Source: Aequorivita aquimaris
Lineage (GTDB): Bacteria > Bacteroidota > Bacteroidia > Flavobacteriales > Flavobacteriaceae
Direction: 5' to 3'
Assembly: GCF_001573155.1 (NCBI RefSeq)
Contig: NZ_JRWG01000010.1
Span: forward strand, 1-64,000
Length of the DNA: 64,000 bases
Made by a program: the position numbers and the translations under genes. This document shows positions 1 to 64,000 of the stretch, in pieces. Under the pieces are notes generated by a model that saw nothing but the letters and a program-made list of their open reading frames with translations, had not been told where the DNA came from and made no database searches. Every line of letters starts with the position of its first letter. Positions within the stretch are counted from its first letter, which is position 1.

Positions 1-210
1 GTAGCCATAGATGTAGAGCTTGAGCAGGTCTGCCGGGTCGTACGGCGGACGGCCCTGTGCGGGCAGGGCGGCAAACCCCAGCTCTTCCAGATCGAGTGCC
101 CCGACGAATCGATCGATAAAGCGGACGCTGTTCTCCTCCGGCACCATCTCGTCGAGGCAGGTGGTGTAGAGGGCCAGTTGCTGGCGGTCTTGTCCCTGTA
201 GATATTCCAT
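1..210 (-). mobile_element. IS1182-family transposase, N-terminal fragment (runs off window edge)
   Basis: Reading leftwards from an ATG at 210 gives 70 codons without a stop that continue past the window start. The translation starts MEYLQGQDRQQLALY and contains FIDRFVGALDLEELGF and GRPPYDPADLLKLYIYGY. This is the hallmark N-terminal region (DUF772 type) of IS1182/IS5-like DDE transposases. The DNA is conspicuously GC-rich compared with the AT-rich DNA that begins about 40 bases beyond the start codon, so the element is probably of foreign origin. The catalytic domain lies outside the window, so activity cannot be judged. The right-hand terminal repeat should fall between about 211 and 257 but cannot be recognised from one end. 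Family assignment is by remembered motif similarity. Confidence 0.8.
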
Positions 211-257
211 GGCATGAAGATACGGAAATACGGGGGTTTTGAAGGAAAAAAAAACTC

Positions 258-569
258 CTACTTATCCACAGAGTTATTAAGTTTTGAGACAGTCTGACGC
301 TGTAAAATATCTGGATCGTTGGTTTTTTCAGTTTCAAAAAGTTTTTCAAACCACAAAAGCGCTTTGTTGTATTCACTTTTGAAATAATAGGCATTGGCCA
401 ATTCTTTATAAATAATGGCCGTGCCGTAGCCTTCAGATACCACTTGTTCATATACACGAACCACGTCAATATCTTTGTTGACATCGGTTTTTGTGCTAGA
501 TTGTGAAAAGGAAATGGTGTTAATTCCTGCAAATAGCAGAAACGCAAGTAGGCTAGACTTGATTTTCAT
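258..569 (-). CDS. Small secreted TPR-like protein, possibly truncated beside the IS element
   Basis: 103 residues. A signal peptide (about 1-22, ending ISFSQ) precedes a single TPR-like helical pair with the segments VYEQVVSEGYG and LANAYYFKSEYNKALLWFEK. This stretch closely resembles the first TPR of flavobacterial OmpA-family outer-membrane proteins, which are several hundred residues long. Here the frame ends soon afterwards at a stop at 258-260, less than 50 bases from the transposase start codon. Either this is a genuine small periplasmic TPR protein, or the 3' part of a longer gene was lost when the IS entered. The last residues (KLNNSVDK) are not distinctive. Confidence 0.6.
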   Translation of the reverse strand: MKIKSSLLAFLLFAGINTISFSQSSTKTDVNKDIDVVRVYEQVVSEGYGTAIIYKELANAYYFKSEYNKALLWFEKLFETEKTNDPDILQRQTVSKLNNSVDK

Positions 570-708
570 TTGGGGCTAAATTTTAAAAACAAGCAACCGT
601 AATAATGTAGGTTTACGGTTGATTGCTTAGGTTATGATTGTAAAAAAACAAAAAAAAAAAACAATAAGCTGTGGTTTTTTTAATAAAATTTATTCTAAAC
701 TAAATGAT

Positions 709-2457
709 TTACAGCTTAATAACCTTTTTATGGATCTTTCCGAAGTCGCCTTCAAAGGTTACCAACAGCGTTCCTTGCCAGTTTTGGTTCAGGTCTAAAG
801 TGATTTTTCCATTGCCGTTTTCAATCTTTGCTTCATATAATTTCTGCCCCAAAAGGTTGTGAATTTTCACATTTACAGGACCTTGAATGGCATTCATATT
901 AAAAGAAACTTTTTCAGTGGTAGGGTTTGGATAGGCTGCGGAAATATGGTTCTGTGCCCACTCCTCTGCTGACAAGGTTTCAACCTGAATGGTCCAATAT
1001 CCTTCTGGCGCAACAATGGGACGGTTTAATTCCTTTCCGGAAATAGCTCTTGCCCAAATGTAATATTCAATATTCACGGACGAATTTGGAATGGTAAAAT
1101 CTACAGCCCAATTATCGCCGTTTGATGGGGCCATTTCAATTTCATTATAGGTAGTTGCGCCCTCCTCACGCCAAAAAACCTTTGCTTGCGCTACGCCAGA
1201 ATTATGTTTAATCATGGCTTCAATTGTAACGGTACTTCCGGCGTTGGCCTCATCAATTGGTTGGTGAACGATCCAAAGGGGATCTGCAACGCCAATGGTA
1301 TGGGTTATGCAATGAATGGCTCCTAATGAATTTATCAAATTTTCGCCAGGGTTGTCTACATCAATACCCACCACGTTATAACCCGGCAACATTTCCTGAT
1401 ATTTTGCCAAGGCCGGGGCATCTACAGAGGCACGGTAGGTTGGCACTAGGATAGTTTTGTTTACGAAAACCGAATTACTAAAAGTATTGTAAGGGCCGTT
1501 GGTGTCAGGATAATGTCCTGATGTACTTGGCGGAGCGTCAATCCATTCAATATCGTAGGGTGTTCCGAAAGGTGATTGAAAATTGTCCAAAACATATTGG
1601 ATGTTTGCTTCAATCTGTGGACCGTCAGCTACTCCGGGAGGATATTTGCTCACGAGGATGGTTTCCTCATCTAACAATTTCATATGCATATCAATATGAT
1701 GGATTTGATCATACGGAAGCGTATTCATTTTCACAAACCGGTTGATCCCCATATATTCCTGCATAATACCGTCGATTTGGGCTTCGGTTTTTACACTTAC
1801 TCCGTAAGGATTACCAGCGGCATTTTCGTCCAAAATAAGTTTAGAGGCAAAAGCATTTCCCAAACCGTCACTCATATAATTTCCACCCGTGTTTACCAAA
1901 TCGTTGGTTCCAGAATTGGTTGTATATAATGGAATACCCACCTGTGCGGCATGCGCTGCTGGCATCACATCATCACTTGGACGCGGGCGGTTGTATATCC
2001 AATCAGTCAATGCCAATTCGCCTACATCGTCTGAATAAATTGTGTTTCCGGCATAATCACGAATCCAGATACTGTTCCACGGCACGTTCAAAAAAATCAC
2101 ATTTGTGATATCAACACCGTTGGTGGTTAGATAATTGGACACTGAAGCTTGGTTTTGGGTTGTAATAATTACTTTACATTCCTGCACACCAGCTTGTACT
2201 ATTTGCCGAAGTATATTGGGGTACGAAGGATTCCAAGTAACCAAAAGATATTCCACCTCTTCCCATTCTGCAGCTGCCCGCACGGGACCGGAAGGCGGTG
2301 GCGTAAATCGTGGGCTGGTAAATTGAAAATCGGCCACCAATCTTTTCTCCGTTTCGGTGAGATTGTGCGGAAGGTTCGGTTTTTCCTGTGAAATGGCGAA
2401 TGCGGACTGCAATAGCATCATAAATACCAAAAGGTATTTTGCGTAGTTATTTTTCAT
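709..2457 (-). CDS. Secreted agmatine/peptidyl-arginine deiminase with Ig-like domain and T9SS sorting tail
   Basis: 582 residues in the order signal peptide (1-24), deiminase catalytic domain (about 58-390), Ig-like domain (about 395-490) and a T9SS C-terminal sorting domain (about 505-582, beginning YPNPTTEKVSF). The guanidine-deiminase residues are visible: W131-I-R-D134, the H253-H-I-D256 cluster and the nucleophile C383 in GAIHCITH. The motif YNRPRP puts R157 and R159 after the first aspartate at nearly the spacing reported for the arginines of Porphyromonas PPAD that hold a peptide C-terminus. The domain order is also that of PPAD. The likely reaction is hydrolysis of arginine or peptidyl-arginine to citrulline and ammonia at the cell surface. 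A secreted agmatine deiminase is the alternative. Confidence 0.82.
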   Translation of the reverse strand: MKNNYAKYLLVFMMLLQSAFAISQEKPNLPHNLTETEKRLVADFQFTSPRFTPPPSGPVRAAAEWEEVEYLLVTWNPSYPNILRQIVQAGVQECKVIITTQNQASVSNYLTTNGVDITNVIFLNVPWNSIWIRDYAGNTIYSDDVGELALTDWIYNRPRPSDDVMPAAHAAQVGIPLYTTNSGTNDLVNTGGNYMSDGLGNAFASKLILDENAAGNPYGVSVKTEAQIDGIMQEYMGINRFVKMNTLPYDQIHHIDMHMKLLDEETILVSKYPPGVADGPQIEANIQYVLDNFQSPFGTPYDIEWIDAPPSTSGHYPDTNGPYNTFSNSVFVNKTILVPTYRASVDAPALAKYQEMLPGYNVVGIDVDNPGENLINSLGAIHCITHTIGVADPLWIVHQPIDEANAGSTVTIEAMIKHNSGVAQAKVFWREEGATTYNEIEMAPSNGDNWAVDFTIPNSSVNIEYYIWARAISGKELNRPIVAPEGYWTIQVETLSAEEWAQNHISAAYPNPTTEKVSFNMNAIQGPVNVKIHNLLGQKLYEAKIENGNGKITLDLNQNWQGTLLVTFEGDFGKIHKKVIKL

Positions 2458-2527
2458 AAGATTAATGAATTGTGGAATACGAAGGTATAGTTTTAAATTA
2501 TTTTATAGTTATCTGTTTTCTATAAAT

Positions 2528-3172
2528 TTACAATACAAGCCTTCTCAAAAACTCCCCTCTCCCAATCTCCTCCGCTCCAAGACTTTCTAAATGTTCATTA
2601 TAAATTTGGCAATCAATAAACTTGTAATCCTTGCTTTTTACGTATTCCGCAAGGTAGTAAAAAGCCACTTTTGAAGCATCGCTCACCAAGCTGAACATAC
2701 TTTCGCCACAAAACACTTTTTTCTGTGGAAGGTCAATACCGTAAAGTCCGCCAACCAAATTATCGTTTTCCCAAACCTCAACGGAAAGAGCGTATCCTGT
2801 TTTGTGCATTGCATTATAAGCCTGCTGCATTTCTGTCGTAATCCAAGTTCCTGCTTGTCCTTTCCGCGAAACATTGGCGCAATATTTAATGACTTCGGAA
2901 AAATTTTGATTGAAGGTAATTTTGAATTTTTCACTATTTAAAGTTTTCCGAAGACTTTTGGAAACCTTGAATTTTTCGGGAAACAAAACCATCCGCGGAT
3001 CCGGGCTCCACCAAAGAATGGGCTGATCATCTTCAAACCAAGGAAATATACCGGAATGGTAAGCAAGCAGGAGGCGCTCCACAGAAAGATCGCCGCCAAT
3101 TGCCAGCAAACCATCTGTAGTTGCTTCTTCAGGACCGGGGAACCAAAGTTTATCGGTTAAATAATGCATCAT
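2528..3172 (-). CDS. aat: Leucyl/phenylalanyl-tRNA--protein transferase
   Basis: 214 residues, the usual length. Family signatures are FPWFEDDQPILWWSPDPR near residues 44-60, GTWIT near 107, and GGLYGIDLPQKKVFCGESMF near 140-160. The enzyme moves Leu or Phe from its tRNA onto N-terminal Arg or Lys of proteins, marking them for ClpS/ClpAP degradation by the N-degron pathway in the cytoplasm. Two Met codons lie in tandem at the start and either could be used. It lies downstream of the DUF3127 gene on the same strand but is separated from it by a strong terminator, so it probably has its own promoter. Confidence 0.95.
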   Translation of the reverse strand: MMHYLTDKLWFPGPEEATTDGLLAIGGDLSVERLLLAYHSGIFPWFEDDQPILWWSPDPRMVLFPEKFKVSKSLRKTLNSEKFKITFNQNFSEVIKYCANVSRKGQAGTWITTEMQQAYNAMHKTGYALSVEVWENDNLVGGLYGIDLPQKKVFCGESMFSLVSDASKVAFYYLAEYVKSKDYKFIDCQIYNEHLESLGAEEIGRGEFLRRLVL

Positions 3173-3196
3173 TCAAAATTGCTGAAAATTTCAGCA

Positions 3197-3232
3197 TAAA
3201 AAAACCCCGAAGAAAATTTAATTTCTTCGGGG
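3197..3232 (-). terminator. Rho-independent terminator of the DUF3127 gene
   Basis: Perfect 11-bp arms (CCCCGAAGAAA and its complement, at 3205-3215 and 3222-3232) are followed on the minus strand by a run of seven T. A second small palindrome, GCTGAAAATTTCAGC, lies at 3181-3195, between it and aat. Confidence 0.85.
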
Positions 3233-3262
3233 CCAATTATTGGGAAAAATTCCTGCCCTTGT

Positions 3263-3640
3263 TTAAAAGGGAAGATCGTCGTGTTCTTCTTCGTTAAAAT
3301 CGTTTGCAGGTTCAAAAGCTTCCGCCGGAGGCATTGGAGGCATATCACCACTTGCTGGTGCTTGCGAAAGGTTTTCAATACGCCAGCCTTGAATGCTGTT
3401 GAAATATTTGGTCTCGCCCTGAGGATTCACCCATTCGCGGCCGCGGACGTTGATGCTCACCTTTACGTCCTGCCCTACTTTATAACTGTTCAGTAAATCT
3501 GTTTTGTCCTGCACAAACTCAATCATTATATGTTGTGGATATTGCTCTTCGGTAGTAATTACCATCTCACGTTTCCGAAACCCGTTATTGCCGTAGGTTT
3601 TGGTTTCATCTATCATTTTTATTTTTCCTTGTAGTTCCAT
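3263..3640 (-). CDS. DUF3127 domain protein
   Basis: 125 residues. The first 90 or so form the DUF3127 domain: it starts MELQGKIKMID and continues through a GFRKREMVI segment and GREWVNPQGETKYFNSIQGW. The pattern suggests a single-stranded-DNA-binding-like OB fold, but no function is established to my knowledge. The C-terminal third is Pro/Glu-rich and acidic (PPMPPAEAFEPANDF, ending EEEHDDLPF). That acidic tail resembles the protein-interaction tip of SSB, a resemblance only. It is cytoplasmic, with no signal or membrane segment. It is monocistronic: the flavin reductase lies upstream and a strong terminator follows. Confidence 0.85.
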   Translation of the reverse strand: MELQGKIKMIDETKTYGNNGFRKREMVITTEEQYPQHIMIEFVQDKTDLLNSYKVGQDVKVSINVRGREWVNPQGETKYFNSIQGWRIENLSQAPASGDMPPMPPAEAFEPANDFNEEEHDDLPF

Positions 3641-3670
3641 TTTTTTACTTAAATATTTATTATTCTTCTT

Positions 3671-4546
3671 TTATTTTCTGCTTAAAAGCACTTTCCAAGC
3701 TTCCTCAATTTTTCCTTCGCAAAGAAAGTCTTGGGCTTTTTTATGAATTTCTAAAACATTACCCTCATCCCGCAACCATTTCAATTCGTCTGATTCATTT
3801 ATAAAGGTATTAATTTCTTCGGAATTTGGGAAATTTTCTACATTGCCCAGCATTCCCAAATCATTGCCCGTCAAAACTTTGCTACGGCGGATTTCTTCGG
3901 GAAGACTATCCACGCCCATTCCCAAAGTTGTCAATGGTTTGGGAACTTCAAAAAGACCCTCTTTTGCACGGCTGTACCAATTGCCGCCGAGCCGTGAAAC
4001 GTTGTCAATCTTAAAAGGATCGATGCTGCCATCTTCACTTAAAATTTCCTCTTTTATATGAATTTTTACAACTTCGCAAATTACTAAATTTCCTGCGCCG
4101 CCTTCGGTGCCAAGTTTAATTACGTCGTTCACTTTACATTCCAGCTGTACGGGCGCTTCGGCAACGCGGGGTGGTTTTATTAGTTCTGAAGGAATTTCAG
4201 TAAAGCCTGCCTTTGTGAATTCATTTACGCCCTTGGCATATTCCGTGGAAGAAAGCGACACTTGCTGCACCATTTCAAAGCTCACAATGTTTATAACCAC
4301 TTCGGGCACTTCCAAAACATTTTCATAGGTATGTTTCGTGGTGTTGTCGCGGCCGCGGCGCGCTGGCGAAAACACCAGGATTGGCGGCCGTGCGCTAAAA
4401 ACATTAAAAAAGCTAAAAGGCGAAAGGTTTACGTTTCCTTCTTTATCAACAGTACTTGCAAAGCAAATAGGTCTAGGCGCCACCGCGCCCAAAAGATAGC
4501 CGTGCAGTTTTCCGGTGGATAATTCGTGTGGTTCAATAGAGATCAT
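3671..4546 (-). CDS. Flavin reductase-like FMN-binding split-barrel protein
   Basis: I choose the ATG at 4546 (MISIEPHEL), giving 291 residues. An in-frame ATG six codons earlier adds only GTFAA-type sequence that does not look like the family. The split-barrel flavin-binding signature is clear: LLGAVAPRPICFASTVDKEG and NLSPFSFFNVFSARPPILVF in the first 60 residues, then GRDNTTKHTYENV and VVINIVS. The C-terminal 90 residues are a helical extension of unknown role. Proteins of this family bind FMN and reduce flavins or act as flavin-dependent oxidoreductases; the substrate cannot be told. No partner monooxygenase is adjacent. Confidence 0.85.
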   Translation of the reverse strand: MISIEPHELSTGKLHGYLLGAVAPRPICFASTVDKEGNVNLSPFSFFNVFSARPPILVFSPARRGRDNTTKHTYENVLEVPEVVINIVSFEMVQQVSLSSTEYAKGVNEFTKAGFTEIPSELIKPPRVAEAPVQLECKVNDVIKLGTEGGAGNLVICEVVKIHIKEEILSEDGSIDPFKIDNVSRLGGNWYSRAKEGLFEVPKPLTTLGMGVDSLPEEIRRSKVLTGNDLGMLGNVENFPNSEEINTFINESDELKWLRDEGNVLEIHKKAQDFLCEGKIEEAWKVLLSRK

Positions 4547-4665
4547 TGCTGCAAATGTACCCAAAGATTATAGCTTGTAAAAACTTGATTATACAATAAT
4601 ATCAACATATTTGCTTTATATTTAAACCTGCTTTTGGAAAGCATCGCTGCAATTAATATTTATGT

Positions 4666-5820
4666 ATGTTTCTCAATAAATCACTCTCCCGCTGGGGTTT
4701 TATTTTGGCTTCGCTTATCGTTATCAGCCTTATTTTGTGGAATACTTATGCGTTCTTTACCCAATTAAAAGCAAACGAGCGGGCCAAAATGGAGATTTGG
4801 GCGGCTGCCCAAGGCGAATTGGCTCAGAGTCTTGCTGGAGAAGGGAATACGGTTAGTGAAACCGCCCTTGCTATAATCCAAAGCAACAGTACGACTCCAA
4901 TGATCCTTCACACTTTAAAAGAGGATTTCTATGACGGAAGAAATATTGACCCGGAAATTTTAAAGAACGAAGTCGCTAGACAAAAACTCATTGACCGTTT
5001 TACGTCAGAGTATAAACCGTTGGAGGTAAAGTATAATGATCAAGTTCTTTCTGTGATTTATTTTGGCAATTCACCCTTGATAAACAAATTAAAATACTAT
5101 CCCGCAGCCTTAATCCTAATTATCTTTCTTTTCATTTTAGCCGTTTATCTTTTTTACAAAACCTCAAAATCTGCCGAACAGAACAGGCTCTGGGCGGGGA
5201 TGGCAAAGGAAACGGCACACCAAATTGGCACCCCGCTTTCCTCCTTGGTGGGCTGGACGGAAATTTTGAAAAGTGAAAATGTAAATTCCGAATATATTGC
5301 CGAGATGGAAAAGGACATCTCGCGCTTGGAAAAAATTACGGACCGGTTTTCAAAAATCGGCTCGGTACCAAAATTGGAACGCTGTGATCTGGTTGCTGAA
5401 ACAAAAGCTACTTTTCATTATTTGCAGAAACGGACTTCGAAACTCATCGATTTTCAACTCGATATTCCTGAAACACCCGTGTATGTTCAGATGAATCCCC
5501 AACTTTTCAGCTGGACCATTGAAAATTTGGTGAAAAACGGAATTGACGCGATGAAAGGAAAAGGAAAGATTACCATTTCAATAGAACAAAACTCAAAGTA
5601 TGCGCTAGTGCATATAGCCGATACGGGAAAAGGCCTTACAAAAAGTGAGTTCAGAAGAATTTTTACACCTGGCTATACCACCAAAAAACGCGGCTGGGGC
5701 CTTGGACTTTCCCTCGCAAAAAGAATTATCGAGGAATATCATAATGGTAAAATACGTGTACTTAAAAGCGCACCAAACCAAGGCACAACAATGGAAATAG
5801 CCTTAAAGACAGAAAGTTAA
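4666..5820 (+). CDS. Membrane sensor histidine kinase, orphan
   Basis: 384 residues. Two membrane spans (about 10-32 and 146-164) enclose a roughly 110-residue extracytoplasmic region. The cytoplasmic part has the phospho-acceptor H185 in KETAHQIGTPLSSLVGW, an N box (ENLVKNGIDAMKGKG), and G boxes (DTGKGL and GWGLGLSLAKRI). Residues 82-125 are charged and may be the sensor. There is no HAMP or PAS domain visible. No response regulator is adjacent; the next gene starts two bases after the stop codon and encodes a zinc-ribbon membrane protein, which suggests translational coupling. Confidence 0.88.
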   Translation: MFLNKSLSRWGFILASLIVISLILWNTYAFFTQLKANERAKMEIWAAAQGELAQSLAGEGNTVSETALAIIQSNSTTPMILHTLKEDFYDGRNIDPEILKNEVARQKLIDRFTSEYKPLEVKYNDQVLSVIYFGNSPLINKLKYYPAALILIIFLFILAVYLFYKTSKSAEQNRLWAGMAKETAHQIGTPLSSLVGWTEILKSENVNSEYIAEMEKDISRLEKITDRFSKIGSVPKLERCDLVAETKATFHYLQKRTSKLIDFQLDIPETPVYVQMNPQLFSWTIENLVKNGIDAMKGKGKITISIEQNSKYALVHIADTGKGLTKSEFRRIFTPGYTTKKRGWGLGLSLAKRIIEEYHNGKIRVLKSAPNQGTTMEIALKTES

Positions 5821-5822
5821 TT

Positions 5823-6170
5823 ATGGAGACCAAAACACATATTTTACACACGGGGCGCTTAAAAAACAATTGCCCCACTTGTTTTGGGACCGATGGCCTG
5901 GAATTTACATTTACCCAAGTAGAAAAAGAAAACTCTTTTTTTAAAAAACCAGCTTCCGAAATAGAAAGCAATTTATACTGCCATACCTGCAAAAACGATA
6001 TTTACCCCGTAAACTGGACGGAAGACATTGAGCGCGTTTTTGATTACAACAAAAAAATAGCGGAAACCAATAAACAATATTTAAAGGTAAAACCGCTATT
6101 TTATATTTTAGTAATCGCAGCAATTGTTTTGATTGCAGCGGTAGTGTATCTACTAATTCCTACGATTTAA
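5823..6170 (+). CDS. Zinc-ribbon protein with C-terminal membrane anchor, function unknown
   Basis: 115 residues. Two CxxC pairs (CPTC near 17-20 and CHTC near 53-56) could make one zinc site. One hydrophobic helix (about 93-112) ends the protein, so it should be tail-anchored in the inner membrane with the zinc ribbon in the cytoplasm. It begins two bases after the histidine kinase stop and is probably translated from the same mRNA. Its 3' end overlaps the convergent HIT gene by 11 bases. I do not recognise a named family. A role in signalling by the upstream kinase is inference from position only. Confidence 0.75.
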   Translation: METKTHILHTGRLKNNCPTCFGTDGLEFTFTQVEKENSFFKKPASEIESNLYCHTCKNDIYPVNWTEDIERVFDYNKKIAETNKQYLKVKPLFYILVIAAIVLIAAVVYLLIPTI

Positions 6171-6555
6171 GTTTTTCGGCAATAGCTTCGGCCAACATTT
6201 CAAATTCTTCCGAAGTCATTTTTACCTTTTTGGTAAATCGCATATCGTCCATTTCATTCAAAGGAATAAGATGGACGTGTACGTGCGGCACTTCTAGGCC
6301 CACAACGGCCATTCCCACACGTTTGCAGGGAACCGTTTTTTCAAGCGCGCGTGCAACTTTTCGCGAAAACTGCATCAACTGAAGGTACATATGCTCGCCC
6401 ATGTCAAAAATCTTGTCGATTTCCTCTTTCGGCACACAAAGCGTATGGCCTTTTGCGTTTGGATTTATGTCCAAGAACGCAATGAAATTGTCGTCTTCTG
6501 CCACTTTATAAGAAGGAATTTCCCCTTCAATAATCTGAGTGAAAATTGATGCCAT
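6160..6555 (-). CDS. HIT-family nucleotide hydrolase/transferase
   Basis: 131 residues, the normal size. The histidine-triad motif HVHVHLIPL is near residues 93-101, preceded by the N-terminal FTQIIEGEIPSYKVAEDD and FLDINPNAKGH that typify HinT-like proteins. These enzymes hydrolyse nucleoside phosphoramidates or dinucleoside polyphosphates in the cytoplasm. It starts two bases after the greA stop, so the two form an operon. Confidence 0.93.
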   Translation of the reverse strand: MASIFTQIIEGEIPSYKVAEDDNFIAFLDINPNAKGHTLCVPKEEIDKIFDMGEHMYLQLMQFSRKVARALEKTVPCKRVGMAVVGLEVPHVHVHLIPLNEMDDMRFTKKVKMTSEEFEMLAEAIAEKLKS

Positions 6556-6557
6556 AG

Positions 6558-7034
6558 TTAATCTCTTGAAATTTCCAGTATTTCGAATTTAAGCACGCCA
6601 TTGGGGACCTGTATTTCGGCTATTTCGCCTTTTTGCTTGCCCAGCAATCCCTTTCCGATGGGGGAATCTACAGAAATTTTTCCAGTTTTTAGGTCAGCTT
6701 CACTTTGGGCCACGAGCTTATAGCTCATTTCCATGCCATTGTTTTGGTTTTTTATTTTCACTTTGGAATGTACCAAAACCTTGCTCAAATCCAGTTGCGA
6801 CTCATCTATCAAACGGGCGTTTGCAAGTACTTCTTCGAGCTTTGCAATACGCATTTCCAGCATTCCTTGGGCCTCCTTGGCTGCGTCATATTCCGCGTTT
6901 TCGCTGAGGTCGCCTTTATCGCGAGCCTCGGCAATGGCATTAGAGGCTTTTGGGCGCTCCACATCGCGTAGATAATCTACTTCATCCCTTAACTTTTTTA
7001 ATCCCTCGGCGGTGTAATAAGATACTTTACTCAT
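6558..7034 (-). CDS. greA: Transcription elongation factor GreA
   Basis: 158 residues. An N-terminal coiled coil (about 1-75, with GDLSENAEYDAAKEAQG, the acidic tip that enters the RNA polymerase secondary channel) is followed by the FKBP-like C-terminal domain ending SPIGKGLLGKQKGEI. GreA makes stalled RNA polymerase cleave backtracked transcripts. It is the first gene of an operon with the HIT protein. A pair of hairpin repeats lies about 50-105 bases upstream and would be in its 5' leader if the TATATTTG box on the minus strand at 7149-7156 is its promoter. Confidence 0.96.
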   Translation of the reverse strand: MSKVSYYTAEGLKKLRDEVDYLRDVERPKASNAIAEARDKGDLSENAEYDAAKEAQGMLEMRIAKLEEVLANARLIDESQLDLSKVLVHSKVKIKNQNNGMEMSYKLVAQSEADLKTGKISVDSPIGKGLLGKQKGEIAEIQVPNGVLKFEILEISRD

Positions 7035-7088
7035 AACTTCATCGTTTGTGTATTACAAACCCTTTTTTAAATTCTTAAATTCCATATA

Positions 7089-7141
7089 ATAAGATTCCCG
7101 CCAGCGCGGGAATAGAAAAATCCCATACGGCGACGGGATTA
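7089..7141. repeat. Tandem hairpin repeat (REP-like)
   Basis: Two stem-loops sit side by side: ATTCCCGC with GCGGGAAT at 7091-7111, and AATCCC with GGGATTA at about 7118-7141. Their GC content contrasts with the AT-rich surroundings. GATTCCCGC...GCGGGAAT is a motif I associate with dispersed Bacteroidota repeats. It is located between the divergent greA and Rieske-like genes. Confidence 0.6.
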
Positions 7142-7216
7142 TGTTTAACAAATATACTAAAAATTTAGTTGTAGTATAATTTGTTGTAATTTCGGCCTTA
7201 AAATTTAGTAGTTTCC

Positions 7217-7654
7217 ATGAAGAATATAATTATTTCCCTTTCAATAATTTTCACACTGGTATCCTGTTCAAAAAATGATGACCAAAAAGAACGAAATCCC
7301 TATTTAACCGATCCTGTTGTAAATCTGAACTTAAACTTAAATTTGCCTGAGTACAACGGTCTTCGATTTCCCGGAAATTATGTTATTACTTCCCAGGGAA
7401 TTAAGGGAATTGTGGTTTATTGTGTGAGTGAAACTCAATATTTTGCGTATGACCTCACCGACCCGAACCACGTGCCGAGCAATTGTTCGCGAATGGAGGT
7501 GGATGGCCCTATTGCTACCTGTCCTTGCCCGGATGACGACAATAAGTATAATATCGTAAATTTTGGAAGGCACACCACCGAGCCCGACACCCAATACCCA
7601 ATGCAATCCTATCGGGCGGTGCGAAACGGCAATACCATTAATGTGAGTAACTAA
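7217..7654 (+). CDS. Rieske-like lipoprotein with altered cluster motif
   Basis: 145 residues. A lipoprotein signal ends LVSC (C17). The rest follows the Rieske ferredoxin fold pattern: GIVVYCVSETQYFAYDLTDP, then NHVPSNCSRM, ATCPCPDDDNKYNI, and a final RAVRNGNTINVSN strand. The canonical CxH...CxxH ligands are not present: the second loop reads CPCPDDD, with no histidine, and the first has histidine and cysteine in displaced positions. It may be a structural relative that has lost or changed its 2Fe-2S site. It is monocistronic, between the divergent greA and the convergent TonB receptor gene. Confidence 0.6.
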   Translation: MKNIIISLSIIFTLVSCSKNDDQKERNPYLTDPVVNLNLNLNLPEYNGLRFPGNYVITSQGIKGIVVYCVSETQYFAYDLTDPNHVPSNCSRMEVDGPIATCPCPDDDNKYNIVNFGRHTTEPDTQYPMQSYRAVRNGNTINVSN

Positions 7655-7752
7655 TACCTAAATACCCATTAGACTTAATTTTTGCCACCCTCATTCCTTC
7701 CACTCCATCTGTCCATTGCGCCTCGGGACTGACGGAGCCGAAAAGATAGCGG

Positions 7753-9933
7753 TTAAAACTTCACCGTAGCTCCCACTAAAAAATTAATCGTAGCCTGCGG
7801 ATAATATCCCGCGCCTTCCACGGTAGTAACGGTTCCGGGATCGCTGAAATCATCATCATAAGTATAAAAGTATCCGTTGGAAATATATTCCACGTTGAAA
7901 ATATTGTTCACCAAGGCCGAAAAAACTACTTCCTTTACCCACGGAAGCGAGTCCAAAGTGTAAACAATATTTAAGTCGTTCACGAAATAACTGTCCAATT
8001 TTGAAGCTTCGCTGTCAATATTGCCCATATATTGTTCGCCCACAAATTTTGAAAGAAAGCCCAATTGCAATTTCTGGATTGGCGAATATTCCAGCATATT
8101 TCCTGCGACTACCGAAGGCGAAAAGGAAATGTTCGTGTTACCCAAATTGACCAATTCCCCATCGCGGGAAGTTACGAAATCCACATTTTTATTGGTGCTC
8201 AAAGCGATATTTGGCAGCGTTCGCAAATTTTTCAAAAGCTGTATTTCAGCATCCACTTCCAGCCCCAAACGGTAGCTTTTTCCGCTGCTTGTTCGCAACG
8301 GTGCGCCCACATCGTTCAACTCCCCGGAAAGTACCAATTGGTCTTTATAATTCATATAATAAATATTGGTGTTGACCTTTGCCTTTTCGGAGAAGAATCG
8401 CCATCCAAGTTCAAAATCGTCCAATTTCTCGGGCGTAACAATTCCCTGTTCGTAATCATTTCGTGAAGGCTCGCGATGCGCCTTTCCATAGGAGAAATAG
8501 AACTGGTTTGAAGGGTTCAATTTATAGGTCAATCCCGCTTTTGGGTTGAAAAAGGAATAGTCTTCATCTACGGTCAAAGCTTCCAAATCTGAAGTAATCC
8601 CCGAAATATTATAGTTCAAAAACCGTCCCTGCAAATCGCCGAAAACGCTCCACTTTTCGCTGAATCGATACGTTGCTTTGGAAAAAACGGTGAATTCACT
8701 TTTTTCTCCGTTCCCTTCATAATAACGATCGCGAATTTCAGAATTGCTGGCGTAGCGTGCCCAGATTACCTCGCCGTAATGGTCACCGGTGTAATAGCTG
8801 TAAAACGCCCCGCCAGTAAAATCAATTTTATTGTTTTTGTAATTCACGTTCGCATTCGCCGCGTAAAAATCGTTATCGAGCCAGCGGCGGCGGATTAAAT
8901 CGGTTGTATTTATGGTATCACCGCCAATTTCTATGGGTTCAAAACCGTAGGTTTCAAAATCTTCATCCTCTTTGTATTGTTCAAAATAACCCTTCCCTTT
9001 TGTGTAATTCAACGAAACGTTGGTGCTCCAATTATTGTTGAAACGCTGGTTCCAAAGCAATTGATAATGGTCTTGGGCATAATTATCTACTTCGTTGTCA
9101 TAAAACTGAATGTTTCCGTCTTCATCGGTGTACATTCCGGCAGAATTAAAGGTACGGTCGTTTTCAAGCTTTTCGGGATCTTCCAAACCATTCCACGACT
9201 GATAGGTTTCTTCTCTTCCACCAAAAACCAAAGCCTTAATCAACGTGTTTCTATTCACAAAAGCTGCTTGTAGAAAATAGGATTTCAAGTCGGAACTTGC
9301 CCTATCTATATATCCGTCGGATTGGATAGTGGAAAGTCTTCCCCCCACTTCAAAATGGTCAGAAAGCAAGCCAGTGCTGAACTTGACGTTATGTTTGTGT
9401 GTATTATAACTTCCGAAGGAATTTGCAATTTCACCATACGCTTCGTTTGAAACAGCATCGCTCAACAAATTTAAACTCGCACCAAAAGCGCCCGAACCGT
9501 TGGTGGAAGTTCCCACGCCGCGCTGTAATTGCAGACTTTGCACCGAGGAAGTAAAATCGGGCAGATTCACCCAAAACGTGCCTTGGCTTTCGGAATCGTT
9601 ATACGGAATTCCATTCAGCGTAACATTTACGCGCGAAGCATCGCTCCCACGAACACGAATGTAGGTATAGCCCACGCCAGCGCCAGCATCGCTCGTGGTA
9701 ACCACCGACGGAAGATAGTTGAGCATATACGGAATGTCCTGCCCGAGGTTTCGTTTTTCGAGCTCCTCTTTATCGAGGTTTGAGTGGGTAATTGGTGAAT
9801 CGGCATCTACTCGCACGGCCTGTACCAAAACTTCGTCCAAAGCTTCAATTTTTGTGGAATCCTGCGTTTTTTCCTGCGCGGAAACGGTAATAAAAAGAGA
9901 AGTAAAAACTGTGGTAATCAATAACTTTTTCAT
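7753..9933 (-). CDS. TonB-dependent receptor, probable thiamine uptake
   Basis: 726 residues. A signal peptide (1-19, ending TVSAQ) precedes a putative TonB box (DEVLVQAVRV, about 33-42). The plug domain (about 48-160) includes IRVRGSDASRVNVTLNGIPY and FGASLNLLS, and a 22-strand-type barrel ends in the aromatic residue typical of outer-membrane proteins (VGATVKF). There is no N-terminal carboxypeptidase-like or signalling domain. The upstream TPP riboswitch and terminator point to thiamine or a derivative as substrate. In Bacteroidota, TPP-controlled receptors of this kind are the proposed thiamine outer-membrane transporters. Energy comes from TonB-ExbBD elsewhere. Confidence 0.88.
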   Translation of the reverse strand: MKKLLITTVFTSLFITVSAQEKTQDSTKIEALDEVLVQAVRVDADSPITHSNLDKEELEKRNLGQDIPYMLNYLPSVVTTSDAGAGVGYTYIRVRGSDASRVNVTLNGIPYNDSESQGTFWVNLPDFTSSVQSLQLQRGVGTSTNGSGAFGASLNLLSDAVSNEAYGEIANSFGSYNTHKHNVKFSTGLLSDHFEVGGRLSTIQSDGYIDRASSDLKSYFLQAAFVNRNTLIKALVFGGREETYQSWNGLEDPEKLENDRTFNSAGMYTDEDGNIQFYDNEVDNYAQDHYQLLWNQRFNNNWSTNVSLNYTKGKGYFEQYKEDEDFETYGFEPIEIGGDTINTTDLIRRRWLDNDFYAANANVNYKNNKIDFTGGAFYSYYTGDHYGEVIWARYASNSEIRDRYYEGNGEKSEFTVFSKATYRFSEKWSVFGDLQGRFLNYNISGITSDLEALTVDEDYSFFNPKAGLTYKLNPSNQFYFSYGKAHREPSRNDYEQGIVTPEKLDDFELGWRFFSEKAKVNTNIYYMNYKDQLVLSGELNDVGAPLRTSSGKSYRLGLEVDAEIQLLKNLRTLPNIALSTNKNVDFVTSRDGELVNLGNTNISFSPSVVAGNMLEYSPIQKLQLGFLSKFVGEQYMGNIDSEASKLDSYFVNDLNIVYTLDSLPWVKEVVFSALVNNIFNVEYISNGYFYTYDDDFSDPGTVTTVEGAGYYPQATINFLVGATVKF

Positions 9934-9996
9934 TCGTAAAAAATATTTTATACGAATAAAAGGGGCGTTATTCTTGGTTTGTTAAATGGTTTATAT

Positions 9997-10041
9997 AAAA
10001 AAACCCTGAAAACATTGCGCCTCGCAATATTACAGGGGGTT
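9997..10041 (-). terminator. Terminator of the riboswitch expression platform
   Basis: On the minus strand a long hairpin pairs AACCC...ATATTGCG with CGCAATG...GGGTT and ends in seven T. It lies between the TPP aptamer and the TonB receptor start (64 bases upstream of the ATG), the usual place for a transcription-attenuation platform. Confidence 0.8.
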
Positions 10042-10049
10042 CTTATTTG

Positions 10050-10192
10050 TATCCCTTGGCGGCATTACCCGCCCAGGTTCTTTGGGTATAATCTCAGCTT
10101 CTTCGAGTTATGAGTTATGAGTTATGAGTTATGAGTTTTAAGTCTCACCTCTCACCACTACTGGCTCAAGACTAAAATCCGCACCCCTTTGA
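10050..10192 (-). promoter_or_regulatory. TPP (THI-element) riboswitch with a repeat-expanded arm
   Basis: Reading the minus strand, the conserved blocks appear in order: AAAGGGGTGC (10190-10181), GCTGAGATTATACCC, AAAGAACCTGGGCGGGTAATGCC and GCCAAGGGATAC (to 10050). These match the pyrimidine- and pyrophosphate-sensing arms of the TPP aptamer. Between the first and second block, the variable P3 extension is enlarged and contains about four copies of the heptamer TCATAAC. Bound TPP would be expected to favour the downstream terminator and shut off the receptor. Confidence 0.93.
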
Positions 10193-10201
10193 GATGTTCG
10201 G

Positions 10202-10209
10202 CAAAAGTA
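10202..10209 (-). promoter_or_regulatory. Promoter -7 box for the TPP riboswitch transcript
   Basis: TACTTTTG on the minus strand matches the Bacteroidota -7 consensus TAnnTTTG. It places the transcription start a few bases before the conserved first block of the aptamer. No clear -33 box was picked out. Confidence 0.65.
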
Positions 10210-10248
10210 CATTTCTTTTTTCAATTTCTCCAAATACTCCCGCATCGT

Positions 10249-10288
10249 TTTCGATTTCGATTTCGGTTTCGGTATCGGTTTCGATTTT
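10249..10288. repeat. Hexanucleotide microsatellite (TTTCGA/TTTCGG)n
   Basis: About six degenerate copies of TTTCGR lie between the divergent promoters of the riboswitch transcript and the hybrid kinase. Such a tract can change length by slippage and would alter spacing in this 130-base shared promoter region. Confidence 0.7.
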
Positions 10289-10327
10289 TTTATCATATCC
10301 TTAATACTTCCCCGTTTCATTACTATT

Positions 10328-10335
10328 TACATTTG
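10328..10335 (+). promoter_or_regulatory. Promoter -7 box of hybrid kinase, leaderless spacing
   Basis: TACATTTG matches TAnnTTTG, and its last base lies five bases before the A of the kinase ATG. With the normal -7 placement the transcript would begin at or next to the start codon. Confidence 0.55.
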
Positions 10336-10339
10336 AACG

Positions 10340-12820
10340 ATGGCCACTTCAAAGAACAAATTCACCTTTAAAATCATCCTCAGCTACCTTGTTTTGGGGG
10401 CTTTGGCTGTGTTAGTGGGCTTTTTTTTATATTCCGAATTCAAAAATTTCACTGCGGAATCAACAGAAACCACAGGCGAAAAAAAGTTTATTGAAACCGG
10501 AACCCTCATCAATTTGGTTTACGAGACCGATGGCTTTTCGAGGCTCGCGCTTTTAACCGAAAGCGATGAAGATTTTGAAAAATATATGGCGAAGACCGAT
10601 TCGCTTTTCAGAAAAATAGACGAGATAAAATCGCTTACCACCAACGATTTTCAGCTAAAACAATTGGATAGCGTAAAATCGCTGCTCAAGGAAAAGAACC
10701 GAAACATTGAACAGTTGCGAATTCTTCGTTTGACGAACCAAAAAGACACTTCGCTGGACGACATTATGCGCGAGGTGCGAAAACTGGAAGCCTCCGTAGG
10801 CTTGAATTCGGTGGAGTCGTTAATCAGGAATCCGTCAAAATTGAAACCGCGCGAACGCAGCATTTGGCAGAAATATGCCGATTATCTCAACAGTGATGCC
10901 GCACGCGACACATCCACCGTAAAGTCGAAAACCGTAGATTCCATGCTCGTTGCCGCACGGTATATTGTTGCCGAAGCGAAAAAGGAAAATTCGAGAATTC
11001 GCGAATCGTTGATACAAAAAGAGAACGAATTGATTCGCAACGACCTCAACATTTCGGAACGTTTGCGCGAAATAATTGCCAGTTTTGACCGTGAAATTAC
11101 AAAGAACAACAATCTGGAAAAGCAGCAGCGGGCAAAATCCATGGAACGCACCAAGGAAATCCTGAAGTTTGCCGGTATTCTGGGCGGTATCGTGGTTTTG
11201 CTGTTTTCATACTTTATCCTTTCAGATTTTTTTAGGGCGGAACGGTTTAAAAAGAATTTGGAAGAATCCAAAAATTATGCGGAATCGCTTTTGAAAAGCC
11301 GCGAACAGCTCATTTCCACCGTAAGCCACGATTTAAAAACACCTTTAAATACCATCAGCGGCTATTCCGAATTATTTGAAAATTCAAACCTTTCCGAAAA
11401 GCAGAAATACTATTTAGGGCAAATCACTTCCAGCTCGCATTTTATATCGCACTTGGTGGATGATTTGCTGGATTTCTCCAAATTGGAAGCGGGAAAATTG
11501 CCCATTGAAAGTGTTCCCTTTTCTTTGGAAAATATTATCGTTGAAGCCGGGAATGCCGTAAAACAGCAGTTTCCGCAGAAAGCTGTCGATTTGAAGTTTT
11601 CCATTTCGCAGGAAATCAAAAGCAAAATTTATGAAAGCGACCCGCTGCGGATTCGGCAGATTATAAATAATCTCGTCGGCAATGCTTTCAAATTTACCGA
11701 AAATGGAAGCGTTGAAATTAAGGTTGAAGAACTTGACACTTCGACTGCGCTCAGTGTTCCAAAAATTTCCAAAATAAAAATCTCCGTAATCGATACTGGA
11801 ATTGGCATTTCCGAAGAAAAACAGCAACTTATTTTCAATGAATTTACACAGGCCGAAACAGAGATAGCACACAAATTTGGCGGTAGTGGTTTAGGATTGG
11901 CAATTTCAAAAAAACTCACCGAGCTTTTGGGCGGAAGCCTAAAGGTGGAAAGTGTTTTGGGGGAAGGAAGCAACTTTATTTTAACCCTTCCGCTGAAAAA
12001 TTCAGATAGGATTTTGACGAAAACCATTCCGAAGGAAAACATTTCGTTTGAAGGTCTGAAAGCCGTAATTATAGACGATGACCAGTCGATGCGTGCCCTG
12101 TTGCAGGAAATTTTTGAGCAGATGGATATTGCCTCGGAAGCATTTGAAAGTTATGAGCATTTTCGAATCGGTTCGGATTTCGTCCCGATAGCTATCGGGA
12201 TCGATTTCGTTTTAACCGACATACAAATGCCAAAAACCGACGGGTTTACGGTTTTGAAAAAACTAAAAAATGGTGAAATAAATTCCTATAAAAACCAGCC
12301 AATTATAGCAATGACGGGAAGTAGGGAGCACAGCCGCGATTTCTACCTCAAAAAAGGTTTTTCTGAAATGCTGCCGAAACCCTTTTCAAAACAGGAACTG
12401 GTTGCGGTTTTGGAGCGCATTTTTCCAAACCGCAGGAATTTTTCGGAAGAAAAAATTGTGGATGAAATTTTCAAATCAAATTCCACAGACAATGGAAAAT
12501 TCGACCTTTCCCTTTTAGAATCTTTTTTAAATACGCCCGAAGCCTTGGAAGAAGTGCTGGAAGTTTTCAACGTCCAAACCGAAAAAGATCTGCAGCAAAT
12601 CAAAAATTCAATTGCGGAAAATGACACAAAAACTATTTCTGAAATTGCCCACCGAATGCTCACGATGTTCCGCCAAATAAGGGCGAAGGAAGTGATTCCC
12701 ATTCTCGAAAAAATGGAGGATTACACAGCCGAAACAGTTGAACCTGTGGAAATGAAGATGGATTTTGAAAAGCTCATTTTGAACATTCGGGATTTACAAA
12801 ATGCGCTTTCTAATAGCTGA
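10340..12820 (+). CDS. Hybrid histidine kinase (HisKA-HATPase-REC-Hpt)
   Basis: 826 residues. Two membrane spans (about 12-32 and 276-296) enclose a 240-residue, mostly helical periplasmic sensor. Then come HisKA with H330 in STVSHDLKTPLNTISGYSE, HATPase with NLVGNAFKFTENG and GGSGLGLAISKKL, a receiver (about 572-695) with acceptor D627 in VLTDIQMPKTDG, and a C-terminal Hpt domain with H771 in EIAHRMLTMFRQI. All phosphorelay residues are intact. It converges with the sigma-54 regulator with one base between stop codons, so the pair probably form one relay. Two palindromic repeats have been captured in the coding sequence, adding roughly 10 codons at the HATPase hairpin (near 466-475) and 9 codons in the receiver (near 613-622). 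Confidence 0.93.
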   Translation: MATSKNKFTFKIILSYLVLGALAVLVGFFLYSEFKNFTAESTETTGEKKFIETGTLINLVYETDGFSRLALLTESDEDFEKYMAKTDSLFRKIDEIKSLTTNDFQLKQLDSVKSLLKEKNRNIEQLRILRLTNQKDTSLDDIMREVRKLEASVGLNSVESLIRNPSKLKPRERSIWQKYADYLNSDAARDTSTVKSKTVDSMLVAARYIVAEAKKENSRIRESLIQKENELIRNDLNISERLREIIASFDREITKNNNLEKQQRAKSMERTKEILKFAGILGGIVVLLFSYFILSDFFRAERFKKNLEESKNYAESLLKSREQLISTVSHDLKTPLNTISGYSELFENSNLSEKQKYYLGQITSSSHFISHLVDDLLDFSKLEAGKLPIESVPFSLENIIVEAGNAVKQQFPQKAVDLKFSISQEIKSKIYESDPLRIRQIINNLVGNAFKFTENGSVEIKVEELDTSTALSVPKISKIKISVIDTGIGISEEKQQLIFNEFTQAETEIAHKFGGSGLGLAISKKLTELLGGSLKVESVLGEGSNFILTLPLKNSDRILTKTIPKENISFEGLKAVIIDDDQSMRALLQEIFEQMDIASEAFESYEHFRIGSDFVPIAIGIDFVLTDIQMPKTDGFTVLKKLKNGEINSYKNQPIIAMTGSREHSRDFYLKKGFSEMLPKPFSKQELVAVLERIFPNRRNFSEEKIVDEIFKSNSTDNGKFDLSLLESFLNTPEALEEVLEVFNVQTEKDLQQIKNSIAENDTKTISEIAHRMLTMFRQIRAKEVIPILEKMEDYTAETVEPVEMKMDFEKLILNIRDLQNALSNS
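11736..11757. repeat. Palindromic repeat captured inside the kinase HATPase domain
   Basis: ACACT and AGTGT arms flank the core CGACTGCGCTC (11742-11752). The same 11-base core occurs in the intergenic palindrome at 59358-59377. The encoded peptide LDTSTALSV lies in a beta-hairpin between KVEE and KISKIKISVIDTG, where homologous kinases usually have a short turn. Confidence 0.6.
12176..12210. repeat. 18-bp palindrome with flanking 8-bp direct repeats, inside the kinase receiver domain
   Basis: The perfect palindrome TCCCGATAGCTATCGGGA occupies 12183-12200. It is bounded by direct repeats GATTTCGT at 12176-12183 and 12203-12210. Removing one repeat plus the palindrome takes out 27 bases, exactly nine codons, and rejoins GSDF directly to VLTDIQMP, the normal receiver spacing. 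This has the form of an insertion with target duplication that kept the frame. Confidence 0.8.
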
Positions 12821-12821
12821 T

Positions 12822-14183
12822 TTACAAATCTATTTGATAATGTTCCAGTTTGTTATAAAGCGTTTTGCGGGTAATATTCAGCAGTTTTGCGGCTTTGGTT
12901 TTATTGAACTCGGCTTCCTTTAAAGCGTTCAAAATAAGCTGTTTTTCGTTGCTTTCCTTTGAAAAATCTACGGTTTCCTTTTTCGTTTTTTCAGCAAACA
13001 AAACTTCCCGCGGAATCACTTCCAACGGAATCAATCGGGAATTGGTCAACAAAACGGAACGCTTGATTACGTTTTTCAACTCGCGCAAATTGCCCGGCCA
13101 AGCATAGTTTTTGAATGCTTCCTCCACTTCTTTTGAAAGTCCGATTACTTCCTTTCCCAAAGATTTGTTCGCTTCGTTTAAAAAATATTCAATAAACAGA
13201 AAAAGGTCCTCTTTCCGTTCGTGTAGCGATGGTATGTGGATGGAAAATTCATTCAACCGATGATATAAATCCTCGCGGAATTTTCCCTCGGAAACGGCTT
13301 TCAGCAAGTCTTCATTCGTTGCGGAAAGTATCCGTACATCCACGTCAATTTCGGTATTGCTGCCCACGGGTTTTATGCGGCGTTCCTGCAAAGCGCGAAG
13401 CAATTGGATCTGGTTTTCGTAGGAAAGATTACCCACTTCATCCAAAAAAAGTGTACCTCCGTCTGCCGCTTCAAAATGGCCTTTTTTGTCGTTTACCGCG
13501 CCCGTAAAACTTCCCTTTATGTGGCCGAAAAATTCGCTGGCGGCAATCTCTTTCGGAATGGCGCCGCAGTCCACGGCAACAAAATTTTTATCTTTTCGGG
13601 AACTATAATTGTGGATTGCTTTTGCAGCAACCTCTTTCCCCGTTCCGCTTTCGCCTTGAATAAGCACGCACATATCCGTTGGCCCGACCAGCTTTAAATA
13701 TTCATTGAATTTTTTGGAGGCTTCGCTGATGCCGATGACAAATTTGGGTTTTTCGGAAGTTGGTTGGGAAGCAGGTTGTTTTGGCTCAACAGTTTCTGAA
13801 ATAGGTTCTTCCGAAGATTCCGTATTTTGAAAATCCGCTTCAATAATCATCAATAATTCTTCTGGCCGAAACGGTTTCGAAATATAATCCAGCGCCCCTT
13901 TTTTTATGGCTTTTACCGCTGTATCCACTTCGGCATAACCCGTCATTAAAATCACTTTAGTGTTTGGGGAGGTTTTTTGGGAAAATTCAAGCAAGTCAAG
14001 ACCCGAATCATCCGGCAGCTTTAAATCGGTTATCAGCAAATCGAACTTGTTTTCAGAAATGGTTTTTCGGGCATTTTCGCCTGAAAGCGAAACAGAGACA
14101 TTAAAACCTTTTCGTTCCAAAAAAGAGGTGAGCATCTTTCCAAAAGCTACATCGTCTTCAACTATATGTATTTGCTGCGCCAT
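12822..14183 (-). CDS. Sigma-54-dependent response regulator (NtrC type)
   Basis: 453 residues from the ATG at 14183 (MAQQIHIVEDD); the 15 codons upstream do not resemble a receiver. The receiver has D53 in LLITDLKLPDDSG. A Pro/Glu-rich linker (about 125-150) leads to the AAA+ domain with Walker A GESGTGKE, the sigma-54 contact loop as GSFTGA rather than GAFTGA, and Walker B LFLDEVGNL. A Fis-type helix-turn-helix (NKTKAAKLLNITRKTLYNKL) ends the protein. It activates sigma-54 RNA polymerase when phosphorylated. It sits head-to-tail against the hybrid kinase gene and 81 bases downstream of the kinase-independent PepSY-like gene it may control. Confidence 0.93.
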   Translation of the reverse strand: MAQQIHIVEDDVAFGKMLTSFLERKGFNVSVSLSGENARKTISENKFDLLITDLKLPDDSGLDLLEFSQKTSPNTKVILMTGYAEVDTAVKAIKKGALDYISKPFRPEELLMIIEADFQNTESSEEPISETVEPKQPASQPTSEKPKFVIGISEASKKFNEYLKLVGPTDMCVLIQGESGTGKEVAAKAIHNYSSRKDKNFVAVDCGAIPKEIAASEFFGHIKGSFTGAVNDKKGHFEAADGGTLFLDEVGNLSYENQIQLLRALQERRIKPVGSNTEIDVDVRILSATNEDLLKAVSEGKFREDLYHRLNEFSIHIPSLHERKEDLFLFIEYFLNEANKSLGKEVIGLSKEVEEAFKNYAWPGNLRELKNVIKRSVLLTNSRLIPLEVIPREVLFAEKTKKETVDFSKESNEKQLILNALKEAEFNKTKAAKLLNITRKTLYNKLEHYQIDL

Positions 14184-14244
14184 TATATTTTGTGAGACCG
14201 TAAAAATAGTGAGTATATGGCTGGGCAAACTTTAAATTTATCAT

Positions 14245-14275
14245 AAAAAAAGGCGCCCAATTTATGGACGCCTTT
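14245..14275 (-). terminator. Terminator after the PepSY-like gene
   Basis: Stem AAAGGCG/CGCCTTT with additional CC/GG pairs around a short AT-rich loop, followed on the minus strand by a T run. It isolates the PepSY-like gene from the sigma-54 regulator downstream. Confidence 0.8.
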
Positions 14276-14307
14276 CCCAGAAGTATTGAATCTAAAATAC
14301 CTGCAGC

Positions 14308-14694
14308 TTACTGCTTCTTTAATTCATTTTTAATCCACTCGCCTTTTGCGTTTGCATACACCGTTGCTTTTTTGGCATCGGCAGTGGCAAGTTCGATTTT
14401 ATAGTCTCCCTGTGCATTCACATAAGCCTTAGAAATAGTGGCACCGCTAAAATCCTTAGCTACGGCGTCTTTAACGGTTTGTGGTACCTCAGAAGCTTTT
14501 ACTTCTTTATAGTCTTGAACAGGAACAGCAACCTCAGCAATTTCGGCATCTTGTGCAGCCTCAATTCTGCTTTCCACTTGCGCTTCCACGGCAGTTTGTT
14601 TTTGCTCGTTCATTGCCGTTGGCTCTTTATCTTGCGCGGTTGCTGCGGTTAAACCTCCCAAGACGATTGCTGTACTTAAAATTAACTTTTTCAT
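14308..14694 (-). CDS. Secreted PepSY-like (BLIP-fold) small protein
   Basis: 128 residues. A signal peptide (1-20, cut after TAATA) is followed by a low-complexity Glu/Ala/Gln region (about 22-62), then a PepSY-like repeat: VPQTVKDAVAKDFSGATISK, AYVNAQGDYKIELA, KATVYANAKGEWIKNELKK. This alternation of helix, strand and strand is seen in DUF2874/PepSY periplasmic proteins of Bacteroidota. The function is unknown. It is monocistronic. A sigma-54-like promoter and an upstream palindrome precede it, and a sigma-54 activator gene is next to it. Confidence 0.7.
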   Translation of the reverse strand: MKKLILSTAIVLGGLTAATAQDKEPTAMNEQKQTAVEAQVESRIEAAQDAEIAEVAVPVQDYKEVKASEVPQTVKDAVAKDFSGATISKAYVNAQGDYKIELATADAKKATVYANAKGEWIKNELKKQ

Positions 14695-14755
14695 TGTTTT
14701 TTGATTTTAAAAAAATTATTTATTCGTTTCTAAGTTTGTTTGTTGCCTTGTAAAT

Positions 14756-14771
14756 AGAAAAAGTAGTGCCA
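14756..14771 (-). promoter_or_regulatory. Candidate sigma-54 promoter (-24/-12) of the PepSY-like gene
   Basis: On the minus strand TGGCAC (14771-14766), five bases, then TTTCT (14760-14756). The -24 element is perfect; the -12 element differs from TTGCT by one base. It is 62 bases upstream of the gene start, and the sigma-54 activator is the neighbouring gene. Confidence 0.45.
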
Positions 14772-14877
14772 CAGAAAAAAGGCAACGGCAATAATTCTTA
14801 AAAAACTGAAAAACAGCATTTTAATTTATTCTTTAAGACAAATAGAATTTTAAAAATTGTGTAATGAACAGTACAGT

Positions 14878-14894
14878 TGTGTAAAATTTACACA
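14878..14894. promoter_or_regulatory. Palindrome, candidate upstream activating site
   Basis: TGTGTAAAATTTACACA has perfect 8-base arms around one base. Further TGTGTAA half-sites lie at about 14858 and 14900. It is about 107 bases upstream of the candidate -24 element, the distance at which sigma-54 activators usually bind. A weak terminator for arfB is the other reading, although no T run is obvious. Confidence 0.45.
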
Positions 14895-14909
14895 GTTTGT
14901 GTGTAAACG

Positions 14910-15314
14910 TTATTCAATTTTGGGCGGTTTGCGGTGTGATTTTTTTAGCGCATTCTCTTTTTTCGATTTTAAGCGTTTTTCAATCGCGCCTTTTGAAGGT
15001 TTTGTTTTCTTTCGCGGTTTTGCGACTTTAAGGTTTTTTTGAATCAATTCAACAAGCCTTTCAATAACGATTGCTTTGTTGCGGTGCTGGCTTCGGGTTT
15101 CGCCACATTGCAGGGTAATTATCCCTTCGGAAGAAATTTTTGGGGAAAGTTTGTTGTAGATTCGTTCCTTTTCAGTTTCCGAAAGTGCTTCGGAAGTTTC
15201 CAAATTAAAGGACACCCCCACCTTTGAAGCCGTTTTGTTCACGTGCTGCCCGCCCGGCCCACTGCTGCGGATGGCTTTAAAGGAAAGTTCAGAAATTAAT
15301 TGCTCCGTGTTCAT
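14910..15314 (-). CDS. arfB: Alternative ribosome-rescue factor ArfB (peptidyl-tRNA hydrolase)
   Basis: 134 residues. The release-factor catalytic motif GGQ sits in RSSGPGGQHVNKTASKV (about 17-33). The basic C-terminal tail (KPRKKTKPSKGAIEKRLKSK and onwards) enters the mRNA channel of stalled ribosomes. It hydrolyses peptidyl-tRNA on non-stop ribosomes. Its ATG overlaps the stop codon of the DUF4301 gene by four bases, so the two are translationally coupled. Confidence 0.94.
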   Translation of the reverse strand: MNTEQLISELSFKAIRSSGPGGQHVNKTASKVGVSFNLETSEALSETEKERIYNKLSPKISSEGIITLQCGETRSQHRNKAIVIERLVELIQKNLKVAKPRKKTKPSKGAIEKRLKSKKENALKKSHRKPPKIE

Positions 15315-16855
15315 TGCGGCTGGTGTACAGGGTTTAAAAGGTCGTTTACCGTTTTTACGGGATTAAAGGTGATGAGTGGCACTTCCACAAAAACCGTGTT
15401 CCAGTTTGCCATCGCACCGTTCCAAAGTCCGGGCATCTCCAGTGCTTTTATGGGTTTTCCGTGATACGATTTATTCGAAATAAAACCCGCGTCAGGGTCT
15501 GAAAACTGAAGCAAATCATACTTTTCACCTTTATAATTTCGCAGGCCGCAGACCAAATCCACCGGATTGAAATGTGTTGCTCTGTCAACCAAAGTCTTTT
15601 GCCGTGTGTTGTTGGTGTCAATCTGGCTCATTTCCACGATTTGATAGGAAAGGTTTCCGTTCTTGTCTTTTATAAGAAATGGGCCGCCACCGGGAGCACC
15701 CGTATTTTCAACAACCCCGCAAACTCGAATGGGCCGTTCCAAAATTTTCAAAATTTCCTCTTTATATATAGGAGTGTTTTTTATGAAAAGTTCTCGGGAA
15801 ATAAAGTCCGAAGCGTTTTTCAAAACCTCTTCCGCCCCGGCGGACAGGTCAGAAGGATTTGCAGCGTGAAGTTTTTCCACAAAACCAAAGATCTTTTTCT
15901 GAAGCGAAAGCAATTTCCCGGCAAGCACCTTTTTCTGAAAAGCGATGGTTTCCACATAATTTTGCGAAACCACGTTGTCAATATTTTTTATGAAAACGAT
16001 GTCGGCATCTACTTCATTCAAATTTTCCAATAGCGCCCCGTGCCCGGACGGACGAAAAACCAAATCGCCGTTTTCATCCAAAAAAGGGTTGTTTTCAAGA
16101 GTTGCGGCAACTGTATCAGTTTCCTTTTTCTGAAAGGAATAGGAAATATTAAACTTTACGCCTGTATTATTATCAACAGTTTCCTGAATTTCCTCATATC
16201 TTATTTTGAACTTTTCCTCGTGTTCTGCGGAAACCGTAAAATGCAAATTGGCAATCCCTTTCGAAGTTGCGTAAAAAGCTGCTTCGTATAATTGTTCGCC
16301 AAAAGCGGTAACATAATTTTCGCCGTATTTGTGAAAAGGAACCAGTCCTTTGGGCGTGTTGCTAAAATTGAGACCGGTTTCTTTTAGCATTTCCTTTACA
16401 AAGAAATAGTAGTGTTTTCCTTTTTCGAAATTTTCAAAATCGGGGAATTTCGCTTCCAATTTCTCTTTTACCAAAGAAGAAAAAGCAAATTGGTCGATTG
16501 AATCAAAAAAGATTTTTAAGTTCTTGTTTTCTTCCTTTTGAAGAAACGCATCGATGTCTTCATTTTCAAAATCATAACTCTCCAAAAACTGATGCAAAAA
16601 CTTAAACATTCGCGTTGCCGCCCCCGAAGCTGGTACAAATTTCAGCAAATCCAATTTGTCTTTTTCAGCTTCAAAAAGCGATGCAAAATGGCGTTGTTCC
16701 GTTTCTGAAAATACCGCAATGCCATTATCCGCCGAAGCTGGTTCAACTACATTTGCGAAGGGGATTCCTTCCTTAAAAATTTCGAGTTGTCGCGTTACTT
16801 TAGCTTCGGAAAGCCCGTGGTTTTTTATTTGTTGTATGTTTTTTTCTGTAAACAT
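15311..16855 (-). CDS. DUF4301 family protein
   Basis: 514 residues from the ATG at 16855 (MFTEKNIQQIKNHGLS). The 20 codons upstream translate the edge of an inverted repeat and are not part of the family. Recognisable DUF4301 segments are KFVPASGAATRMFKFLHQF near 70, NPFLDENGDLVFRPSGHGAL, VCGVVENTGAPGGGPFLIKD and THFNPVDLVCGLRNY. The glycine- and Ser-Gly-Ala-rich loops resemble nucleotidyltransferases of the UDP-sugar pyrophosphorylase class, which is a tentative fold hint. It is coupled to arfB by a four-base overlap. Confidence 0.85.
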   Translation of the reverse strand: MFTEKNIQQIKNHGLSEAKVTRQLEIFKEGIPFANVVEPASADNGIAVFSETEQRHFASLFEAEKDKLDLLKFVPASGAATRMFKFLHQFLESYDFENEDIDAFLQKEENKNLKIFFDSIDQFAFSSLVKEKLEAKFPDFENFEKGKHYYFFVKEMLKETGLNFSNTPKGLVPFHKYGENYVTAFGEQLYEAAFYATSKGIANLHFTVSAEHEEKFKIRYEEIQETVDNNTGVKFNISYSFQKKETDTVAATLENNPFLDENGDLVFRPSGHGALLENLNEVDADIVFIKNIDNVVSQNYVETIAFQKKVLAGKLLSLQKKIFGFVEKLHAANPSDLSAGAEEVLKNASDFISRELFIKNTPIYKEEILKILERPIRVCGVVENTGAPGGGPFLIKDKNGNLSYQIVEMSQIDTNNTRQKTLVDRATHFNPVDLVCGLRNYKGEKYDLLQFSDPDAGFISNKSYHGKPIKALEMPGLWNGAMANWNTVFVEVPLITFNPVKTVNDLLNPVHQPQ

Positions 16856-16888
16856 TTTATTCAATGTAATTGCAAGTTTCTTCGCGAC

Positions 16889-16930
16889 CTTTGCGCCTTT
16901 GCGGTAAATTATCACCGCAGAGGCGCAGAG
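16889..16930. repeat. Long imperfect inverted repeat
   Basis: 17-base arms CTTTGCGCCTTTGCGGT and ACCGCAGAGGCGCAGAG (15 of 17 paired) surround an 8-base AT loop. It lies between the NadR-like gene and DUF4301 start, so it would be transcribed into the DUF4301 leader or act as a weak terminator. I associate the unit with a dispersed Bacteroidota repeat. Confidence 0.75.
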
Positions 16931-16942
16931 AACGCAAAGATT

Positions 16943-17515
16943 TTACCTATTTAATAATACGTCAATTATTTCGGTTGCTTTTTTAAACCGCTCTTCCTCG
17001 TTTCCCTTTAAAATTTTATATGGGAAACCCTGTTTTTTCAATTCGGCCTCGAAAATACGAAACATCTCCTCGCGGTTGTTTGGACGGTCGCGCAAAATGT
17101 CTGGCTCCCAAGGCGTGTCAACATAGGTCAAAAGGTAGATGCTGTAATTGTCTTTGGTTGCTTCGGTTTTTATTTCCGAAGGACAAAATCCGTCGTAATA
17201 ATATTCCGAATAGACTTTTAGTTCGAGCAGATTTGTATCGCAAATCAGCAGATTTTCAGCCTTTTGCGAGGCTTCTTTTTCAAGTTGCAATTGTCCTTTT
17301 GCAATGGGAATTAAATCTTCCTTTTCAACTAATTTCTTTTCAGAATCCCACTTTTTCTGAAGGTATTCCCGCATAAATTCCGGCACCCAAAGCGTTTTGT
17401 AATGCGTCGCCAATTGTTTTGCCAAGGTTGTTTTGCCAGTAGATTCGGGGCCGTATAGTACTACTTTTATCAATTCAGCAGACTTGTTTCGGGTATGTTT
17501 AGGTTTCTTTTCCAC
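16943..17515 (-). CDS. NadR-like P-loop kinase (AAA_28 type)
   Basis: 190 residues from ATG 17515. Walker A GPESTGKTTLAKQLA is followed by VPEFMREYLQKKWDS, LLICDTNLLELKVYSEYYYD, and DILRDRPNNREEMF, the ribosylnicotinamide-kinase half of NadR without the adenylyltransferase domain. From the ATG it overlaps pnuC by 46 bases. A TTG at 17473 (giving LIKVVLYGPES) would overlap the pnuC stop by only four bases, so 176 residues from TTG is a serious alternative start. Next to a PnuC permease, it probably traps the imported vitamin by phosphorylation. Nicotinamide riboside is the family's usual substrate, and thiamine is possible given the neighbours. Confidence 0.82.
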   Translation of the reverse strand: MEKKPKHTRNKSAELIKVVLYGPESTGKTTLAKQLATHYKTLWVPEFMREYLQKKWDSEKKLVEKEDLIPIAKGQLQLEKEASQKAENLLICDTNLLELKVYSEYYYDGFCPSEIKTEATKDNYSIYLLTYVDTPWEPDILRDRPNNREEMFRIFEAELKKQGFPYKILKGNEEERFKKATEIIDVLLNR

Positions 17516-18108
17516 GCGCGGTATCCGTAAATGGCAATAATAGTAAATAAAAGGTATTGGAACGAAGTAAACACGAGCCCTTTATAAAGGTATAGTGGTA
17601 CGGAAATTAGGTCGCCAATAATCCAATAGATCCAGTTTTCGAGTTTCTTTTTCGCCATAAGCCACATTCCCACGAAGAAAATTGCGGTCGTAATCGTGTC
17701 AACATAGGCTGTCCAACTGTTCCATTTATCATAAAATTCATAGACCGCAAAAACGAAAATAAGCGTTGCGATAAAAATGTAAATAGATTGTTTGTTTTCG
17801 GTTTTTGTAGCCTTTGTGATGGGCGTATAATGGGTCGCATCTACTTTACGGGTCCAAATATACCAGCCGTAAATGCTCATTGCGAAGTAATAGGCGTTTA
17901 TCATCATATCGCCCAAAAGCCCATAAACAGCGAGAATGTAAACAAAAATAGCTGTGCTGATAATCCCCGTGGGATACACGAGAATATTATCCTGCTTGCT
18001 GAACCATACGCTCAAAAAACCAAAGAAAACGCCGATGAGTTCCAGCACTATTAAATGTGCGGGAACTTCGGCGTATTGCGCAAAAAACCAATCAAAAATG
18101 GGGCTCAT
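17470..18108 (-). CDS. pnuC: PnuC/PnuT-type vitamin permease
   Basis: 212 residues with about seven membrane spans. Family features include a WFSKQDNILVYPTGIIST segment near 35-52, YFAMSIYGWYIWTRK near 76-90, FDKWNSWTAYVDTITTAIFF-like repeats, and WIIGDLISVPLYLYKGL near 165. PnuC proteins carry nicotinamide riboside by facilitated diffusion driven by a cytoplasmic kinase. Bacteroidota paralogues (PnuT) carry thiamine. The gene overlaps the thiamine-binding protein gene upstream by 17 bases and the NadR-like kinase downstream, which favours a thiamine role. The ligand cannot be proved from sequence. Confidence 0.88.
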   Translation of the reverse strand: MSPIFDWFFAQYAEVPAHLIVLELIGVFFGFLSVWFSKQDNILVYPTGIISTAIFVYILAVYGLLGDMMINAYYFAMSIYGWYIWTRKVDATHYTPITKATKTENKQSIYIFIATLIFVFAVYEFYDKWNSWTAYVDTITTAIFFVGMWLMAKKKLENWIYWIIGDLISVPLYLYKGLVFTSFQYLLFTIIAIYGYRAWKRNLNIPETSLLN

Positions 18109-18352
18109 AGTCGCTGCGGTCTGATTTTACTATTTTGATGTAAAGCAAACCTCTTTCCACGGCTTCCAATGCAACTTTCATTTCTTTTTGAAGAAGATTC
18201 ATTACTGCATCGTAATCGCCGTAAACCTGTGTGCTTAGCGGATTTTCCAACACAGTAAGTCCAGAATTTCGCAAACTTTTTATGAAATTGATAATGGCTG
18301 GTTCGTAATCGTCCTGTAAAGGCGTGAGGGTTAATTCTACTGAAATTTTCAT
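18092..18352 (-). CDS. Thiamine-binding protein (DUF77/MTH1187-YkoF type)
   Basis: 86 residues, the usual single-domain length. MKISVELTLTPLQDDYEP, FIKSLRNSGLTVLENPLSTQ and VYGDYDAVMNLLQKEM show the ferredoxin-like fold of the MTH1187 family, whose relative YkoF binds hydroxymethylpyrimidine or thiamine. It is the first gene of an overlapping operon with pnuC and the NadR-like kinase. There is no TPP aptamer upstream (18353-18439 is AT-rich with no conserved blocks). Confidence 0.85.
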   Translation of the reverse strand: MKISVELTLTPLQDDYEPAIINFIKSLRNSGLTVLENPLSTQVYGDYDAVMNLLQKEMKVALEAVERGLLYIKIVKSDRSDYEPHF

Positions 18353-18439
18353 TTTTTCATTTTTTTCAAAACTACGATTTTAAAAAGTTTTCAGTCGCAG
18401 TTTGCAGTTTTTGGAATCTGGTTTTTTAAGATTTGGAAT

Positions 18440-19132
18440 TTACTCAAACGCCGTTCCCATCACAACCATATCTGCTCCAGCTTCGTAAGCGGTATTTTTT
18501 TGTGCTTCGGTTTTTATTCCGCCGCCAACAATTAAAGGGATGTTGATTGCTTTTTTTACTTCGGAAATGATTTCGGGCTTTACAGGAAATTTTGCGCCGC
18601 TGCCCGCTTCCAAATAAATAATCTTCGCCCCCATAAATTGTCCCGCTAACGCCGTGTGCACAATGTTTTCAATATTTTCCTGCGGAAGCGGTTCGGTATT
18701 TGTCACTTTGGAAACTGCGGAATAATTTCCGCCATCAATCAAAATGTAACCTGTGGAAATAATTTCCAAAGAACTATTTTTCAATTTTGAAATAGATTTT
18801 ATCTGCTGTCCAACTAAATATTCCGCATTTCTCCCAGAAAGCAAGGTCAAAAAAAGCAATGCATCCGCCAAAGGTGTAATTTGTGAATAGTCGCCAGGAA
18901 AAAGAAAAATCGGAAGTTTTGTATCATTTTTTAAAGCTTTTACAGTGGCTTCCGTTTCACCATTGGCAACGGTACTTCCACCTACAAAAAGGTGAGTGGT
19001 TTCCTTCGGAATTTTTTTCAGAAATGGTTTCGTTTCAGAAATATCGAATTTATCAGGGTCAATCAAAATAGCAAGCTGATTTTCCTTTTCGGCAACCGAT
19101 TTTAGAAGATTTTTATAAAAATTTTCTTCCAT
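18440..19132 (-). CDS. Geranylgeranylglyceryl/heptaprenylglyceryl phosphate synthase family protein
   Basis: 230 residues with a TIM-barrel layout. Markers are LAILIDPDKFD near 21-31, HLFVGGSTVANGETE near 47-61, IFLFPGDYSQI, GGNYSAVSKVT, IIYLEAGSGAKFPV and PLIVGGGIKTEAQKNTAYEAGADMVV-type phosphate loops. These enzymes make the ether bond between glycerol-1-phosphate and a polyprenyl diphosphate. Flavobacterial members belong to the group II GGGP synthases. The gene lies four bases from the phosphopantetheinyl transferase and is likely co-transcribed with it. Confidence 0.92.
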   Translation of the reverse strand: MEENFYKNLLKSVAEKENQLAILIDPDKFDISETKPFLKKIPKETTHLFVGGSTVANGETEATVKALKNDTKLPIFLFPGDYSQITPLADALLFLTLLSGRNAEYLVGQQIKSISKLKNSSLEIISTGYILIDGGNYSAVSKVTNTEPLPQENIENIVHTALAGQFMGAKIIYLEAGSGAKFPVKPEIISEVKKAINIPLIVGGGIKTEAQKNTAYEAGADMVVMGTAFE

Positions 19133-19135
19133 TTA

Positions 19136-19771
19136 CTATTTTTCAGAAATAAGTGCATAGGCACAGGTAAATTCTTCAAATTCCAAAAAATCCACATTGT
19201 ATTTTTGTTGTTTGCCCTCATAGGTTACGGTAGCAGTAGTTTTGGTCTCATCGAGCAAAAAATCTTCCACATAAATATGTTCCAAAAAGCTTACCCCTTT
19301 TTCGGCAAAACTTTTATATAAAGATTCTTTGGCGCACCAAACTATAGTTAGCTTTCGCATTAAAGCATCTTCGTTGGCAAAAATCTTGTACGCTTTTAAC
19401 GGAGTGAATTTATGGGCAATCCGTAAGATTTTATGACGTTGCATTTCAATGTCTATTCCCACTTCAATATCACTAATAATTATGGCCGCAAAGTTGAAGG
19501 AATGGGTAATGGAAATATGCTTATCGCCTGTTAAATGCGGTTTTCCATTTTCGTCATAATACAAATCCTGATCAGTATATCCTTCCAGAGCCATTAAATG
19601 CCGAATGCTCATAAACCCGCGACGGTGCAGGTCGCTTTTCATATTGTTTACTCGGTTTGCACAATTTTGGGTCAATTGGATTCCTTCGGAAAGGGCTTCA
19701 AAAGACTCTTCAATCTTCCAAATGAAGACTTTAGTGTGGGGATTTACTGTTATAGTTTTGTAAAGTGGCAT
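19136..19771 (-). CDS. 4'-phosphopantetheinyl transferase superfamily protein
   Basis: 211 residues. Sfp-like features are KPHLTGDKHISITHSFNFA near 78-96, GIDIEMQRHKI with the Mg-binding D/E pair near 105-115, and IVWCAKESLYKSFAEKGVSF with the W-x-x-K-E-S core near 145. It transfers the phosphopantetheine arm of CoA to carrier proteins, here most likely acyl carrier protein, as there is no NRPS or PKS in the window. It precedes GGGP synthase in the same operon and diverges from ahcY. Confidence 0.92.
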   Translation of the reverse strand: MPLYKTITVNPHTKVFIWKIEESFEALSEGIQLTQNCANRVNNMKSDLHRRGFMSIRHLMALEGYTDQDLYYDENGKPHLTGDKHISITHSFNFAAIIISDIEVGIDIEMQRHKILRIAHKFTPLKAYKIFANEDALMRKLTIVWCAKESLYKSFAEKGVSFLEHIYVEDFLLDETKTTATVTYEGKQQKYNVDFLEFEEFTCAYALISEK

Positions 19772-19792
19772 AAACTTTTAAAGGATATTGTG

Positions 19793-19800
19793 TACTTTTG
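19793..19800 (+). promoter_or_regulatory. Promoter -7 box of ahcY
   Basis: TACTTTTG fits TAnnTTTG and gives a leader of about 60 bases to the chosen ahcY start at 19865. Confidence 0.6.
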
Positions 19801-19864
19801 CGGACTGAAAAACAGAAATTATTTTTAACAAATGCCCGCTTTTAAGGGTATAAATATAACAAAT

Positions 19865-21181
19865 ATGTCAACGAAAACTGTGCCTTACACGGCGTTTAAA
19901 GTAAAAGATATTTCCCTGGCAGACTGGGGAAGAAAAGAAATTGAGCTTGCCGAAGCGGAAATGCCGGGGCTTATGAGTTTGCGTGAAGAATATGGAGACG
20001 AGCAGCCTTTGAAAGGTGCGCGAATTGCGGGATGTCTTCACATGACCATTCAGACTGCGGTGCTTATTGAAACTTTAGTTGCATTGGGGGCCGAAGTTAC
20101 TTGGAGCTCTTGCAACATTTTCTCCACCCAGGACCATGCTGCCGCCGCAATTGCTGCCGCTGGAATTCCGGTGTATGCTTGGAAAGGGATGACCGAGGAA
20201 GAATTTGACTGGTGCATTGAGCAAACGCTTTTCTTTGGCGAGGACCGCAAACCGTTAAATATGATCCTTGATGATGGAGGCGATTTAACCAATATGGTCT
20301 TGGACAAATATCCAGAGCTTGCCGCTGGCGTAAAAGGTATTTCTGAAGAAACTACCACCGGTGTTCACCGTCTTTACGAGCGTATGAAAAAAGGCACGTT
20401 GCCAATGCCGGCCATCAACATTAACGATAGCGTTACAAAAAGTAAATTCGACAATAAATACGGGTGTCGCGAAAGTGCCGTAGATGCCATCCGCCGTGCC
20501 ACTGATATCATGATGGCAGGAAAACGTGTGGTTGTTTGCGGTTATGGCGATGTGGGTAAAGGAACTGCCGCTTCGTTTAAAGGTGCGGGAAGTATTGTTA
20601 CCGTTACCGAAATTGACCCAATTTGTGCGCTACAAGCTGCAATGGACGGGTTTGAAGTGAAAAAATTGGAAACCGTTGTTGGAAATGCTGATATTGTAAT
20701 TACGACAACCGGAAACAAAGATATAGTTCGCGGAGAGCATTTTGAAGCGATGAAAGACAAAACCATCGTTTGTAACATTGGGCATTTTGACAATGAGATT
20801 GCCGTTGCTTGGTTGAAGAAAAACCACGGAAATACCCACGTTGAAATTAAGCCACAGGTTGATAAATATACCATCAATGGAAAGGACATTATCCTTTTGG
20901 CCGAGGGCCGATTGGTAAACCTTGGTTGCGCAACGGGACACCCAAGTTTTGTGATGAGCAACAGTTTTACCAACCAAACTTTGGCGCAAATCGAGCTTTG
21001 GAAAAATGGCGAAAACTATGAAAACGAAGTTTATATGCTTCCAAAGCATTTGGATGAAAAGGTTGCGAAACTTCACCTTGAGAAAATCGGGGTTGAGCTT
21101 ACCGAGCTTACAGAAGAACAAGCCGAATACATTGGCGTTACTGTTGAAGGGCCGTTTAAGCCTGAGTATTATAGATATTAG
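19865..21181 (+). CDS. ahcY: Adenosylhomocysteinase
   Basis: 438 residues from the ATG at 19865 ([13 protein letters not shown]), the family length. An ATG 33 bases earlier adds residues that do not fit the family. Signature segments are [54 protein letters not shown] and the NAD-binding loop [17 protein letters not shown], ending in [10 protein letters not shown], which carries the conserved C-terminal Lys-Tyr. It splits S-adenosylhomocysteine into adenosine and homocysteine and so relieves product inhibition of methyltransferases. It is followed by a terminator and by methionine-related genes. Confidence 0.97.
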
Positions 21182-21205
21182 ACGTTAGATTTTAGACGTT
21201 AGATT
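21178..21205. repeat. Direct repeat of TTAGACGTTAGATT
   Basis: Two exact 14-base copies (21178-21191 and 21192-21205) start at the ahcY stop codon. This belongs to the simple TAGA/GTTA-rich intergenic repeats seen elsewhere in the window. Confidence 0.7.
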
Positions 21206-21206
21206 G

Positions 21207-21236
21207 AAACCCTTGCAGTTATGTGAGGGTTTTTTT
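21207..21236 (+). terminator. Terminator of ahcY
   Basis: AACCCT pairs with AGGGTT around a 12-base loop and is followed by a run of T. Confidence 0.75.
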
Positions 21237-21288
21237 ATTGAAAAATATTTAACTTTTAAAAAGCCAAGATTATTCATACTTTAAGTGA

Positions 21289-21759
21289 ATGATTTATGAA
21301 GAAGAAAAAATAAAAGTCCCAAGATTCAACGAGGAATCCGGCTTCTACACCACAAAAAAGCGTTCCAAAATGATGGGCAAAATCCGTGGGAAGAATACCA
21401 AGCCGGAATTGCTTTTCAGAAAAGCGCTTTGGAAAAAAGGCATCCGTTATCGCGTGGACAGCAAAAAACTCCCCGGAAAGCCCGATGTTTCCATCCAAAA
21501 ACACAAACTTGCCATTTTTATTGACGGTGAGTTTTGGCACGGTTACAATTGGCCGGAACGAAAGAAAAACCTGAAAAGCAACCGTGGTTTTTGGATTCCA
21601 AAGATTGAGCGCAATATGCAGCGCGACCGCGAAGTGAACAAACAACTCGAAGAAATGGGCTATACCGTGTTTCGGTTTTGGACCAACGAAATAAAGAACA
21701 ACCTCAACAAATGCATCAACGATATTTTGGTGTATATAAATACCGGACAGAATGATTAA
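21289..21759 (+). CDS. vsr: Very-short-patch-repair (Vsr) endonuclease
   Basis: 156 residues. Vsr hallmarks are RSKMMGKIRGKNTKPELLFR near 24-43, LPGKPDVSIQKHKLAIFIDG near 62-81 with the catalytic D, the FWHGYNWPERKK zinc-site region, FWIPKIERNMQRDREVNKQL, and TVFRFWTNEI. Vsr nicks T:G mismatches that arise by deamination of 5-methylcytosine at Dcm-type sites. No cytosine methyltransferase lies nearby, so it is an orphan here. Its last eight bases overlap the aminotransferase start, which means co-translation. Confidence 0.9.
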   Translation: MIYEEEKIKVPRFNEESGFYTTKKRSKMMGKIRGKNTKPELLFRKALWKKGIRYRVDSKKLPGKPDVSIQKHKLAIFIDGEFWHGYNWPERKKNLKSNRGFWIPKIERNMQRDREVNKQLEEMGYTVFRFWTNEIKNNLNKCINDILVYINTGQND

Positions 21760-22891
21760 CTCAAAATTACCCAATATTGAAACCTCCATCTTCGCCAAAA
21801 TGAGCAAAATGGCGGCAGACCACAACGCCTTAAACCTCTCACAGGGATTTCCAAATTTCCCCAGCGACCCCGCTTTAAATGCCTTGGTAGACCAAGCGAT
21901 GAGCGACGGTTATAACCAATATGCCCCAATGCCCGGCGATTTCGGGCTGCGGATGGAAATTTCAAAGAAAATCGAAAACCTCCACGACCGTTTCTACAAT
22001 CCCGAAATCGAAATCACGATTACCGCTGGTGCAACGCAAGCTATTTTCACAATAATTGCGGCAACAATTAGTAAAGGTGATGAAGTAATCATTTTCACGC
22101 CGGCTTATGATTGTTATGCGCCAACTGTGGAATTGTTCGGCGGAAAGATTGTGCCGATTCAACTTAAACCTCCTTTTTATGAAGTGGATTGGCAGGAAGT
22201 TGCGGATAACATTTCTTCCAAAACGAAAATGATTATCATCAACTCGCCACACAACCCGAGTGGGATGCTGTTTTCAAAAGACGATATGCTCGAATTACAA
22301 GATTTGGCAGAAAAAAATGATTTGTTGGTTTTAAGCGATGAAGTTTACGAACACATCATTTTTGACGGCAATGTGCATCAAAGTGCATCGAAATTTGAAG
22401 CTTTGGCGGAGCGAAGTTTTGTAACGGCTTCCTTCGGAAAAACATTCCACAATACGGGCTGGAAAATGGGCTATTGCACCGCTCCTGAGAATTTGATGAA
22501 AGACTTTCAAAAAGTGCATCAATTCGTAGTTTTCTGCGTAAACCATCCCATTCAAAAAGCATTGGCTACTTATTTGAAAGACAAAAATCATTATTTGAAA
22601 CTTTCGGATTTCTATCAGCAAAAGCGCGATTTCTTTCTGCATTTAATGGAAGGTTCCAATTTCAAAATTGTTCCTTCAAAAGGCACGTATTTCCAAATGC
22701 TCGATTTTACGGAAATTTCAAATGAAAACGATATCGCTTTTGCGGAAAGGCTTACGAAGGAACACAAGATTGCGACCATTCCCACTTCTGTTTTCAACGA
22801 AGGCAGAAAAGATTTTAAACAGATTCGGGTTTGCTTTGCCAAAACCGATGAAACGCTTGCGGAAGCTGCAAAAATCCTTCGCGAATTATAG
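21752..22891 (+). CDS. PLP-dependent methionine (or kynurenine/glutamine-type) aminotransferase
   Basis: 379 residues, fold type I class I. LSQGFPNFPSDPALN near 30-44, GYNQYAPMPGDFGLR, TITAGATQAIFTII, NSPHNPSGMLFSKDDM, LVLSDEVYEHIIFDG and the PLP lysine in ASFGKTFHNTGWKMGYC are characteristic of the YbdL/methionine-aminotransferase branch. It transaminates methionine, or the reverse from 2-keto-4-methylthiobutyrate, often with glutamine as donor. The following omega-amidase gene supports a glutamine-transaminase pathway. Its start overlaps the Vsr gene. Confidence 0.88.
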   Translation: MINSKLPNIETSIFAKMSKMAADHNALNLSQGFPNFPSDPALNALVDQAMSDGYNQYAPMPGDFGLRMEISKKIENLHDRFYNPEIEITITAGATQAIFTIIAATISKGDEVIIFTPAYDCYAPTVELFGGKIVPIQLKPPFYEVDWQEVADNISSKTKMIIINSPHNPSGMLFSKDDMLELQDLAEKNDLLVLSDEVYEHIIFDGNVHQSASKFEALAERSFVTASFGKTFHNTGWKMGYCTAPENLMKDFQKVHQFVVFCVNHPIQKALATYLKDKNHYLKLSDFYQQKRDFFLHLMEGSNFKIVPSKGTYFQMLDFTEISNENDIAFAERLTKEHKIATIPTSVFNEGRKDFKQIRVCFAKTDETLAEAAKILREL

Positions 22892-22943
22892 GATTATTTT
22901 GTATGTTGGTATTAAAAGGAAACCGTACTTTTAAAAGAAAAAA

Positions 22944-23720
22944 ATGAAAACCGATTTAAAAATAACGCTTGTTCAAAGTGAACTGGTTTGGGAAAACGCA
23001 TCGGCCAACAGGGAATTGTTTTCAAAGAAATTCCAAACCTTTGAAGGGGAAACAGATTTGATAGTCTTGCCCGAAATGTTCACTACCGGATTTTCGATGA
23101 ATGCCAAAAAACTTGCCGAACCCAATGATGGCGACAGTTTAAATTGGATGATTTCCGAAGCCCGGAAACACAACTGCGCCATTACCGGCAGCGTGATTAT
23201 TTCAGAAAATGACAAATTCTACAATCGCCTCTTTTTCGTTTTGCCCGATGGCACTTATGAAAAATACGACAAAAAGCACACCTTCACCTTGGCAAAGGAA
23301 AATGAAACATACACCGCAGGTAAGGAGCGTTTAATCGTAAATTACAAAGGCTGGAAAATCTGCCCGCTCATTTGTTACGACCTGCGTTTCCCCGTATGGT
23401 CCAGAAATACCGAAGATTATGACGTTTTAATTTACTTGGCCAACTGGCCAAAAGTGCGTACCGTTGCTTGGGATACGCTGCTTCGCGCGCGCGCCATTGA
23501 AAATATGAGTTACTGCGTGGGCGTAAACCGCGTGGGTTTTGACGGCAATGACCACGAATATGTAGGCCATTCGGCGGTTTATGACGTTTTGGGAAAACAA
23601 GTTTCCCCTTCCGCTTTTGATGAGTTTATTGAAACTGTAACTTTATCCAAGGAGCACATTGAGAGCAACCGGAAGCATTTGCAGTTTTTGAATGATCGCG
23701 ATAAATTTACTTTAACCTAA
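22944..23720 (+). CDS. Omega-amidase (nitrilase superfamily, YafV type)
   Basis: 258 residues. The nitrilase triad is E44 in VLPEMFTTGF, K110 in YDKKHTF and C144 in PLICYDLRFPVW, all intact. The motif set and length match YafV/Nit2 omega-amidases, which deamidate alpha-ketoglutaramate, the product of glutamine-dependent transamination, to 2-oxoglutarate. This fits the aminotransferase immediately upstream. The 3' end overlaps the convergent Ig-like lipoprotein gene by 14 bases. Confidence 0.9.
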   Translation: MKTDLKITLVQSELVWENASANRELFSKKFQTFEGETDLIVLPEMFTTGFSMNAKKLAEPNDGDSLNWMISEARKHNCAITGSVIISENDKFYNRLFFVLPDGTYEKYDKKHTFTLAKENETYTAGKERLIVNYKGWKICPLICYDLRFPVWSRNTEDYDVLIYLANWPKVRTVAWDTLLRARAIENMSYCVGVNRVGFDGNDHEYVGHSAVYDVLGKQVSPSAFDEFIETVTLSKEHIESNRKHLQFLNDRDKFTLT

Positions 23721-25311
23721 AAGTTTCATTCAAGCTCCAATTGGCGCGTACTTCAAGTTGCGTAGGGTAATAGATAATTCGCTCGGGCTCCCTGCGGTTT
23801 AGGAAGCTGCCGGTGTCCCACCTCCCGTTTTCATTGGTATCGTAAATAATTCTGAGGAAATATTTATTCGGCGAAAGCGCTTCGAAAAACACCTCCCTAT
23901 TTTCCGAAAGATATTCTGAGGCCACCAAATTGTATTTGGTATCCAATAACTGTACAATAACGGGAAACCGTTCCACATTTTGCAAGCTAAGGTTCAAGGT
24001 GCCGTAATCGCTTTCCAAGCGGGTGTTTACGTTAAATGTTAGAGTATCATTCGTCTTCTCAAAAAAATCGGTCAACGCTCCCGGTAAAAGCTTTATCAGA
24101 TAGCTTTGGTCTTCGGTTTTTGGGAAGAAAACCTCGGCCCAGTTGTACACGCTGTTTAGTTTTACTAAGGGTTCAATTAGGGAAGAATCCTTTGCCATTA
24201 CCTGAAATTTTTCGGCGTCGAAAGAAACGAGCGGTGTGTTTGCCCGCAGTTTGAACGTGTCTTTCAATTTGAGTGTCCCGGTTTTTAAGGCTGAAATATT
24301 CAGCGAATCCGTATAAAGTTCGCGCATCCGCACTGTGGCGGTATCGACAATTGTTCCGTTGGAAATTTTAAAGTTTAGGGAATCGGCTGCAATGGCGGGT
24401 CTGAACCAATAATGCAGGGTATCTTTTTTTTCATCCTTAAAAATCCGATAATCGAAGTCTTCGGGAGCTTCGGAAAGCATTTCAATGGCAAGACTGTCGG
24501 CGCGGCCTTCATAACCAAAAACGATATGGTTCTTCCCTATCTGGCTGGGGCGTGCAATTTTATAATCGGGGGTTTCCTTAAAGAGCGTCAATGTATAAGT
24601 GGAATCCGTGGGAATGGTTACGAACTCTTTCTCAAAACCTATTTTATCGTTTTGCGGTTGAAAGATATAATCGTTGTTCTTTTCCTTCAATGCCAAAAGT
24701 AGGTATTTTCCTTCCTTTAAGTTGGTGAGTTCAAAAACTCCCGTACTGTCTTTGGTAACGGTTATGTAAGTTGGTTTTTCAGAATAAATAATGGAGTCGG
24801 TAAAAGTTTCATTTACTTCATAAAGCATTACAGTGGTTGGAATTTCCGGCGCAATAAACTCTGCATCCTTTACCCGTCCCGAAAGTTTCAAACTATCAAT
24901 ATAACTTCCGGTCGAAAAAATATATTTGTAGTATTCAAACCTGTTTTCCTCGTTATTGTCCACAATACTATTTCCGAAGTTGAAGGAATACGTAGTGTTT
25001 GGTTTTAGGGTATCGAGTATTTTTATCCGTAGGGTTTTTGAAGTGCTCAATGGCGTAATAATGGGAGCGAACGTCATCGGTGGCGAAATGATGAGCTCTT
25101 TGTTTACTTCTTTCAGTTTTATGTATTCATCAAAACGGATTTCAATTTCGTCTCCCGTAAAATTTGTTGTGTAATTTTCAGGACTGCTTCTTACTATCAC
25201 AGGTGGAATGGTATCCCGCGGCCCGCCCGATGGAGATCCTTTTTTTGCACAGTCAACGAATGACAAAATCATCAAAAAAGCTATGGGAATGTAAAGCAGG
25301 CGGTGTTTCAC
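23707..25311 (-). CDS. Ig-like domain lipoprotein
   Basis: 534 residues. A lipoprotein signal ends SFVDC (C21). The mature start SPSGGPRDTIPPVIVRSSPE leads into a Big_5-type Ig-like domain (about 35-130, with DEIEIRFDEYIKLKEVNKEL and LKPNTTYSFNFGNSIVD). The rest is beta-rich with further carboxypeptidase-regulatory-like repeats (FELTNLKEGKYLLLALKEKN) and ends with SPNKYFLRIIYDTNENGRWD. It is a common cell-envelope lipoprotein in Bacteroidota with no assigned function. It is monocistronic. Confidence 0.8.
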   Translation of the reverse strand: MKHRLLYIPIAFLMILSFVDCAKKGSPSGGPRDTIPPVIVRSSPENYTTNFTGDEIEIRFDEYIKLKEVNKELIISPPMTFAPIITPLSTSKTLRIKILDTLKPNTTYSFNFGNSIVDNNEENRFEYYKYIFSTGSYIDSLKLSGRVKDAEFIAPEIPTTVMLYEVNETFTDSIIYSEKPTYITVTKDSTGVFELTNLKEGKYLLLALKEKNNDYIFQPQNDKIGFEKEFVTIPTDSTYTLTLFKETPDYKIARPSQIGKNHIVFGYEGRADSLAIEMLSEAPEDFDYRIFKDEKKDTLHYWFRPAIAADSLNFKISNGTIVDTATVRMRELYTDSLNISALKTGTLKLKDTFKLRANTPLVSFDAEKFQVMAKDSSLIEPLVKLNSVYNWAEVFFPKTEDQSYLIKLLPGALTDFFEKTNDTLTFNVNTRLESDYGTLNLSLQNVERFPVIVQLLDTKYNLVASEYLSENREVFFEALSPNKYFLRIIYDTNENGRWDTGSFLNRREPERIIYYPTQLEVRANWSLNETFRLK

Positions 25312-25390
25312 TTAGTATTCTTTAAAATTTTGTGGCGCTGCGGCGCGGGTTCAAAATTAAACAATATGTAGCAACAATTTACAAATAACT

Positions 25391-26053
25391 TTAGGCTACT
25401 GCAATTGTGGCGATGCTTATACTTACATTTTCACCTTTCAGCAGTTGGAGCGCGCATTTTTCCAGTGTGGCGCCCGTGGTTATTATATCGTCAACCAATA
25501 AAACGTGCTTGTTATTTATTGCTTCCAGATTTTGGATTGAAAAAACCTCTTCGGCCTCAAAACGCAGTATTCGTGTTTTAAAAACTTGGGAGCCCGATTT
25601 TGAAATTTTTATCAAAACATCGTCGCGGTAGGGAACATCCAAGGCTTTGGCTATTTCATTTCCAAAACCTTCCACTTGGTTAAACCCACGCTTTTTCAAT
25701 TTCTGTTTGTGGAGCGGGACCGGAATCACCAGATCTATTTCTTTATAGCAATCAATTTCAGATAATTCTGCTCCTAACCATTTTCCGAAGAAAGAACTTA
25801 TTTCTTTTCTGCCCCTGTATTTTAGGTTGTGCAGCAATTGCTGGGTCAAACCCCTTTTCTGAAAATAGGCCAAGGCCGTGGCATTTTGCAGCAGAAATCT
25901 TCCGTAGAATTTATCTTTTAGGACGGAGTTTCCTGTTTTGTGAAATGAAGCGATGGGCAGCGAATGGACACATTCAGTACATAATACATCTTCCTGTTTC
26001 AGCAATTGTTGCTTACAGCCTGCGCAAACCTTCGGAAACAGTAGATTTAACAT
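25391..26053 (-). CDS. comF: ComF-family phosphoribosyltransferase-like protein
   Basis: 220 residues. An N-terminal four-cysteine zinc finger (CAGC and CTEC) precedes a phosphoribosyltransferase fold with the PRPP loop VLLVDDIITTGATLEKC near 181-197 and VIPVPLHKQKLKKRGFNQVE. ComF proteins act in DNA uptake for competence with a helicase partner. The true substrate of the PRT fold is not known. Confidence 0.92.
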   Translation of the reverse strand: MLNLLFPKVCAGCKQQLLKQEDVLCTECVHSLPIASFHKTGNSVLKDKFYGRFLLQNATALAYFQKRGLTQQLLHNLKYRGRKEISSFFGKWLGAELSEIDCYKEIDLVIPVPLHKQKLKKRGFNQVEGFGNEIAKALDVPYRDDVLIKISKSGSQVFKTRILRFEAEEVFSIQNLEAINNKHVLLVDDIITTGATLEKCALQLLKGENVSISIATIAVA

Positions 26054-26136
26054 ATTTTAAGAATTTTTACCATTTTGTAAACGTTTGTTAAAGAAATACC
26101 TACCTACTTTTACCAACTAAACTTAACTTATTAATT

Positions 26137-27024
26137 ATGAGTACCGAAAACGAAAACAATAGTGGCAAATTCAAGATTCTGATTGGGGTTCTTTCAGTCT
26201 TGCTTATTGCGCTGGCCGTCTATACTGTTACGCTCTTTAATGATAGTAAAAATACGGTATCAAATCTTGAGATGCAAAAGGCAGACATTGAGCAGGAACT
26301 TGAAGGGCTGATTGCAAATTATGATGAAGTAATAAAGGACAACGAGCTTAAAGACAAAGACCTTTTGGCCGCACGGGAAAGAATAACCATTCTTTTGGAT
26401 TCTGTTAAAGATGCCAAAGCAAACGTGGCTTTAATTGAAAGGTATAAAGCCGAAGTGGGCAGACTTAAGCAGGAACGATCTATGCTCTTTAAACGCGCCG
26501 ATAGTTTGATTGCCGCAAACAAGCAATTGGCAATGGAGCGCGATAGCACTTCCATGGAACTTTCAAACACACGTATGGTGGTAGATTCGGTGAGCCAGGA
26601 AAACATGGCAATGAACGAAACCATTAAAAAAGGGTCTATCGTTAAAGCAACCGATCTTCGTGGCGAAGCCGTAATCATCAGAAACAGCGGAAAAGTTGTG
26701 GATACCAAACGTGCCAGTCGCGCCGATAAAATTAGAGCGTGCTTTACTTTGGCACCAAACGCCATTGCACAAAGAGGCGACCGTACTCTTTACGTGCAAG
26801 TAATAAATCCTCGCAACAAAATGATGGGAGATGACGCCGTAAAACAGTTTGAGGAAAAAAACATCAATTATAGTAGTTCAACAAATGTATTTTACGAAAA
26901 TGATGAATTGGACGTGTGCATTTTGGTAAATTCTGCCGAAGCAGATCTAGTGGAAGGACGCTATACCATCAACCTTTTTGATGGTCCAAACCAAATAGCA
27001 ACCACAACAATGGAACTAAAATAA
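26137..27024 (+). CDS. Coiled-coil inner-membrane protein, function unknown
   Basis: 295 residues. A single N-terminal membrane span (about 13-31) is followed by a long coiled coil (about 35-170, heptads rich in Glu, Leu, Lys) and a beta-rich C-terminal domain with GEAVIIRNSGKVVDTKRASR and RADKIRACFTLAPNAIAQRG. The topology suggests a periplasmic stalk and head. Homologues in flavobacteria are sometimes mislabelled ParA, but no P-loop is present. A strong terminator follows, then glyS. Confidence 0.75.
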   Translation: MSTENENNSGKFKILIGVLSVLLIALAVYTVTLFNDSKNTVSNLEMQKADIEQELEGLIANYDEVIKDNELKDKDLLAARERITILLDSVKDAKANVALIERYKAEVGRLKQERSMLFKRADSLIAANKQLAMERDSTSMELSNTRMVVDSVSQENMAMNETIKKGSIVKATDLRGEAVIIRNSGKVVDTKRASRADKIRACFTLAPNAIAQRGDRTLYVQVINPRNKMMGDDAVKQFEEKNINYSSSTNVFYENDELDVCILVNSAEADLVEGRYTINLFDGPNQIATTTMELK

Positions 27025-27064
27025 TTTTATTTTAAAATTAAGAGTAGGTAATTTTAAAATAAAT

Positions 27065-27097
27065 GAAACCGCTGTGAACTTATCACGGCGGTTTTTT
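27065..27097 (+). terminator. Terminator between the coiled-coil gene and glyS
   Basis: AAACCGCTGTGA pairs with TCACGGCGGTTT around a five-base loop, followed by T. It ends about 13 bases before the glyS start codon and abuts the glyS promoter box. Confidence 0.85.
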
Positions 27098-27105
27098 TAT
27101 TTTTG
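27098..27105 (+). promoter_or_regulatory. glyS promoter -7 box, leaderless spacing
   Basis: TATTTTTG is an exact TAnnTTTG box ending five bases before the glyS ATG and directly adjoining the upstream terminator, leaving no room for a leader or ribosome binding site. Confidence 0.6.
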
Positions 27106-27109
27106 CGCT

Positions 27110-28648
27110 ATGGCAAACAACGACGATCAATTTAAAAAAGTAGTCTCCCACGCAAAGGAGTACGGTTATATTTTCGCCTCAAGTGAAATTTATGACGGAT
27201 TAAGTGCTGTTTATGACTATGCTCAAAACGGTGTAGAATTAAAGAAAAATATTCGTGAATACTGGTGGCGCAGCATGGTATATATGCATCAAAATATTGT
27301 GGGAATAGATTCCGCAATCTTAATGCACCCCACTACGTGGAAGGCTTCTGGTCATGTTGATGCTTTCAACGACCCGTTGATAGACAATAAGGACTCAAAA
27401 AAACGCTACCGCGCCGATGTGCTTATTGAAGATTATGCCGAAAAACTAAACCAAAAAGCCCAAAAGGAAATTGAGAAAGCCAAAGGCCGTTTTGGCGATA
27501 GTTTTGATGAAGCGCAATTTGTAGCTACAAATCCACGTGTTGTAAGATATCTTGAGGAACAGCGTACCGTTTTGGAACGTATGGCACGCTCTCTTGAAAA
27601 GGAAGATTTGGCAGATGTAAAGGCTTTGATTGAAGAATTAGGTATTGCCGATCCCGAAACAGGTTCTAAAAACTGGACCGAGGTAAGGCAGTTCAATTTG
27701 ATGTTTGGTACCAAATTGGGAGCTTCCGCTGAAAGTGCCATGGACCTTTACCTTCGCCCAGAAACGGCCCAAGGTATTTTCGTAAACTTTTTGAACGTTC
27801 AAAAAAGTGGAAGGATGAAGATTCCTTTCGGAATCGCACAGACCGGAAAAGCGTTCCGTAACGAAATTGTAGCACGGCAGTTTATCTTCCGTATGCGTGA
27901 GTTTGAACAGATGGAAATGCAATTTTTTGTACGTCCGGGCGAAGAGCTGAAATGGTATGAATACTGGAAAGAAACCCGATTAAAGTGGCACCTTTCGTTA
28001 GGTATGGGTGAAGAAAACTATCGTTTCCACGATCACGAAAAATTGGCGCATTACGCGAATGCCGCGGCAGATATTGAATTCAACTTTCCTTTCGGTTTCA
28101 AAGAATTGGAGGGAATCCATTCCCGCACCGATTTCGATTTAAAGGCACACGAAAAATTCTCTGGAAAAAAACTCCAATTCTTCGATCCGGAACTCAATGA
28201 AAGCTACGTACCCTACGTGGTTGAAACCTCAATAGGCCTTGACAGAATGTTCCTTGCCGTTTTGAGCAATTCGCTACAGGATGAAACTTTGGAAGATGGA
28301 AGCGTGCGTACTGTTTTGAAACTTCCGGCTATTTTAGCACCCGTAAAAGCCGCCGTTTTACCTTTGGTGAAAAAGGACGGTCTGCCCGAAATTGCCCAAA
28401 AAATAATTGACGATCTGCAATGGGATTACAACGTAATCTATGACGAAAAAGATGCCGTGGGAAGACGCTACCGTCGCCAAGACGCAGCTGGAACGCCATT
28501 CTGCATTACCGTGGACCATCAAACCATTGAAGACAATACCGTAACGATTCGCTATCGCGACACTATGGAACAGGAACGAATCTCTATTGCAGCGATTTCA
28601 GAAAAAATGAAGGAAACCATTTCATTCAAACATTGGCTTTCCGAATAA
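27110..28648 (+). CDS. glyS: Glycine--tRNA ligase
   Basis: 512 residues from the ATG at 27110 (MANNDDQFKKVVSHAKEYGY). The longer frame start lies inside the upstream terminator. Class II motifs are present: motif 1 region EYWWRSMVYMHQNIVGID, motif 2 FRNEIVARQFIFRMREFEQM, and motif 3 EPSYVPYVVETSIGLDRMFL-like sequence, followed by an anticodon-binding domain (about 405-500). This is the eukaryote/archaea-type homodimeric enzyme that Bacteroidota use. It is terminated by a clear hairpin. Confidence 0.96.
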   Translation: MANNDDQFKKVVSHAKEYGYIFASSEIYDGLSAVYDYAQNGVELKKNIREYWWRSMVYMHQNIVGIDSAILMHPTTWKASGHVDAFNDPLIDNKDSKKRYRADVLIEDYAEKLNQKAQKEIEKAKGRFGDSFDEAQFVATNPRVVRYLEEQRTVLERMARSLEKEDLADVKALIEELGIADPETGSKNWTEVRQFNLMFGTKLGASAESAMDLYLRPETAQGIFVNFLNVQKSGRMKIPFGIAQTGKAFRNEIVARQFIFRMREFEQMEMQFFVRPGEELKWYEYWKETRLKWHLSLGMGEENYRFHDHEKLAHYANAAADIEFNFPFGFKELEGIHSRTDFDLKAHEKFSGKKLQFFDPELNESYVPYVVETSIGLDRMFLAVLSNSLQDETLEDGSVRTVLKLPAILAPVKAAVLPLVKKDGLPEIAQKIIDDLQWDYNVIYDEKDAVGRRYRRQDAAGTPFCITVDHQTIEDNTVTIRYRDTMEQERISIAAISEKMKETISFKHWLSE

Positions 28649-28677
28649 TTTTTTAAGTGGTTAATTCTATATTTCGA

Positions 28678-28711
28678 AGGAGGAGGATATTTGGTTATCC
28701 TCCTTTTTTTT
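28678..28711 (+). terminator. Terminator of glyS
   Basis: AGGAGGATA and TATCCTCCT pair around a short loop and are followed by eight T. Confidence 0.88.
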
Positions 28712-28720
28712 GCTCCATAA

Positions 28721-29104
28721 TTATTCATCCCGATTTTTAATCTCGGTAATTTCAACCGGGGCGGCCTTTTCACAACGGTTCATTCTACGAAGGCCATTAA
28801 ATTTCACCCACACTGTTTGGTTGTCTCTTCTGAAATTTTCACTCAAATTAATGGGGTCTACATAATAAAAATCCTTTTCGTCTTCCTTTAACTGAATGGT
28901 GTATTCACAATCATCGGCCAAATCAGAGTACAAAATTCTGCCCGGCAAATAACCATCGGCTATCATTTGTGCCGCAAGCGCCTTTTTAGCTTCTATTTCT
29001 GCTGCACTATTGGTTTACATAGTTTGGGATTGGTTTTGTGAAGTTATGCAGGATAAAACAGTAAAACTTAGCAGTAATACCGAAAGTGAAATTTTAGACA
29101 ACAT
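28721..29104 (-). pseudogene. Small lipoprotein gene interrupted by an in-frame stop codon
   Basis: Reading leftwards from the ATG at 29104 gives a good lipoprotein signal (MLSKISLSVLLLSFTVLSC, C19), then a TAA at 29017-29015 as codon 30. The same frame then runs on through TNSAAEIEAKKALAA to MIADGYLPGRILYSD and ends at 28721, for 127 codons overall. The downstream ATG at 28966 would give only an 81-residue protein with no export signal. So one nonsense substitution (or a sequencing error) separates the signal peptide from the mature domain. The mature part contains LADDCEYTIQLKED and VWVKFNGLRRMNRCEKAAP and is not recognised. Confidence 0.75.
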
Positions 29105-29142
29105 TCTTTATGATTTTTAAGTGATGTATGAAGATACAAAAA

Positions 29143-32100
29143 TTAAAAATAGGCCCGCAACTGAATACTTCCCGTATGAACCGTTTTTGTGGTCTCACTT
29201 TTTCTGCCGAAATAGGAAAGATTGGCATCCAAATATTTAGTTATTCGTTTTTGAAAAAGCAAGCGCCATGTAAAATTAGTGCCGGGTTGCAAGCCTTCCA
29301 ACATTTGGTATGCCACTGGCGAAAAAGGACTGCCCTCAAATTTATTATCGATATAATTGAATTCCCCATTTATCGAAATTTTTTCAGCGTTGGTATATGC
29401 GAAAGAAAAACCTACTGTTTGCTGGTTCAACTTTTCCATCTCGCCCAATTGGTTGTCTTGGTTGGCAAATTCATAAAAAACATCAAATCGCGTTTGCTGG
29501 CTCAATAAATAGGAAATTTTTGGATTGAATTCATAGGAATCGAGACGGTAATTTCTATTGGCAAAATTTTCCGAAAGGCTTTCATTGCTGCCCGTTGCGC
29601 CCTTTAAATTCAACAACCAGCTTTCCCAAAATTTATGGTTGAAGTTAAACTGATGGCTTTTCAAATTATTTCGCTGTAAACCCACAGCGAGCAGATTATC
29701 TGCCGAAGTAGATATAAAAGTATAGCTTGTAGTGAAATGCTGTTTTCCTCGGTTAAAAAATAAAGCGTTGCGAAAATTCAGCGTAAGCCCCAATTGGTCA
29801 TCGCCGCCATCTTCAAATGGGTTAATGTTGAAACCGTCATTTTTCCGCTTTACTTTTCGGTCCAAAACATAGGAAGTCTGATTGTAAAAATGTGAAAGTA
29901 CCTTTTTAAAGCCTTCTTTATTTGACCAGTTTTGTGGATTCAACGTAAGGATTTGACTGAACTTATTCTGCCTAATCTTCAAAAAAACCTGATTGGGAAG
30001 CAACACCCGAATATATTCGGCTTGGTCCTGAAACTGCGCCACTTCAAATTCCTCCAATTCCTGAATGCCGTTGTTGTTGTAATCAATCCAAGTGTAAACG
30101 CCCTGCCCCGGCTCAGTTTTTACATAGGTAAATTCCTGCTGCGGAATCACCCCATTGTTGGACTCCAATGCGGTATTTAAACGGATTCCGCCGTCAAACA
30201 ACGCTTGGTTGTAAATAATGCGCGAGTTGAGCGAACGTTCGGTCTCCCGCTTGTCGATGGTTACGGGCAGCGTATCGTTTGGGTCAATACCCGTTCCCGA
30301 ATTGGGTTCGTATTTCAGCGTTCTATAATTTGCAAAGGCCGAAAGCTGCGTGTTTTCAGTATTTATAAGTCGAGACTTTAAATAATATGTATTTGAAGAA
30401 TTCACTTTTTGAAGCACATTATTGCGAACACTATCATTAACCCGAAATTGATAACCGGCCTCAACAAAAACTTTAGTACTATCACCAATGCCGGAAAAAG
30501 CCTCAAATGCCGCAAATTTTTGACTTATGGGCGAAATACTATCGCGCGTTACATCTTTTATTTGGTTGTCTTCCAAAGCCACTTTACCGCCTACCCAAGC
30601 TTTTTTGAAGGAATAAGTTGATGTGTTGTTCAACCTGAAAAATTTTGAGGAAATAGAATCTGCTTTGCTGTTTAGAAAGCTTCCATAGGTCTGCAACCTT
30701 AATTTTTTCAGTTTTATTTCTGAAGCGATTACGTGCCGTGTACCATTGAAATTTTCAGAAAAATTCAAATTTTGGAATTCGTAGCGTCCACCTCCAATTT
30801 TTGGATGTGAAACCTCAACTCCTGAAATCACAAAACTTTGGTTGCCCATAGGGTTGATAAGGTTCCAATCGCGGTTGAATTCAATATTGTAAAGCCTTTC
30901 AATGGTTCTAAAATCTTTTTGAACAAAATCCAAGGAACCGAAGCCATCAATTTTTAAAGTATCGGCCGTGGTCAACAACCGTTGTTTAAAAGCCAGTCTT
31001 CCAGCGAAACCATCATTATTGTTATCATCAATATCACTAAAAAGGTTGAGGTCGTTTTGGCTGCCCGCAACCTCAAAATCGATACGCGTCTTTTCCGAAG
31101 GGTGAAAGCTTCCGTTTACCCCGCCCACCTGCAATTTTACGGGAGCGTTCAGCCGAATAACCGGCGCATAATTGCCCTGCTGAATACCGTCTACGGGCGC
31201 TACATATTCAAAAATTCGGCTGATGGCGTTAGTCTCACTAATCACATAATCGCCGTTATTGGGGCCCACCAATGAAAACCGCACACTGAAAAGTTCATCA
31301 TCTGGATTGCTTGAAAAAACGAAAACTTCTTCACCGTTAACAATTTCCTTTTTATAGAGAATTTTATTTTCGGAATAGGTGTCGGGCACTGCCGAAGGCG
31401 CATTCATCAGCTCCCGATCATCACCGGCGGCCTGTAAAATAGCCACTTGTTCCTCGGAAAGATTTTGTTGCAAGGGTTGATTTTTGGCATCATTTTCAGA
31501 ATATACGTACACGCCCAAATCCAAATTTTCACTGGTATAATTCCCACCGCCGTAGCCGATGAAACGGGTGTAGCTTCTATCGGTATATTGATATTCCACC
31601 GAAATACGCATATTGCTGGTTATGGGGTATGTTGGGTTGAATTTTATTTCCCCAGCGTTATAATCAATAATATAATCTTCGTTTTCACCACGTTGCAAAA
31701 GCAATCCATTTACATAAACCCTTTCGCTACCCGAAACGACCAAAATGTAAAGTTCGCCATTGGGACCGACCAATTTATAGGGCCCTTGATTACCTTCCTG
31801 CCCAACAAATTCACTTTTTGAAAATACGCCGCGCACCAAAGCGCCGGAAGCAAAAGCTGAAATTTTGGAACCGTCTTCGTTGTTAAAAGTTCCGCCAAGC
31901 GAGATTCCCTGTACTTTTTTTGTAAATCGGCCGAAATAACTATTGCTATTCTGCAAGTCAATATCACCAGCGCGGATGTTCCAGTTTTCGCCAAAAAGTT
32001 CGATGAAAATTTGGTCAAACTCATTCAAACTTTGGGAATAGCCGCCTTCCTGTGTGGGAATATTGGCGTCCTGAATTGATGCCCGAATGGAAACCTTTTC

Positions 32101-32613
32101 GCTCAATTTTCCTATAATTTGAAGATCGAGTTCGCTGTTCACCACCGCATTTTGATTGTTGCCAATAGTAATGCCGCGCGAAATGCTACCGGAAGTATTC
32201 AACCCGTCAAAAGGTGTAAATGTATTTTTAGTATTACTTTCGTCCAAAGAGTACAGCTTCTCTATTTGGCCCGTATTTTCCACAATAATTTTTGAATCGA
32301 GGGCGAAATATTCCCGCGTTAAAAATTCCGGATACTGCAAATATTGAATGGTGATTGAATCGTTTTGTTGCTGCAATTCTTCAGAAAAAATAATAGTTCC
32401 TTTTTTGAAATCTATCCGATAACTGAAAGGATCGGGTGAGTTTCCTTCTCTATCAAGAATCACGAAACGTTTTGGGTTGATGCCCGCGCTGTCCAAAACC
32501 ACGGTATCCCTTAAAGCAACTTTTTTCACTTTATAGTTGGAAGTAATATCCTGCGCATAGCCAGCAGCCACAATAAAAAAAAGAAAAACAGACAGGTATA
32601 ACTTCATTACCAA
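29143..32613 (-). CDS. Large SprA-like outer-membrane protein
   Basis: 1156 residues. A signal peptide (cut near residue 21 after AAGYA) is followed by a domain with GSISRGITIGNNQNAVVNSE, LDLQIIGKLSEKVSIRASI, NEFDQIFIELFGENWNIRAG and RFTKKVQGISLGG. These follow the N-terminal barrel repeats of SprA/Sov, the giant T9SS translocon, although this protein is about half the size. The remainder is beta-strand rich and ends in an aromatic residue (RAYF), as expected of a barrel. A CarboxypepD-like or EF-type insertion IDYNNNGIQELEEFEVAQ is near 835-852. Function is unknown; a secretion-linked or structural outer-membrane role is inference. It is monocistronic, divergent from xth. Confidence 0.7.
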   Translation of the reverse strand: MVMKLYLSVFLFFIVAAGYAQDITSNYKVKKVALRDTVVLDSAGINPKRFVILDREGNSPDPFSYRIDFKKGTIIFSEELQQQNDSITIQYLQYPEFLTREYFALDSKIIVENTGQIEKLYSLDESNTKNTFTPFDGLNTSGSISRGITIGNNQNAVVNSELDLQIIGKLSEKVSIRASIQDANIPTQEGGYSQSLNEFDQIFIELFGENWNIRAGDIDLQNSNSYFGRFTKKVQGISLGGTFNNEDGSKISAFASGALVRGVFSKSEFVGQEGNQGPYKLVGPNGELYILVVSGSERVYVNGLLLQRGENEDYIIDYNAGEIKFNPTYPITSNMRISVEYQYTDRSYTRFIGYGGGNYTSENLDLGVYVYSENDAKNQPLQQNLSEEQVAILQAAGDDRELMNAPSAVPDTYSENKILYKKEIVNGEEVFVFSSNPDDELFSVRFSLVGPNNGDYVISETNAISRIFEYVAPVDGIQQGNYAPVIRLNAPVKLQVGGVNGSFHPSEKTRIDFEVAGSQNDLNLFSDIDDNNNDGFAGRLAFKQRLLTTADTLKIDGFGSLDFVQKDFRTIERLYNIEFNRDWNLINPMGNQSFVISGVEVSHPKIGGGRYEFQNLNFSENFNGTRHVIASEIKLKKLRLQTYGSFLNSKADSISSKFFRLNNTSTYSFKKAWVGGKVALEDNQIKDVTRDSISPISQKFAAFEAFSGIGDSTKVFVEAGYQFRVNDSVRNNVLQKVNSSNTYYLKSRLINTENTQLSAFANYRTLKYEPNSGTGIDPNDTLPVTIDKRETERSLNSRIIYNQALFDGGIRLNTALESNNGVIPQQEFTYVKTEPGQGVYTWIDYNNNGIQELEEFEVAQFQDQAEYIRVLLPNQVFLKIRQNKFSQILTLNPQNWSNKEGFKKVLSHFYNQTSYVLDRKVKRKNDGFNINPFEDGGDDQLGLTLNFRNALFFNRGKQHFTTSYTFISTSADNLLAVGLQRNNLKSHQFNFNHKFWESWLLNLKGATGSNESLSENFANRNYRLDSYEFNPKISYLLSQQTRFDVFYEFANQDNQLGEMEKLNQQTVGFSFAYTNAEKISINGEFNYIDNKFEGSPFSPVAYQMLEGLQPGTNFTWRLLFQKRITKYLDANLSYFGRKSETTKTVHTGSIQLRAYF

Positions 32614-32731
32614 TATAACTTAATGTAGCCGATTATATTTTGTGAATATATTATGAAAATCTTTACGGGCGTGGGCTGTGTAAAAATACAATGTTAATTA
32701 ACTTAGTGGCCTTTAATAAACGCTACTTACA

Positions 32732-33502
32732 ATGAAAATCATTTCATACAACGTAAACGGAATTCGCGCCGCGATGCGCAAAGGTTTTATCGATTGGTTG
32801 AAAGCTGCAAACCCAGATGTTATATGCCTTCAGGAAACCAAAGCCAATTTTGACCAAGTGGAAATCGACGAAATTGAAAAGGCCGGCTATCCGTATCATT
32901 ATTGGTACAGTGCCGTAAAAAAGGGTTACAGTGGAGTGGCGATCCTTTCAAAAATAAAACCGAACCATATAGAATACGGCACCGGCATTGAATATATGGA
33001 CGCCGAAGGAAGAAACATCCGCGTAGATTTTGACGATGTTTCGGTGATGAGCCTGTATTTGCCAAGCGGCACAAACATTGCCCGTTTGGAGCACAAGTTT
33101 ACGTATATGGCCGATTTTCAGAAATATATTGACAAGCTGAAAAAGGAAATTCCAAACTTGGTAATCTGTGGCGATTACAATATCTGCCACGAAGCCATTG
33201 ACATTCACGACCCCGTTCGAAATAAAAACGTTTCCGGTTTTTTACCCGTGGAGAGAAAATGGCTGGACGGATTTATGAAAAGTGGGTTTATTGACAGTTT
33301 CCGCCATTTCAACAAAGAGCCGCACAATTATACCTGGTGGAGCTACCGCGCCAATGCCCGTAACAACAACAAAGGTTGGCGGATAGATTACAATTTGGTT
33401 TCGGAAGCATTATTGGATAATTTGAAGCGCGCCGTAATCTTGCCCGATGCCATGCACAGCGACCATTGCCCGCATTTGGTGGAACTTGAATTTGAAAAAT
33501 GA
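32732..33502 (+). CDS. xth: Exodeoxyribonuclease III (AP endonuclease)
   Basis: 256 residues of the EEP fold. MKIISYNVNGIRAAMRKGF, CLQETKAN, GYSGVAILSK, VICGDYNICHEAIDIHDP, WWSYRANARNNNKGWRIDYN and HSDHCPHLVEL contain all catalytic Asn, Glu, Asp and His positions. It repairs abasic sites and 3'-blocked ends. Its last four bases overlap the aldo/keto reductase start (ATGA), so the genes are coupled. Confidence 0.96.
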   Translation: MKIISYNVNGIRAAMRKGFIDWLKAANPDVICLQETKANFDQVEIDEIEKAGYPYHYWYSAVKKGYSGVAILSKIKPNHIEYGTGIEYMDAEGRNIRVDFDDVSVMSLYLPSGTNIARLEHKFTYMADFQKYIDKLKKEIPNLVICGDYNICHEAIDIHDPVRNKNVSGFLPVERKWLDGFMKSGFIDSFRHFNKEPHNYTWWSYRANARNNNKGWRIDYNLVSEALLDNLKRAVILPDAMHSDHCPHLVELEFEK

Positions 33503-34536
33503 AATATAAAATTCTCCCCAATACTAATCTAAAAATCAGCAAACTCTGTCTTGGCACCATGACCTGGGGTCAACAAAACACAGAAGCTGAAGCCCACGAA
33601 CAGCTCAATTTCGCCATTGAAAAAGGCATCAATTTTATTGACTGTGCTGAAATGTATCCCGTGCCCGCAAACCCAAAAACACAGGGAAGAACGGAAACTT
33701 ATATTGGTAATTGGCTTGCAAAAAAGAAGAATCGCGAAGAGTTAGTTATCACTTCAAAGATTGCAGGGCCCAGCCGATCAATGGACCACATTCGACAACC
33801 GTTGGATTTCAGCAAAAAATCTTTGGAGGATGCGATTGATAAAAGTCTGAAACGTTTGCAAACAGATTATATCGATTTGTACCAGTTACATTGGCCGGAG
33901 CGCAATACCAATTATTTTGGGCAGCGTGATTATACCCATAAACAAGATGAAAGTTGGAGCGATAATTTTGGTGTAGTTTTAAATGATTTGGAAGGTTTTG
34001 TAAAAGTAGGAAAAATCCGCCACATCGGACTTTCAAACGAAACCCCTTACGGAGTTATGCGCTGTATGGAAGAATCGCGAAAAGGAAAGTTGAAAATTGT
34101 TTCAGTTCAAAATCCTTATAATTTGGTAAATCGGAAAGATGAAATAGGTTTAAGTGAAATACTTCAGCGGGAAAATATTGGGTATTTGCCCTATTCGCCC
34201 TTGGGTTTTGGAACGCTCAGTGGAAAATATTTGGATGGAAGTGCTGATGAAAATTCACGGATTAACCAATTCAAACAATACACGCGCTACAGCAGCAAAC
34301 CCGCAGTGGATGCTACCGAGAAATATTTTGAAATCGCCAAAAAGCACAACCTCCGTTTTGCACAGCTGGCACTGGCTTTTATTCTTCAAAAGAAATTTGT
34401 AACCGCGCCAATTATTGGCGCCACTTCCATCGAGCAACTTTCAGAAAATATTGAAAGCATTAATATTTCGCTTTCGAAAGAAATTTTAAAGGAGATTGAT
34501 GCCATCCACAACCAAATTCCGAATCCAGCGCCTTAA
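33499..34536 (+). CDS. Aldo/keto reductase (Tas-like)
   Basis: 345 residues. The AKR fold has the catalytic D-Y-K-H set in FIDCAEMYPVP, VITSKIAGPS and LYQLHWPERN. RHIGLSNETPYGVM, VSVQNPYNLVNR, YLPYSPLGFGTLSGKYLDG and IIGATSIEQLSENI complete the NADPH-binding signature. The insertion after LHWPERN, including NYFGQRDY, is that of Tas/NADP(H)-dependent aldo-keto reductases. The substrate is unknown. It is translated with xth and converges on the acyl-CoA dehydrogenase gene with a four-base overlap. Confidence 0.92.
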   Translation: MKYKILPNTNLKISKLCLGTMTWGQQNTEAEAHEQLNFAIEKGINFIDCAEMYPVPANPKTQGRTETYIGNWLAKKKNREELVITSKIAGPSRSMDHIRQPLDFSKKSLEDAIDKSLKRLQTDYIDLYQLHWPERNTNYFGQRDYTHKQDESWSDNFGVVLNDLEGFVKVGKIRHIGLSNETPYGVMRCMEESRKGKLKIVSVQNPYNLVNRKDEIGLSEILQRENIGYLPYSPLGFGTLSGKYLDGSADENSRINQFKQYTRYSSKPAVDATEKYFEIAKKHNLRFAQLALAFILQKKFVTAPIIGATSIEQLSENIESINISLSKEILKEIDAIHNQIPNPAP

Positions 34537-35897
34537 ACAAATGCGCTATAACCCGTAATAGCACGACCAACAATCAACGAGTTGATTTCTTTAGTGCCCT
34601 CGTAACTGTATATTGCTTCAGCGTCTGCAACAAAACGGGCTACATCGTATTCCAAGAGTATTCCGTTGCCGCCCATAACCTCTCGGGCTTGGCTTACCAC
34701 ATCGCGGGTTCGCATACTGCAGAAAACCTTTGCCAAAGAAGCGTGTTCGTCGGTCAGCAAACCTTCATCCTGCAATTCGGAAAGACGAAAACACAAGGTT
34801 TGCATCGCTGTAAGATTGGAAACCATTTCCACTAAATGGTTTTGAACCAACTGGTAGGAGGCAATCGGTTTTCCGAACTGTTCGCGTTTTTTGGTGTATT
34901 TCAGCGCGGCTTCATAAGCGCCTCTTGCGCAGCCCACGGCCTGCCAGGCTACTCCGGCCCGCGTCATTCGCAGTACTTTGGCGGTATCTTTAAAAGAATC
35001 GCATTTTTGAAGTCGGTCGCTTTCGGGAATTCTGCAATCCGTCATTGTAATCAAAGCATTTTGCACCGTGCGGAGCGCCATTTTGTTTTCAATCTTTTCG
35101 GCCTTAAAACCCGGATTTCCTTTTCGAACCAAAAACCCTTTTACTTGGTCGGAAGCTTCGTCGCGCGCCCAAATTATTGTAACATCTGCGAATGTTGCAT
35201 TCCCAATCCATTTTTTCTGTCCGTTTAAAACCCATTCGTCGCCTTCCTGTCTGCACGTAGTTCCCAAACCTCCCGCTACGGCAGAACCCACGTCGGGTTC
35301 GGTAAGCCCGAAGGCACCGATTAGTTCCATTTTTGCCATTTTAGGCAGCCATTCCTGTTTTTGCTCCTCACTTCCGCAGATGTAGATGGAACCCATAGCC
35401 AAGCCGCTGTGTACGCCAAAAAAGGTAGAAATAGAAACATCGACCCGCGCCAATTCCATCGCGATAATGCCTTCCATAACGTAGGTTTCGTAAGGTGTGC
35501 CGTAGCCTTCATAGGTAAGGCCGCAAATGTTCAGTTCTGCCATTTTTGGAATAATCTGAAAGGGAAATTCGGCTTTATTCCAATATTCATTTGCAATCGG
35601 CTTTATTTCGTCCTCCATAAAATTTCGCACTTTTATCTGAAGTTCGCGTTGTTGCGGAGTAAGTTTTAGCGCCATATCATAAAAATCGCCATCAATGGGC
35701 GGCAGTTTGTGTTGCCCCTTTTTTCCGCCTTTGTGTTTCAGCATTCGCATCAAACCCGCAAGTTGCCGATCGTCGAGTTCGCCCACGGTTTTCATAATTT
35801 CAGAAAGATCTACTTTTTGCGAAAGTTTCCCCAGCGCATCCAGATCGATATCCTGCATTAAGCTTATAGTCTGTTTTATTTTTGAAAAGAAGGACAT
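34533..35897 (-). CDS. Acyl-CoA dehydrogenase family protein
   Basis: 454 residues from the ATG at 35897 (MSFFSKIKQTISLMQ), preferred over an upstream ATG in the AT-rich leader. A helical N-terminal extension (about 1-65, with DRQLAGLMRMLKHKGGKKGQ) is unusual. It is followed by a normal ACAD core: GAFGLTEPDVGSAVAG for FAD binding, GQKKWIGNATFADV, MTRAGVAWQAVGCARGAYEA, VMGGNGILLEYDVARF and YEGTKEINSLIVGRAITG with the catalytic glutamate. The WIGNA motif points to the glutaryl-CoA dehydrogenase branch. It would oxidise an acyl-CoA in beta-oxidation or lysine/tryptophan breakdown, passing electrons to ETF. Confidence 0.88.
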   Translation of the reverse strand: MSFFSKIKQTISLMQDIDLDALGKLSQKVDLSEIMKTVGELDDRQLAGLMRMLKHKGGKKGQHKLPPIDGDFYDMALKLTPQQRELQIKVRNFMEDEIKPIANEYWNKAEFPFQIIPKMAELNICGLTYEGYGTPYETYVMEGIIAMELARVDVSISTFFGVHSGLAMGSIYICGSEEQKQEWLPKMAKMELIGAFGLTEPDVGSAVAGGLGTTCRQEGDEWVLNGQKKWIGNATFADVTIIWARDEASDQVKGFLVRKGNPGFKAEKIENKMALRTVQNALITMTDCRIPESDRLQKCDSFKDTAKVLRMTRAGVAWQAVGCARGAYEAALKYTKKREQFGKPIASYQLVQNHLVEMVSNLTAMQTLCFRLSELQDEGLLTDEHASLAKVFCSMRTRDVVSQAREVMGGNGILLEYDVARFVADAEAIYSYEGTKEINSLIVGRAITGYSAFV

Positions 35898-35962
35898 AGT
35901 GGTTTTTTTAGAATTGACTTCTAAAGATACCATTATGCGGTTTTCTTAAGGCTAAAAAAAAG

Positions 35963-37096
35963 TTAATTTGGAGGAAGCGGTTTTATCACGGTTTCATTTA
36001 CGTAACCTTTTAGGCTGTCTGCAGTTTGAATGTGGAACCACTTTTGGTTTTTGCCCAAAACTATGATGGTGTCGTTCTTTTTCAAACTTCCAAATTGTTC
36101 AAAGACCGAAGCAGGACCCTTGTGAACATCTGCACGGTTTCTTAAACTTATCGCCTTTACAATGGCCGATGGTTTTTCACTGGGCTGTATTTCGGTTTTT
36201 TTGATAAACGATAACGGGTTTATGGCGCCTTTCGATTTATAAATTCCAAAGTGAAGATGGGGCGCCGTAGTTTTTGCATTGCCCGTATTGCCTACAAAAC
36301 CAAGGGTATCGCCAATCTTTACCCTCTTCCCTTCGGAAACCGCAATACTATCCAAGTGCGCATAATAAATAGTTTTTCCGAAAAGCCCATCGCGCAGCCA
36401 AACCTGTTTGCCGCCGAGACCGCGTTCGCCCGCCGAAGTAATGATACCGTCAGTAACCGCAACCACGGGCGTGCCACGATTGGCAAAAATATCGACACCT
36501 TCGTGGGAGCGGCTTCCCGCATCGCGCGGATCTGCCCAAAAACTTTGAATGTTTTTATTATTTGCTCCGCTCACCGGAAACGCATAGATAGGTTCCGTAT
36601 AAATTTTCAGCACAAAGGGAAACTGCAATTGCATTTGTGGCTGGACGATAACTTTATAAAAACCGAAGGCCTCAATTTCCTGTGAAAGAAATGCTTTTTT
36701 GTCTTCGGAAGATTTTAAAAGTTTGAAAGATTTCAATGAATCGGTTTTCGCTTGAAAAAGGTCAACAAATACCAAGGCGGAATCGGGCTGTTTCTCAACC
36801 TCAACCACAATCCGTTCGCCTTCTTTCAACTGAACGTTATAGCTGTAAACGTTGAAATTTTCTTCAGAAAAAACACCGCTTTCAGAATACGGCAACGTAA
36901 TTTGAATACTATCGCGCTTTGCGGTTTCAAAGGCATTTTTCCATCGAAGTAACAATGAATCGTTCTTTGAAAAGTTGCGTTCGTAAACCTCCCTTGCTGT
37001 TGGTTGCACGATTACATCGGCCGCTTTGCGCACTTGCTTGCAGCCCATAAACACCATTCCAAAAAGGAAAATATTTAAGTAAAATCTCAAATTCAT
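35963..37096 (-). CDS. M23-family peptidase lipoprotein with SH3 domain
   Basis: 377 residues from the ATG at 37096 (MNLRFYLNIFLFGMVF), which gives a lipobox FMGC (C19); an ATG eleven codons earlier would spoil the signal. The LytM domain has RSHEGVDIFANRGTPVVA and APHLHFGIY, the zinc-site residues of endopeptidases that cut peptidoglycan cross-links. A bacterial SH3 domain (about 310-372, RNRADVHKGPASVFEQFG to KGYVNETVIKPL) binds the wall. It is anchored in the envelope and follows radA on the same strand. Confidence 0.9.
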   Translation of the reverse strand: MNLRFYLNIFLFGMVFMGCKQVRKAADVIVQPTAREVYERNFSKNDSLLLRWKNAFETAKRDSIQITLPYSESGVFSEENFNVYSYNVQLKEGERIVVEVEKQPDSALVFVDLFQAKTDSLKSFKLLKSSEDKKAFLSQEIEAFGFYKVIVQPQMQLQFPFVLKIYTEPIYAFPVSGANNKNIQSFWADPRDAGSRSHEGVDIFANRGTPVVAVTDGIITSAGERGLGGKQVWLRDGLFGKTIYYAHLDSIAVSEGKRVKIGDTLGFVGNTGNAKTTAPHLHFGIYKSKGAINPLSFIKKTEIQPSEKPSAIVKAISLRNRADVHKGPASVFEQFGSLKKNDTIIVLGKNQKWFHIQTADSLKGYVNETVIKPLPPN

Positions 37097-37129
37097 AGCA
37101 GTGCTAAAGTAGCAGAAATTATACCACAA

Positions 37130-38491
37130 TCAACCAAAAAGATGGTGCACCACATCGTGCACTTTTGCCACTTTTATGATGTTAATGTGGAAGTTTTGCT
37201 TCGGAATTTTGCAATATTTTGAAATAACGATAGAAGTAAACCCAAGTTTTTCGGCTTCCAAAATACGTTGTTCCACTCGGGTTACGGGACGCACTTCACC
37301 TGCCAGACCTATCTCTGCAGCAAAGCAAAGTCGCTTGTCTATTGCAATATCAATATTGGAGGAAAGCACGGCGGCAACTACTGCCAAATCGATTGCGGGA
37401 TCGTCAACGGTAATTCCTCCGGTAACATTCAGAAAAACATCTTTTGCGCCAAGTTTGAAACCTGCCCGTTTTTCCAAAACGGCAAGAATCATATTCAACC
37501 GTTTTGCGTTATACCCGGTGGCACTGCGCTGTGGCGTACCGTAAACGGCGCTGCTCACCAGGGCTTGAATTTCTATCATCAACGGGCGCATGCCTTCCAA
37601 AGTTGCGGAAATTGCGGTTCCGCTTAAATCTTCGTCATTTTTAGAAATCAAAATTTCCGAAGGGTTTGAAACTTCTCTTAAACCGCTGCCCTGCATTTCG
37701 TAAATTCCCAATTCGTTGGTACTTCCAAAACGGTTTTTATTCGCCCGAAGAATTCTGTAAATATGGTTGCGGTCGCCTTCAAACTGCAAAACCGTATCAA
37801 CCATATGTTCCAAAATTTTTGGGCCGGCGATGTTTCCATCCTTGGTGATGTGGCCGATTAAAATTACTGGCGTTGCGGTTTCCTTTGCAAACTTTATAAG
37901 CTCGGCTGTAGTTTCACGAATTTGCGAAATGCTTCCGGCAGTACTCTCAATATAATCTGTGTGAAGGGTTTGGATGGAATCAATCACCACAATATCCGGT
38001 TCAATTTCTTCAATATTTCTGAAGATATTTTGTGTTTTTGTTTCCGTTAAAATGAAACAATTTTCTGAAACAGGCTGGATACGTTCCGCCCGCATTTTTA
38101 TTTGCTGGGCACTTTCTTCCCCCGAAACATACAGCGTTTTATAGGGCAACTGCAGCGCAATTTGAAGCATTAACGTACTTTTCCCAATTCCGGGTTCGCC
38201 GCCCAAAAGCGTTAATGAGCCGGGAACCAATCCGCCGCCGAGCACACGGTTCAATTCGTTGTTTTTTGTATTTAAACGTGCTTCGGCTTGGGTTGAAATT
38301 TCAGAAATACGCTGTGGTTTCGCAACTCTTTTGGAGGTACCTTCGGAAGCTTTCCAACTCACCTTTTCAGCTTTTTGGATTACTTCCTCGGCAATGGTGT
38401 TCCATTCTTTACAAGAGTTACACTGCCCTTGCCATTTGGCATATTGTGCGCCGCAGTTTTGGCAGAAAAATGTTGTCTTTGTTTTGGCCAT
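37130..38491 (-). CDS. radA: DNA repair protein RadA
   Basis: 453 residues. The C4 zinc finger is C10, C13, C24, C27. The RecA-like ATPase has Walker A GGEPGIGKS at 97-105. A KNRFGSTNELG motif near 251 is specific to RadA, and the Lon-protease-like C-terminal domain contains GGITVDDPAIDLAVVAAVLS. RadA is a branch-migration helicase in recombination and replication-fork repair. Its stop lies 33 bases before the M23 peptidase start. Confidence 0.97.
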   Translation of the reverse strand: MAKTKTTFFCQNCGAQYAKWQGQCNSCKEWNTIAEEVIQKAEKVSWKASEGTSKRVAKPQRISEISTQAEARLNTKNNELNRVLGGGLVPGSLTLLGGEPGIGKSTLMLQIALQLPYKTLYVSGEESAQQIKMRAERIQPVSENCFILTETKTQNIFRNIEEIEPDIVVIDSIQTLHTDYIESTAGSISQIRETTAELIKFAKETATPVILIGHITKDGNIAGPKILEHMVDTVLQFEGDRNHIYRILRANKNRFGSTNELGIYEMQGSGLREVSNPSEILISKNDEDLSGTAISATLEGMRPLMIEIQALVSSAVYGTPQRSATGYNAKRLNMILAVLEKRAGFKLGAKDVFLNVTGGITVDDPAIDLAVVAAVLSSNIDIAIDKRLCFAAEIGLAGEVRPVTRVEQRILEAEKLGFTSIVISKYCKIPKQNFHINIIKVAKVHDVVHHLFG

Positions 38492-38538
38492 AATAGTTCC
38501 GCTAAAATAAATATATTTACGCTACAAACCTTCGCTAA

Positions 38539-41406
38539 ATGAAACGCTTATTCCTCACATTTTTTTTATTGTGTTTTTGTTCGTTGGTTTCCACCGCACA
38601 ACGATACCAATTCAAAAAATATAAAACAGAAGAAGGGCTGGTAAATAACGAAACCTTTGCTATAATACAAGATAGCAATAACAAAATTTGGGTAAGTACT
38701 ACTGGCGGAATAAGTTGTTTTAACGGAAAAACTTTTAAAAACTACACTACGGAAGACGGCTTAGCTTCCAATATTGTTTTCAGCATTTTTGAGGATAGCA
38801 AGGGTCGTATTTGGGCTGGCACACTGGATAATGGTGTAAGCATTATTGAAAACGGAAAAATTACAAATCCAAAAGGCGTTGATTTTGACTTTTTGGGAAG
38901 TGCTACCTATATTTTGGAAGGTAGCGACGGCACTATTTATATCATTTTCGTAAAAGGCATAGTGACCTACAAAAACGGAAAGCTGGAGTATTTGCTAAAA
39001 GGAACTGAGGAAAACCAAATCTCAGGGTTTCAAAGTGCAGATTGGCATGATGACAATACTCTATATATAGCTTCATCTAATAGGGGAATTTTTAAAATGT
39101 CACTTAATCCACTAAAAATTGAAAACATTTACAATGAAAAAGACGGGATAAACAACATTTGCTATTCAGTTTTTGTGGATGGCAAAAAGGATGTTTGGGT
39201 GGGAGCTTATGGCGAATTATATAAAATATCAAACGGGAAGCTTACAAAATATAAATTCAAGCAAGAGGATTTTGACGAAAACCGTGTTTATGGAATTCTC
39301 GAAGAAAATGAAAACGAGCTCTTTTTAAGTTTTGAAGGGAATGGCTTTGGAATATTCAATAAGCAAACGGGAGATTTAGAGGTCATTAATGAAGCACAAG
39401 GTCTTCCTTCCAAATACATTTACCGAATGATTAAAGATACTGAAGGCAATTACTGGATGACCAGTTATGGCGAAGGTATTATACGGTTCAGGGATATGGC
39501 TTTCAAAATTTATGATGACACACAGGGGTTGCCGTCCAAATCTGTAAATGCAATTGTGGAATGGGACGGGGAATTGCTCATGGCCACAAATGACGGTGTG
39601 TTTGCATTAGATGAACACAAGAAAATTCGGCCCATCACTAAAAGTGGTGCAATAAAGAATCTATTTGTTACACCAAATGATAACCTTCTCTATACTACAG
39701 AAACAGCAGTTTTTGAGCATGCAAAGAGCAACCCTAGGCCCAGATTAATAGATGAGGGCGATTATAATCTATTGTTCGAAAAGCAGAATAAAACTTTTCT
39801 TTTTGGTACCGATAAAATTAAAGTTTTGACAAAAGATTCAATCTATTTTATAAAATCTCGAAGAGCTATAACCATTGTGCCTATCGCAGATCGGTATATA
39901 CTTGGCAAAATAGGCGGTCTGTTTCAAATGAATGATAGAAAAACAGATACCATTCCTGGACTTCATCCCAATTTGCACAATGACTTTAGAAGCTTGGATG
40001 CCATTAATGCAAATGAAGTACTGGCTGGAAACGAAAAAAAATTATACCACATAACACTTCAGAACGAGCATTTTAAAATTCAGACTTTTGAGATGAATCG
40101 ATTTGCCTCCTTAAAACAATTTCGGGCATTGAAGGTTGATGGAAAAAATTTATGGTTGGCGGGCAGAGACATGTTGCTGAAAGTTGATTTGGAACTTTTG
40201 TTGCAAAAAGATAGCATTGTGTCAAAAAAATATACCACTGTGTCACATTTTTTGGAAAATGACATAGATTTCAATTCGCTTTTAATTACCGAAGACAAAA
40301 CCATTTTGGCCACTTCCCTCAGCGGAATGCTCGCTTTTGATGAAAAAACATATCTTCCAAATTCGCAGCCTCCAAAACTTGATCTTTCGGGAATTCTTCT
40401 GTTCTCAGAACCTTTAGTGGATAGTCTTTACAAAACCGGCAATGGCATTGTTCTTCCGCATCAAAAAAACTATTTAAGCTTTTCAATGGAAGCGATAACG
40501 TTCACCAACCCAGAAAACGTTCACTATAAATATAGAATGAAAGGACTTCGGGATGGAAATGAATGGACCCAACCTACAAAAGACCCTATCGCAGTGTTTT
40601 CTTATCTTCCGCCAGGTGACTATACTTTTGAGTTTATTGCGGATAATGGTGATGGTGTATGGCAAAACCACCCGTTTCAATATGCATTTGTGATAACTGT
40701 TCCGTTTTGGAAAACTTGGTTTTTTTGGGTTTCTTTATTATCTGTTTCATCATTAAGTGTTTTTTTATTTTATTATTTCAAAAACAAAGCAGAACAAAAA
40801 AGAAATGAAGCATATACCCACAATCTCATAAAAGCGCAAGAAGAAGAACGTACTCGTGTGGCGCGCGAGCTTCACGATAGCGTTGGACAAAAATTGATGC
40901 TGCTCACAAAAAAAACCAAAACAAACGGCAACCAAGAAATGGAGTTTTTAGCGGCTAATACTTTGGAAGAACTACGTGCAATTTCGAGAGGTCTTCATCC
41001 TGCAACACTGGAACGTTTGGGTCCCACGGCTGCCATTCGGAATATGGTTGATGAAGTGGACTCTAACACAAATATTTTTTTTACCCATGAAATTGATGAT
41101 ATAGATGCTTTGTTAAGTAGAGAGGCATCATTACATTTGTATAGGATTATTCAGGAAACTTTAAACAACATGGTGAAGCATGCCGAAGCCAAAGCCGCTT
41201 CGGTTACAATTGAAAAAAAGGGCCATACCATTGAAGCTACTATTGCAGACAATGGAAAAGGCTTTGAAATTTCAGAAAAAGTAATGATCAGTACTAGCCT
41301 CGGGATGAAAACTTTAATGGAACGCGCAAAAATTTTACACTCAAAAATTGATATAAAAAGTCAAATCAATAAAGGAACAACCATAACGCTAATTATCCCG
41401 ATATAA
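38539..41406 (+). CDS. Two-component-propeller sensor histidine kinase (HisKA_3)
   Basis: 955 residues. A signal peptide (to about 20) precedes two periplasmic seven-bladed propellers with repeats such as GLVNNETFAIIQDSNNKIWV and GLASNIVFSIFEDSKGRIWA (about 25-620), then a Y_Y_Y domain (about 640-718), one membrane span (about 722-746) and a HisKA_3 core with H779 in RTRVARELHDSVGQKL, and a HATPase with DNGKGF. The layout is that of the hybrid sensors of Bacteroidota but without fused receiver or HTH. The response regulator starts immediately after the stop (no gap), so they form a dedicated pair. The ligand is unknown; no glycan genes are adjacent. Confidence 0.92.
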   Translation: MKRLFLTFFLLCFCSLVSTAQRYQFKKYKTEEGLVNNETFAIIQDSNNKIWVSTTGGISCFNGKTFKNYTTEDGLASNIVFSIFEDSKGRIWAGTLDNGVSIIENGKITNPKGVDFDFLGSATYILEGSDGTIYIIFVKGIVTYKNGKLEYLLKGTEENQISGFQSADWHDDNTLYIASSNRGIFKMSLNPLKIENIYNEKDGINNICYSVFVDGKKDVWVGAYGELYKISNGKLTKYKFKQEDFDENRVYGILEENENELFLSFEGNGFGIFNKQTGDLEVINEAQGLPSKYIYRMIKDTEGNYWMTSYGEGIIRFRDMAFKIYDDTQGLPSKSVNAIVEWDGELLMATNDGVFALDEHKKIRPITKSGAIKNLFVTPNDNLLYTTETAVFEHAKSNPRPRLIDEGDYNLLFEKQNKTFLFGTDKIKVLTKDSIYFIKSRRAITIVPIADRYILGKIGGLFQMNDRKTDTIPGLHPNLHNDFRSLDAINANEVLAGNEKKLYHITLQNEHFKIQTFEMNRFASLKQFRALKVDGKNLWLAGRDMLLKVDLELLLQKDSIVSKKYTTVSHFLENDIDFNSLLITEDKTILATSLSGMLAFDEKTYLPNSQPPKLDLSGILLFSEPLVDSLYKTGNGIVLPHQKNYLSFSMEAITFTNPENVHYKYRMKGLRDGNEWTQPTKDPIAVFSYLPPGDYTFEFIADNGDGVWQNHPFQYAFVITVPFWKTWFFWVSLLSVSSLSVFLFYYFKNKAEQKRNEAYTHNLIKAQEEERTRVARELHDSVGQKLMLLTKKTKTNGNQEMEFLAANTLEELRAISRGLHPATLERLGPTAAIRNMVDEVDSNTNIFFTHEIDDIDALLSREASLHLYRIIQETLNNMVKHAEAKAASVTIEKKGHTIEATIADNGKGFEISEKVMISTSLGMKTLMERAKILHSKIDIKSQINKGTTITLIIPI

Positions 41407-42060
41407 ATGCTTGAAAAGAGTAAAATTTCCGTTGTTATTGCAGATGACCATCCTATGATTTTAAAAGGACTGCATGATGAGCTACAGGCAAATAACTATA
41501 ATGTTTTGGGCCAAGCGGCCAATGGCATGCAGGCGCTGGAGCTTATTTTAACACATAATCCAACCATAGCTCTTCTTGACATTGATATGCCACTTTTAAC
41601 GGGTTTTGAAGTTATAAAAATGGCCAAACAAAAGAAGGTTGACACTAAGTTTATAATCTTATCCTTTCATAAAGAGAATGACTACCTATCCCAGGCCAAA
41701 GCACTTCAAATAAATGGTTATCTTCTGAAGGAAGACTCATTTTCTGAAATTGAAGATTGTATTCAATGTGTTTTAAATAATGATGTATGCTTTAGCCGCT
41801 CGTTTGACGCCTCTTCATTAGTAACCGTTTCAGAAGATTTAAAAAAAATAAAGCATTTAACCTCTTCTGAAAAAACGATTTTAAAGTTAGTAGCAGAACA
41901 AATGAGCAGCAGCGAAATTGCAGAACAACTTTTCATTTCAATACGAACGGTAGAAAAACACCGGAGCAACATAATCATGAAGCTGGAAATTGAAAATACT
42001 ACCACCAATGCTTTGACCAATTGGGCATATTTACACAAAAATGTTATTAAAGAGCTATAG
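41407..42060 (+). CDS. LuxR/NarL-type response regulator
   Basis: 217 residues. The receiver has D58 in IALLDIDMPLLTGFEV, with ADDHPMI at the acidic pocket. The C-terminal LuxR helix-turn-helix reads LTSSEKTILKLVAEQMSSSE and ISIRTVEKHRSNIIMKLEI. It begins on the base after the kinase stop, a coupled operon. The target genes cannot be seen. It converges with the pseudo-esterase gene with two bases between stops. Confidence 0.94.
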   Translation: MLEKSKISVVIADDHPMILKGLHDELQANNYNVLGQAANGMQALELILTHNPTIALLDIDMPLLTGFEVIKMAKQKKVDTKFIILSFHKENDYLSQAKALQINGYLLKEDSFSEIEDCIQCVLNNDVCFSRSFDASSLVTVSEDLKKIKHLTSSEKTILKLVAEQMSSSEIAEQLFISIRTVEKHRSNIIMKLEIENTTTNALTNWAYLHKNVIKEL

Positions 42061-42062
42061 GT

Positions 42063-43211
42063 TTAATAACCAAAATCAGCTTTTATCTTGTCTGCCCTGT
42101 CCAATAATTTATCAATGGTTATAAAATCTACCTCTTCTTTATCGTAGGCTCCTTGAAAAATTTTCATGGCTTTTTTGGGCTCGCCGGTTTCTTCGTAATA
42201 ACGTCCCAAATAATAATCTCCCAATACCGTATCTGGATATTGTCTTTTTGCCAAGGTTGCAATCTCTCGCAAAGATTCCCATTGGTTTCGTTTTTCTGAA
42301 GCAGTGGCCGTAGCTATAAAATCATTAACGCGAATGTTGTTTGTAATGCCAAAAAGATCCTCTATCACCTTATATTTATCAAGCAGATATTGGCTAATTG
42401 GCGTATCCAATTTCAATAAAACTTCAGTGTATTCCTTTTTGCTAATTGGTCTATAAACCGAAAATATTTTTTCCAAAGCATTCGGAATGCCACGACCACC
42501 CAAAGAATAGTGGGTAGCACCATCAAAATTATCATAATAATAATTGAAGGATTTGCTTTTCAAACCGTTTAATTGGTTGTTAAGGTCTTGGGTAGATTCC
42601 ATCAAGCCTTTAATATCGTCAGTTCCCGTAGCCAAATAATAGAATATTTTTCCGGGAATTTGTGGAATGCGTTCCACAAGGCGCTCTTCCATCATAGGAG
42701 CCATATCTGGACTTAGATTTATATAACCATTCAGCAACGGCGGATCTTTAAAGAGATAATAATTTAAAAAATTGGCCGTAAAATCGTGCCCCACACCAAT
42801 GATGAACTTTGCGGTGCGATACTTTTTATCAATATATGGAATAAGTTCCATCCCAATAAATTCAAAAAATTGGGCACCCTTTTCGCCAGGCATAAAAGTA
42901 TTGTCGTCATAAGAGCAATCTTCATAACGTAAATCACCTTGCATAACGCCAACTACTATAGACTCTGGCATATCTTCCCAATAACTGAAATAATCAACGT
43001 TTCCAGCTACTGGCTCAAAAAGATAATCAGCATCCAGCACCAAAACTATGGGGTATTTTTTATCAATATTGGTATCGTAATTTCTGGGAAGTTGAATTTT
43101 TAATCTTCGAGACTCGCCAAGTTTGTCAGAATTGAACTCTTCGTAAATTATTTGGGAAAATGAAGCATAATTGAGCAGCACACAAACTGCGAATAGTAGG
43201 ATTTTTTTCAT
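42063..43211 (-). CDS. Esterase-D-like alpha/beta-hydrolase protein, nucleophile Ser replaced by Asp
   Basis: 382 residues. A signal peptide (1-19, ending ASFSQ) precedes an alpha/beta-hydrolase domain (about 20-270, with KYPIVLVLDADYLFEPVAGN, IPYIDKKYRTAKFIIGVGHD and GYINLSPDM), then a TPR-like helical tail (about 300-382, DYYLGRYYEETGEPKKAMKI). At the nucleophile elbow the sequence is G-V-G-H-D-F-T-A, where carboxylesterases of this family have serine. It may be a non-catalytic binding protein, or use aspartate as haloalkane dehalogenases do. It is exported to the periplasm. Confidence 0.72.
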   Translation of the reverse strand: MKKILLFAVCVLLNYASFSQIIYEEFNSDKLGESRRLKIQLPRNYDTNIDKKYPIVLVLDADYLFEPVAGNVDYFSYWEDMPESIVVGVMQGDLRYEDCSYDDNTFMPGEKGAQFFEFIGMELIPYIDKKYRTAKFIIGVGHDFTANFLNYYLFKDPPLLNGYINLSPDMAPMMEERLVERIPQIPGKIFYYLATGTDDIKGLMESTQDLNNQLNGLKSKSFNYYYDNFDGATHYSLGGRGIPNALEKIFSVYRPISKKEYTEVLLKLDTPISQYLLDKYKVIEDLFGITNNIRVNDFIATATASEKRNQWESLREIATLAKRQYPDTVLGDYYLGRYYEETGEPKKAMKIFQGAYDKEEVDFITIDKLLDRADKIKADFGY

Positions 43212-43290
43212 TGGTTAGAATTTTTAGGCTGCGGAAAGATAACAAATTTTCAATTTGTGTTTTTTTCACCGAAAAATTATTTCGAAAAAA

Positions 43291-44262
43291 TTACAATTTT
43301 AGCCGTTTTCGATTGTAAATTGGAAGTATCACTAATGAGAGCACGCCAAAGAAAACAATGGAAAAAATATTTGAAATCCAAACAATCCATCCAAAAGCAA
43401 CCCCCACGGTTTTGGCAACTCCGAAAACACTCAAAATTCCCGCAACTGCAGCAGGATAGGTTCCAAAGCCACTATTGGTAAATGCAAAAGTGAAGCTTCC
43501 GACAACAAAAGTGATTATAATTGTTCCAAAAGAAATATTTGTAGTATCCGGCAATGCGTGCAGCGCTGTGTAAAAGGACAGTAGGTATAGGCCCCAAATG
43601 ATAAAAGTGTGAAAAAGAAAAGTGCCTTTTTTCTTCATTTTCAAAATGCTGAACACGCCTTCTTTCAATCCAATAACAAAGCTTTTTATTTTTTTATTGA
43701 TATTCGATTTTGAAAATTTAATGTATACGGGAATGCTCACGCCCATTAAAACAATTCCGAAGATAATAACATATAAAAGTGAGGGCGGAATACTTTCCAA
43801 CACGTAATCATACAATACGTCAAACTTTATAACAAGTGCCAAAACAGTGAAAAAAAGAAGGAATAAAAGGTCAACAACCCTTTCGGAAATAATGGTTCCA
43901 AATCCTTTTTGAAAAGGCACTCCTTCATATTTATCCAAAATGATCCCTCGGGAAACTTCACCGCTTTTCGGAATAAAAATATTCATTAAATACGCCACGG
44001 AAACCGCCATAAAATTATTGGCCAATTTGGTTTTATAACCCAATGGCTCCAACATAAAATTCCATCGATAGGATCGAGAGAGATGGCTTAACACACTAAA
44101 TACAACAGAAAGCAAGACGAAACCATAGTTTGCATTGGCAAAATATTTTTCAGTTTCGGCAAGTTGTTGTGGCGTAAAAGACTGGTAGATATACCAAATC
44201 AAGAAAACTCCCAATCCCAACGGAATCGCAATCTGCAAAAATTTTGAGAGGGAGCGGCTCAA
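43291..44262 (-). CDS. Flippase-like lysylphosphatidylglycerol-synthase-type membrane protein
   Basis: 323 residues with about eight membrane spans. AEKYFANANYGFVLLSVVFS-like start, LSRSYRWNFMLEPLGYKTKL, MNIFIPKSGEVSRGIILDKY and TIISERVVDLLFLLFFTVLA identify the UPF0104/LPG_synthase_TM family. These proteins resemble the flippase domain of MprF, but the aminoacyl-transferase domain is absent, so lipid translocation is inferred. It starts immediately downstream of panD, in one operon with panC. Confidence 0.85.
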   Translation of the reverse strand: MSRSLSKFLQIAIPLGLGVFLIWYIYQSFTPQQLAETEKYFANANYGFVLLSVVFSVLSHLSRSYRWNFMLEPLGYKTKLANNFMAVSVAYLMNIFIPKSGEVSRGIILDKYEGVPFQKGFGTIISERVVDLLFLLFFTVLALVIKFDVLYDYVLESIPPSLLYVIIFGIVLMGVSIPVYIKFSKSNINKKIKSFVIGLKEGVFSILKMKKKGTFLFHTFIIWGLYLLSFYTALHALPDTTNISFGTIIITFVVGSFTFAFTNSGFGTYPAAVAGILSVFGVAKTVGVAFGWIVWISNIFSIVFFGVLSLVILPIYNRKRLKL

Positions 44263-44263
44263 T

Positions 44264-44614
44264 TTATCGGAGTAGATTTGTTTCCTCGTCTGGGAACACC
44301 AAAGCCGGTTTAAAGACCTTGGCCTCTTCCACTTCCATCAAGGCATAGGTAATAAGAATAAGCACATCCCCGGGCGCCACACGTCTTGCGGCGGCACCGT
44401 TTAAAGTAATTTCGCCACTGTTTCGAGGACCGGGAATGGCGTATGTTTCAAGGCGTTCGCCGTTATTATTGTTTACTATCTGGACTTTTTCGCCTTCAAT
44501 AATGTTGGCTGCGTCCATTAAATCTTCGTCAATAGTAATGCTGCCAATATAGTTTAGATCGGCACCAGTAACTTTTACTCTATGGATTTTAGATTTTACT
44601 ACGTGTATTTGCAT
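44264..44614 (-). CDS. panD: Aspartate 1-decarboxylase proenzyme
   Basis: 116 residues. Self-cleavage between G24 and S25 in [10 protein letters not shown] yields the pyruvoyl-dependent active enzyme. The rest, including [20 protein letters not shown], is typical. It makes beta-alanine for pantothenate. It lies 12 bases after panC. Confidence 0.96.
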
Positions 44615-44626
44615 GGTGCAAAGGTA

Positions 44627-45472
44627 TTAATTTAAAGGCATATTATCTATTAGCCGAACATCGCCCGCAAAAGCTGCTATAAAAGCTCTGTATTTTGAAG
44701 CTTTGTTTTTTCGCTTTGCGGTTTTGAGTGTTTTTTCGTTGGCTATTTCAAAATATTCCAAATTCAAGTTGGGGTTTTGCAAAAACCGTTCCGTAACCAA
44801 TGTGTTCAACCCTGCAAGGGATGTAGAACTGAATTTTTCCCGAACTTCTTGTAATGTTTTATAAATAAGTGCTGCTTCTTCAAATTGTTTTGCAGTCAGT
44901 CGTTTGTTACGTGAACTCATTGCAAGTCCGTTTTTCTCTCTCAAAATTGGGCATCCCACAATTTTTACGGGTAGCATTTCGATGGCGACCAACTTTTTAA
45001 CGATCTGTAATTGTTGAAAATCTTTTTCGCCAAAGTAGGCTGTATTTGGTTTCACAATTTTTAAAAGCTTGCTAACAATGGTTCCCACTCCGTCAAAATG
45101 TCCTTTTCGGTGCTTGCCCTCCATTTCATTTTCGAGGTTTCCAAAATTGTACTTTTTTGCGGAAACCGAAGCATCATATAGATCTGAAACCTCTGGCAAA
45201 TACACAATCACATCGCCTTTTAATTTTTTTAATAGGGAGATATCATCTTCGGGAGTGCGCGGATATTTTTCAAGATCTGCACTGTTATTAAATTGTGTGG
45301 GATTTACAAAAATGCTCACCACCACCACATCATTATTTTCTAAAGCATTCTTTACCAAAGATATATGCCCTTTATGCAATGCACCCATTGTTGGCACAAA
45401 ACCTATCTTGTCATTTTTTGCCCCGGAAGACAAAGCTTGCACCAAGGTTTCTTTCTGGGTATGTATTACCAT
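44627..45472 (-). CDS. panC: Pantothenate synthetase
   Basis: 281 residues. FVPTMGALHKGHISLVKNAL carries the HxGH nucleotide-binding motif, PTQFN, DYFGEKDFQQLQIVKKL and LAMSSRNKRLT (KMSKS equivalent) follow. It joins beta-alanine and pantoate, so with panD it makes pantothenate for CoA. A minus-strand promoter box TAATTTTG lies 20 bases upstream. Confidence 0.96.
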   Translation of the reverse strand: MVIHTQKETLVQALSSGAKNDKIGFVPTMGALHKGHISLVKNALENNDVVVVSIFVNPTQFNNSADLEKYPRTPEDDISLLKKLKGDVIVYLPEVSDLYDASVSAKKYNFGNLENEMEGKHRKGHFDGVGTIVSKLLKIVKPNTAYFGEKDFQQLQIVKKLVAIEMLPVKIVGCPILREKNGLAMSSRNKRLTAKQFEEAALIYKTLQEVREKFSSTSLAGLNTLVTERFLQNPNLNLEYFEIANEKTLKTAKRKNKASKYRAFIAAFAGDVRLIDNMPLN

Positions 45473-45492
45473 AAAATTGGGTTAAGAGCGGG

Positions 45493-45500
45493 CAAAATTA
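45493..45500 (-). promoter_or_regulatory. Promoter -7 box of panC operon
   Basis: TAATTTTG on the minus strand fits TAnnTTTG, about 20 bases before the panC ATG. Confidence 0.55.
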
Positions 45501-45531
45501 ATATATTAAAGACAATCTACATAAATTTTCG

Positions 45532-45539
45532 TAATTTTG
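45532..45539 (+). promoter_or_regulatory. Promoter -7 box of the GT5 gene
   Basis: TAATTTTG fits TAnnTTTG and gives a leader of about 60 bases. It is divergent from the panC promoter in the same intergenic region. Confidence 0.6.
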
Positions 45540-45601
45540 CGTGTTTTTAAACGCCTCGAGACATTGGGGCAAATTGCAATAATTCCTAAAAAACCCTATA
45601 G

Positions 45602-46411
45602 ATGAAAGATAAAAGAGTCTTGTATGTGTCTTCAGAAGTTATACCCTATCTTCCCGAGACCGAGATTTCTTCAATGTCGTTTGAAGCTCCCCGAATGATC
45701 AACAATAATGGCGGCCAGATAAGAATTTTTATGCCACGCTATGGTAATATCAACGAAAGAAGGCACCAATTGCACGAAGTGATTCGCCTTTCTGGAATGA
45801 ACTTGGTAATAAACGATCTCGATATGCCACTGATTATAAAAGTGGCGTCCATCCCTAAAGAGCGCATCCAGGTTTATTTTATTGATAATGAAGATTATTT
45901 TAAAAGAAAGGCAACCTATGCTGATGAAGAAGGAAATTTTTACAAAGACAATGACGAGCGCGCCATTTTCTTCGCAAAAGGCGTTATTGAAACTGTAAAA
46001 AAACTGAACTGGGCACCAGATATTATACACGTTCACGGATGGCTTGCTTCTTTTCTTCCTTTATATCTACGGAATTATTACGGAAACGAACCCCTTTTTG
46101 AAAATAGTAAAATAGTTACTTCTGTGTACAATCAAGGCTTCGATGGAACGTTAGCTAAAAACACAATAGATAAAGTTAGGTTTGATGCTATTGATGACGA
46201 TGTTATTACTGAACTTGAAGAGCCAAGTTACGTAAACCTTATGAAAATAGCCGTCAAAAATTCTGACGCAGTCATTGTTGGATCCGAAGAAATACCAAAA
46301 GAGCTTGATGAATTTATTAACACTTTAGACAAACCTGTGTTAAAATATCATAATATGGAAAATTTTTCCCAAGCATATTTAGACTTTTACAGCTCAAAAG
46401 TCTTAAAGTAA
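45602..46411 (+). CDS. Glycogen/starch-synthase N-terminal (GT5) domain protein, lacking the C-terminal half
   Basis: 269 residues, about half the length of GlgA. RVLYVSSEVIPYLPETEISS is the GT5 start with the sugar-nucleotide loop changed (the usual KTGGL is ETEIS). GGQIRIFMPRYGNINERRHQ, WAPDIIHVHGWLASFLPLYL and KIVTSVYNQGFDGTL are also GT5-like. The GT-B C-terminal domain is missing, so the two-domain active site cannot form. The protein may be regulatory or moonlighting. It occurs in the same panC-to-DUF4270-to-glmS order I recall in other flavobacteria. Confidence 0.82.
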   Translation: MKDKRVLYVSSEVIPYLPETEISSMSFEAPRMINNNGGQIRIFMPRYGNINERRHQLHEVIRLSGMNLVINDLDMPLIIKVASIPKERIQVYFIDNEDYFKRKATYADEEGNFYKDNDERAIFFAKGVIETVKKLNWAPDIIHVHGWLASFLPLYLRNYYGNEPLFENSKIVTSVYNQGFDGTLAKNTIDKVRFDAIDDDVITELEEPSYVNLMKIAVKNSDAVIVGSEEIPKELDEFINTLDKPVLKYHNMENFSQAYLDFYSSKVLK

Positions 46412-46474
46412 TTTCTTCAACAATCTCATTGAAATGAGCTAATTACATTTCACACAAAACAATTAATAGAACAA

Positions 46475-48019
46475 ATGAAAATAAAAAATTTGTTGCCCCT
46501 TGCAGGTGCTATTTTCTTTATAATAATTGCATTCTCTTCTTGCCAAGAAGATATCTCAACCTTGGGTTCTGAAGTATTGGGAACTGAAACCCCCAACGGA
46601 ATTTTAGATGAATCACAATCCGTCATTGCATACAGTAGAAAACTCGGCCCATTACAGAGCAATAGGCTACCCGCTTATCAATTAGGGGTTTATAACGATC
46701 CTGTATATGGAAAATCAACAGTGAATCTTTTATCACAGCTTACCCTTGAATCAAACGACCCCAGCTTTGGCGAGAATGCTACGGTAGATAGTGTTTTTGT
46801 GTATTTACCATATTTCAGTACAGGAACCACAGTGGACAGTGTAACTACGTATGAGCTTGATTCTATATATGGCACCACGCCTATAAACGTGTCCATATTT
46901 GAATCAAAATATTTTTTAAGGGAATATGATCCCAATACAGGTTTTGAGGAATTTCAAAACTACTACACTACCCAAGGAGACGTTTTTGAAGGCTATCTAG
47001 GTGAGGAACTAGCTTCAGTAGAAAATTTTCTGCCGACAAAGAACAGCTATGTTATATTTGAAGGAGAAGAAAATGAAGAGGAAATAACACCCGGCCTTCG
47101 TATAAAGCTAGATTCGACCTTCTTCCAAAACAATGTGATTGATATGGAAGGAACTCCAGAATTGCGAAACAGCAATAACTTCAAAAACTTTTTAAGAGGT
47201 CTTTATTTTAAAGTTAATTCACCAACGGACAATGGCAGCCTCTTTATTTTTGATGTTACCAAAGCATACGTTTCTATATTTTACAGTTACGATAATGAAG
47301 ATGAACCCGATGAAAGAGACAATGCTGTATTTAAATTGAATTTTAGTGGAGGCATAAGTGTAAATACTTTTACAAACCAACTGCCCACCCAAATACAAAC
47401 CGCAGTAGAGAATCCAAATATTGAAACCGGAAATGAAAATCTTTACCTACGCGGGGGTGATGGAATCATTTCTGTTGTGGAACTCTTCGGGAAAGACAAC
47501 GATAATAACGGCGTGGCAGATCAACTTGAAACTCTTCGCGATAAAAAATGGCTGGTCAATGAGGCAAATCTCATTTTTTATGTGAATCAGGATTTAATGG
47601 TAGGTGGTGCTACAGAACCTGAACGTATAATAATCTATGACCTTAAGAACAGTAACGTATTGGCAGATTACAATCTGGACCCAACGAATGGCCTGGAAGC
47701 TGTAGATGCCCTTACAAATCATTACGGAAAACTGCAAAGAGGAAGTGATGGTAACGGTGAATACTACAAATTAAAAATAACAACCCATATCAGTAATTTG
47801 ATTAATAAAGACAGCACAAATGTACCTTTGGGCATAGTGGTATCTCAAAACGTTTTAACAAGGACGACGCAGAAGCTTCAAAACCCTATGGAGCCTAATA
47901 TTGAGCAAATACCGTCCAGTACTGTAATTTCACCTGAAGGAACCATACTTTACGGAAATGCAACGCCTAACCAAGAAAAAAGATTAAAACTCCAAATTTA
48001 TTACACTGAACCTAATTAA
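46475..48019 (+). CDS. DUF4270 lipoprotein
   Basis: 514 residues. The lipoprotein signal ends FSSC (C23), then QEDISTLGSEVLGTETPNGI. DUF4270 marks are RLPAYQLGVYNDPVYGKSTV, DSVFVYLPYFST, and a C-terminal IVVSQNVLTRT and LKLQIYYTEPN. It is an envelope protein found across Flavobacteriia between the GT5 gene and glmS; its role is unknown. The glmS start is 10 bases after its stop. Confidence 0.88.
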   Translation: MKIKNLLPLAGAIFFIIIAFSSCQEDISTLGSEVLGTETPNGILDESQSVIAYSRKLGPLQSNRLPAYQLGVYNDPVYGKSTVNLLSQLTLESNDPSFGENATVDSVFVYLPYFSTGTTVDSVTTYELDSIYGTTPINVSIFESKYFLREYDPNTGFEEFQNYYTTQGDVFEGYLGEELASVENFLPTKNSYVIFEGEENEEEITPGLRIKLDSTFFQNNVIDMEGTPELRNSNNFKNFLRGLYFKVNSPTDNGSLFIFDVTKAYVSIFYSYDNEDEPDERDNAVFKLNFSGGISVNTFTNQLPTQIQTAVENPNIETGNENLYLRGGDGIISVVELFGKDNDNNGVADQLETLRDKKWLVNEANLIFYVNQDLMVGGATEPERIIIYDLKNSNVLADYNLDPTNGLEAVDALTNHYGKLQRGSDGNGEYYKLKITTHISNLINKDSTNVPLGIVVSQNVLTRTTQKLQNPMEPNIEQIPSSTVISPEGTILYGNATPNQEKRLKLQIYYTEPN

Positions 48020-48028
48020 ACCCTGCGT

Positions 48029-49876
48029 ATGTGTGGAATTGTAGGCTATATCGGCAAAAGAGAAGCATATCCCATTATCCTGAACGGACTGAAACGTTTA
48101 GAATATCGAGGATATGACAGTGCGGGAATTGCCCTTTTCGATGGTACTGATATTCAACTTTGCAAAACAAAAGGTAAGGTTGCAGATCTTGAGGCAAAGG
48201 CAGAACGCGAAATTATCTTAAAAGGAAATCTCGGCATAGGCCATACACGCTGGGCAACCCACGGAGTTCCGAACGATGTTAATAGCCACCCTCACTATTC
48301 AAACAGCGGCGATCTGGTAATTATCCACAATGGTATCATTGAGAATTACGATTCCCTTAAAAAGGAATTGAAAAAAAGAGGATACACTTTCACCTCAGAT
48401 ACCGATACCGAAGTATTGGTAAATCTTATTGAGGATATTCAGATAAACGAAAAAGTAAAACTGGGAAAGGCTGTCCAAATTGCATTAAATCAGGTGGTAG
48501 GCGCTTATGCCATCGCACTTTTCGACAGAAAAAAACCAGATGAAATTGTAGTTGCCAAATTAGGAAGTCCTTTGGCAATCGGTATTGGCGAAGACGAATT
48601 TTTTGTAGCAAGCGATGCTTCGCCTTTTATTGAATTCACAAATAACGCCATCTATCTTGAGGATGAAGAAATGGCCATCATACGTCTGGGCCGCGATGTA
48701 AAAGTGAGAAAAATTAAGGGCGATAAATTGGTTGCGCCTTACGTACAAGAACTCCAGCTGAACCTTGAACAGATTGAAAAAGGTGGCTACGACCATTTTA
48801 TGCTAAAAGAAATCCACGAACAACCCGCGGTGATTAAGGACACCTATCGCGGCCGATTGCTAGCGGAAAAAGGTATCGTTAGGCTTGGCGGACTTGAGGA
48901 TTACATAGAAAAGTTCATCAATGCGGACCGTATTGTCATCGTGGCTTGTGGAACGTCTTGGCACGCGGGATTAGTGGCTGAATATATTTTTGAGGATTTG
49001 GTGCGCATACCCGTAGAGGTAGAATACGCTTCCGAATTCCGGTACAGAAACCCAATAATTTCAGAAAACGATGTTGTCATCGCCATTTCACAAAGTGGGG
49101 AAACCGCAGATACCCTTGCCGCAATAAAACTTGCAAAGTCAAAGGGCGCATTTGTTTATGGAATTTGTAATGTAGTCGGCTCTACCATTTCCAGGGAAAC
49201 ACATAGCGGTACCTATACGCACGCCGGACCAGAGATTGGGGTTGCGTCAACTAAGGCGTTTACTACGCAGATTACCGTTTTGGCAATGATTGCGCTTCGT
49301 TTGGCCAAAGCCAAGGGCACAATAAGCCAAACCGATTTTATGCTTTATTTGCGCGAATTGGAGCTTATTCCAAACCACGTAGATGAAGCCCTGAAAACTG
49401 AAGATAAAATCAAGGAAATTTCCGCCGTCTTTAAGGATGCACGCAATTTTCTTTATTTGGGAAGAGGTTACAACTTCCCGGTAGCTTTGGAAGGGGCTCT
49501 GAAACTAAAGGAAATTTCATACATACACGCAGAAGGCTACCCCGCAGCAGAAATGAAGCACGGGCCAATTGCGCTGATTGATGAACATATGCCAGTGGTA
49601 GTGATTGCCATCAAGAGCGACCACTATGATAAGGTAGTTAGCAACATTCAGGAAATCAAGGCCCGCAAAGGTAAGATTATAGCTGTAGTTTCCGAAGGCG
49701 ATACCGCCGTAAGGGAAATGGCAGATTATGTAATGGAAGTGCCGCACACCCCGGAAGCTCTGTCGCCATTGGTTACCACCATTCCGCTGCAATTGCTTTC
49801 ATACCACATAGCCGTAATGCTTGGCCGTAACGTGGACCAACCGCGTAATTTGGCGAAAAGTGTTACCGTGGAATAG
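48029..49876 (+). CDS. glmS: Glutamine--fructose-6-phosphate aminotransferase (isomerizing)
   Basis: 615 residues. The N-terminal Cys2 nucleophile (MCGIVGYIGKREAY) is in the glutaminase domain. Two SIS domains (about 290-430 and 460-600, with VACGTSWHAGLVAEY, ISQSGETADTLAAI and LGRGYNFPVALEGALKLKEI) follow, ending LAKSVTVE. It makes glucosamine-6-phosphate for peptidoglycan and LPS. Likely co-transcribed with DUF4270. Confidence 0.98.
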   Translation: MCGIVGYIGKREAYPIILNGLKRLEYRGYDSAGIALFDGTDIQLCKTKGKVADLEAKAEREIILKGNLGIGHTRWATHGVPNDVNSHPHYSNSGDLVIIHNGIIENYDSLKKELKKRGYTFTSDTDTEVLVNLIEDIQINEKVKLGKAVQIALNQVVGAYAIALFDRKKPDEIVVAKLGSPLAIGIGEDEFFVASDASPFIEFTNNAIYLEDEEMAIIRLGRDVKVRKIKGDKLVAPYVQELQLNLEQIEKGGYDHFMLKEIHEQPAVIKDTYRGRLLAEKGIVRLGGLEDYIEKFINADRIVIVACGTSWHAGLVAEYIFEDLVRIPVEVEYASEFRYRNPIISENDVVIAISQSGETADTLAAIKLAKSKGAFVYGICNVVGSTISRETHSGTYTHAGPEIGVASTKAFTTQITVLAMIALRLAKAKGTISQTDFMLYLRELELIPNHVDEALKTEDKIKEISAVFKDARNFLYLGRGYNFPVALEGALKLKEISYIHAEGYPAAEMKHGPIALIDEHMPVVVIAIKSDHYDKVVSNIQEIKARKGKIIAVVSEGDTAVREMADYVMEVPHTPEALSPLVTTIPLQLLSYHIAVMLGRNVDQPRNLAKSVTVE

Positions 49877-49906
49877 TAATGGTTGCATATTTCACTTTTT
49901 AAGTTG

Positions 49907-50479
49907 ATGAAATTTCAAAGGCCATCCTTCTCTTTTCCGAAAAGTATTGTTTTAGCACTTTTGGGGTTATTCACTTTTTCCTGCATTCCGCTACAAATAG
50001 CCCCTAACATTGACGGCGCAAAAATTTATAAAGGAAAAAAATTTAAAAAACAGCTTCCGAAACAGCAAGTTTACGTGTTTGAAGACCCAAAAGACGCCAA
50101 TGAATTTTACACTTATATCAACGCAAAGTTTGATATTGATTATGATATAGGAGGTGGAAATGTACCCATAACCATAAACAACAAAAAACATTATCTTACT
50201 TTCTACGAAGTGGAACGGAACACCAAAACCGTAAATTTGGTTCCCATTGCCGTAGATCTGGCGAACGAGAGTAAAGGCAACGAACCTATTTTTGAAGCCA
50301 TATACACCTCTAGATCCGGCTCGTGGTATATTGCTTTAACGGTTACAGACGATGCCTTCAATGACAATTTGAAAGAAACCGATCCTTCCCATAAAAGCAT
50401 TTTAAGATATCTTGATAAACTTCGGCTTGAGTATCTTTCCACCGCAAATTATATGGAAATATACTTTAAGAGTCATTAA
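49907..50479 (+). CDS. Small lipoprotein, function unknown
   Basis: 190 residues from the ATG at 49907 (MKFQRPSFSFPKSIVL). A TTG at 49883 could add eight residues. The signal is lipoprotein-like (LLGLFTFSC, C26). The mature protein starts IPLQIAPNIDGAKIYKGKKF and contains a beta-rich core with KQQVYVFEDPKDANEFYTYI, VPITINNKKHYLTFYEVE and a C-terminal helix with RYLDKLRLEYLSTANYME. I do not recognise a named family. It lies 30 bases after glmS. Confidence 0.72.
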   Translation: MKFQRPSFSFPKSIVLALLGLFTFSCIPLQIAPNIDGAKIYKGKKFKKQLPKQQVYVFEDPKDANEFYTYINAKFDIDYDIGGGNVPITINNKKHYLTFYEVERNTKTVNLVPIAVDLANESKGNEPIFEAIYTSRSGSWYIALTVTDDAFNDNLKETDPSHKSILRYLDKLRLEYLSTANYMEIYFKSH

Positions 50480-50594
50480 CCTAAAAGTCTTGGAAATTTC
50501 TGGTTAAATCTTCCCAAAGCCACTGGACAGTTATTATTTAGGTGTTTAACTTTTCCAAATTGGATTCCTCTTTACCCATTAGGCGTTTTAAGTT

Positions 50595-50771
50595 TCAACA
50601 TTTTTCTTTCTTTCCCTTTGCGAAATTTGCGAGAAGGGTGTGTATAACTGAATAAGCAATTAAAATCCCGAAAAACGAATATTCCACATTGGCATGGCCT
50701 TTAAATAATATAGCCGTACTAAGCAAGAGTGCGGCCCAGATAAGTGCGTTTATTAAAATGATTTTTTTCAT
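50595..50771 (-). CDS. 58-residue two-span membrane protein
   Basis: A complete minus-strand frame from ATG 50771 to TGA 50597-50595. MKKIILINALIWAALLLSTA and ILFKGHANVEYSFFGIL give two hydrophobic helices (about 4-22 and 32-49), and a basic tail ends FAKGKKEKC. Start, Lys-rich N-terminus and tail follow the positive-inside rule. The rest of this 430-base gap between the lipoprotein and sulfotransferase genes shows nothing else. Homology cannot be tested here. Confidence 0.55.
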   Translation of the reverse strand: MKKIILINALIWAALLLSTAILFKGHANVEYSFFGILIAYSVIHTLLANFAKGKKEKC

Positions 50772-50898
50772 TTCCTAAAATATTTAATGGAATGACTTGA
50801 TTATACCTCTTCGGTTGGTGCCCAAATGGTCAATTGCCATTTCATAACTTATTTGTAAATCTTTTCACCAAATTGTTACAAAATTCTTTTCAGTAGTT

Positions 50899-50906
50899 TA
50901 TTTTTA
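50899..50906 (+). promoter_or_regulatory. Promoter-like -7 box of the sulfotransferase gene, leaderless spacing
   Basis: TATTTTTA differs from TAnnTTTG in the last base and ends five bases before the ATG at 50911, as in glyS and the hybrid kinase. Confidence 0.4.
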
Positions 50907-50910
50907 AGCT

Positions 50911-51627
50911 ATGAAAGTCATCAACCTCATCTCCGGTCCCCGAAATCTTTCAACGGCGCTAATGTACTCTTTCGCACAACGTGAGGATATGACGGTTTTG
51001 GACGAACCTTTTTACGGCTATTACCTTCAAAATGCTTCCTTGGAAATCGAGCATCCCTCCCAAAAGGAAATCCTTCAAACGATGGAACTGAACGAAGAAA
51101 AAGTAATTGAAAACATCAATTCACTTCGAAAGCAGAAAAATGTTTTCGTAAAAGGAATGGCGCACCATTATTTGACCGATTCGCCAAATTTTATTTTGAA
51201 TTGGGAAAATGTGATTCTAATTAGACATCCAAAAAAACTGATTGCCTCTTTTTCAAAAGTAATCCATACGCCTACCCTAAATGACATCGGCATCAAAAAA
51301 GCTTCGGAACTATTTTTATTTCTGAAGAAAAACGGAAAAACACCCATTGTGATTGACAGCGATGAACTCTTGAAAAATCCAAGAAACTATCTGAAAAAAC
51401 TGTGCAATTTATTGGAAATACCTTTTTCGGAAAAAATGCTTCGATGGAAAAAAGGCGGCATTCCCGAAGACGGCGTTTGGGCGAAACATTGGTATAAAAA
51501 TGTGCACAATTCCGAAGGTTTCGCTGTGCAAAAAAGCAGCTCACAACCTTTGCCAAATCATTTGGAACCGTTGCTGGCAGAAGCTTTGCCTTATTACGAA
51601 ATTTTAAAAAGCAATATTTTAATTTAA
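50911..51627 (+). CDS. Sulfotransferase-like P-loop protein
   Basis: 238 residues. MKVINLISGPRNLSTALMYS carries the 5'-phosphosulfate-binding loop, followed by TVLDEPFYGYYL, VFVKGMAHHY, NVILIRHPKKLIASFSK (3'-phosphate loop R-x-P-K) and VIDSDELLKNPRNYLKKLC. The pattern fits the sulfotransferase family rather than HAD or kinases. The usual donor is PAPS and the acceptor is unknown. It is paired with the aminotransferase class IV gene 71 bases downstream. Confidence 0.82.
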   Translation: MKVINLISGPRNLSTALMYSFAQREDMTVLDEPFYGYYLQNASLEIEHPSQKEILQTMELNEEKVIENINSLRKQKNVFVKGMAHHYLTDSPNFILNWENVILIRHPKKLIASFSKVIHTPTLNDIGIKKASELFLFLKKNGKTPIVIDSDELLKNPRNYLKKLCNLLEIPFSEKMLRWKKGGIPEDGVWAKHWYKNVHNSEGFAVQKSSSQPLPNHLEPLLAEALPYYEILKSNILI

Positions 51628-51644
51628 AACATAAACCACCTTCA

Positions 51645-51690
51645 ACGCATAACCCATAACTCTTAACTCTTAACACTTAACTCTCAACTT
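51645..51690. repeat. Heptad repeat (TAACTCT/TAACACT/CATAAC)
   Basis: At least five degenerate copies of a CTTAACT-like heptamer lie just before the aminotransferase start, part of the same class as 10107-10136 and 54345-54407. Confidence 0.7.
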
Positions 51691-51698
51691 CAAAAAAA

Positions 51699-52595
51699 AT
51701 GCTTCAAAAATCCAATCCCAAAAACGACAACATCCAAGTATTTATAAAAGACAAACTCTATCCCCGCAGTGAAGCAAAAGTTTCGGTTTTCGACAGCTCC
51801 GTTCAAGGCGGCGATGCCGTTTGGGAAGGCTTACGCGTATATCCCGAAGGCGTAGTCTGCTTAGAAAAACACTTGACCCGTTTGCAAGAATCCGCAAAAA
51901 CACTGGCATTTGTGGATATTCCTTCCAAGGAATTCATCAAAAAAGCAATAAAACAAACTCTCGACGCCAACGACATGAATGACGATACGCACATCCGCCT
52001 GACGTTGACGCGAGGCGAAAAAATAACCAGCGGCATGGACCCGCGGCTCAACCAAAGCGGTTCCTGTTTAATCGTTTTGGCAGAATGGAAACCGTTGGTT
52101 TACGATAACGATCACGGCATAAAAGTAATAAGCACCAGCCAACGCCGAAACTCGCCTCAGTTTTTGGACAGTAAAATCCATCATAATAATTTACTCAATA
52201 ATATTATCGCAAAAATACAGGCAAACGTTGCCGGAAAAGACGCCGGATTGATGCTGGACGAGCGCGGGTTTATAGCCGAACTTAACGGTAGCAATCTTTT
52301 TATGGTGAAAAATGAAAAAGTTGTTACGCCTTTTGCACACGCCTGTCTTCCCGGAATAACACGGAATTCAGTTATTGAAATGTGTAAAAAGCACGATATT
52401 GAAATTTCCGAAGCAGATATTACCCTCTCCCAATTCTACAATGCCGACGGCGTTTTCGCAACGGGAACAATGGGCGAGCTTACCCCCGTTGTTGAAATTG
52501 ATGGACGCAGCATTTCCAAAGATGATTCCCTTCAGAAAAAAATAATTTCCCTTTTCAAAAAAGAGGTTCGTGGATTGTGTGAGAAGCTCGATTAA
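51699..52595 (+). CDS. Aminotransferase class IV (branched-chain/D-amino-acid type)
   Basis: 298 residues, fold type IV PLP enzyme. VSVFDSSVQGGDAVWEGLRV near 27-46 is the family start, FLDSKIHHNNLLNNIIAKIQ contains the PLP lysine, and RGFIAELNGSNLFMVKNEKV, CLPGITRNSVIEM and ATGTMGELTPVVEIDG follow. The family includes branched-chain and D-amino-acid aminotransferases and 4-amino-4-deoxychorismate lyase; the specificity cannot be told. It follows the sulfotransferase-like gene in the same direction, with a heptad repeat between. Confidence 0.88.
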   Translation: MLQKSNPKNDNIQVFIKDKLYPRSEAKVSVFDSSVQGGDAVWEGLRVYPEGVVCLEKHLTRLQESAKTLAFVDIPSKEFIKKAIKQTLDANDMNDDTHIRLTLTRGEKITSGMDPRLNQSGSCLIVLAEWKPLVYDNDHGIKVISTSQRRNSPQFLDSKIHHNNLLNNIIAKIQANVAGKDAGLMLDERGFIAELNGSNLFMVKNEKVVTPFAHACLPGITRNSVIEMCKKHDIEISEADITLSQFYNADGVFATGTMGELTPVVEIDGRSISKDDSLQKKIISLFKKEVRGLCEKLD

Positions 52596-52674
52596 CTTTC
52601 ACAAAGTTTAAAACTTTGTCAAAGATGATTTCACGAAGGAGACTAAAGAATAGTGCGTAAAGCTTGGATTTTAC

Positions 52675-52709
52675 AAGACCTGACAGGTTTTTGAAACCTG
52701 TTGGGTCTT
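52675..52709. repeat. Palindromic repeat AAGACCTGACAGGTTT, probable terminator
   Basis: Two 16-base arms pair except for a central TG/TG mismatch, with three bases between. It lies downstream of the aminotransferase in the same direction and ends TCTTTCC, so it could act as a terminator. I associate this unit with dispersed palindromes in flavobacterial genomes. Confidence 0.75.
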
Positions 52710-52743
52710 TCCAGCATAGTCCCCAAATTTTTTAAACATTTCC

Positions 52744-52776
52744 ATTGCAAATTTCATTCAGAAAAAACTATCTTTG
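52744..52776 (+). promoter_or_regulatory. atpD promoter (-33 ATTG, -7 TATCTTTG)
   Basis: TATCTTTG at 52769-52776 is an exact TAnnTTTG match. ATTG at 52744-52747 lies 21 bases upstream, near the expected -33 position. The leader to atpD would be about 58 bases. Confidence 0.65.
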
Positions 52777-52816
52777 CACCGTTCAAAACAGGGGTGGTTT
52801 TTTTGCCCTTAGATAA

Positions 52817-54343
<1,527 letters not shown>

Positions 54344-54357
54344 AATAGATTTTAGAT

Positions 54358-54407
54358 TTGAGATGTGAGATAATAGATTTTCTCACGTCTCATATCTCAC
54401 ATCTCAA
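54358..54407 (+). repeat. Long inverted repeat between atpD and atpC
   Basis: Perfect 14-base arms TTGAGATGTGAGAT (54358-54371) and ATCTCACATCTCAA (54394-54407) enclose a 22-base loop that can pair further (GAGA/TCTC). It starts 15 bases after the atpD stop and ends 12 bases before the atpC start codon. Confidence 0.85.
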
Positions 54408-54418
54408 TACTAGAAAAT

Positions 54419-54694
54419 ATGTACTTAGAAATAGTAACCCCAGAAGCATCCTTAGTTGCCGGAGAAGTTGAAAGCATAACCGTTCCAGGTGTGGAAGGAG
54501 AATTCCAAATGCTTAACAACCACGCTCCTATTGTATCTGTTTTGCAGGAAGGAAAAGTGAAATTTAAAGGAAATCCAACCATTGCGGAAGGTTTTGAAAA
54601 GAAATTTACGCAGGAAGACGGCAAATGGGTACTGCAAATTTCTGGCGGCACTGTTGAATGTAACAACAATCGTGTGATGGTTTTGGCAGATTAA
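54419..54694 (+). CDS. atpC: ATP synthase subunit epsilon, N-terminal domain only
   Basis: 91 residues, starting MYLEIVTPEASLVAGEVESI and VPGVEGEFQMLNNHAPIVSV. Only the beta-sandwich domain is present; the inhibitory C-terminal helices of longer epsilon subunits are absent, as is usual in Bacteroidota. It couples the F1 rotor to Fo. A hairpin precedes it and a terminator follows. Confidence 0.95.
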   Translation: MYLEIVTPEASLVAGEVESITVPGVEGEFQMLNNHAPIVSVLQEGKVKFKGNPTIAEGFEKKFTQEDGKWVLQISGGTVECNNNRVMVLAD

Positions 54695-54717
54695 AAGCTA
54701 TCTTGTTTAAATATTTA

Positions 54718-54747
54718 AAAATGCTTCCTCTATTGGAAGCATTTTTT
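54718..54747 (+). terminator. Terminator of atpC
   Basis: AAAATGCTTCC pairs with GGAAGCATTTT around six bases and is followed by T. Confidence 0.85.
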
Positions 54748-54772
54748 ATTTTTGGAAATATTTCACAACAAA

Positions 54773-55288
54773 ATGGAACAAAAAGAAATATTAATTTCCC
54801 AAGGCAATCGACCATTTTGGCAGATTATACTGGCTGCTCTTTTCTTTACGGGAATGCTTATTTGTTTATATTTTTTCTTCAACACTTTCAATATTTTTGA
54901 ATCTACAAAAAAAGTGAGAAACTCACTCAATTTTTTGACAGTGGCAATTTTTTTGTTCGGAGGAGGAATTAGTTTTTCCATTGTTCGTGATTATCACTTC
55001 AATTTTAAAGAAAAGAAATATAAGATTTTATTTTGTGTAGGTCCAGTGAAAATAGGTAGCTGGAAAAGCTTTAAAAATCTAGAGTATATTTCAGTTTACA
55101 GAAACAAAAAAAATTTCTTTGAAATAAATCTGTGGTATGACCGAAATAGGCACTTCAATCTTGCTATTCAAAATAAGGCTGATATTGCTCTTATTATAGG
55201 CAAAGAATTGGCGAAAAAGTTGAAAATTGAATTATACGATGCCACAGATCCCCACAATCCAAAATGGGTTGATAATTTAAAAACTTAA
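54773..55288 (+). CDS. Two-span membrane protein, function unknown
   Basis: 171 residues from the ATG at 54773 (MEQKEILISQGNRPFWQII). Two hydrophobic helices (about 18-38 and 55-73) are followed by a cytoplasmic domain with FKEKKYKILFCVGPVKIGSW, NLEYISVYRNKKNFFEINLW and NLAIQNKADIALIIGKELAK. This resembles small PH-like domain proteins with an N-terminal double span. It is preceded by the atpC terminator, so has its own promoter. I recognise no named family. Confidence 0.7.
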   Translation: MEQKEILISQGNRPFWQIILAALFFTGMLICLYFFFNTFNIFESTKKVRNSLNFLTVAIFLFGGGISFSIVRDYHFNFKEKKYKILFCVGPVKIGSWKSFKNLEYISVYRNKKNFFEINLWYDRNRHFNLAIQNKADIALIIGKELAKKLKIELYDATDPHNPKWVDNLKT

Positions 55289-55328
55289 AGTTATATTAAC
55301 ATCACCCCCAACAATAAAGTGAGATTTG

Positions 55329-55336
55329 TAAATTTG
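55329..55336 (+). promoter_or_regulatory. Promoter -7 box of the cupin gene
   Basis: TAAATTTG fits TAnnTTTG and would give a leader of about 13 bases to the ATG at 55353. Confidence 0.5.
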
Positions 55337-55352
55337 CCTGTTCAAGAAAATT

Positions 55353-56207
55353 ATGCAACTACAGCAAATAGACAGGGTAAAAACTATTACCAAAGAAGAT
55401 TTTCTAAAACACTACTTTAAACCTCAAAAACCCGTTGTAATTGAACGGTTTATTGAGGACTGGCCTGCATATACCAAATGGAATCTAGATTATATGGCGA
55501 ATGTGGCGGGGGATAAAATGGTTCCTCTTTATGACAATCGCCCAGTGAGCCACAAAGATGGATTTAATGAACCACACGCCAAAATGAAAATGCGCGATTA
55601 TGTGGAGTTATTAAAAACCGAGCCTACAAAATACCGCATCTTTCTGTGGAATATTTTAAAGGAAGTGCCCCAACTTCAAAAGGATTTTGACTTTCCGGAT
55701 TTTGGTCTTAAATTGATGAAAGGTCTGCCCATGCTTTTTTTCGGCGGAAGAGATTCATACACGTTTATGCATTATGATATCGATTTGGCAAACATTTTTC
55801 ATTTCCATTTCGAAGGGAAAAAAAAAGTGATCCTTTTTGACCAAAAGCAAAACGATTATTTATACAAAATTCCCCATTCTTTAATTACGCGTGAAGACAT
55901 AAATTTTGCCAATCCCGATTACGATAAATGGCCAGCCCTTAAAAAAGCTAAAGGTTACACCGCACATCTGGAGCACGGCAACGTACTTTATATGCCCGAA
56001 GGTTACTGGCACTATATGCGCTACATTACCCCTGGTTTTTCCATGAGCCTTCGTGCCATTGCCCGAAACCCCAAAAATTTAGCGAAAGCGGTTTATAACA
56101 TTGCCTTTATGCGCTATTTTGACCAATTGATGCGAAAGCTGAAAGGCCAAAAATGGATTGATTGGAAAAATGAGCAAGCCATTGTCCGCACCAACAAAGC
56201 GCTATAA
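55353..56207 (+). CDS. Cupin_8/JmjC-like oxygenase
   Basis: 284 residues. MKKQ-type start then VVIERFIEDWPAYTKWNLDY near 28-47, FGGRDSYTFMHYDIDLANIF near 130-149 with the H-x-D iron site, HFEGKKKVILFDQKQNDYLY, and GNVLYMPEGYWHYMRYITPG near 210-229 with the distal histidine. It should be an Fe(II)/2-oxoglutarate hydroxylase acting on protein or small-molecule substrates. It is monocistronic, before the DUF6646 gene. Confidence 0.88.
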   Translation: MQLQQIDRVKTITKEDFLKHYFKPQKPVVIERFIEDWPAYTKWNLDYMANVAGDKMVPLYDNRPVSHKDGFNEPHAKMKMRDYVELLKTEPTKYRIFLWNILKEVPQLQKDFDFPDFGLKLMKGLPMLFFGGRDSYTFMHYDIDLANIFHFHFEGKKKVILFDQKQNDYLYKIPHSLITREDINFANPDYDKWPALKKAKGYTAHLEHGNVLYMPEGYWHYMRYITPGFSMSLRAIARNPKNLAKAVYNIAFMRYFDQLMRKLKGQKWIDWKNEQAIVRTNKAL

Positions 56208-56242
56208 TTAACGAAGAAATCACTACCTTTCCTTTAAATTTT

Positions 56243-56764
56243 TTGATGATGAAGTTATTTGCAACCATTTTCGCACTTCTTATCGTCCAATTCACCTTTG
56301 CGCAGGCCTATTCAGGTGCGGGCGATGTGAAATTTCAGGTGGGCGCCAATTTTCAAAACAACGGTACCGGAATTATGGGCAGTTTGGATTTTGGAGTGGG
56401 TGAGAACATTTCCCTGGGCATTGCGTCCGCTTACCTTTTAGGGATTGATAAAGTAAGCGATTTGGACGGCAATGAAAAACCCTTTGCGGAATTTAAAGAC
56501 CGTTTCGATTTCCGTGGACGCTTCAATGCAAATCTGGGAAATGTAATAAATGTGGACCCGAATTTTGATGTGTATCCCGGACTTTACGTGAGTTTGAAAA
56601 ACTTTGGCGGGCATTTGGGCGCGCGTTATTTCTTTACCAGCGGTTTTGGGGTTTTTACGGAGTTTAGCGCCCCCTTTGCAAAATTTAATACAGAAACCTT
56701 AACCCCTGCTGAAAAACTTCACAACCAATTCGCCGTTAATTTGGGGGCTTCGTTCAATATTTAG
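56243..56764 (+). CDS. Small outer-membrane-barrel protein (DUF6646 type)
   Basis: 173 residues. A signal peptide (to about 20, LLIVQFTFAQ) precedes an alternating strand pattern: GDVKFQVGANFQNNGTGIMG, SLDFGVGENISLGIASAYLL, RFDFRGRFNANLGNVINVDP, LYVSLKNFGGHLGARYFFTS and a final FAVNLGASFNI. This fits an eight-stranded barrel. Function is unknown. Confidence 0.75.
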   Translation: MMMKLFATIFALLIVQFTFAQAYSGAGDVKFQVGANFQNNGTGIMGSLDFGVGENISLGIASAYLLGIDKVSDLDGNEKPFAEFKDRFDFRGRFNANLGNVINVDPNFDVYPGLYVSLKNFGGHLGARYFFTSGFGVFTEFSAPFAKFNTETLTPAEKLHNQFAVNLGASFNI

Positions 56765-56874
56765 GAAGTTATCTTTTCATAATTGAACAAAAATATCTTA
56801 ATAATAATTTTTTAACTTATTGCTTCCTTTTCATAAAGTTTATATCTTACCAAGATTAATTTAACACCCAACCA

Positions 56875-57450
56875 ATGAACGAATGGTTTGCTGCATTTGA
56901 GCCTTTTGAAAAGGTTTACTGGTCCATTGCCTTAATCGCTTCCGCAATTTTTATCGTACTTATAATTTTAACCTTTGTAGGTGGTGAACTTGATGACACA
57001 GGCGACGTAGATTCAGACATAGAAGGCGATACAGGAATCCACTTTCAGTTTCTTTCCTTTAAAAATTTAATCGGTTTTTTTACACTTTTTGGATGGTCAG
57101 GAATTGCCTGTATTGGCGAAGGACTTTCCAAAGGGATGACCATCTTAATTTCAACAATATGTGGATTGTTGATGATGGCAATTATGGCTTCATTGTTTTA
57201 CTATCTTGGAAAATTAAACAGTAGCGGCTCCCTTAAAATTGAAAACGCCCTAAACCAAATTGGAGAAGTATATCTTACCATTGGCGCAAACCGCTCCCGG
57301 ATTGGAAAAGTTCACATAAATATTCAAGGAGGGATGCGCGAACTTGATGCGCTGACCGACGAACCCTCAGACCTTCACCAAGGAGATATAGTAACCGTAG
57401 CCCAAGTAACGGGGACGGGAATTTTAATAGTAAACAAACACACCGCCTAA
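56875..57450 (+). CDS. NfeD-like membrane protein
   Basis: 191 residues. Three or four membrane spans (about 16-36, 58-80, 86-112) are followed by an OB-fold-like C-terminal domain with GSLKIENALNQIGEVYLTIG and GRQGDIVTVAQVTG-like strands (about 125-190). It lies two bases before a flotillin gene on the same strand. NfeD-flotillin pairs are established partners in membrane microdomain systems. Confidence 0.82.
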   Translation: MNEWFAAFEPFEKVYWSIALIASAIFIVLIILTFVGGELDDTGDVDSDIEGDTGIHFQFLSFKNLIGFFTLFGWSGIACIGEGLSKGMTILISTICGLLMMAIMASLFYYLGKLNSSGSLKIENALNQIGEVYLTIGANRSRIGKVHINIQGGMRELDALTDEPSDLHQGDIVTVAQVTGTGILIVNKHTA

Positions 57451-57452
57451 TC

Positions 57453-58871
57453 ATGACATTTTTACCACTTCAAGCAGAATCATTTGCGCCTTTATTGGCC
57501 ATTGGGTTCGCCATTTTATTTGTCTTTATCATCCTTATTACTTTTATAAGAAGGTATAAGCGCTGTCCCTCAGACCGTATATTGGTAATTTATGGAAAGG
57601 TTGGCACCGGAAACTCTGCCCGCTGTATTCATGGGGGCGCAGCCTTCATTTGGCCTGTAATCCAGGATTACGAATACCTCGACCTCACCCCTATTTCAAT
57701 TGAGGTGAATTTAATAAACGCTTTGAGTAAGCAGAACATCCGTGTAAATGTTCCTTCCCGTTTTACCATTGGTATTTCCACCGAACCGGGCATTATGCAA
57801 AATGCCGCAGAGCGCTTACTGGGTCAAGGCTTGGAGCAAATTCAAGAACTTGCAAAAGAAATCATTTTCGGGCAACTGCGTTTGGTCGTGGCTTCGATGG
57901 ATATTGAAGAAATAAACAATGACAGGGACAAATTTTTGACCAATATTTCAAACAGCGTTGAATCTGAATTGAAGAAAGTTGGTCTAAAACTCATCAACGT
58001 AAACATTACCGATATTGTTGACGAATCGGGCTATATTGAGGCTTTAGGAAAAGAAGCCGCTGCCCACGCCATTAACGCCGCACGTAAATCTGTAGCCGAA
58101 AAAAATAGGGATGGTTCCATTGGGGAAGCAAATGCAAAACAGGATGAGCGCACACAGGTAGCTGCTGCAAACGCCCAGGCTGTGGAAGGGGAAAACATTG
58201 CGAAAATCAACGTTGCAAATTCAGATTCGTTACGTCGCCAACGTGAAGCCGAAGCCGAAAGAGTTGCAATTGCTTCTGAAAAAGTACAATCAGCAAAAGC
58301 TTTGGAAGAATCATACATAGCTGAAAAAGAAGCAGAAATTACCCGTGCCGAAAGGGAACGAAGCACCCAATTGGCAGATATTATTGTTCCTGCTGAAATT
58401 GACAAACGAAAAGTAGAGATAGACGCCGAAGCAGTGGCCGAAAAAATAAGACGGCAAGCCAAAGGGGAAGCAGATGCCATCTTGTTCAAGGCACAGGCTG
58501 AGGCTCAGGGTATATTCGAAATCTTGACCAAGCAGGCAGAAGGTTTTGACAGGATTGTGAAAGCGGCGGGAAATAATTCCAAAGATGCGGTACTTTTATT
58601 GATAGCTGACAAGCTTCCGGAGTTGGTTAAACTTCAGTCTGAGGCCATTAAAAACATTAAAATTGACAAAGTTACCGTTTGGGAAAACGGCTCTTCAAAA
58701 GACGGCAAAACAGCAACCTCCAACTTTATTTCTGGAATGTACGGTTCTGTACCGCCGCTTCAGGAAATGTTCAATATGGCCGGGATGGAATTGCCCGAAT
58801 ATTTGAAGGGGAAGAAAGTTGAGGATGGAAATGACACCGAAAACGATAAAAAAGATTCAGCCAAAAAGTAA
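57453..58871 (+). CDS. Flotillin-family protein
   Basis: 472 residues. An N-terminal membrane span (about 13-34) is followed by an SPFH/band-7 domain (about 40-210, with GLEQIQELAKEIIFGQLRLV) and a long Ala/Glu-rich coiled coil (about 210-380, repeated EAEA/AEKI heptads), then the region GMYGSVPPLQEMFNMAGMEL. Flotillins form oligomers that scaffold membrane domains. It is coupled to the NfeD gene by a two-base gap and converges on recX. Confidence 0.9.
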   Translation: MTFLPLQAESFAPLLAIGFAILFVFIILITFIRRYKRCPSDRILVIYGKVGTGNSARCIHGGAAFIWPVIQDYEYLDLTPISIEVNLINALSKQNIRVNVPSRFTIGISTEPGIMQNAAERLLGQGLEQIQELAKEIIFGQLRLVVASMDIEEINNDRDKFLTNISNSVESELKKVGLKLINVNITDIVDESGYIEALGKEAAAHAINAARKSVAEKNRDGSIGEANAKQDERTQVAAANAQAVEGENIAKINVANSDSLRRQREAEAERVAIASEKVQSAKALEESYIAEKEAEITRAERERSTQLADIIVPAEIDKRKVEIDAEAVAEKIRRQAKGEADAILFKAQAEAQGIFEILTKQAEGFDRIVKAAGNNSKDAVLLLIADKLPELVKLQSEAIKNIKIDKVTVWENGSSKDGKTATSNFISGMYGSVPPLQEMFNMAGMELPEYLKGKKVEDGNDTENDKKDSAKK

Positions 58872-58873
58872 AA

Positions 58874-59350
58874 TTATTTCGAGATTTCATTAATTTTTGA
58901 ATAAACCAATTCCGGTTCCCACCCGCGATAAAAAAGATAGTCCGCCAGTTTTTTCCGCTTTTTCTGAAGGTTTTTTTCCGAAGCCAATTGCCGCAAACGC
59001 TTTTCAGCAAGGGCTTCAAAGGTTTTATAGTATTCGGAATCGGGTATTTCCTTTTGGGCGATCTGAATGTTGTATTTTGAGATTTCCCGCCGCTTCAATT
59101 CGTTTACAATTCTGCTTCTTCCCCATTGCTTCGTTCTGAACTTTCCACGTGCAAAGGCCTGTGCAAAGCGGGTTTCATTTAAAAAATTATGCCGCAGTAA
59201 ATGATCAATTATTTGATCTACCGCTTCGGGGATCATCCGCATTTCATACAGTTTTTGATGCACTTCCTTATGGCAACGCTCTTGGTATGCGCAATAGCGT
59301 TCCATCCTTTTGGTGGCTTCTTCAACGGTGTATGTTTTGTGTGATTCCAT
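58874..59350 (-). CDS. recX: Regulatory protein RecX
   Basis: 158 residues from the ATG at 59350 (MESHKTYTVEEATKRMERYC). An in-frame start at 59395 would translate a palindromic repeat, so I reject it. RecX tandem three-helix repeats are visible: CHKEVHQKLYEMRMIPEAV, LRHNFLNETRFAQAFARGKF, WGRSRIVNELKRREISKYNI. RecX inhibits RecA filament growth. It converges with flotillin (two bases apart). Confidence 0.92.
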   Translation of the reverse strand: MESHKTYTVEEATKRMERYCAYQERCHKEVHQKLYEMRMIPEAVDQIIDHLLRHNFLNETRFAQAFARGKFRTKQWGRSRIVNELKRREISKYNIQIAQKEIPDSEYYKTFEALAEKRLRQLASEKNLQKKRKKLADYLFYRGWEPELVYSKINEISK

Positions 59351-59357
59351 TAGATTA

Positions 59358-59377
59358 GTTCTCGACTGCGCTCGAAC
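59358..59377. repeat. Palindromic repeat with core CGACTGCGCTC
   Basis: GTTCTCGACTGCGCTCGAAC lies just upstream of recX. Its 11-base core is identical to the one inside the hybrid kinase gene (11742-11752). Confidence 0.75.
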
Positions 59378-59396
59378 TGACAGTAAAACTAACAAA

Positions 59397-59433
59397 AAAA
59401 CCCCTTCCGAAGTAAACCTTCAAAAGGGGTTTT
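59397..59433. terminator. Terminator of rng, bidirectional
   Basis: AACCCCTT...GAAG pairs with CTTC...AAGGGGTT; there are T-rich tracts on both sides. It separates rng from recX. Confidence 0.8.
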
Positions 59434-59435
59434 GG

Positions 59436-60980
59436 TTATTTTATCAATCCACCATCTTTATCGTGAAAATGATATTCAAGATACGTATATGCATCCCGAG
59501 GTTGGATTTTTACCCATTTTTTGTGCTCCAAAAACCATTTGGTGCGCACACTTGGGAATCCTTTCGTCAAAAAGGCCGCTATAAAAGGATGCGTGTTTAA
59601 GGTTATCTTTTTATAGTCTTTTTTGAAAAGGCGTTTTACCTCTTCGTTTATTCTATTTATAACGATAATTGGCGCTTCAATCTCGCCGTCGCCTCCATTG
59701 CTGGGGTCTTCTTCGCGAGTTTTGATGTTCATCTCTGGCCTAACTCGTTGGCGGGTTATCTGTATTAACCCAAATTTGCTGGGCGGAAGGATTTTGTGTT
59801 TTGCCCTATCGTCCTTCATTTCTTCGCGAAGGTGGTTGTAGAGTTGTTTGCGGTGATTGGCATTTGCCAAATCAATAAAATCCACTACAATAATTCCTCC
59901 CATATCGCGCAACCTTAACTGTCTTGCCACCTCGGTGGCTGCAATCAAATTCACCTCCAGCGCTGTGCCTTCCTGTGTTTTCTGCTTGTTGCTTCGGTTA
60001 CCGCTGTTCACGTCTATTACGTGCATGGCTTCGGTATGTTCTATTACCAGATAAGCACCTTTGCTGCCTGATACTGTTTTTCCGAAGGAAGTTTTAATCT
60101 GTCTTTCTATTCCGAATTTCTCAAACATCGGAACATTGCTGTCATAAAACTTTACGATATTTTCTTTTTTCGGTGCAATTTCCTGCACATAATCTTTTAT
60201 TTGCAAGTAAAGGGTTTCATCGTCAATATGTATTGCGGAGAATGAATCGTTAAACATATCGCGGATGATGGATGCTCCCCTGTTTAGCTCGCTCAGCACT
60301 TTTGAAGGGTGGTGCGCCCCTTGTAGCTTCTTACACATCGCCGTCCAGCGATCCATAAGGTTCTGTAAATCTTTGTCCAGTTCTGCTACTTTTTTGCCCT
60401 CGGCAACTGTTCTGATAATTACGCCAAATCCCTTTGGTTTTATGCTTGTTATCAAGCGTTTTAACCTGTCTTTTTCTTCATTGCTCTCTATTTTTTGTGA
60501 AACGGAGACGCGATCTGAAAACGGGACCAGTACAATATATCTTCCGGCTATGGAAAGCTCGGAACTTATACGTGGCCCTTTGGTGGAAATGGGTTCTTTT
60601 ACAATTTGAACCAATATGGATTGATTGCTCTTTAAGGCATCGTTTAGGTTGCCATGCTTATCAATCTCTTTTTCGAATGGGAAATTATTTAAGGTATAAT
60701 CCTTTAACTTACCTGAGCTAACACTTTTCACAAATTTCAATTGTGAAAGTACCTTCGGCCCGAGATCGTGATAGTGTAAAAAACCATCTTTCTCGTAGCC
60801 CACGTTTACAAAGGCGGCGTTTAAGCCAGGGACTGTTTTACGTATTTTGGCAAGAAATATGTCGCCAACGGTAAAATTGTTGTCCTCTTCCTCTTTGTGG
60901 AGCTCTATAAGTTTTCCATCCTTTAAAAGGGCAAAATCAACTTCTTGTGAACCGGACCTAATAAATAATTCGTAGTTCAC
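59436..60980 (-). CDS. rng: Ribonuclease E/G family (RNase G type)
   Basis: 514 residues from a GTG start at 60980 (MNYELFIRSGSQEVDF). An S1 domain (about 30-125, with VGDIFLAKIRKTVPGLNAAF) is followed by the RNase E/G domain with VIDVNSGNRSNKQKTQEGTA and GIIVVDFIDLANANHRKQLY, the metal-binding aspartates, and a KILPPSKFGLIQITRQRVRP segment. It processes rRNA and mRNA 5' ends. It is the length of RNase G and lacks the degradosome scaffold of RNase E. Confidence 0.95.
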   Translation of the reverse strand: MNYELFIRSGSQEVDFALLKDGKLIELHKEEEDNNFTVGDIFLAKIRKTVPGLNAAFVNVGYEKDGFLHYHDLGPKVLSQLKFVKSVSSGKLKDYTLNNFPFEKEIDKHGNLNDALKSNQSILVQIVKEPISTKGPRISSELSIAGRYIVLVPFSDRVSVSQKIESNEEKDRLKRLITSIKPKGFGVIIRTVAEGKKVAELDKDLQNLMDRWTAMCKKLQGAHHPSKVLSELNRGASIIRDMFNDSFSAIHIDDETLYLQIKDYVQEIAPKKENIVKFYDSNVPMFEKFGIERQIKTSFGKTVSGSKGAYLVIEHTEAMHVIDVNSGNRSNKQKTQEGTALEVNLIAATEVARQLRLRDMGGIIVVDFIDLANANHRKQLYNHLREEMKDDRAKHKILPPSKFGLIQITRQRVRPEMNIKTREEDPSNGGDGEIEAPIIVINRINEEVKRLFKKDYKKITLNTHPFIAAFLTKGFPSVRTKWFLEHKKWVKIQPRDAYTYLEYHFHDKDGGLIK

Positions 60981-60997
60981 GTTACATTAATTTTGTT

Positions 60998-61013
60998 GTC
61001 CGCCGCAGCGGAC
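60998..61013. repeat. Palindrome GTCCGC/GCGGAC in the rng leader
   Basis: Six-base perfect arms with four bases between, 18 bases before the rng start. It is GC-rich in an AT-rich region and could be a dispersed repeat unit or a leader hairpin. Confidence 0.5.
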
Positions 61014-61176
61014 TCATTAAACAATATATTTTACAGATTTTATATAAAAATCCGGCGAAACTGCACCCAAACCAAAAGCCGGTTGCTGCAATCTCATTTT
61101 CAAAGAACGATTTTTCGTTTGATTTATTCGGAAATAGCGCCAAAAAGGCAAAATTTCCAAAACACTTTTAAAACAG

Positions 61177-61202
61177 AAAAAGTAGTTTAGAAACTACTTT
61201 TT
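61177..61202 (-). terminator. Terminator overlapping the stop codon of the 30-residue gene
   Basis: AAAAAGTAGTTT and AAACTACTTTTT are perfect 12-base arms with two bases between. The stop codon (61196-61194) is in the right arm, and the T tract follows on the minus strand. Confidence 0.8.
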
Positions 61203-61286
61203 CTTTTTGTGGCGGTTAGCGCGACGACGCTTTTTACGCTTGTGGGTCGCTACCTTATGTCTTTTTCTTTTTTTACCACTTGGCAT
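61194..61286 (-). CDS. AURKAIP1/COX24-domain small ribosomal-type protein
   Basis: 30 residues, MPSGKKRKRHKVATHKRKKR then RRANRHKKKK; more than half are Lys, Arg or His. This is the tiny COX24/AURKAIP1-domain (mS38-like) protein that Bacteroidota place between rng and HU. Its mitochondrial homologue sits on the small ribosomal subunit near the decoding centre. It is below common length cut-offs and easily missed. Its terminator overlaps its stop codon. Confidence 0.9.
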   Translation of the reverse strand: MPSGKKRKRHKVATHKRKKRRRANRHKKKK

Positions 61287-61331
61287 ACTAAAGTCTTTTT
61301 TAATGCTCCACCAAAGTGGAACGGGTTAGAA

Positions 61332-61622
61332 TTATTTTACGTCCACGTTGGTCTTTACACCCTCAACAAAAACTTTTGCAGGTTTAAAGGCCGGAATATT
61401 GTGAGCTGGTATTTTAATAGTTGTGTTTTTTGAAATGTTTCTTCCTGTTTTTTCAGCTCTTGTTTTAATAATAAAGCTTCCAAAACCTCTTAAATACACA
61501 TTGTCTCCACCTTCCAAAGAGTTCTTTACTTCTTCCATAAAGGTTTCAACAGTAGCTTGTACTTCATTCTTTTCCATTCCTAGCTTTTCTGAAATCTTCG
61601 CTACGATATCTGCTTTCGTCAT
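61332..61622 (-). CDS. HU-family DNA-binding protein
   Basis: 96 residues. MTKADIVAKISEKLGMEKNE, GDNVYLRGFGSFIIKTRAEK, GRNISKNTTIKIPAHNIPAF and KPAKVFVEGV match HU/IHF histone-like proteins, including the proline of the DNA-intercalating arm. It bends and compacts DNA in the nucleoid. It lies upstream of the COX24-type gene on the same strand and diverges from mutY. Confidence 0.96.
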   Translation of the reverse strand: MTKADIVAKISEKLGMEKNEVQATVETFMEEVKNSLEGGDNVYLRGFGSFIIKTRAEKTGRNISKNTTIKIPAHNIPAFKPAKVFVEGVKTNVDVK

Positions 61623-61739
61623 TACTTTTAAATTTTAATTAATTTTCTTTTACTAGATTTTTTTTAGAGACCGCAAATATACATATTTTAAAATCAATAA
61701 TTCAAACCTTAAACCTTTAAAATTTAAAGGGATATAGAT

Positions 61740-61747
61740 TAATTTTA
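61740..61747 (+). promoter_or_regulatory. Promoter-like -7 box of mutY, leaderless spacing
   Basis: TAATTTTA differs from TAnnTTTG in the last base and ends five bases before the mutY ATG at 61752. Confidence 0.4.
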
Positions 61748-61751
61748 CCCA

Positions 61752-62816
61752 ATGCCCAAAATAGCTCCATATTTCTCCAAAAAACTCATTGTGTGGTATT
61801 TACAGAACAAACGCGATCTACCCTGGCGCAATACAAATAACCCATACCATATTTGGCTTTCAGAAATCATGCTGCAGCAAACGCGTGTTTTGCAAGGTCT
61901 GCCCTACTATTTAAAATTTATTGAAGCCTATCCAAAAGTTGAAGACCTGGCCAGCGCTCCCGAAGATGAGGTTTTAAAACTATGGCAGGGCTTGGGCTAT
62001 TATTCGCGTGCCCGAAATCTGCACGCAACAGCAAAAATGGTTGCCAAAGAAATGGACGGTGTTTTCCCAAACAATTATAAGGATTTGCTGAAGCTGAAAG
62101 GCGTGGGCGATTATACCGCCAGCGCCATTGCAAGCATCTCCTTCAACCAGCCCGAGGCCGTGGTTGATGGCAATGTGTATCGCGTGCTTTCCCGGTTTTT
62201 TGGAATTTCCACTCCCATAAATTCCACCGCCGGACAAAAGGAATTTAAACAACTCGCGCAAGAGCTGATAGACAAAGAACAGCCGGGCACCTTCAATCAG
62301 GCCATTATGGAGTTTGGCGCGCGTTACTGTGTACCGCAAAGTCCCCATTGCGAAAACTGTATTTTCAATGACAGCTGTGTAGCCTTTCAGCAGAAAAAGG
62401 TGACGCAACTTCCCGTAAAGATTAAATCGAAGCCTGTAAAGCAAAGGTTTTTCAACTATCTGGTAATACTTTCGGAAAACGAGCGGACCGTTTTGCAACA
62501 GCGCAACGGCAAAGGAATTTGGCACAAACTTTATGAGTTTCCGCTGATTGAAACTTCAAAAGAAATTGAGGTTTCAGAATTGCAAGAACTTCCACAGTTC
62601 CAAGATTTTTCTGAAAAAATAAACATTCGGAACATTTCACTTTATAACCAAGAGGCTGTGGTGCACAAACTTTCGCACCAGCATCTCAACACACGTTTTT
62701 GGATTATTGAGACTCTTGACGAAACCGAAAGCTCCGTCGCCATTTCAGAAATAGAAAGCTATGCCATGCCCGTGTTGATTGCAAATTTTGTTTCGGAGTT
62801 TTTTGAGAACTACTGA
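61752..62816 (+). CDS. mutY: A/G-specific adenine glycosylase
   Basis: 354 residues. LPWRNTNNPYHIWLSEIMLQ near 23-42 holds the catalytic glutamate, LLKLKGVGDYTASAIASISF is the helix-hairpin-helix and VVDGNVYRVLSRFF the catalytic Asp loop. The 4Fe-4S cluster is C-x6-C-x2-C-x5-C in CVPQSPHCENCIFNDSC. The NUDIX-like C-terminal domain (about 225-350) recognises 8-oxoG. It removes A mispaired with 8-oxoG. Confidence 0.96.
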   Translation: MPKIAPYFSKKLIVWYLQNKRDLPWRNTNNPYHIWLSEIMLQQTRVLQGLPYYLKFIEAYPKVEDLASAPEDEVLKLWQGLGYYSRARNLHATAKMVAKEMDGVFPNNYKDLLKLKGVGDYTASAIASISFNQPEAVVDGNVYRVLSRFFGISTPINSTAGQKEFKQLAQELIDKEQPGTFNQAIMEFGARYCVPQSPHCENCIFNDSCVAFQQKKVTQLPVKIKSKPVKQRFFNYLVILSENERTVLQQRNGKGIWHKLYEFPLIETSKEIEVSELQELPQFQDFSEKINIRNISLYNQEAVVHKLSHQHLNTRFWIIETLDETESSVAISEIESYAMPVLIANFVSEFFENY

Positions 62817-62874
62817 CACGATTTAAACGCAAAAATCTACATTATAATGTATCTTTAACATTTCTGAAAAAGCT

Positions 62875-63066
62875 ATGGAACTATTAAATAGAATTCAATG
62901 TCCCGCCTGCGGCGCAACCTCATCGTACTCTGAGACCGAGCCAGGGCATTACAAATGCGGCTACTGCCTTTCCAATTGGGAACAGCTAAGCATTCTTCCG
63001 GAGAAAAGCAACGAGCGGCAATTTTTAGAAAAATGCGAGGCGATTTTAATGAACAGCAAAAGCTGA
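62875..63066 (+). CDS. Zinc-ribbon protein, possibly the N-terminal part of a split gene
   Basis: 63 residues. MELLNRIQCPACGATSSYSE and HYKCGYCLSNWEQLSIL give a CxxC pair at 9-12 and a second at 28-31, a zinc ribbon, followed by a short helix. Its last 34 bases overlap the next gene in the -1 frame. Either it is a small stand-alone gene coupled to the next, or a frameshift has split one protein. It lies between mutY and ssb. Confidence 0.6.
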   Translation: MELLNRIQCPACGATSSYSETEPGHYKCGYCLSNWEQLSILPEKSNERQFLEKCEAILMNSKS

Positions 63067-63833
63067 CCCTGGACCGACCAAAATATTTTGAACGTTCCTT
63101 TGCCAACATCACTATTTTTTATTCGTTCTTCTCTGAAATAAAAACCCCCGCATATCGGGAACAACTTCTGCCGAAATTCATCACATTGGTGGACAAACAG
63201 ATTGAAGAATTCGCCAAACAAAAAATTGACGCAGCCGTGGATCGGGATAAAATATTCTCCAGCTACCCAGATAAATTTGTTTTGATAATTTATCTCGCGG
63301 AACTAAACTATATGTCCGCCAAGGCAATGGCCCTGACTTTTAATGAAAAGGACAAGCTGGAAGAAGCCGTACTAAAATTAACCAAGGCCCAAAATCTCTT
63401 CGGCCCCTCAATAAATGAGTGGCAACCAAAAATATCAAAGGCCATAGTGGGCATATTGCAGCGTTTGGGGGAGCAGGAAAGAACTTTTCAGTATATCCAT
63501 TCGCTATTTAAGAACCAAAGCATTCCTGCCTTCAAAGCTTATCATCACAAAAGCAGCGGGTTTTTGCCAGATGAAGAGGATATTGCCCATTTTAGGGAAG
63601 ACCGCAAAGCATATTCCGAAGAGGTAAAATATCTTTTTGAGGACATTATTTTCTCTGAGGTATACATAAATTGGGAAAGCAAGATTATGAAGGAAGTGGA
63701 AGCGAAATCCAGTATGGAGAAACCTGCCGAGATTTCAGAGGAAGATATTGAAACAGCACCTGAAGTTTCCGTAAAAACGGATGAAACGACAACTCCCAAA
63801 AAACCCTCCTTTTGGCAAAAACTGTTTGGATAA
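63033..63833 (+). CDS. Helical protein overlapping the zinc-ribbon gene
   Basis: 266 residues if started at the ATG at 63033 (MRGDFNEQQKLTLDRPKYFE); an ATG at 62955 in the same frame would add 26 residues that look like translation of the zinc ribbon in the wrong frame. The protein is almost wholly alpha-helical (KFITLVDKQIEEFAKQKIDA, YLAELNYMSAKAMALTFNEK) with an acidic linker (about 225-255) and a C-terminal PSFWQKLFG amphipathic tail. I recognise no family. It would have no start signal of its own apart from poly-A, so coupling to, or fusion with, the upstream frame is likely. Confidence 0.6.
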   Translation: MRGDFNEQQKLTLDRPKYFERSFANITIFYSFFSEIKTPAYREQLLPKFITLVDKQIEEFAKQKIDAAVDRDKIFSSYPDKFVLIIYLAELNYMSAKAMALTFNEKDKLEEAVLKLTKAQNLFGPSINEWQPKISKAIVGILQRLGEQERTFQYIHSLFKNQSIPAFKAYHHKSSGFLPDEEDIAHFREDRKAYSEEVKYLFEDIIFSEVYINWESKIMKEVEAKSSMEKPAEISEEDIETAPEVSVKTDETTTPKKPSFWQKLFG

Positions 63834-63907
63834 CATTGAAAATGAAGTGAATCTATAATTTCCGCGATTTAAAATCTTAAATTTCCTTATATTTAAAACG
63901 CAAAATC

Positions 63908-63915
63908 TACCTTTG
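63908..63915 (+). promoter_or_regulatory. ssb promoter -7 box
   Basis: TACCTTTG fits TAnnTTTG, about 22 bases before the ssb ATG. Confidence 0.6.
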
Positions 63916-63937
63916 CACAAATAGAAAAATTACAATT

Positions 63938-64000
63938 ATGAGTGGAACATTGAACAAAGTAATGTTGATTGGGCATACGGGCGATGATGTAAAAATGCAT
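63938..64000 (+). CDS. ssb: Single-stranded DNA-binding protein, N-terminal fragment (runs off window edge)
   Basis: 21 codons from ATG 63938: MSGTLNKVMLIGHTGDDVKM and H. The LNKVMLIG.TGDD pattern is the start of the SSB OB fold. The rest is outside the window. The mutY to ssb neighbourhood is common in flavobacteria, here with the zinc-ribbon locus in between. Confidence 0.88.
   Translation, partial: MSGTLNKVMLIGHTGDDVKMH

Follow-up and report, generated by a model that had tools for sequence, protein, structure and literature searches.

Palindromic repeats inserted in frame have precedents in Rickettsia and in the GTAG/CGTC superfamilies of REP sequences. Rickettsia palindromic elements (RPEs) lie in frame in genes that likely encode functional proteins; RPE-4 and RPE-6, which are intragenic, are counted among the CGTC repeats, and RPE-1 is longer (PMC3733652, in its available part). 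REP sequences of the GTAG and CGTC superfamilies are short, dispersed stem-loops that sometimes sit within ORFs, and CGTC repeats occur in Bacteroidetes too (same source, available part). MITEs measure 70–300 bp and carry terminal inverted repeats (PMC3733652, as far as its available text goes). RAYTs, which are HUH Y1 transposases, include a subclass, 2.6, that is found mostly in Bacteroidetes and whose genes are flanked by atypical hairpins that are also present at other places in the genome (PMC6006769, in the portion available). The palindrome described here shares the behaviour of the in-frame repeats but fails the tests of a sequence tag and of a neighbouring transposase. It resembles RPEs in being inserted in frame where orthologues are empty, as seen at the DNA level in a kinase gene and in Mrp, and, for an EPSP synthase, by comparison with the best solved homologue alone. 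It differs from them, when compared by description, in measuring 18 bp, in lacking a tag and in belonging to another phylum (PMC3733652, available part). The repeat has not been described in the literature as far as these particular searches by sequence and by words reach: neither CCCGATAGCTATCGGG nor GATAGCTATCGGG gave a match in a full-text literature search, and the available part of PMC5771137 contains nothing on it.

The window, that is the whole stretch of DNA analysed, is 64,000 nucleotides long and comes from Aequorivita aquimaris. It contains a gene for a hybrid histidine kinase with the palindrome in its receiver-coding part, and the relevant features are the following.

10340..12820, forward strand: hybrid histidine kinase gene with the insert, an open ORF of 826 aa
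12065..12412, forward strand: receiver domain (Response_reg), residues 576-691
12218-12220, forward strand: D627 of the receiver
12176..12210, forward strand: direct repeat GATTTCGT...GATTTCGT, mostly tandem GATTTC older than the insertion
12183..12200, no strand assigned: palindrome TCCCGATAGCTATCGGGA, 18 bp and perfect, with a 7-bp stem and a 4-nt loop AGCT if single-stranded
12180..12182, no strand assigned: left copy of TCG, doubled in comparison with the empty sites at loci L047 and L051
12201..12203, no strand assigned: right copy of TCG, which together with the palindrome makes a gain of 21 bp

The initial annotation had described a palindrome between copies of GATTTCGT (12176-12183 and 12203-12210 of the window), inside the receiver of a hybrid kinase whose frame was intact. 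These positions, the open frame and the numbering of D627 are all correct, and HisKA, HATPase_c and Response_reg domains are found in the ORF. The codons over the palindrome read VPIAIGI; the insert comprises residues 615-621 and ends six residues ahead of D627. Even at 3 mismatches the 18-mer has 1 match in the window, and it has 0 in 100 dinucleotide shuffles. When the site is folded as single-stranded DNA, a longer, imperfect hairpin forms with the palindrome at its tip. The best of five structure models of the receiver has a mean pLDDT of 92.4 and a pTM of 0.87 (the weakest of the five reaches 56.4); it keeps the alternating beta-alpha fold and places the insert in the alpha2-beta3 loop, with a mean pLDDT of 74 for residues 41-50 of the modelled piece. 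The receiver fold is thereby predicted to be intact despite the insert, and the kinase with seven added residues probably still works. Just upstream of the kinase start, the intergenic stretch 10248-10290 holds tandem GATTTCG/GGTTTCGG-like units that resemble the GATTTC tandem of the insertion site. A TPP riboswitch suspected by eye near 9980-10110 is not supported, there being no Rfam hit at the gathering threshold in the window.

A search with the C-terminal 306 residues of the kinase against 28 genomes of the genus gave 21 clear orthologues (E 6e-85 or better), the window's own included. The palindrome is absent from all 20 of the others, the nearest relative by kinase protein being L047 of genome G220 (94% identity). 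Clean empty sites are found in L047 and in L051 (genome G218), both of which read CGGTTCGGATTTCGATTTCG where the window reads CGGTTCGGATTTCG-TCCCGATAGCTATCGGGA-TCGATTTCG. Judged from these aligned sequences, the insertion of a palindrome into the kinase gene is real. Its size and mode differ from what had first been suggested. The comparison of the window with the two nearest empty sites gives a net gain of 21 bp, or seven codons, composed of the 18-mer and TCG, in place of 27 bases and nine codons; deletion had been expected to restore GSDF joined directly to VLTDIQMP, whereas the protein of the empty site is GSDF-DF-VLTDIQMP. The repeated GATTTC is already there, since L047 and L051 carry GGATTTCGATTTCG and GATTTCGATTTCG without the palindrome. 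Because this repeat predates the insertion, the 8-base target duplication proposed earlier is rejected; TCG comprises the only bases doubled relative to these empty sites, which leaves 3 bp at most. A replacement accounts for the window site no less well than a 3-bp duplication does, if the ancestor had three GATTTC units and lost ATT to the palindrome; L052 shows that longer GATTTC-type tandems do exist at the kinase site. Extra residues of other kinds are present at the receiver site in L048, L049, L057, L060, L062 and L063, so that its length varies over the genus and the loop tolerates insertions. The extra stretch in this loop of L048 and L049 is a different one, SNFGSRAESRPDF.

The 18-mer is a dispersed repeat of the class Bacteroidia, which varies widely in copy number between species of the genus and occupies sites that are empty in relatives. 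In the own genome the 16-mer CCCGATAGCTATCGGG has 2 exact occurrences, both inside exact 18-mers, and with up to 3 mismatches allowed there are 26 places, whereas the reversed control has 1; the sequence is not unique there, and the initial proposal of a small inserted palindrome holds to this extent. Among 199 genomes of the own family, 45 contain exact 18-mers (max 53 copies; reversed control 0). In a sample of 395 genomes drawn from the phylum and tallied by kinship, they occur in 28 of 98 genomes of the own class and in 0 of 297 of other classes, with 0 for the reversed control; within the class they are divided among the own family (18/41), other families of the order (0/8) and the rest of the class (10/49). 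At least 117 stretches of named genomes carry the 18-mer, and the best 80 of these comprise 79 from Bacteroidota and 1 labelled 'uncultured bacterium'. Apart from these named genomes, the 18-mer is also present in 37 stretches of viral contigs (L340-L376). Within the genus, allowing one mismatch at most, the 16-mer is present in 26 of 28 genomes and its copies number 0-60, with 60 in G220 and 8 in the own genome, a wide range that is read as fast turnover.

The presence of an identical 18-mer across the class could be taken as the mark of a functional site kept by selection, e.g. a terminator or a protein-binding or uptake signal. Such a role is highly improbable, given that genomes of one genus hold anything from 0 to 60 copies and that relatives do not share the positions in the kinase and in Mrp. 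T-runs are also not in excess beside the palindrome (20 sides near against 20 further out, of 444), and an intrinsic terminator is rejected on this ground. This and the other flank statistics are based on 235 copies, reduced to 222 after removal of near-duplicate flanks, of which 211 have flanks that are long enough; the flanks of viral contigs are included in the flank, stem, direct-repeat, mismatch, nesting and T-run counts.

Copies within genes and RNA genes are not restricted to the kinase. Open frames of at least 150 aa, some of them surely spurious, contain 35 of the 202 distinct exact copies, and in-frame copies are found in Mrp, HisA and EPSP synthase. The palindrome is in frame in Mrp of G220 only (1 of 27 orthologues); the other 26 are 15 bp shorter over the match, and compared with L288 the 18-mer occupies the place of AAC. 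The insert is tolerated in genes when the net change in length is a multiple of three (+21 in the kinase, +15 in Mrp). HisA was matched in 17 of the 28 genus genomes: G220 has the 18-mer, G223 a one-base variant and the other 15 neither, L278, L279 and L282 falling outside the alignment shown but being likewise without the 18-mer. At the same place in HisA, other repeat-like inserts (of the TGTCAGTCTGAGCGCAGTCGAAGACC type) are present in L268 and L269 and at further HisA loci of the genus. The EPSP synthase of Lacibacter cauensis shows a 7-residue gap at the insert in the best solved homologue (a single alignment). In the RNase P RNA of L099 the palindrome lies within a variable insertion.

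Several copies are found in tRNA remnants close to intact tRNAs, with the palindrome in place of a loop, at these positions.

L379: 1026 and 2887
L039: 1501
L045: 1501 and 1907, two copies in a duplicated segment, counted once
L106: 1530
L152: 6098
L188: 1716

Alignment of the flanks to the intact tRNA of the same locus identifies the bases that were replaced. In the D-loop these are AGT (three times), GTT and GTC; in an anticodon loop ATAAT is replaced, and in a variable region GGTCC, together with two unmatched bases, which are the two flank bases of L188. These cases were chosen by eye from the flanks and form a non-random sample; L178, whose right flank aligned to the neighbouring intact tRNA, and L043, a nested copy, are left out of the tally. 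Four sites of G220 were also compared with relatives. One of them, the noncoding L379:3135, gives a clean empty site, with AACA in G207 (L380) where G220 holds the 18-mer. At L379:1026 the insert is common to four genomes, in three of them as variants, and other relatives are without the tRNA remnant; relatives also lack the remnant of L379:2887. L221 differs from relatives in its A/T-rich surroundings as well, and the mobile unit may thus be larger at some sites. A loss of 3-5 bp, rather than a doubling, is seen in Mrp, at L379:3135 and in the resolved tRNA remnants.

The loss of these bases bears on classical MITE-like transposition with a short target-site duplication, of 3 bp instead of 8. 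The palindrome is MITE-like in that it is non-coding and non-autonomous in appearance, an insertion of 18 bp together with a doubling of TCG would account for the window, and direct repeats beside the palindrome exceed their controls, both those of at least 4 bp that abut it (15/211; controls 2.7 and 2.9) and those of at least 8 bp within 3 bp of it (10/211; controls 0.6 and 1.0). However, these repeats vary in length and most copies have none; the longer repeat in the window is older than the insertion; and at 18 bp the element lacks the constant target-site duplication of a MITE, in the kinase, Mrp, L379:3135, the tRNA remnants and the 211-copy flank set. MITE-like transposition is quite unlikely on this evidence. 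In our reading, the direct repeats reflect a preference for slippery tandems, or else short duplications that arise occasionally, and are not the mark of a single transposase.

Closing stems of at least 8 bp surround 9 of 222 copies, against a permutation mean of 1.51 and maximum of 5, and in the 211-copy set they surround 9 copies against 2.35 in a local control; most copies are without a strong stem, which counts against hairpin loops as the favoured target. Copies nested in another copy number 3 of 222. Among one-mismatch copies in the fetched loci, 19 of 34 mismatches fall in the central 4 bases (p 1e-4), which would follow if a single-stranded hairpin can vary freely in its loop; the cause may also be deamination at AGCT. 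It is tentatively proposed, with more doubt than confidence, that a mobile hairpin spreads by loop swapping, in which it precisely replaces 3-5 unpaired bases in the D-, anticodon and variable loops of tRNAs and in the loops of other repeats and of itself, its target being a secondary structure and not a sequence. If true, repeats would here spread in a way that differs from transposition with duplication of the target.

The initial annotation had called the palindrome REP- or MITE-like. Its behaviour fits that description, but the REP tag is missing, as is the constant duplication of a MITE. Like REPs, the 18-mer is a short and dispersed stem-loop; unlike them, it has perfect dyad symmetry and no tetranucleotide tag, and no copy of it lies close to any of 30 Y1 loci (of 55 matches). 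Mobilisation as a REP by a RAYT, e.g. of subclass 2.6, draws support from the 28 genus genomes, in which copy number correlates with Y1_Tnp matches (Spearman 0.50, p 0.006, uncorrected for kinship) and differs between genomes with and without Y1 (Mann-Whitney p 0.001, likewise uncorrected for kinship); Y1 proteins with NHVH or NHFH and YIHNNP-type motifs are present in the genus. On the other hand, CCCGAT-N4-ATCGGG is found close to none of the 30 Y1 loci (out of 55 matches), one of which has a hairpin variant about 1.4 kb away and a few of which ended at contig ends. No Y1 match is present in the own genome at E 1e-3, although this genome holds a kinase copy that is absent from the other genus orthologues. 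No GTAG or CGTC tag appears in the flanks of 222 copies, which reach at most 0.32 bits per position; A is depleted beside the palindrome and G is somewhat enriched at the next two positions, and the window copy reads CGTC over its left edge by chance. No parent IS was found in a search made with Y1_Tnp. RAYT mobilisation is therefore considered unlikely.

The palindrome looks like an unusually small mobile repeat, and the best reading is that of a minimal REP-like hairpin that is mobile, has no tag and prefers the loops of hairpins. That the window's 18-mer is a copy of such a tiny hairpin repeat of Bacteroidia, which takes the place of 3-5 loop bases at several sites, though not at all, is probable on balance. 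The hairpin would move as single-stranded DNA, and might be copied either by a trans-acting enzyme, which may be a Y1/HUH transposase, or through template switching at the tips of hairpins. Within the kinase gene, the palindrome entered the GATTTC tandem and added seven residues to the alpha2-beta3 loop. With its 18 bp it is small enough to add five to seven codons, and across the class it provides housekeeping and signalling proteins with new peptide loops. The precise replacements in tRNA remnants document unusually cleanly how a repeat of this kind is joined to its target, which makes the manner in which REP-like repeats spread testable in genomes with many copies, e.g. G220.

An array of the palindrome occurs as well: in L225 of G220, positions 1501-1744 hold a tandem array of five palindromes spaced at 57 bp.
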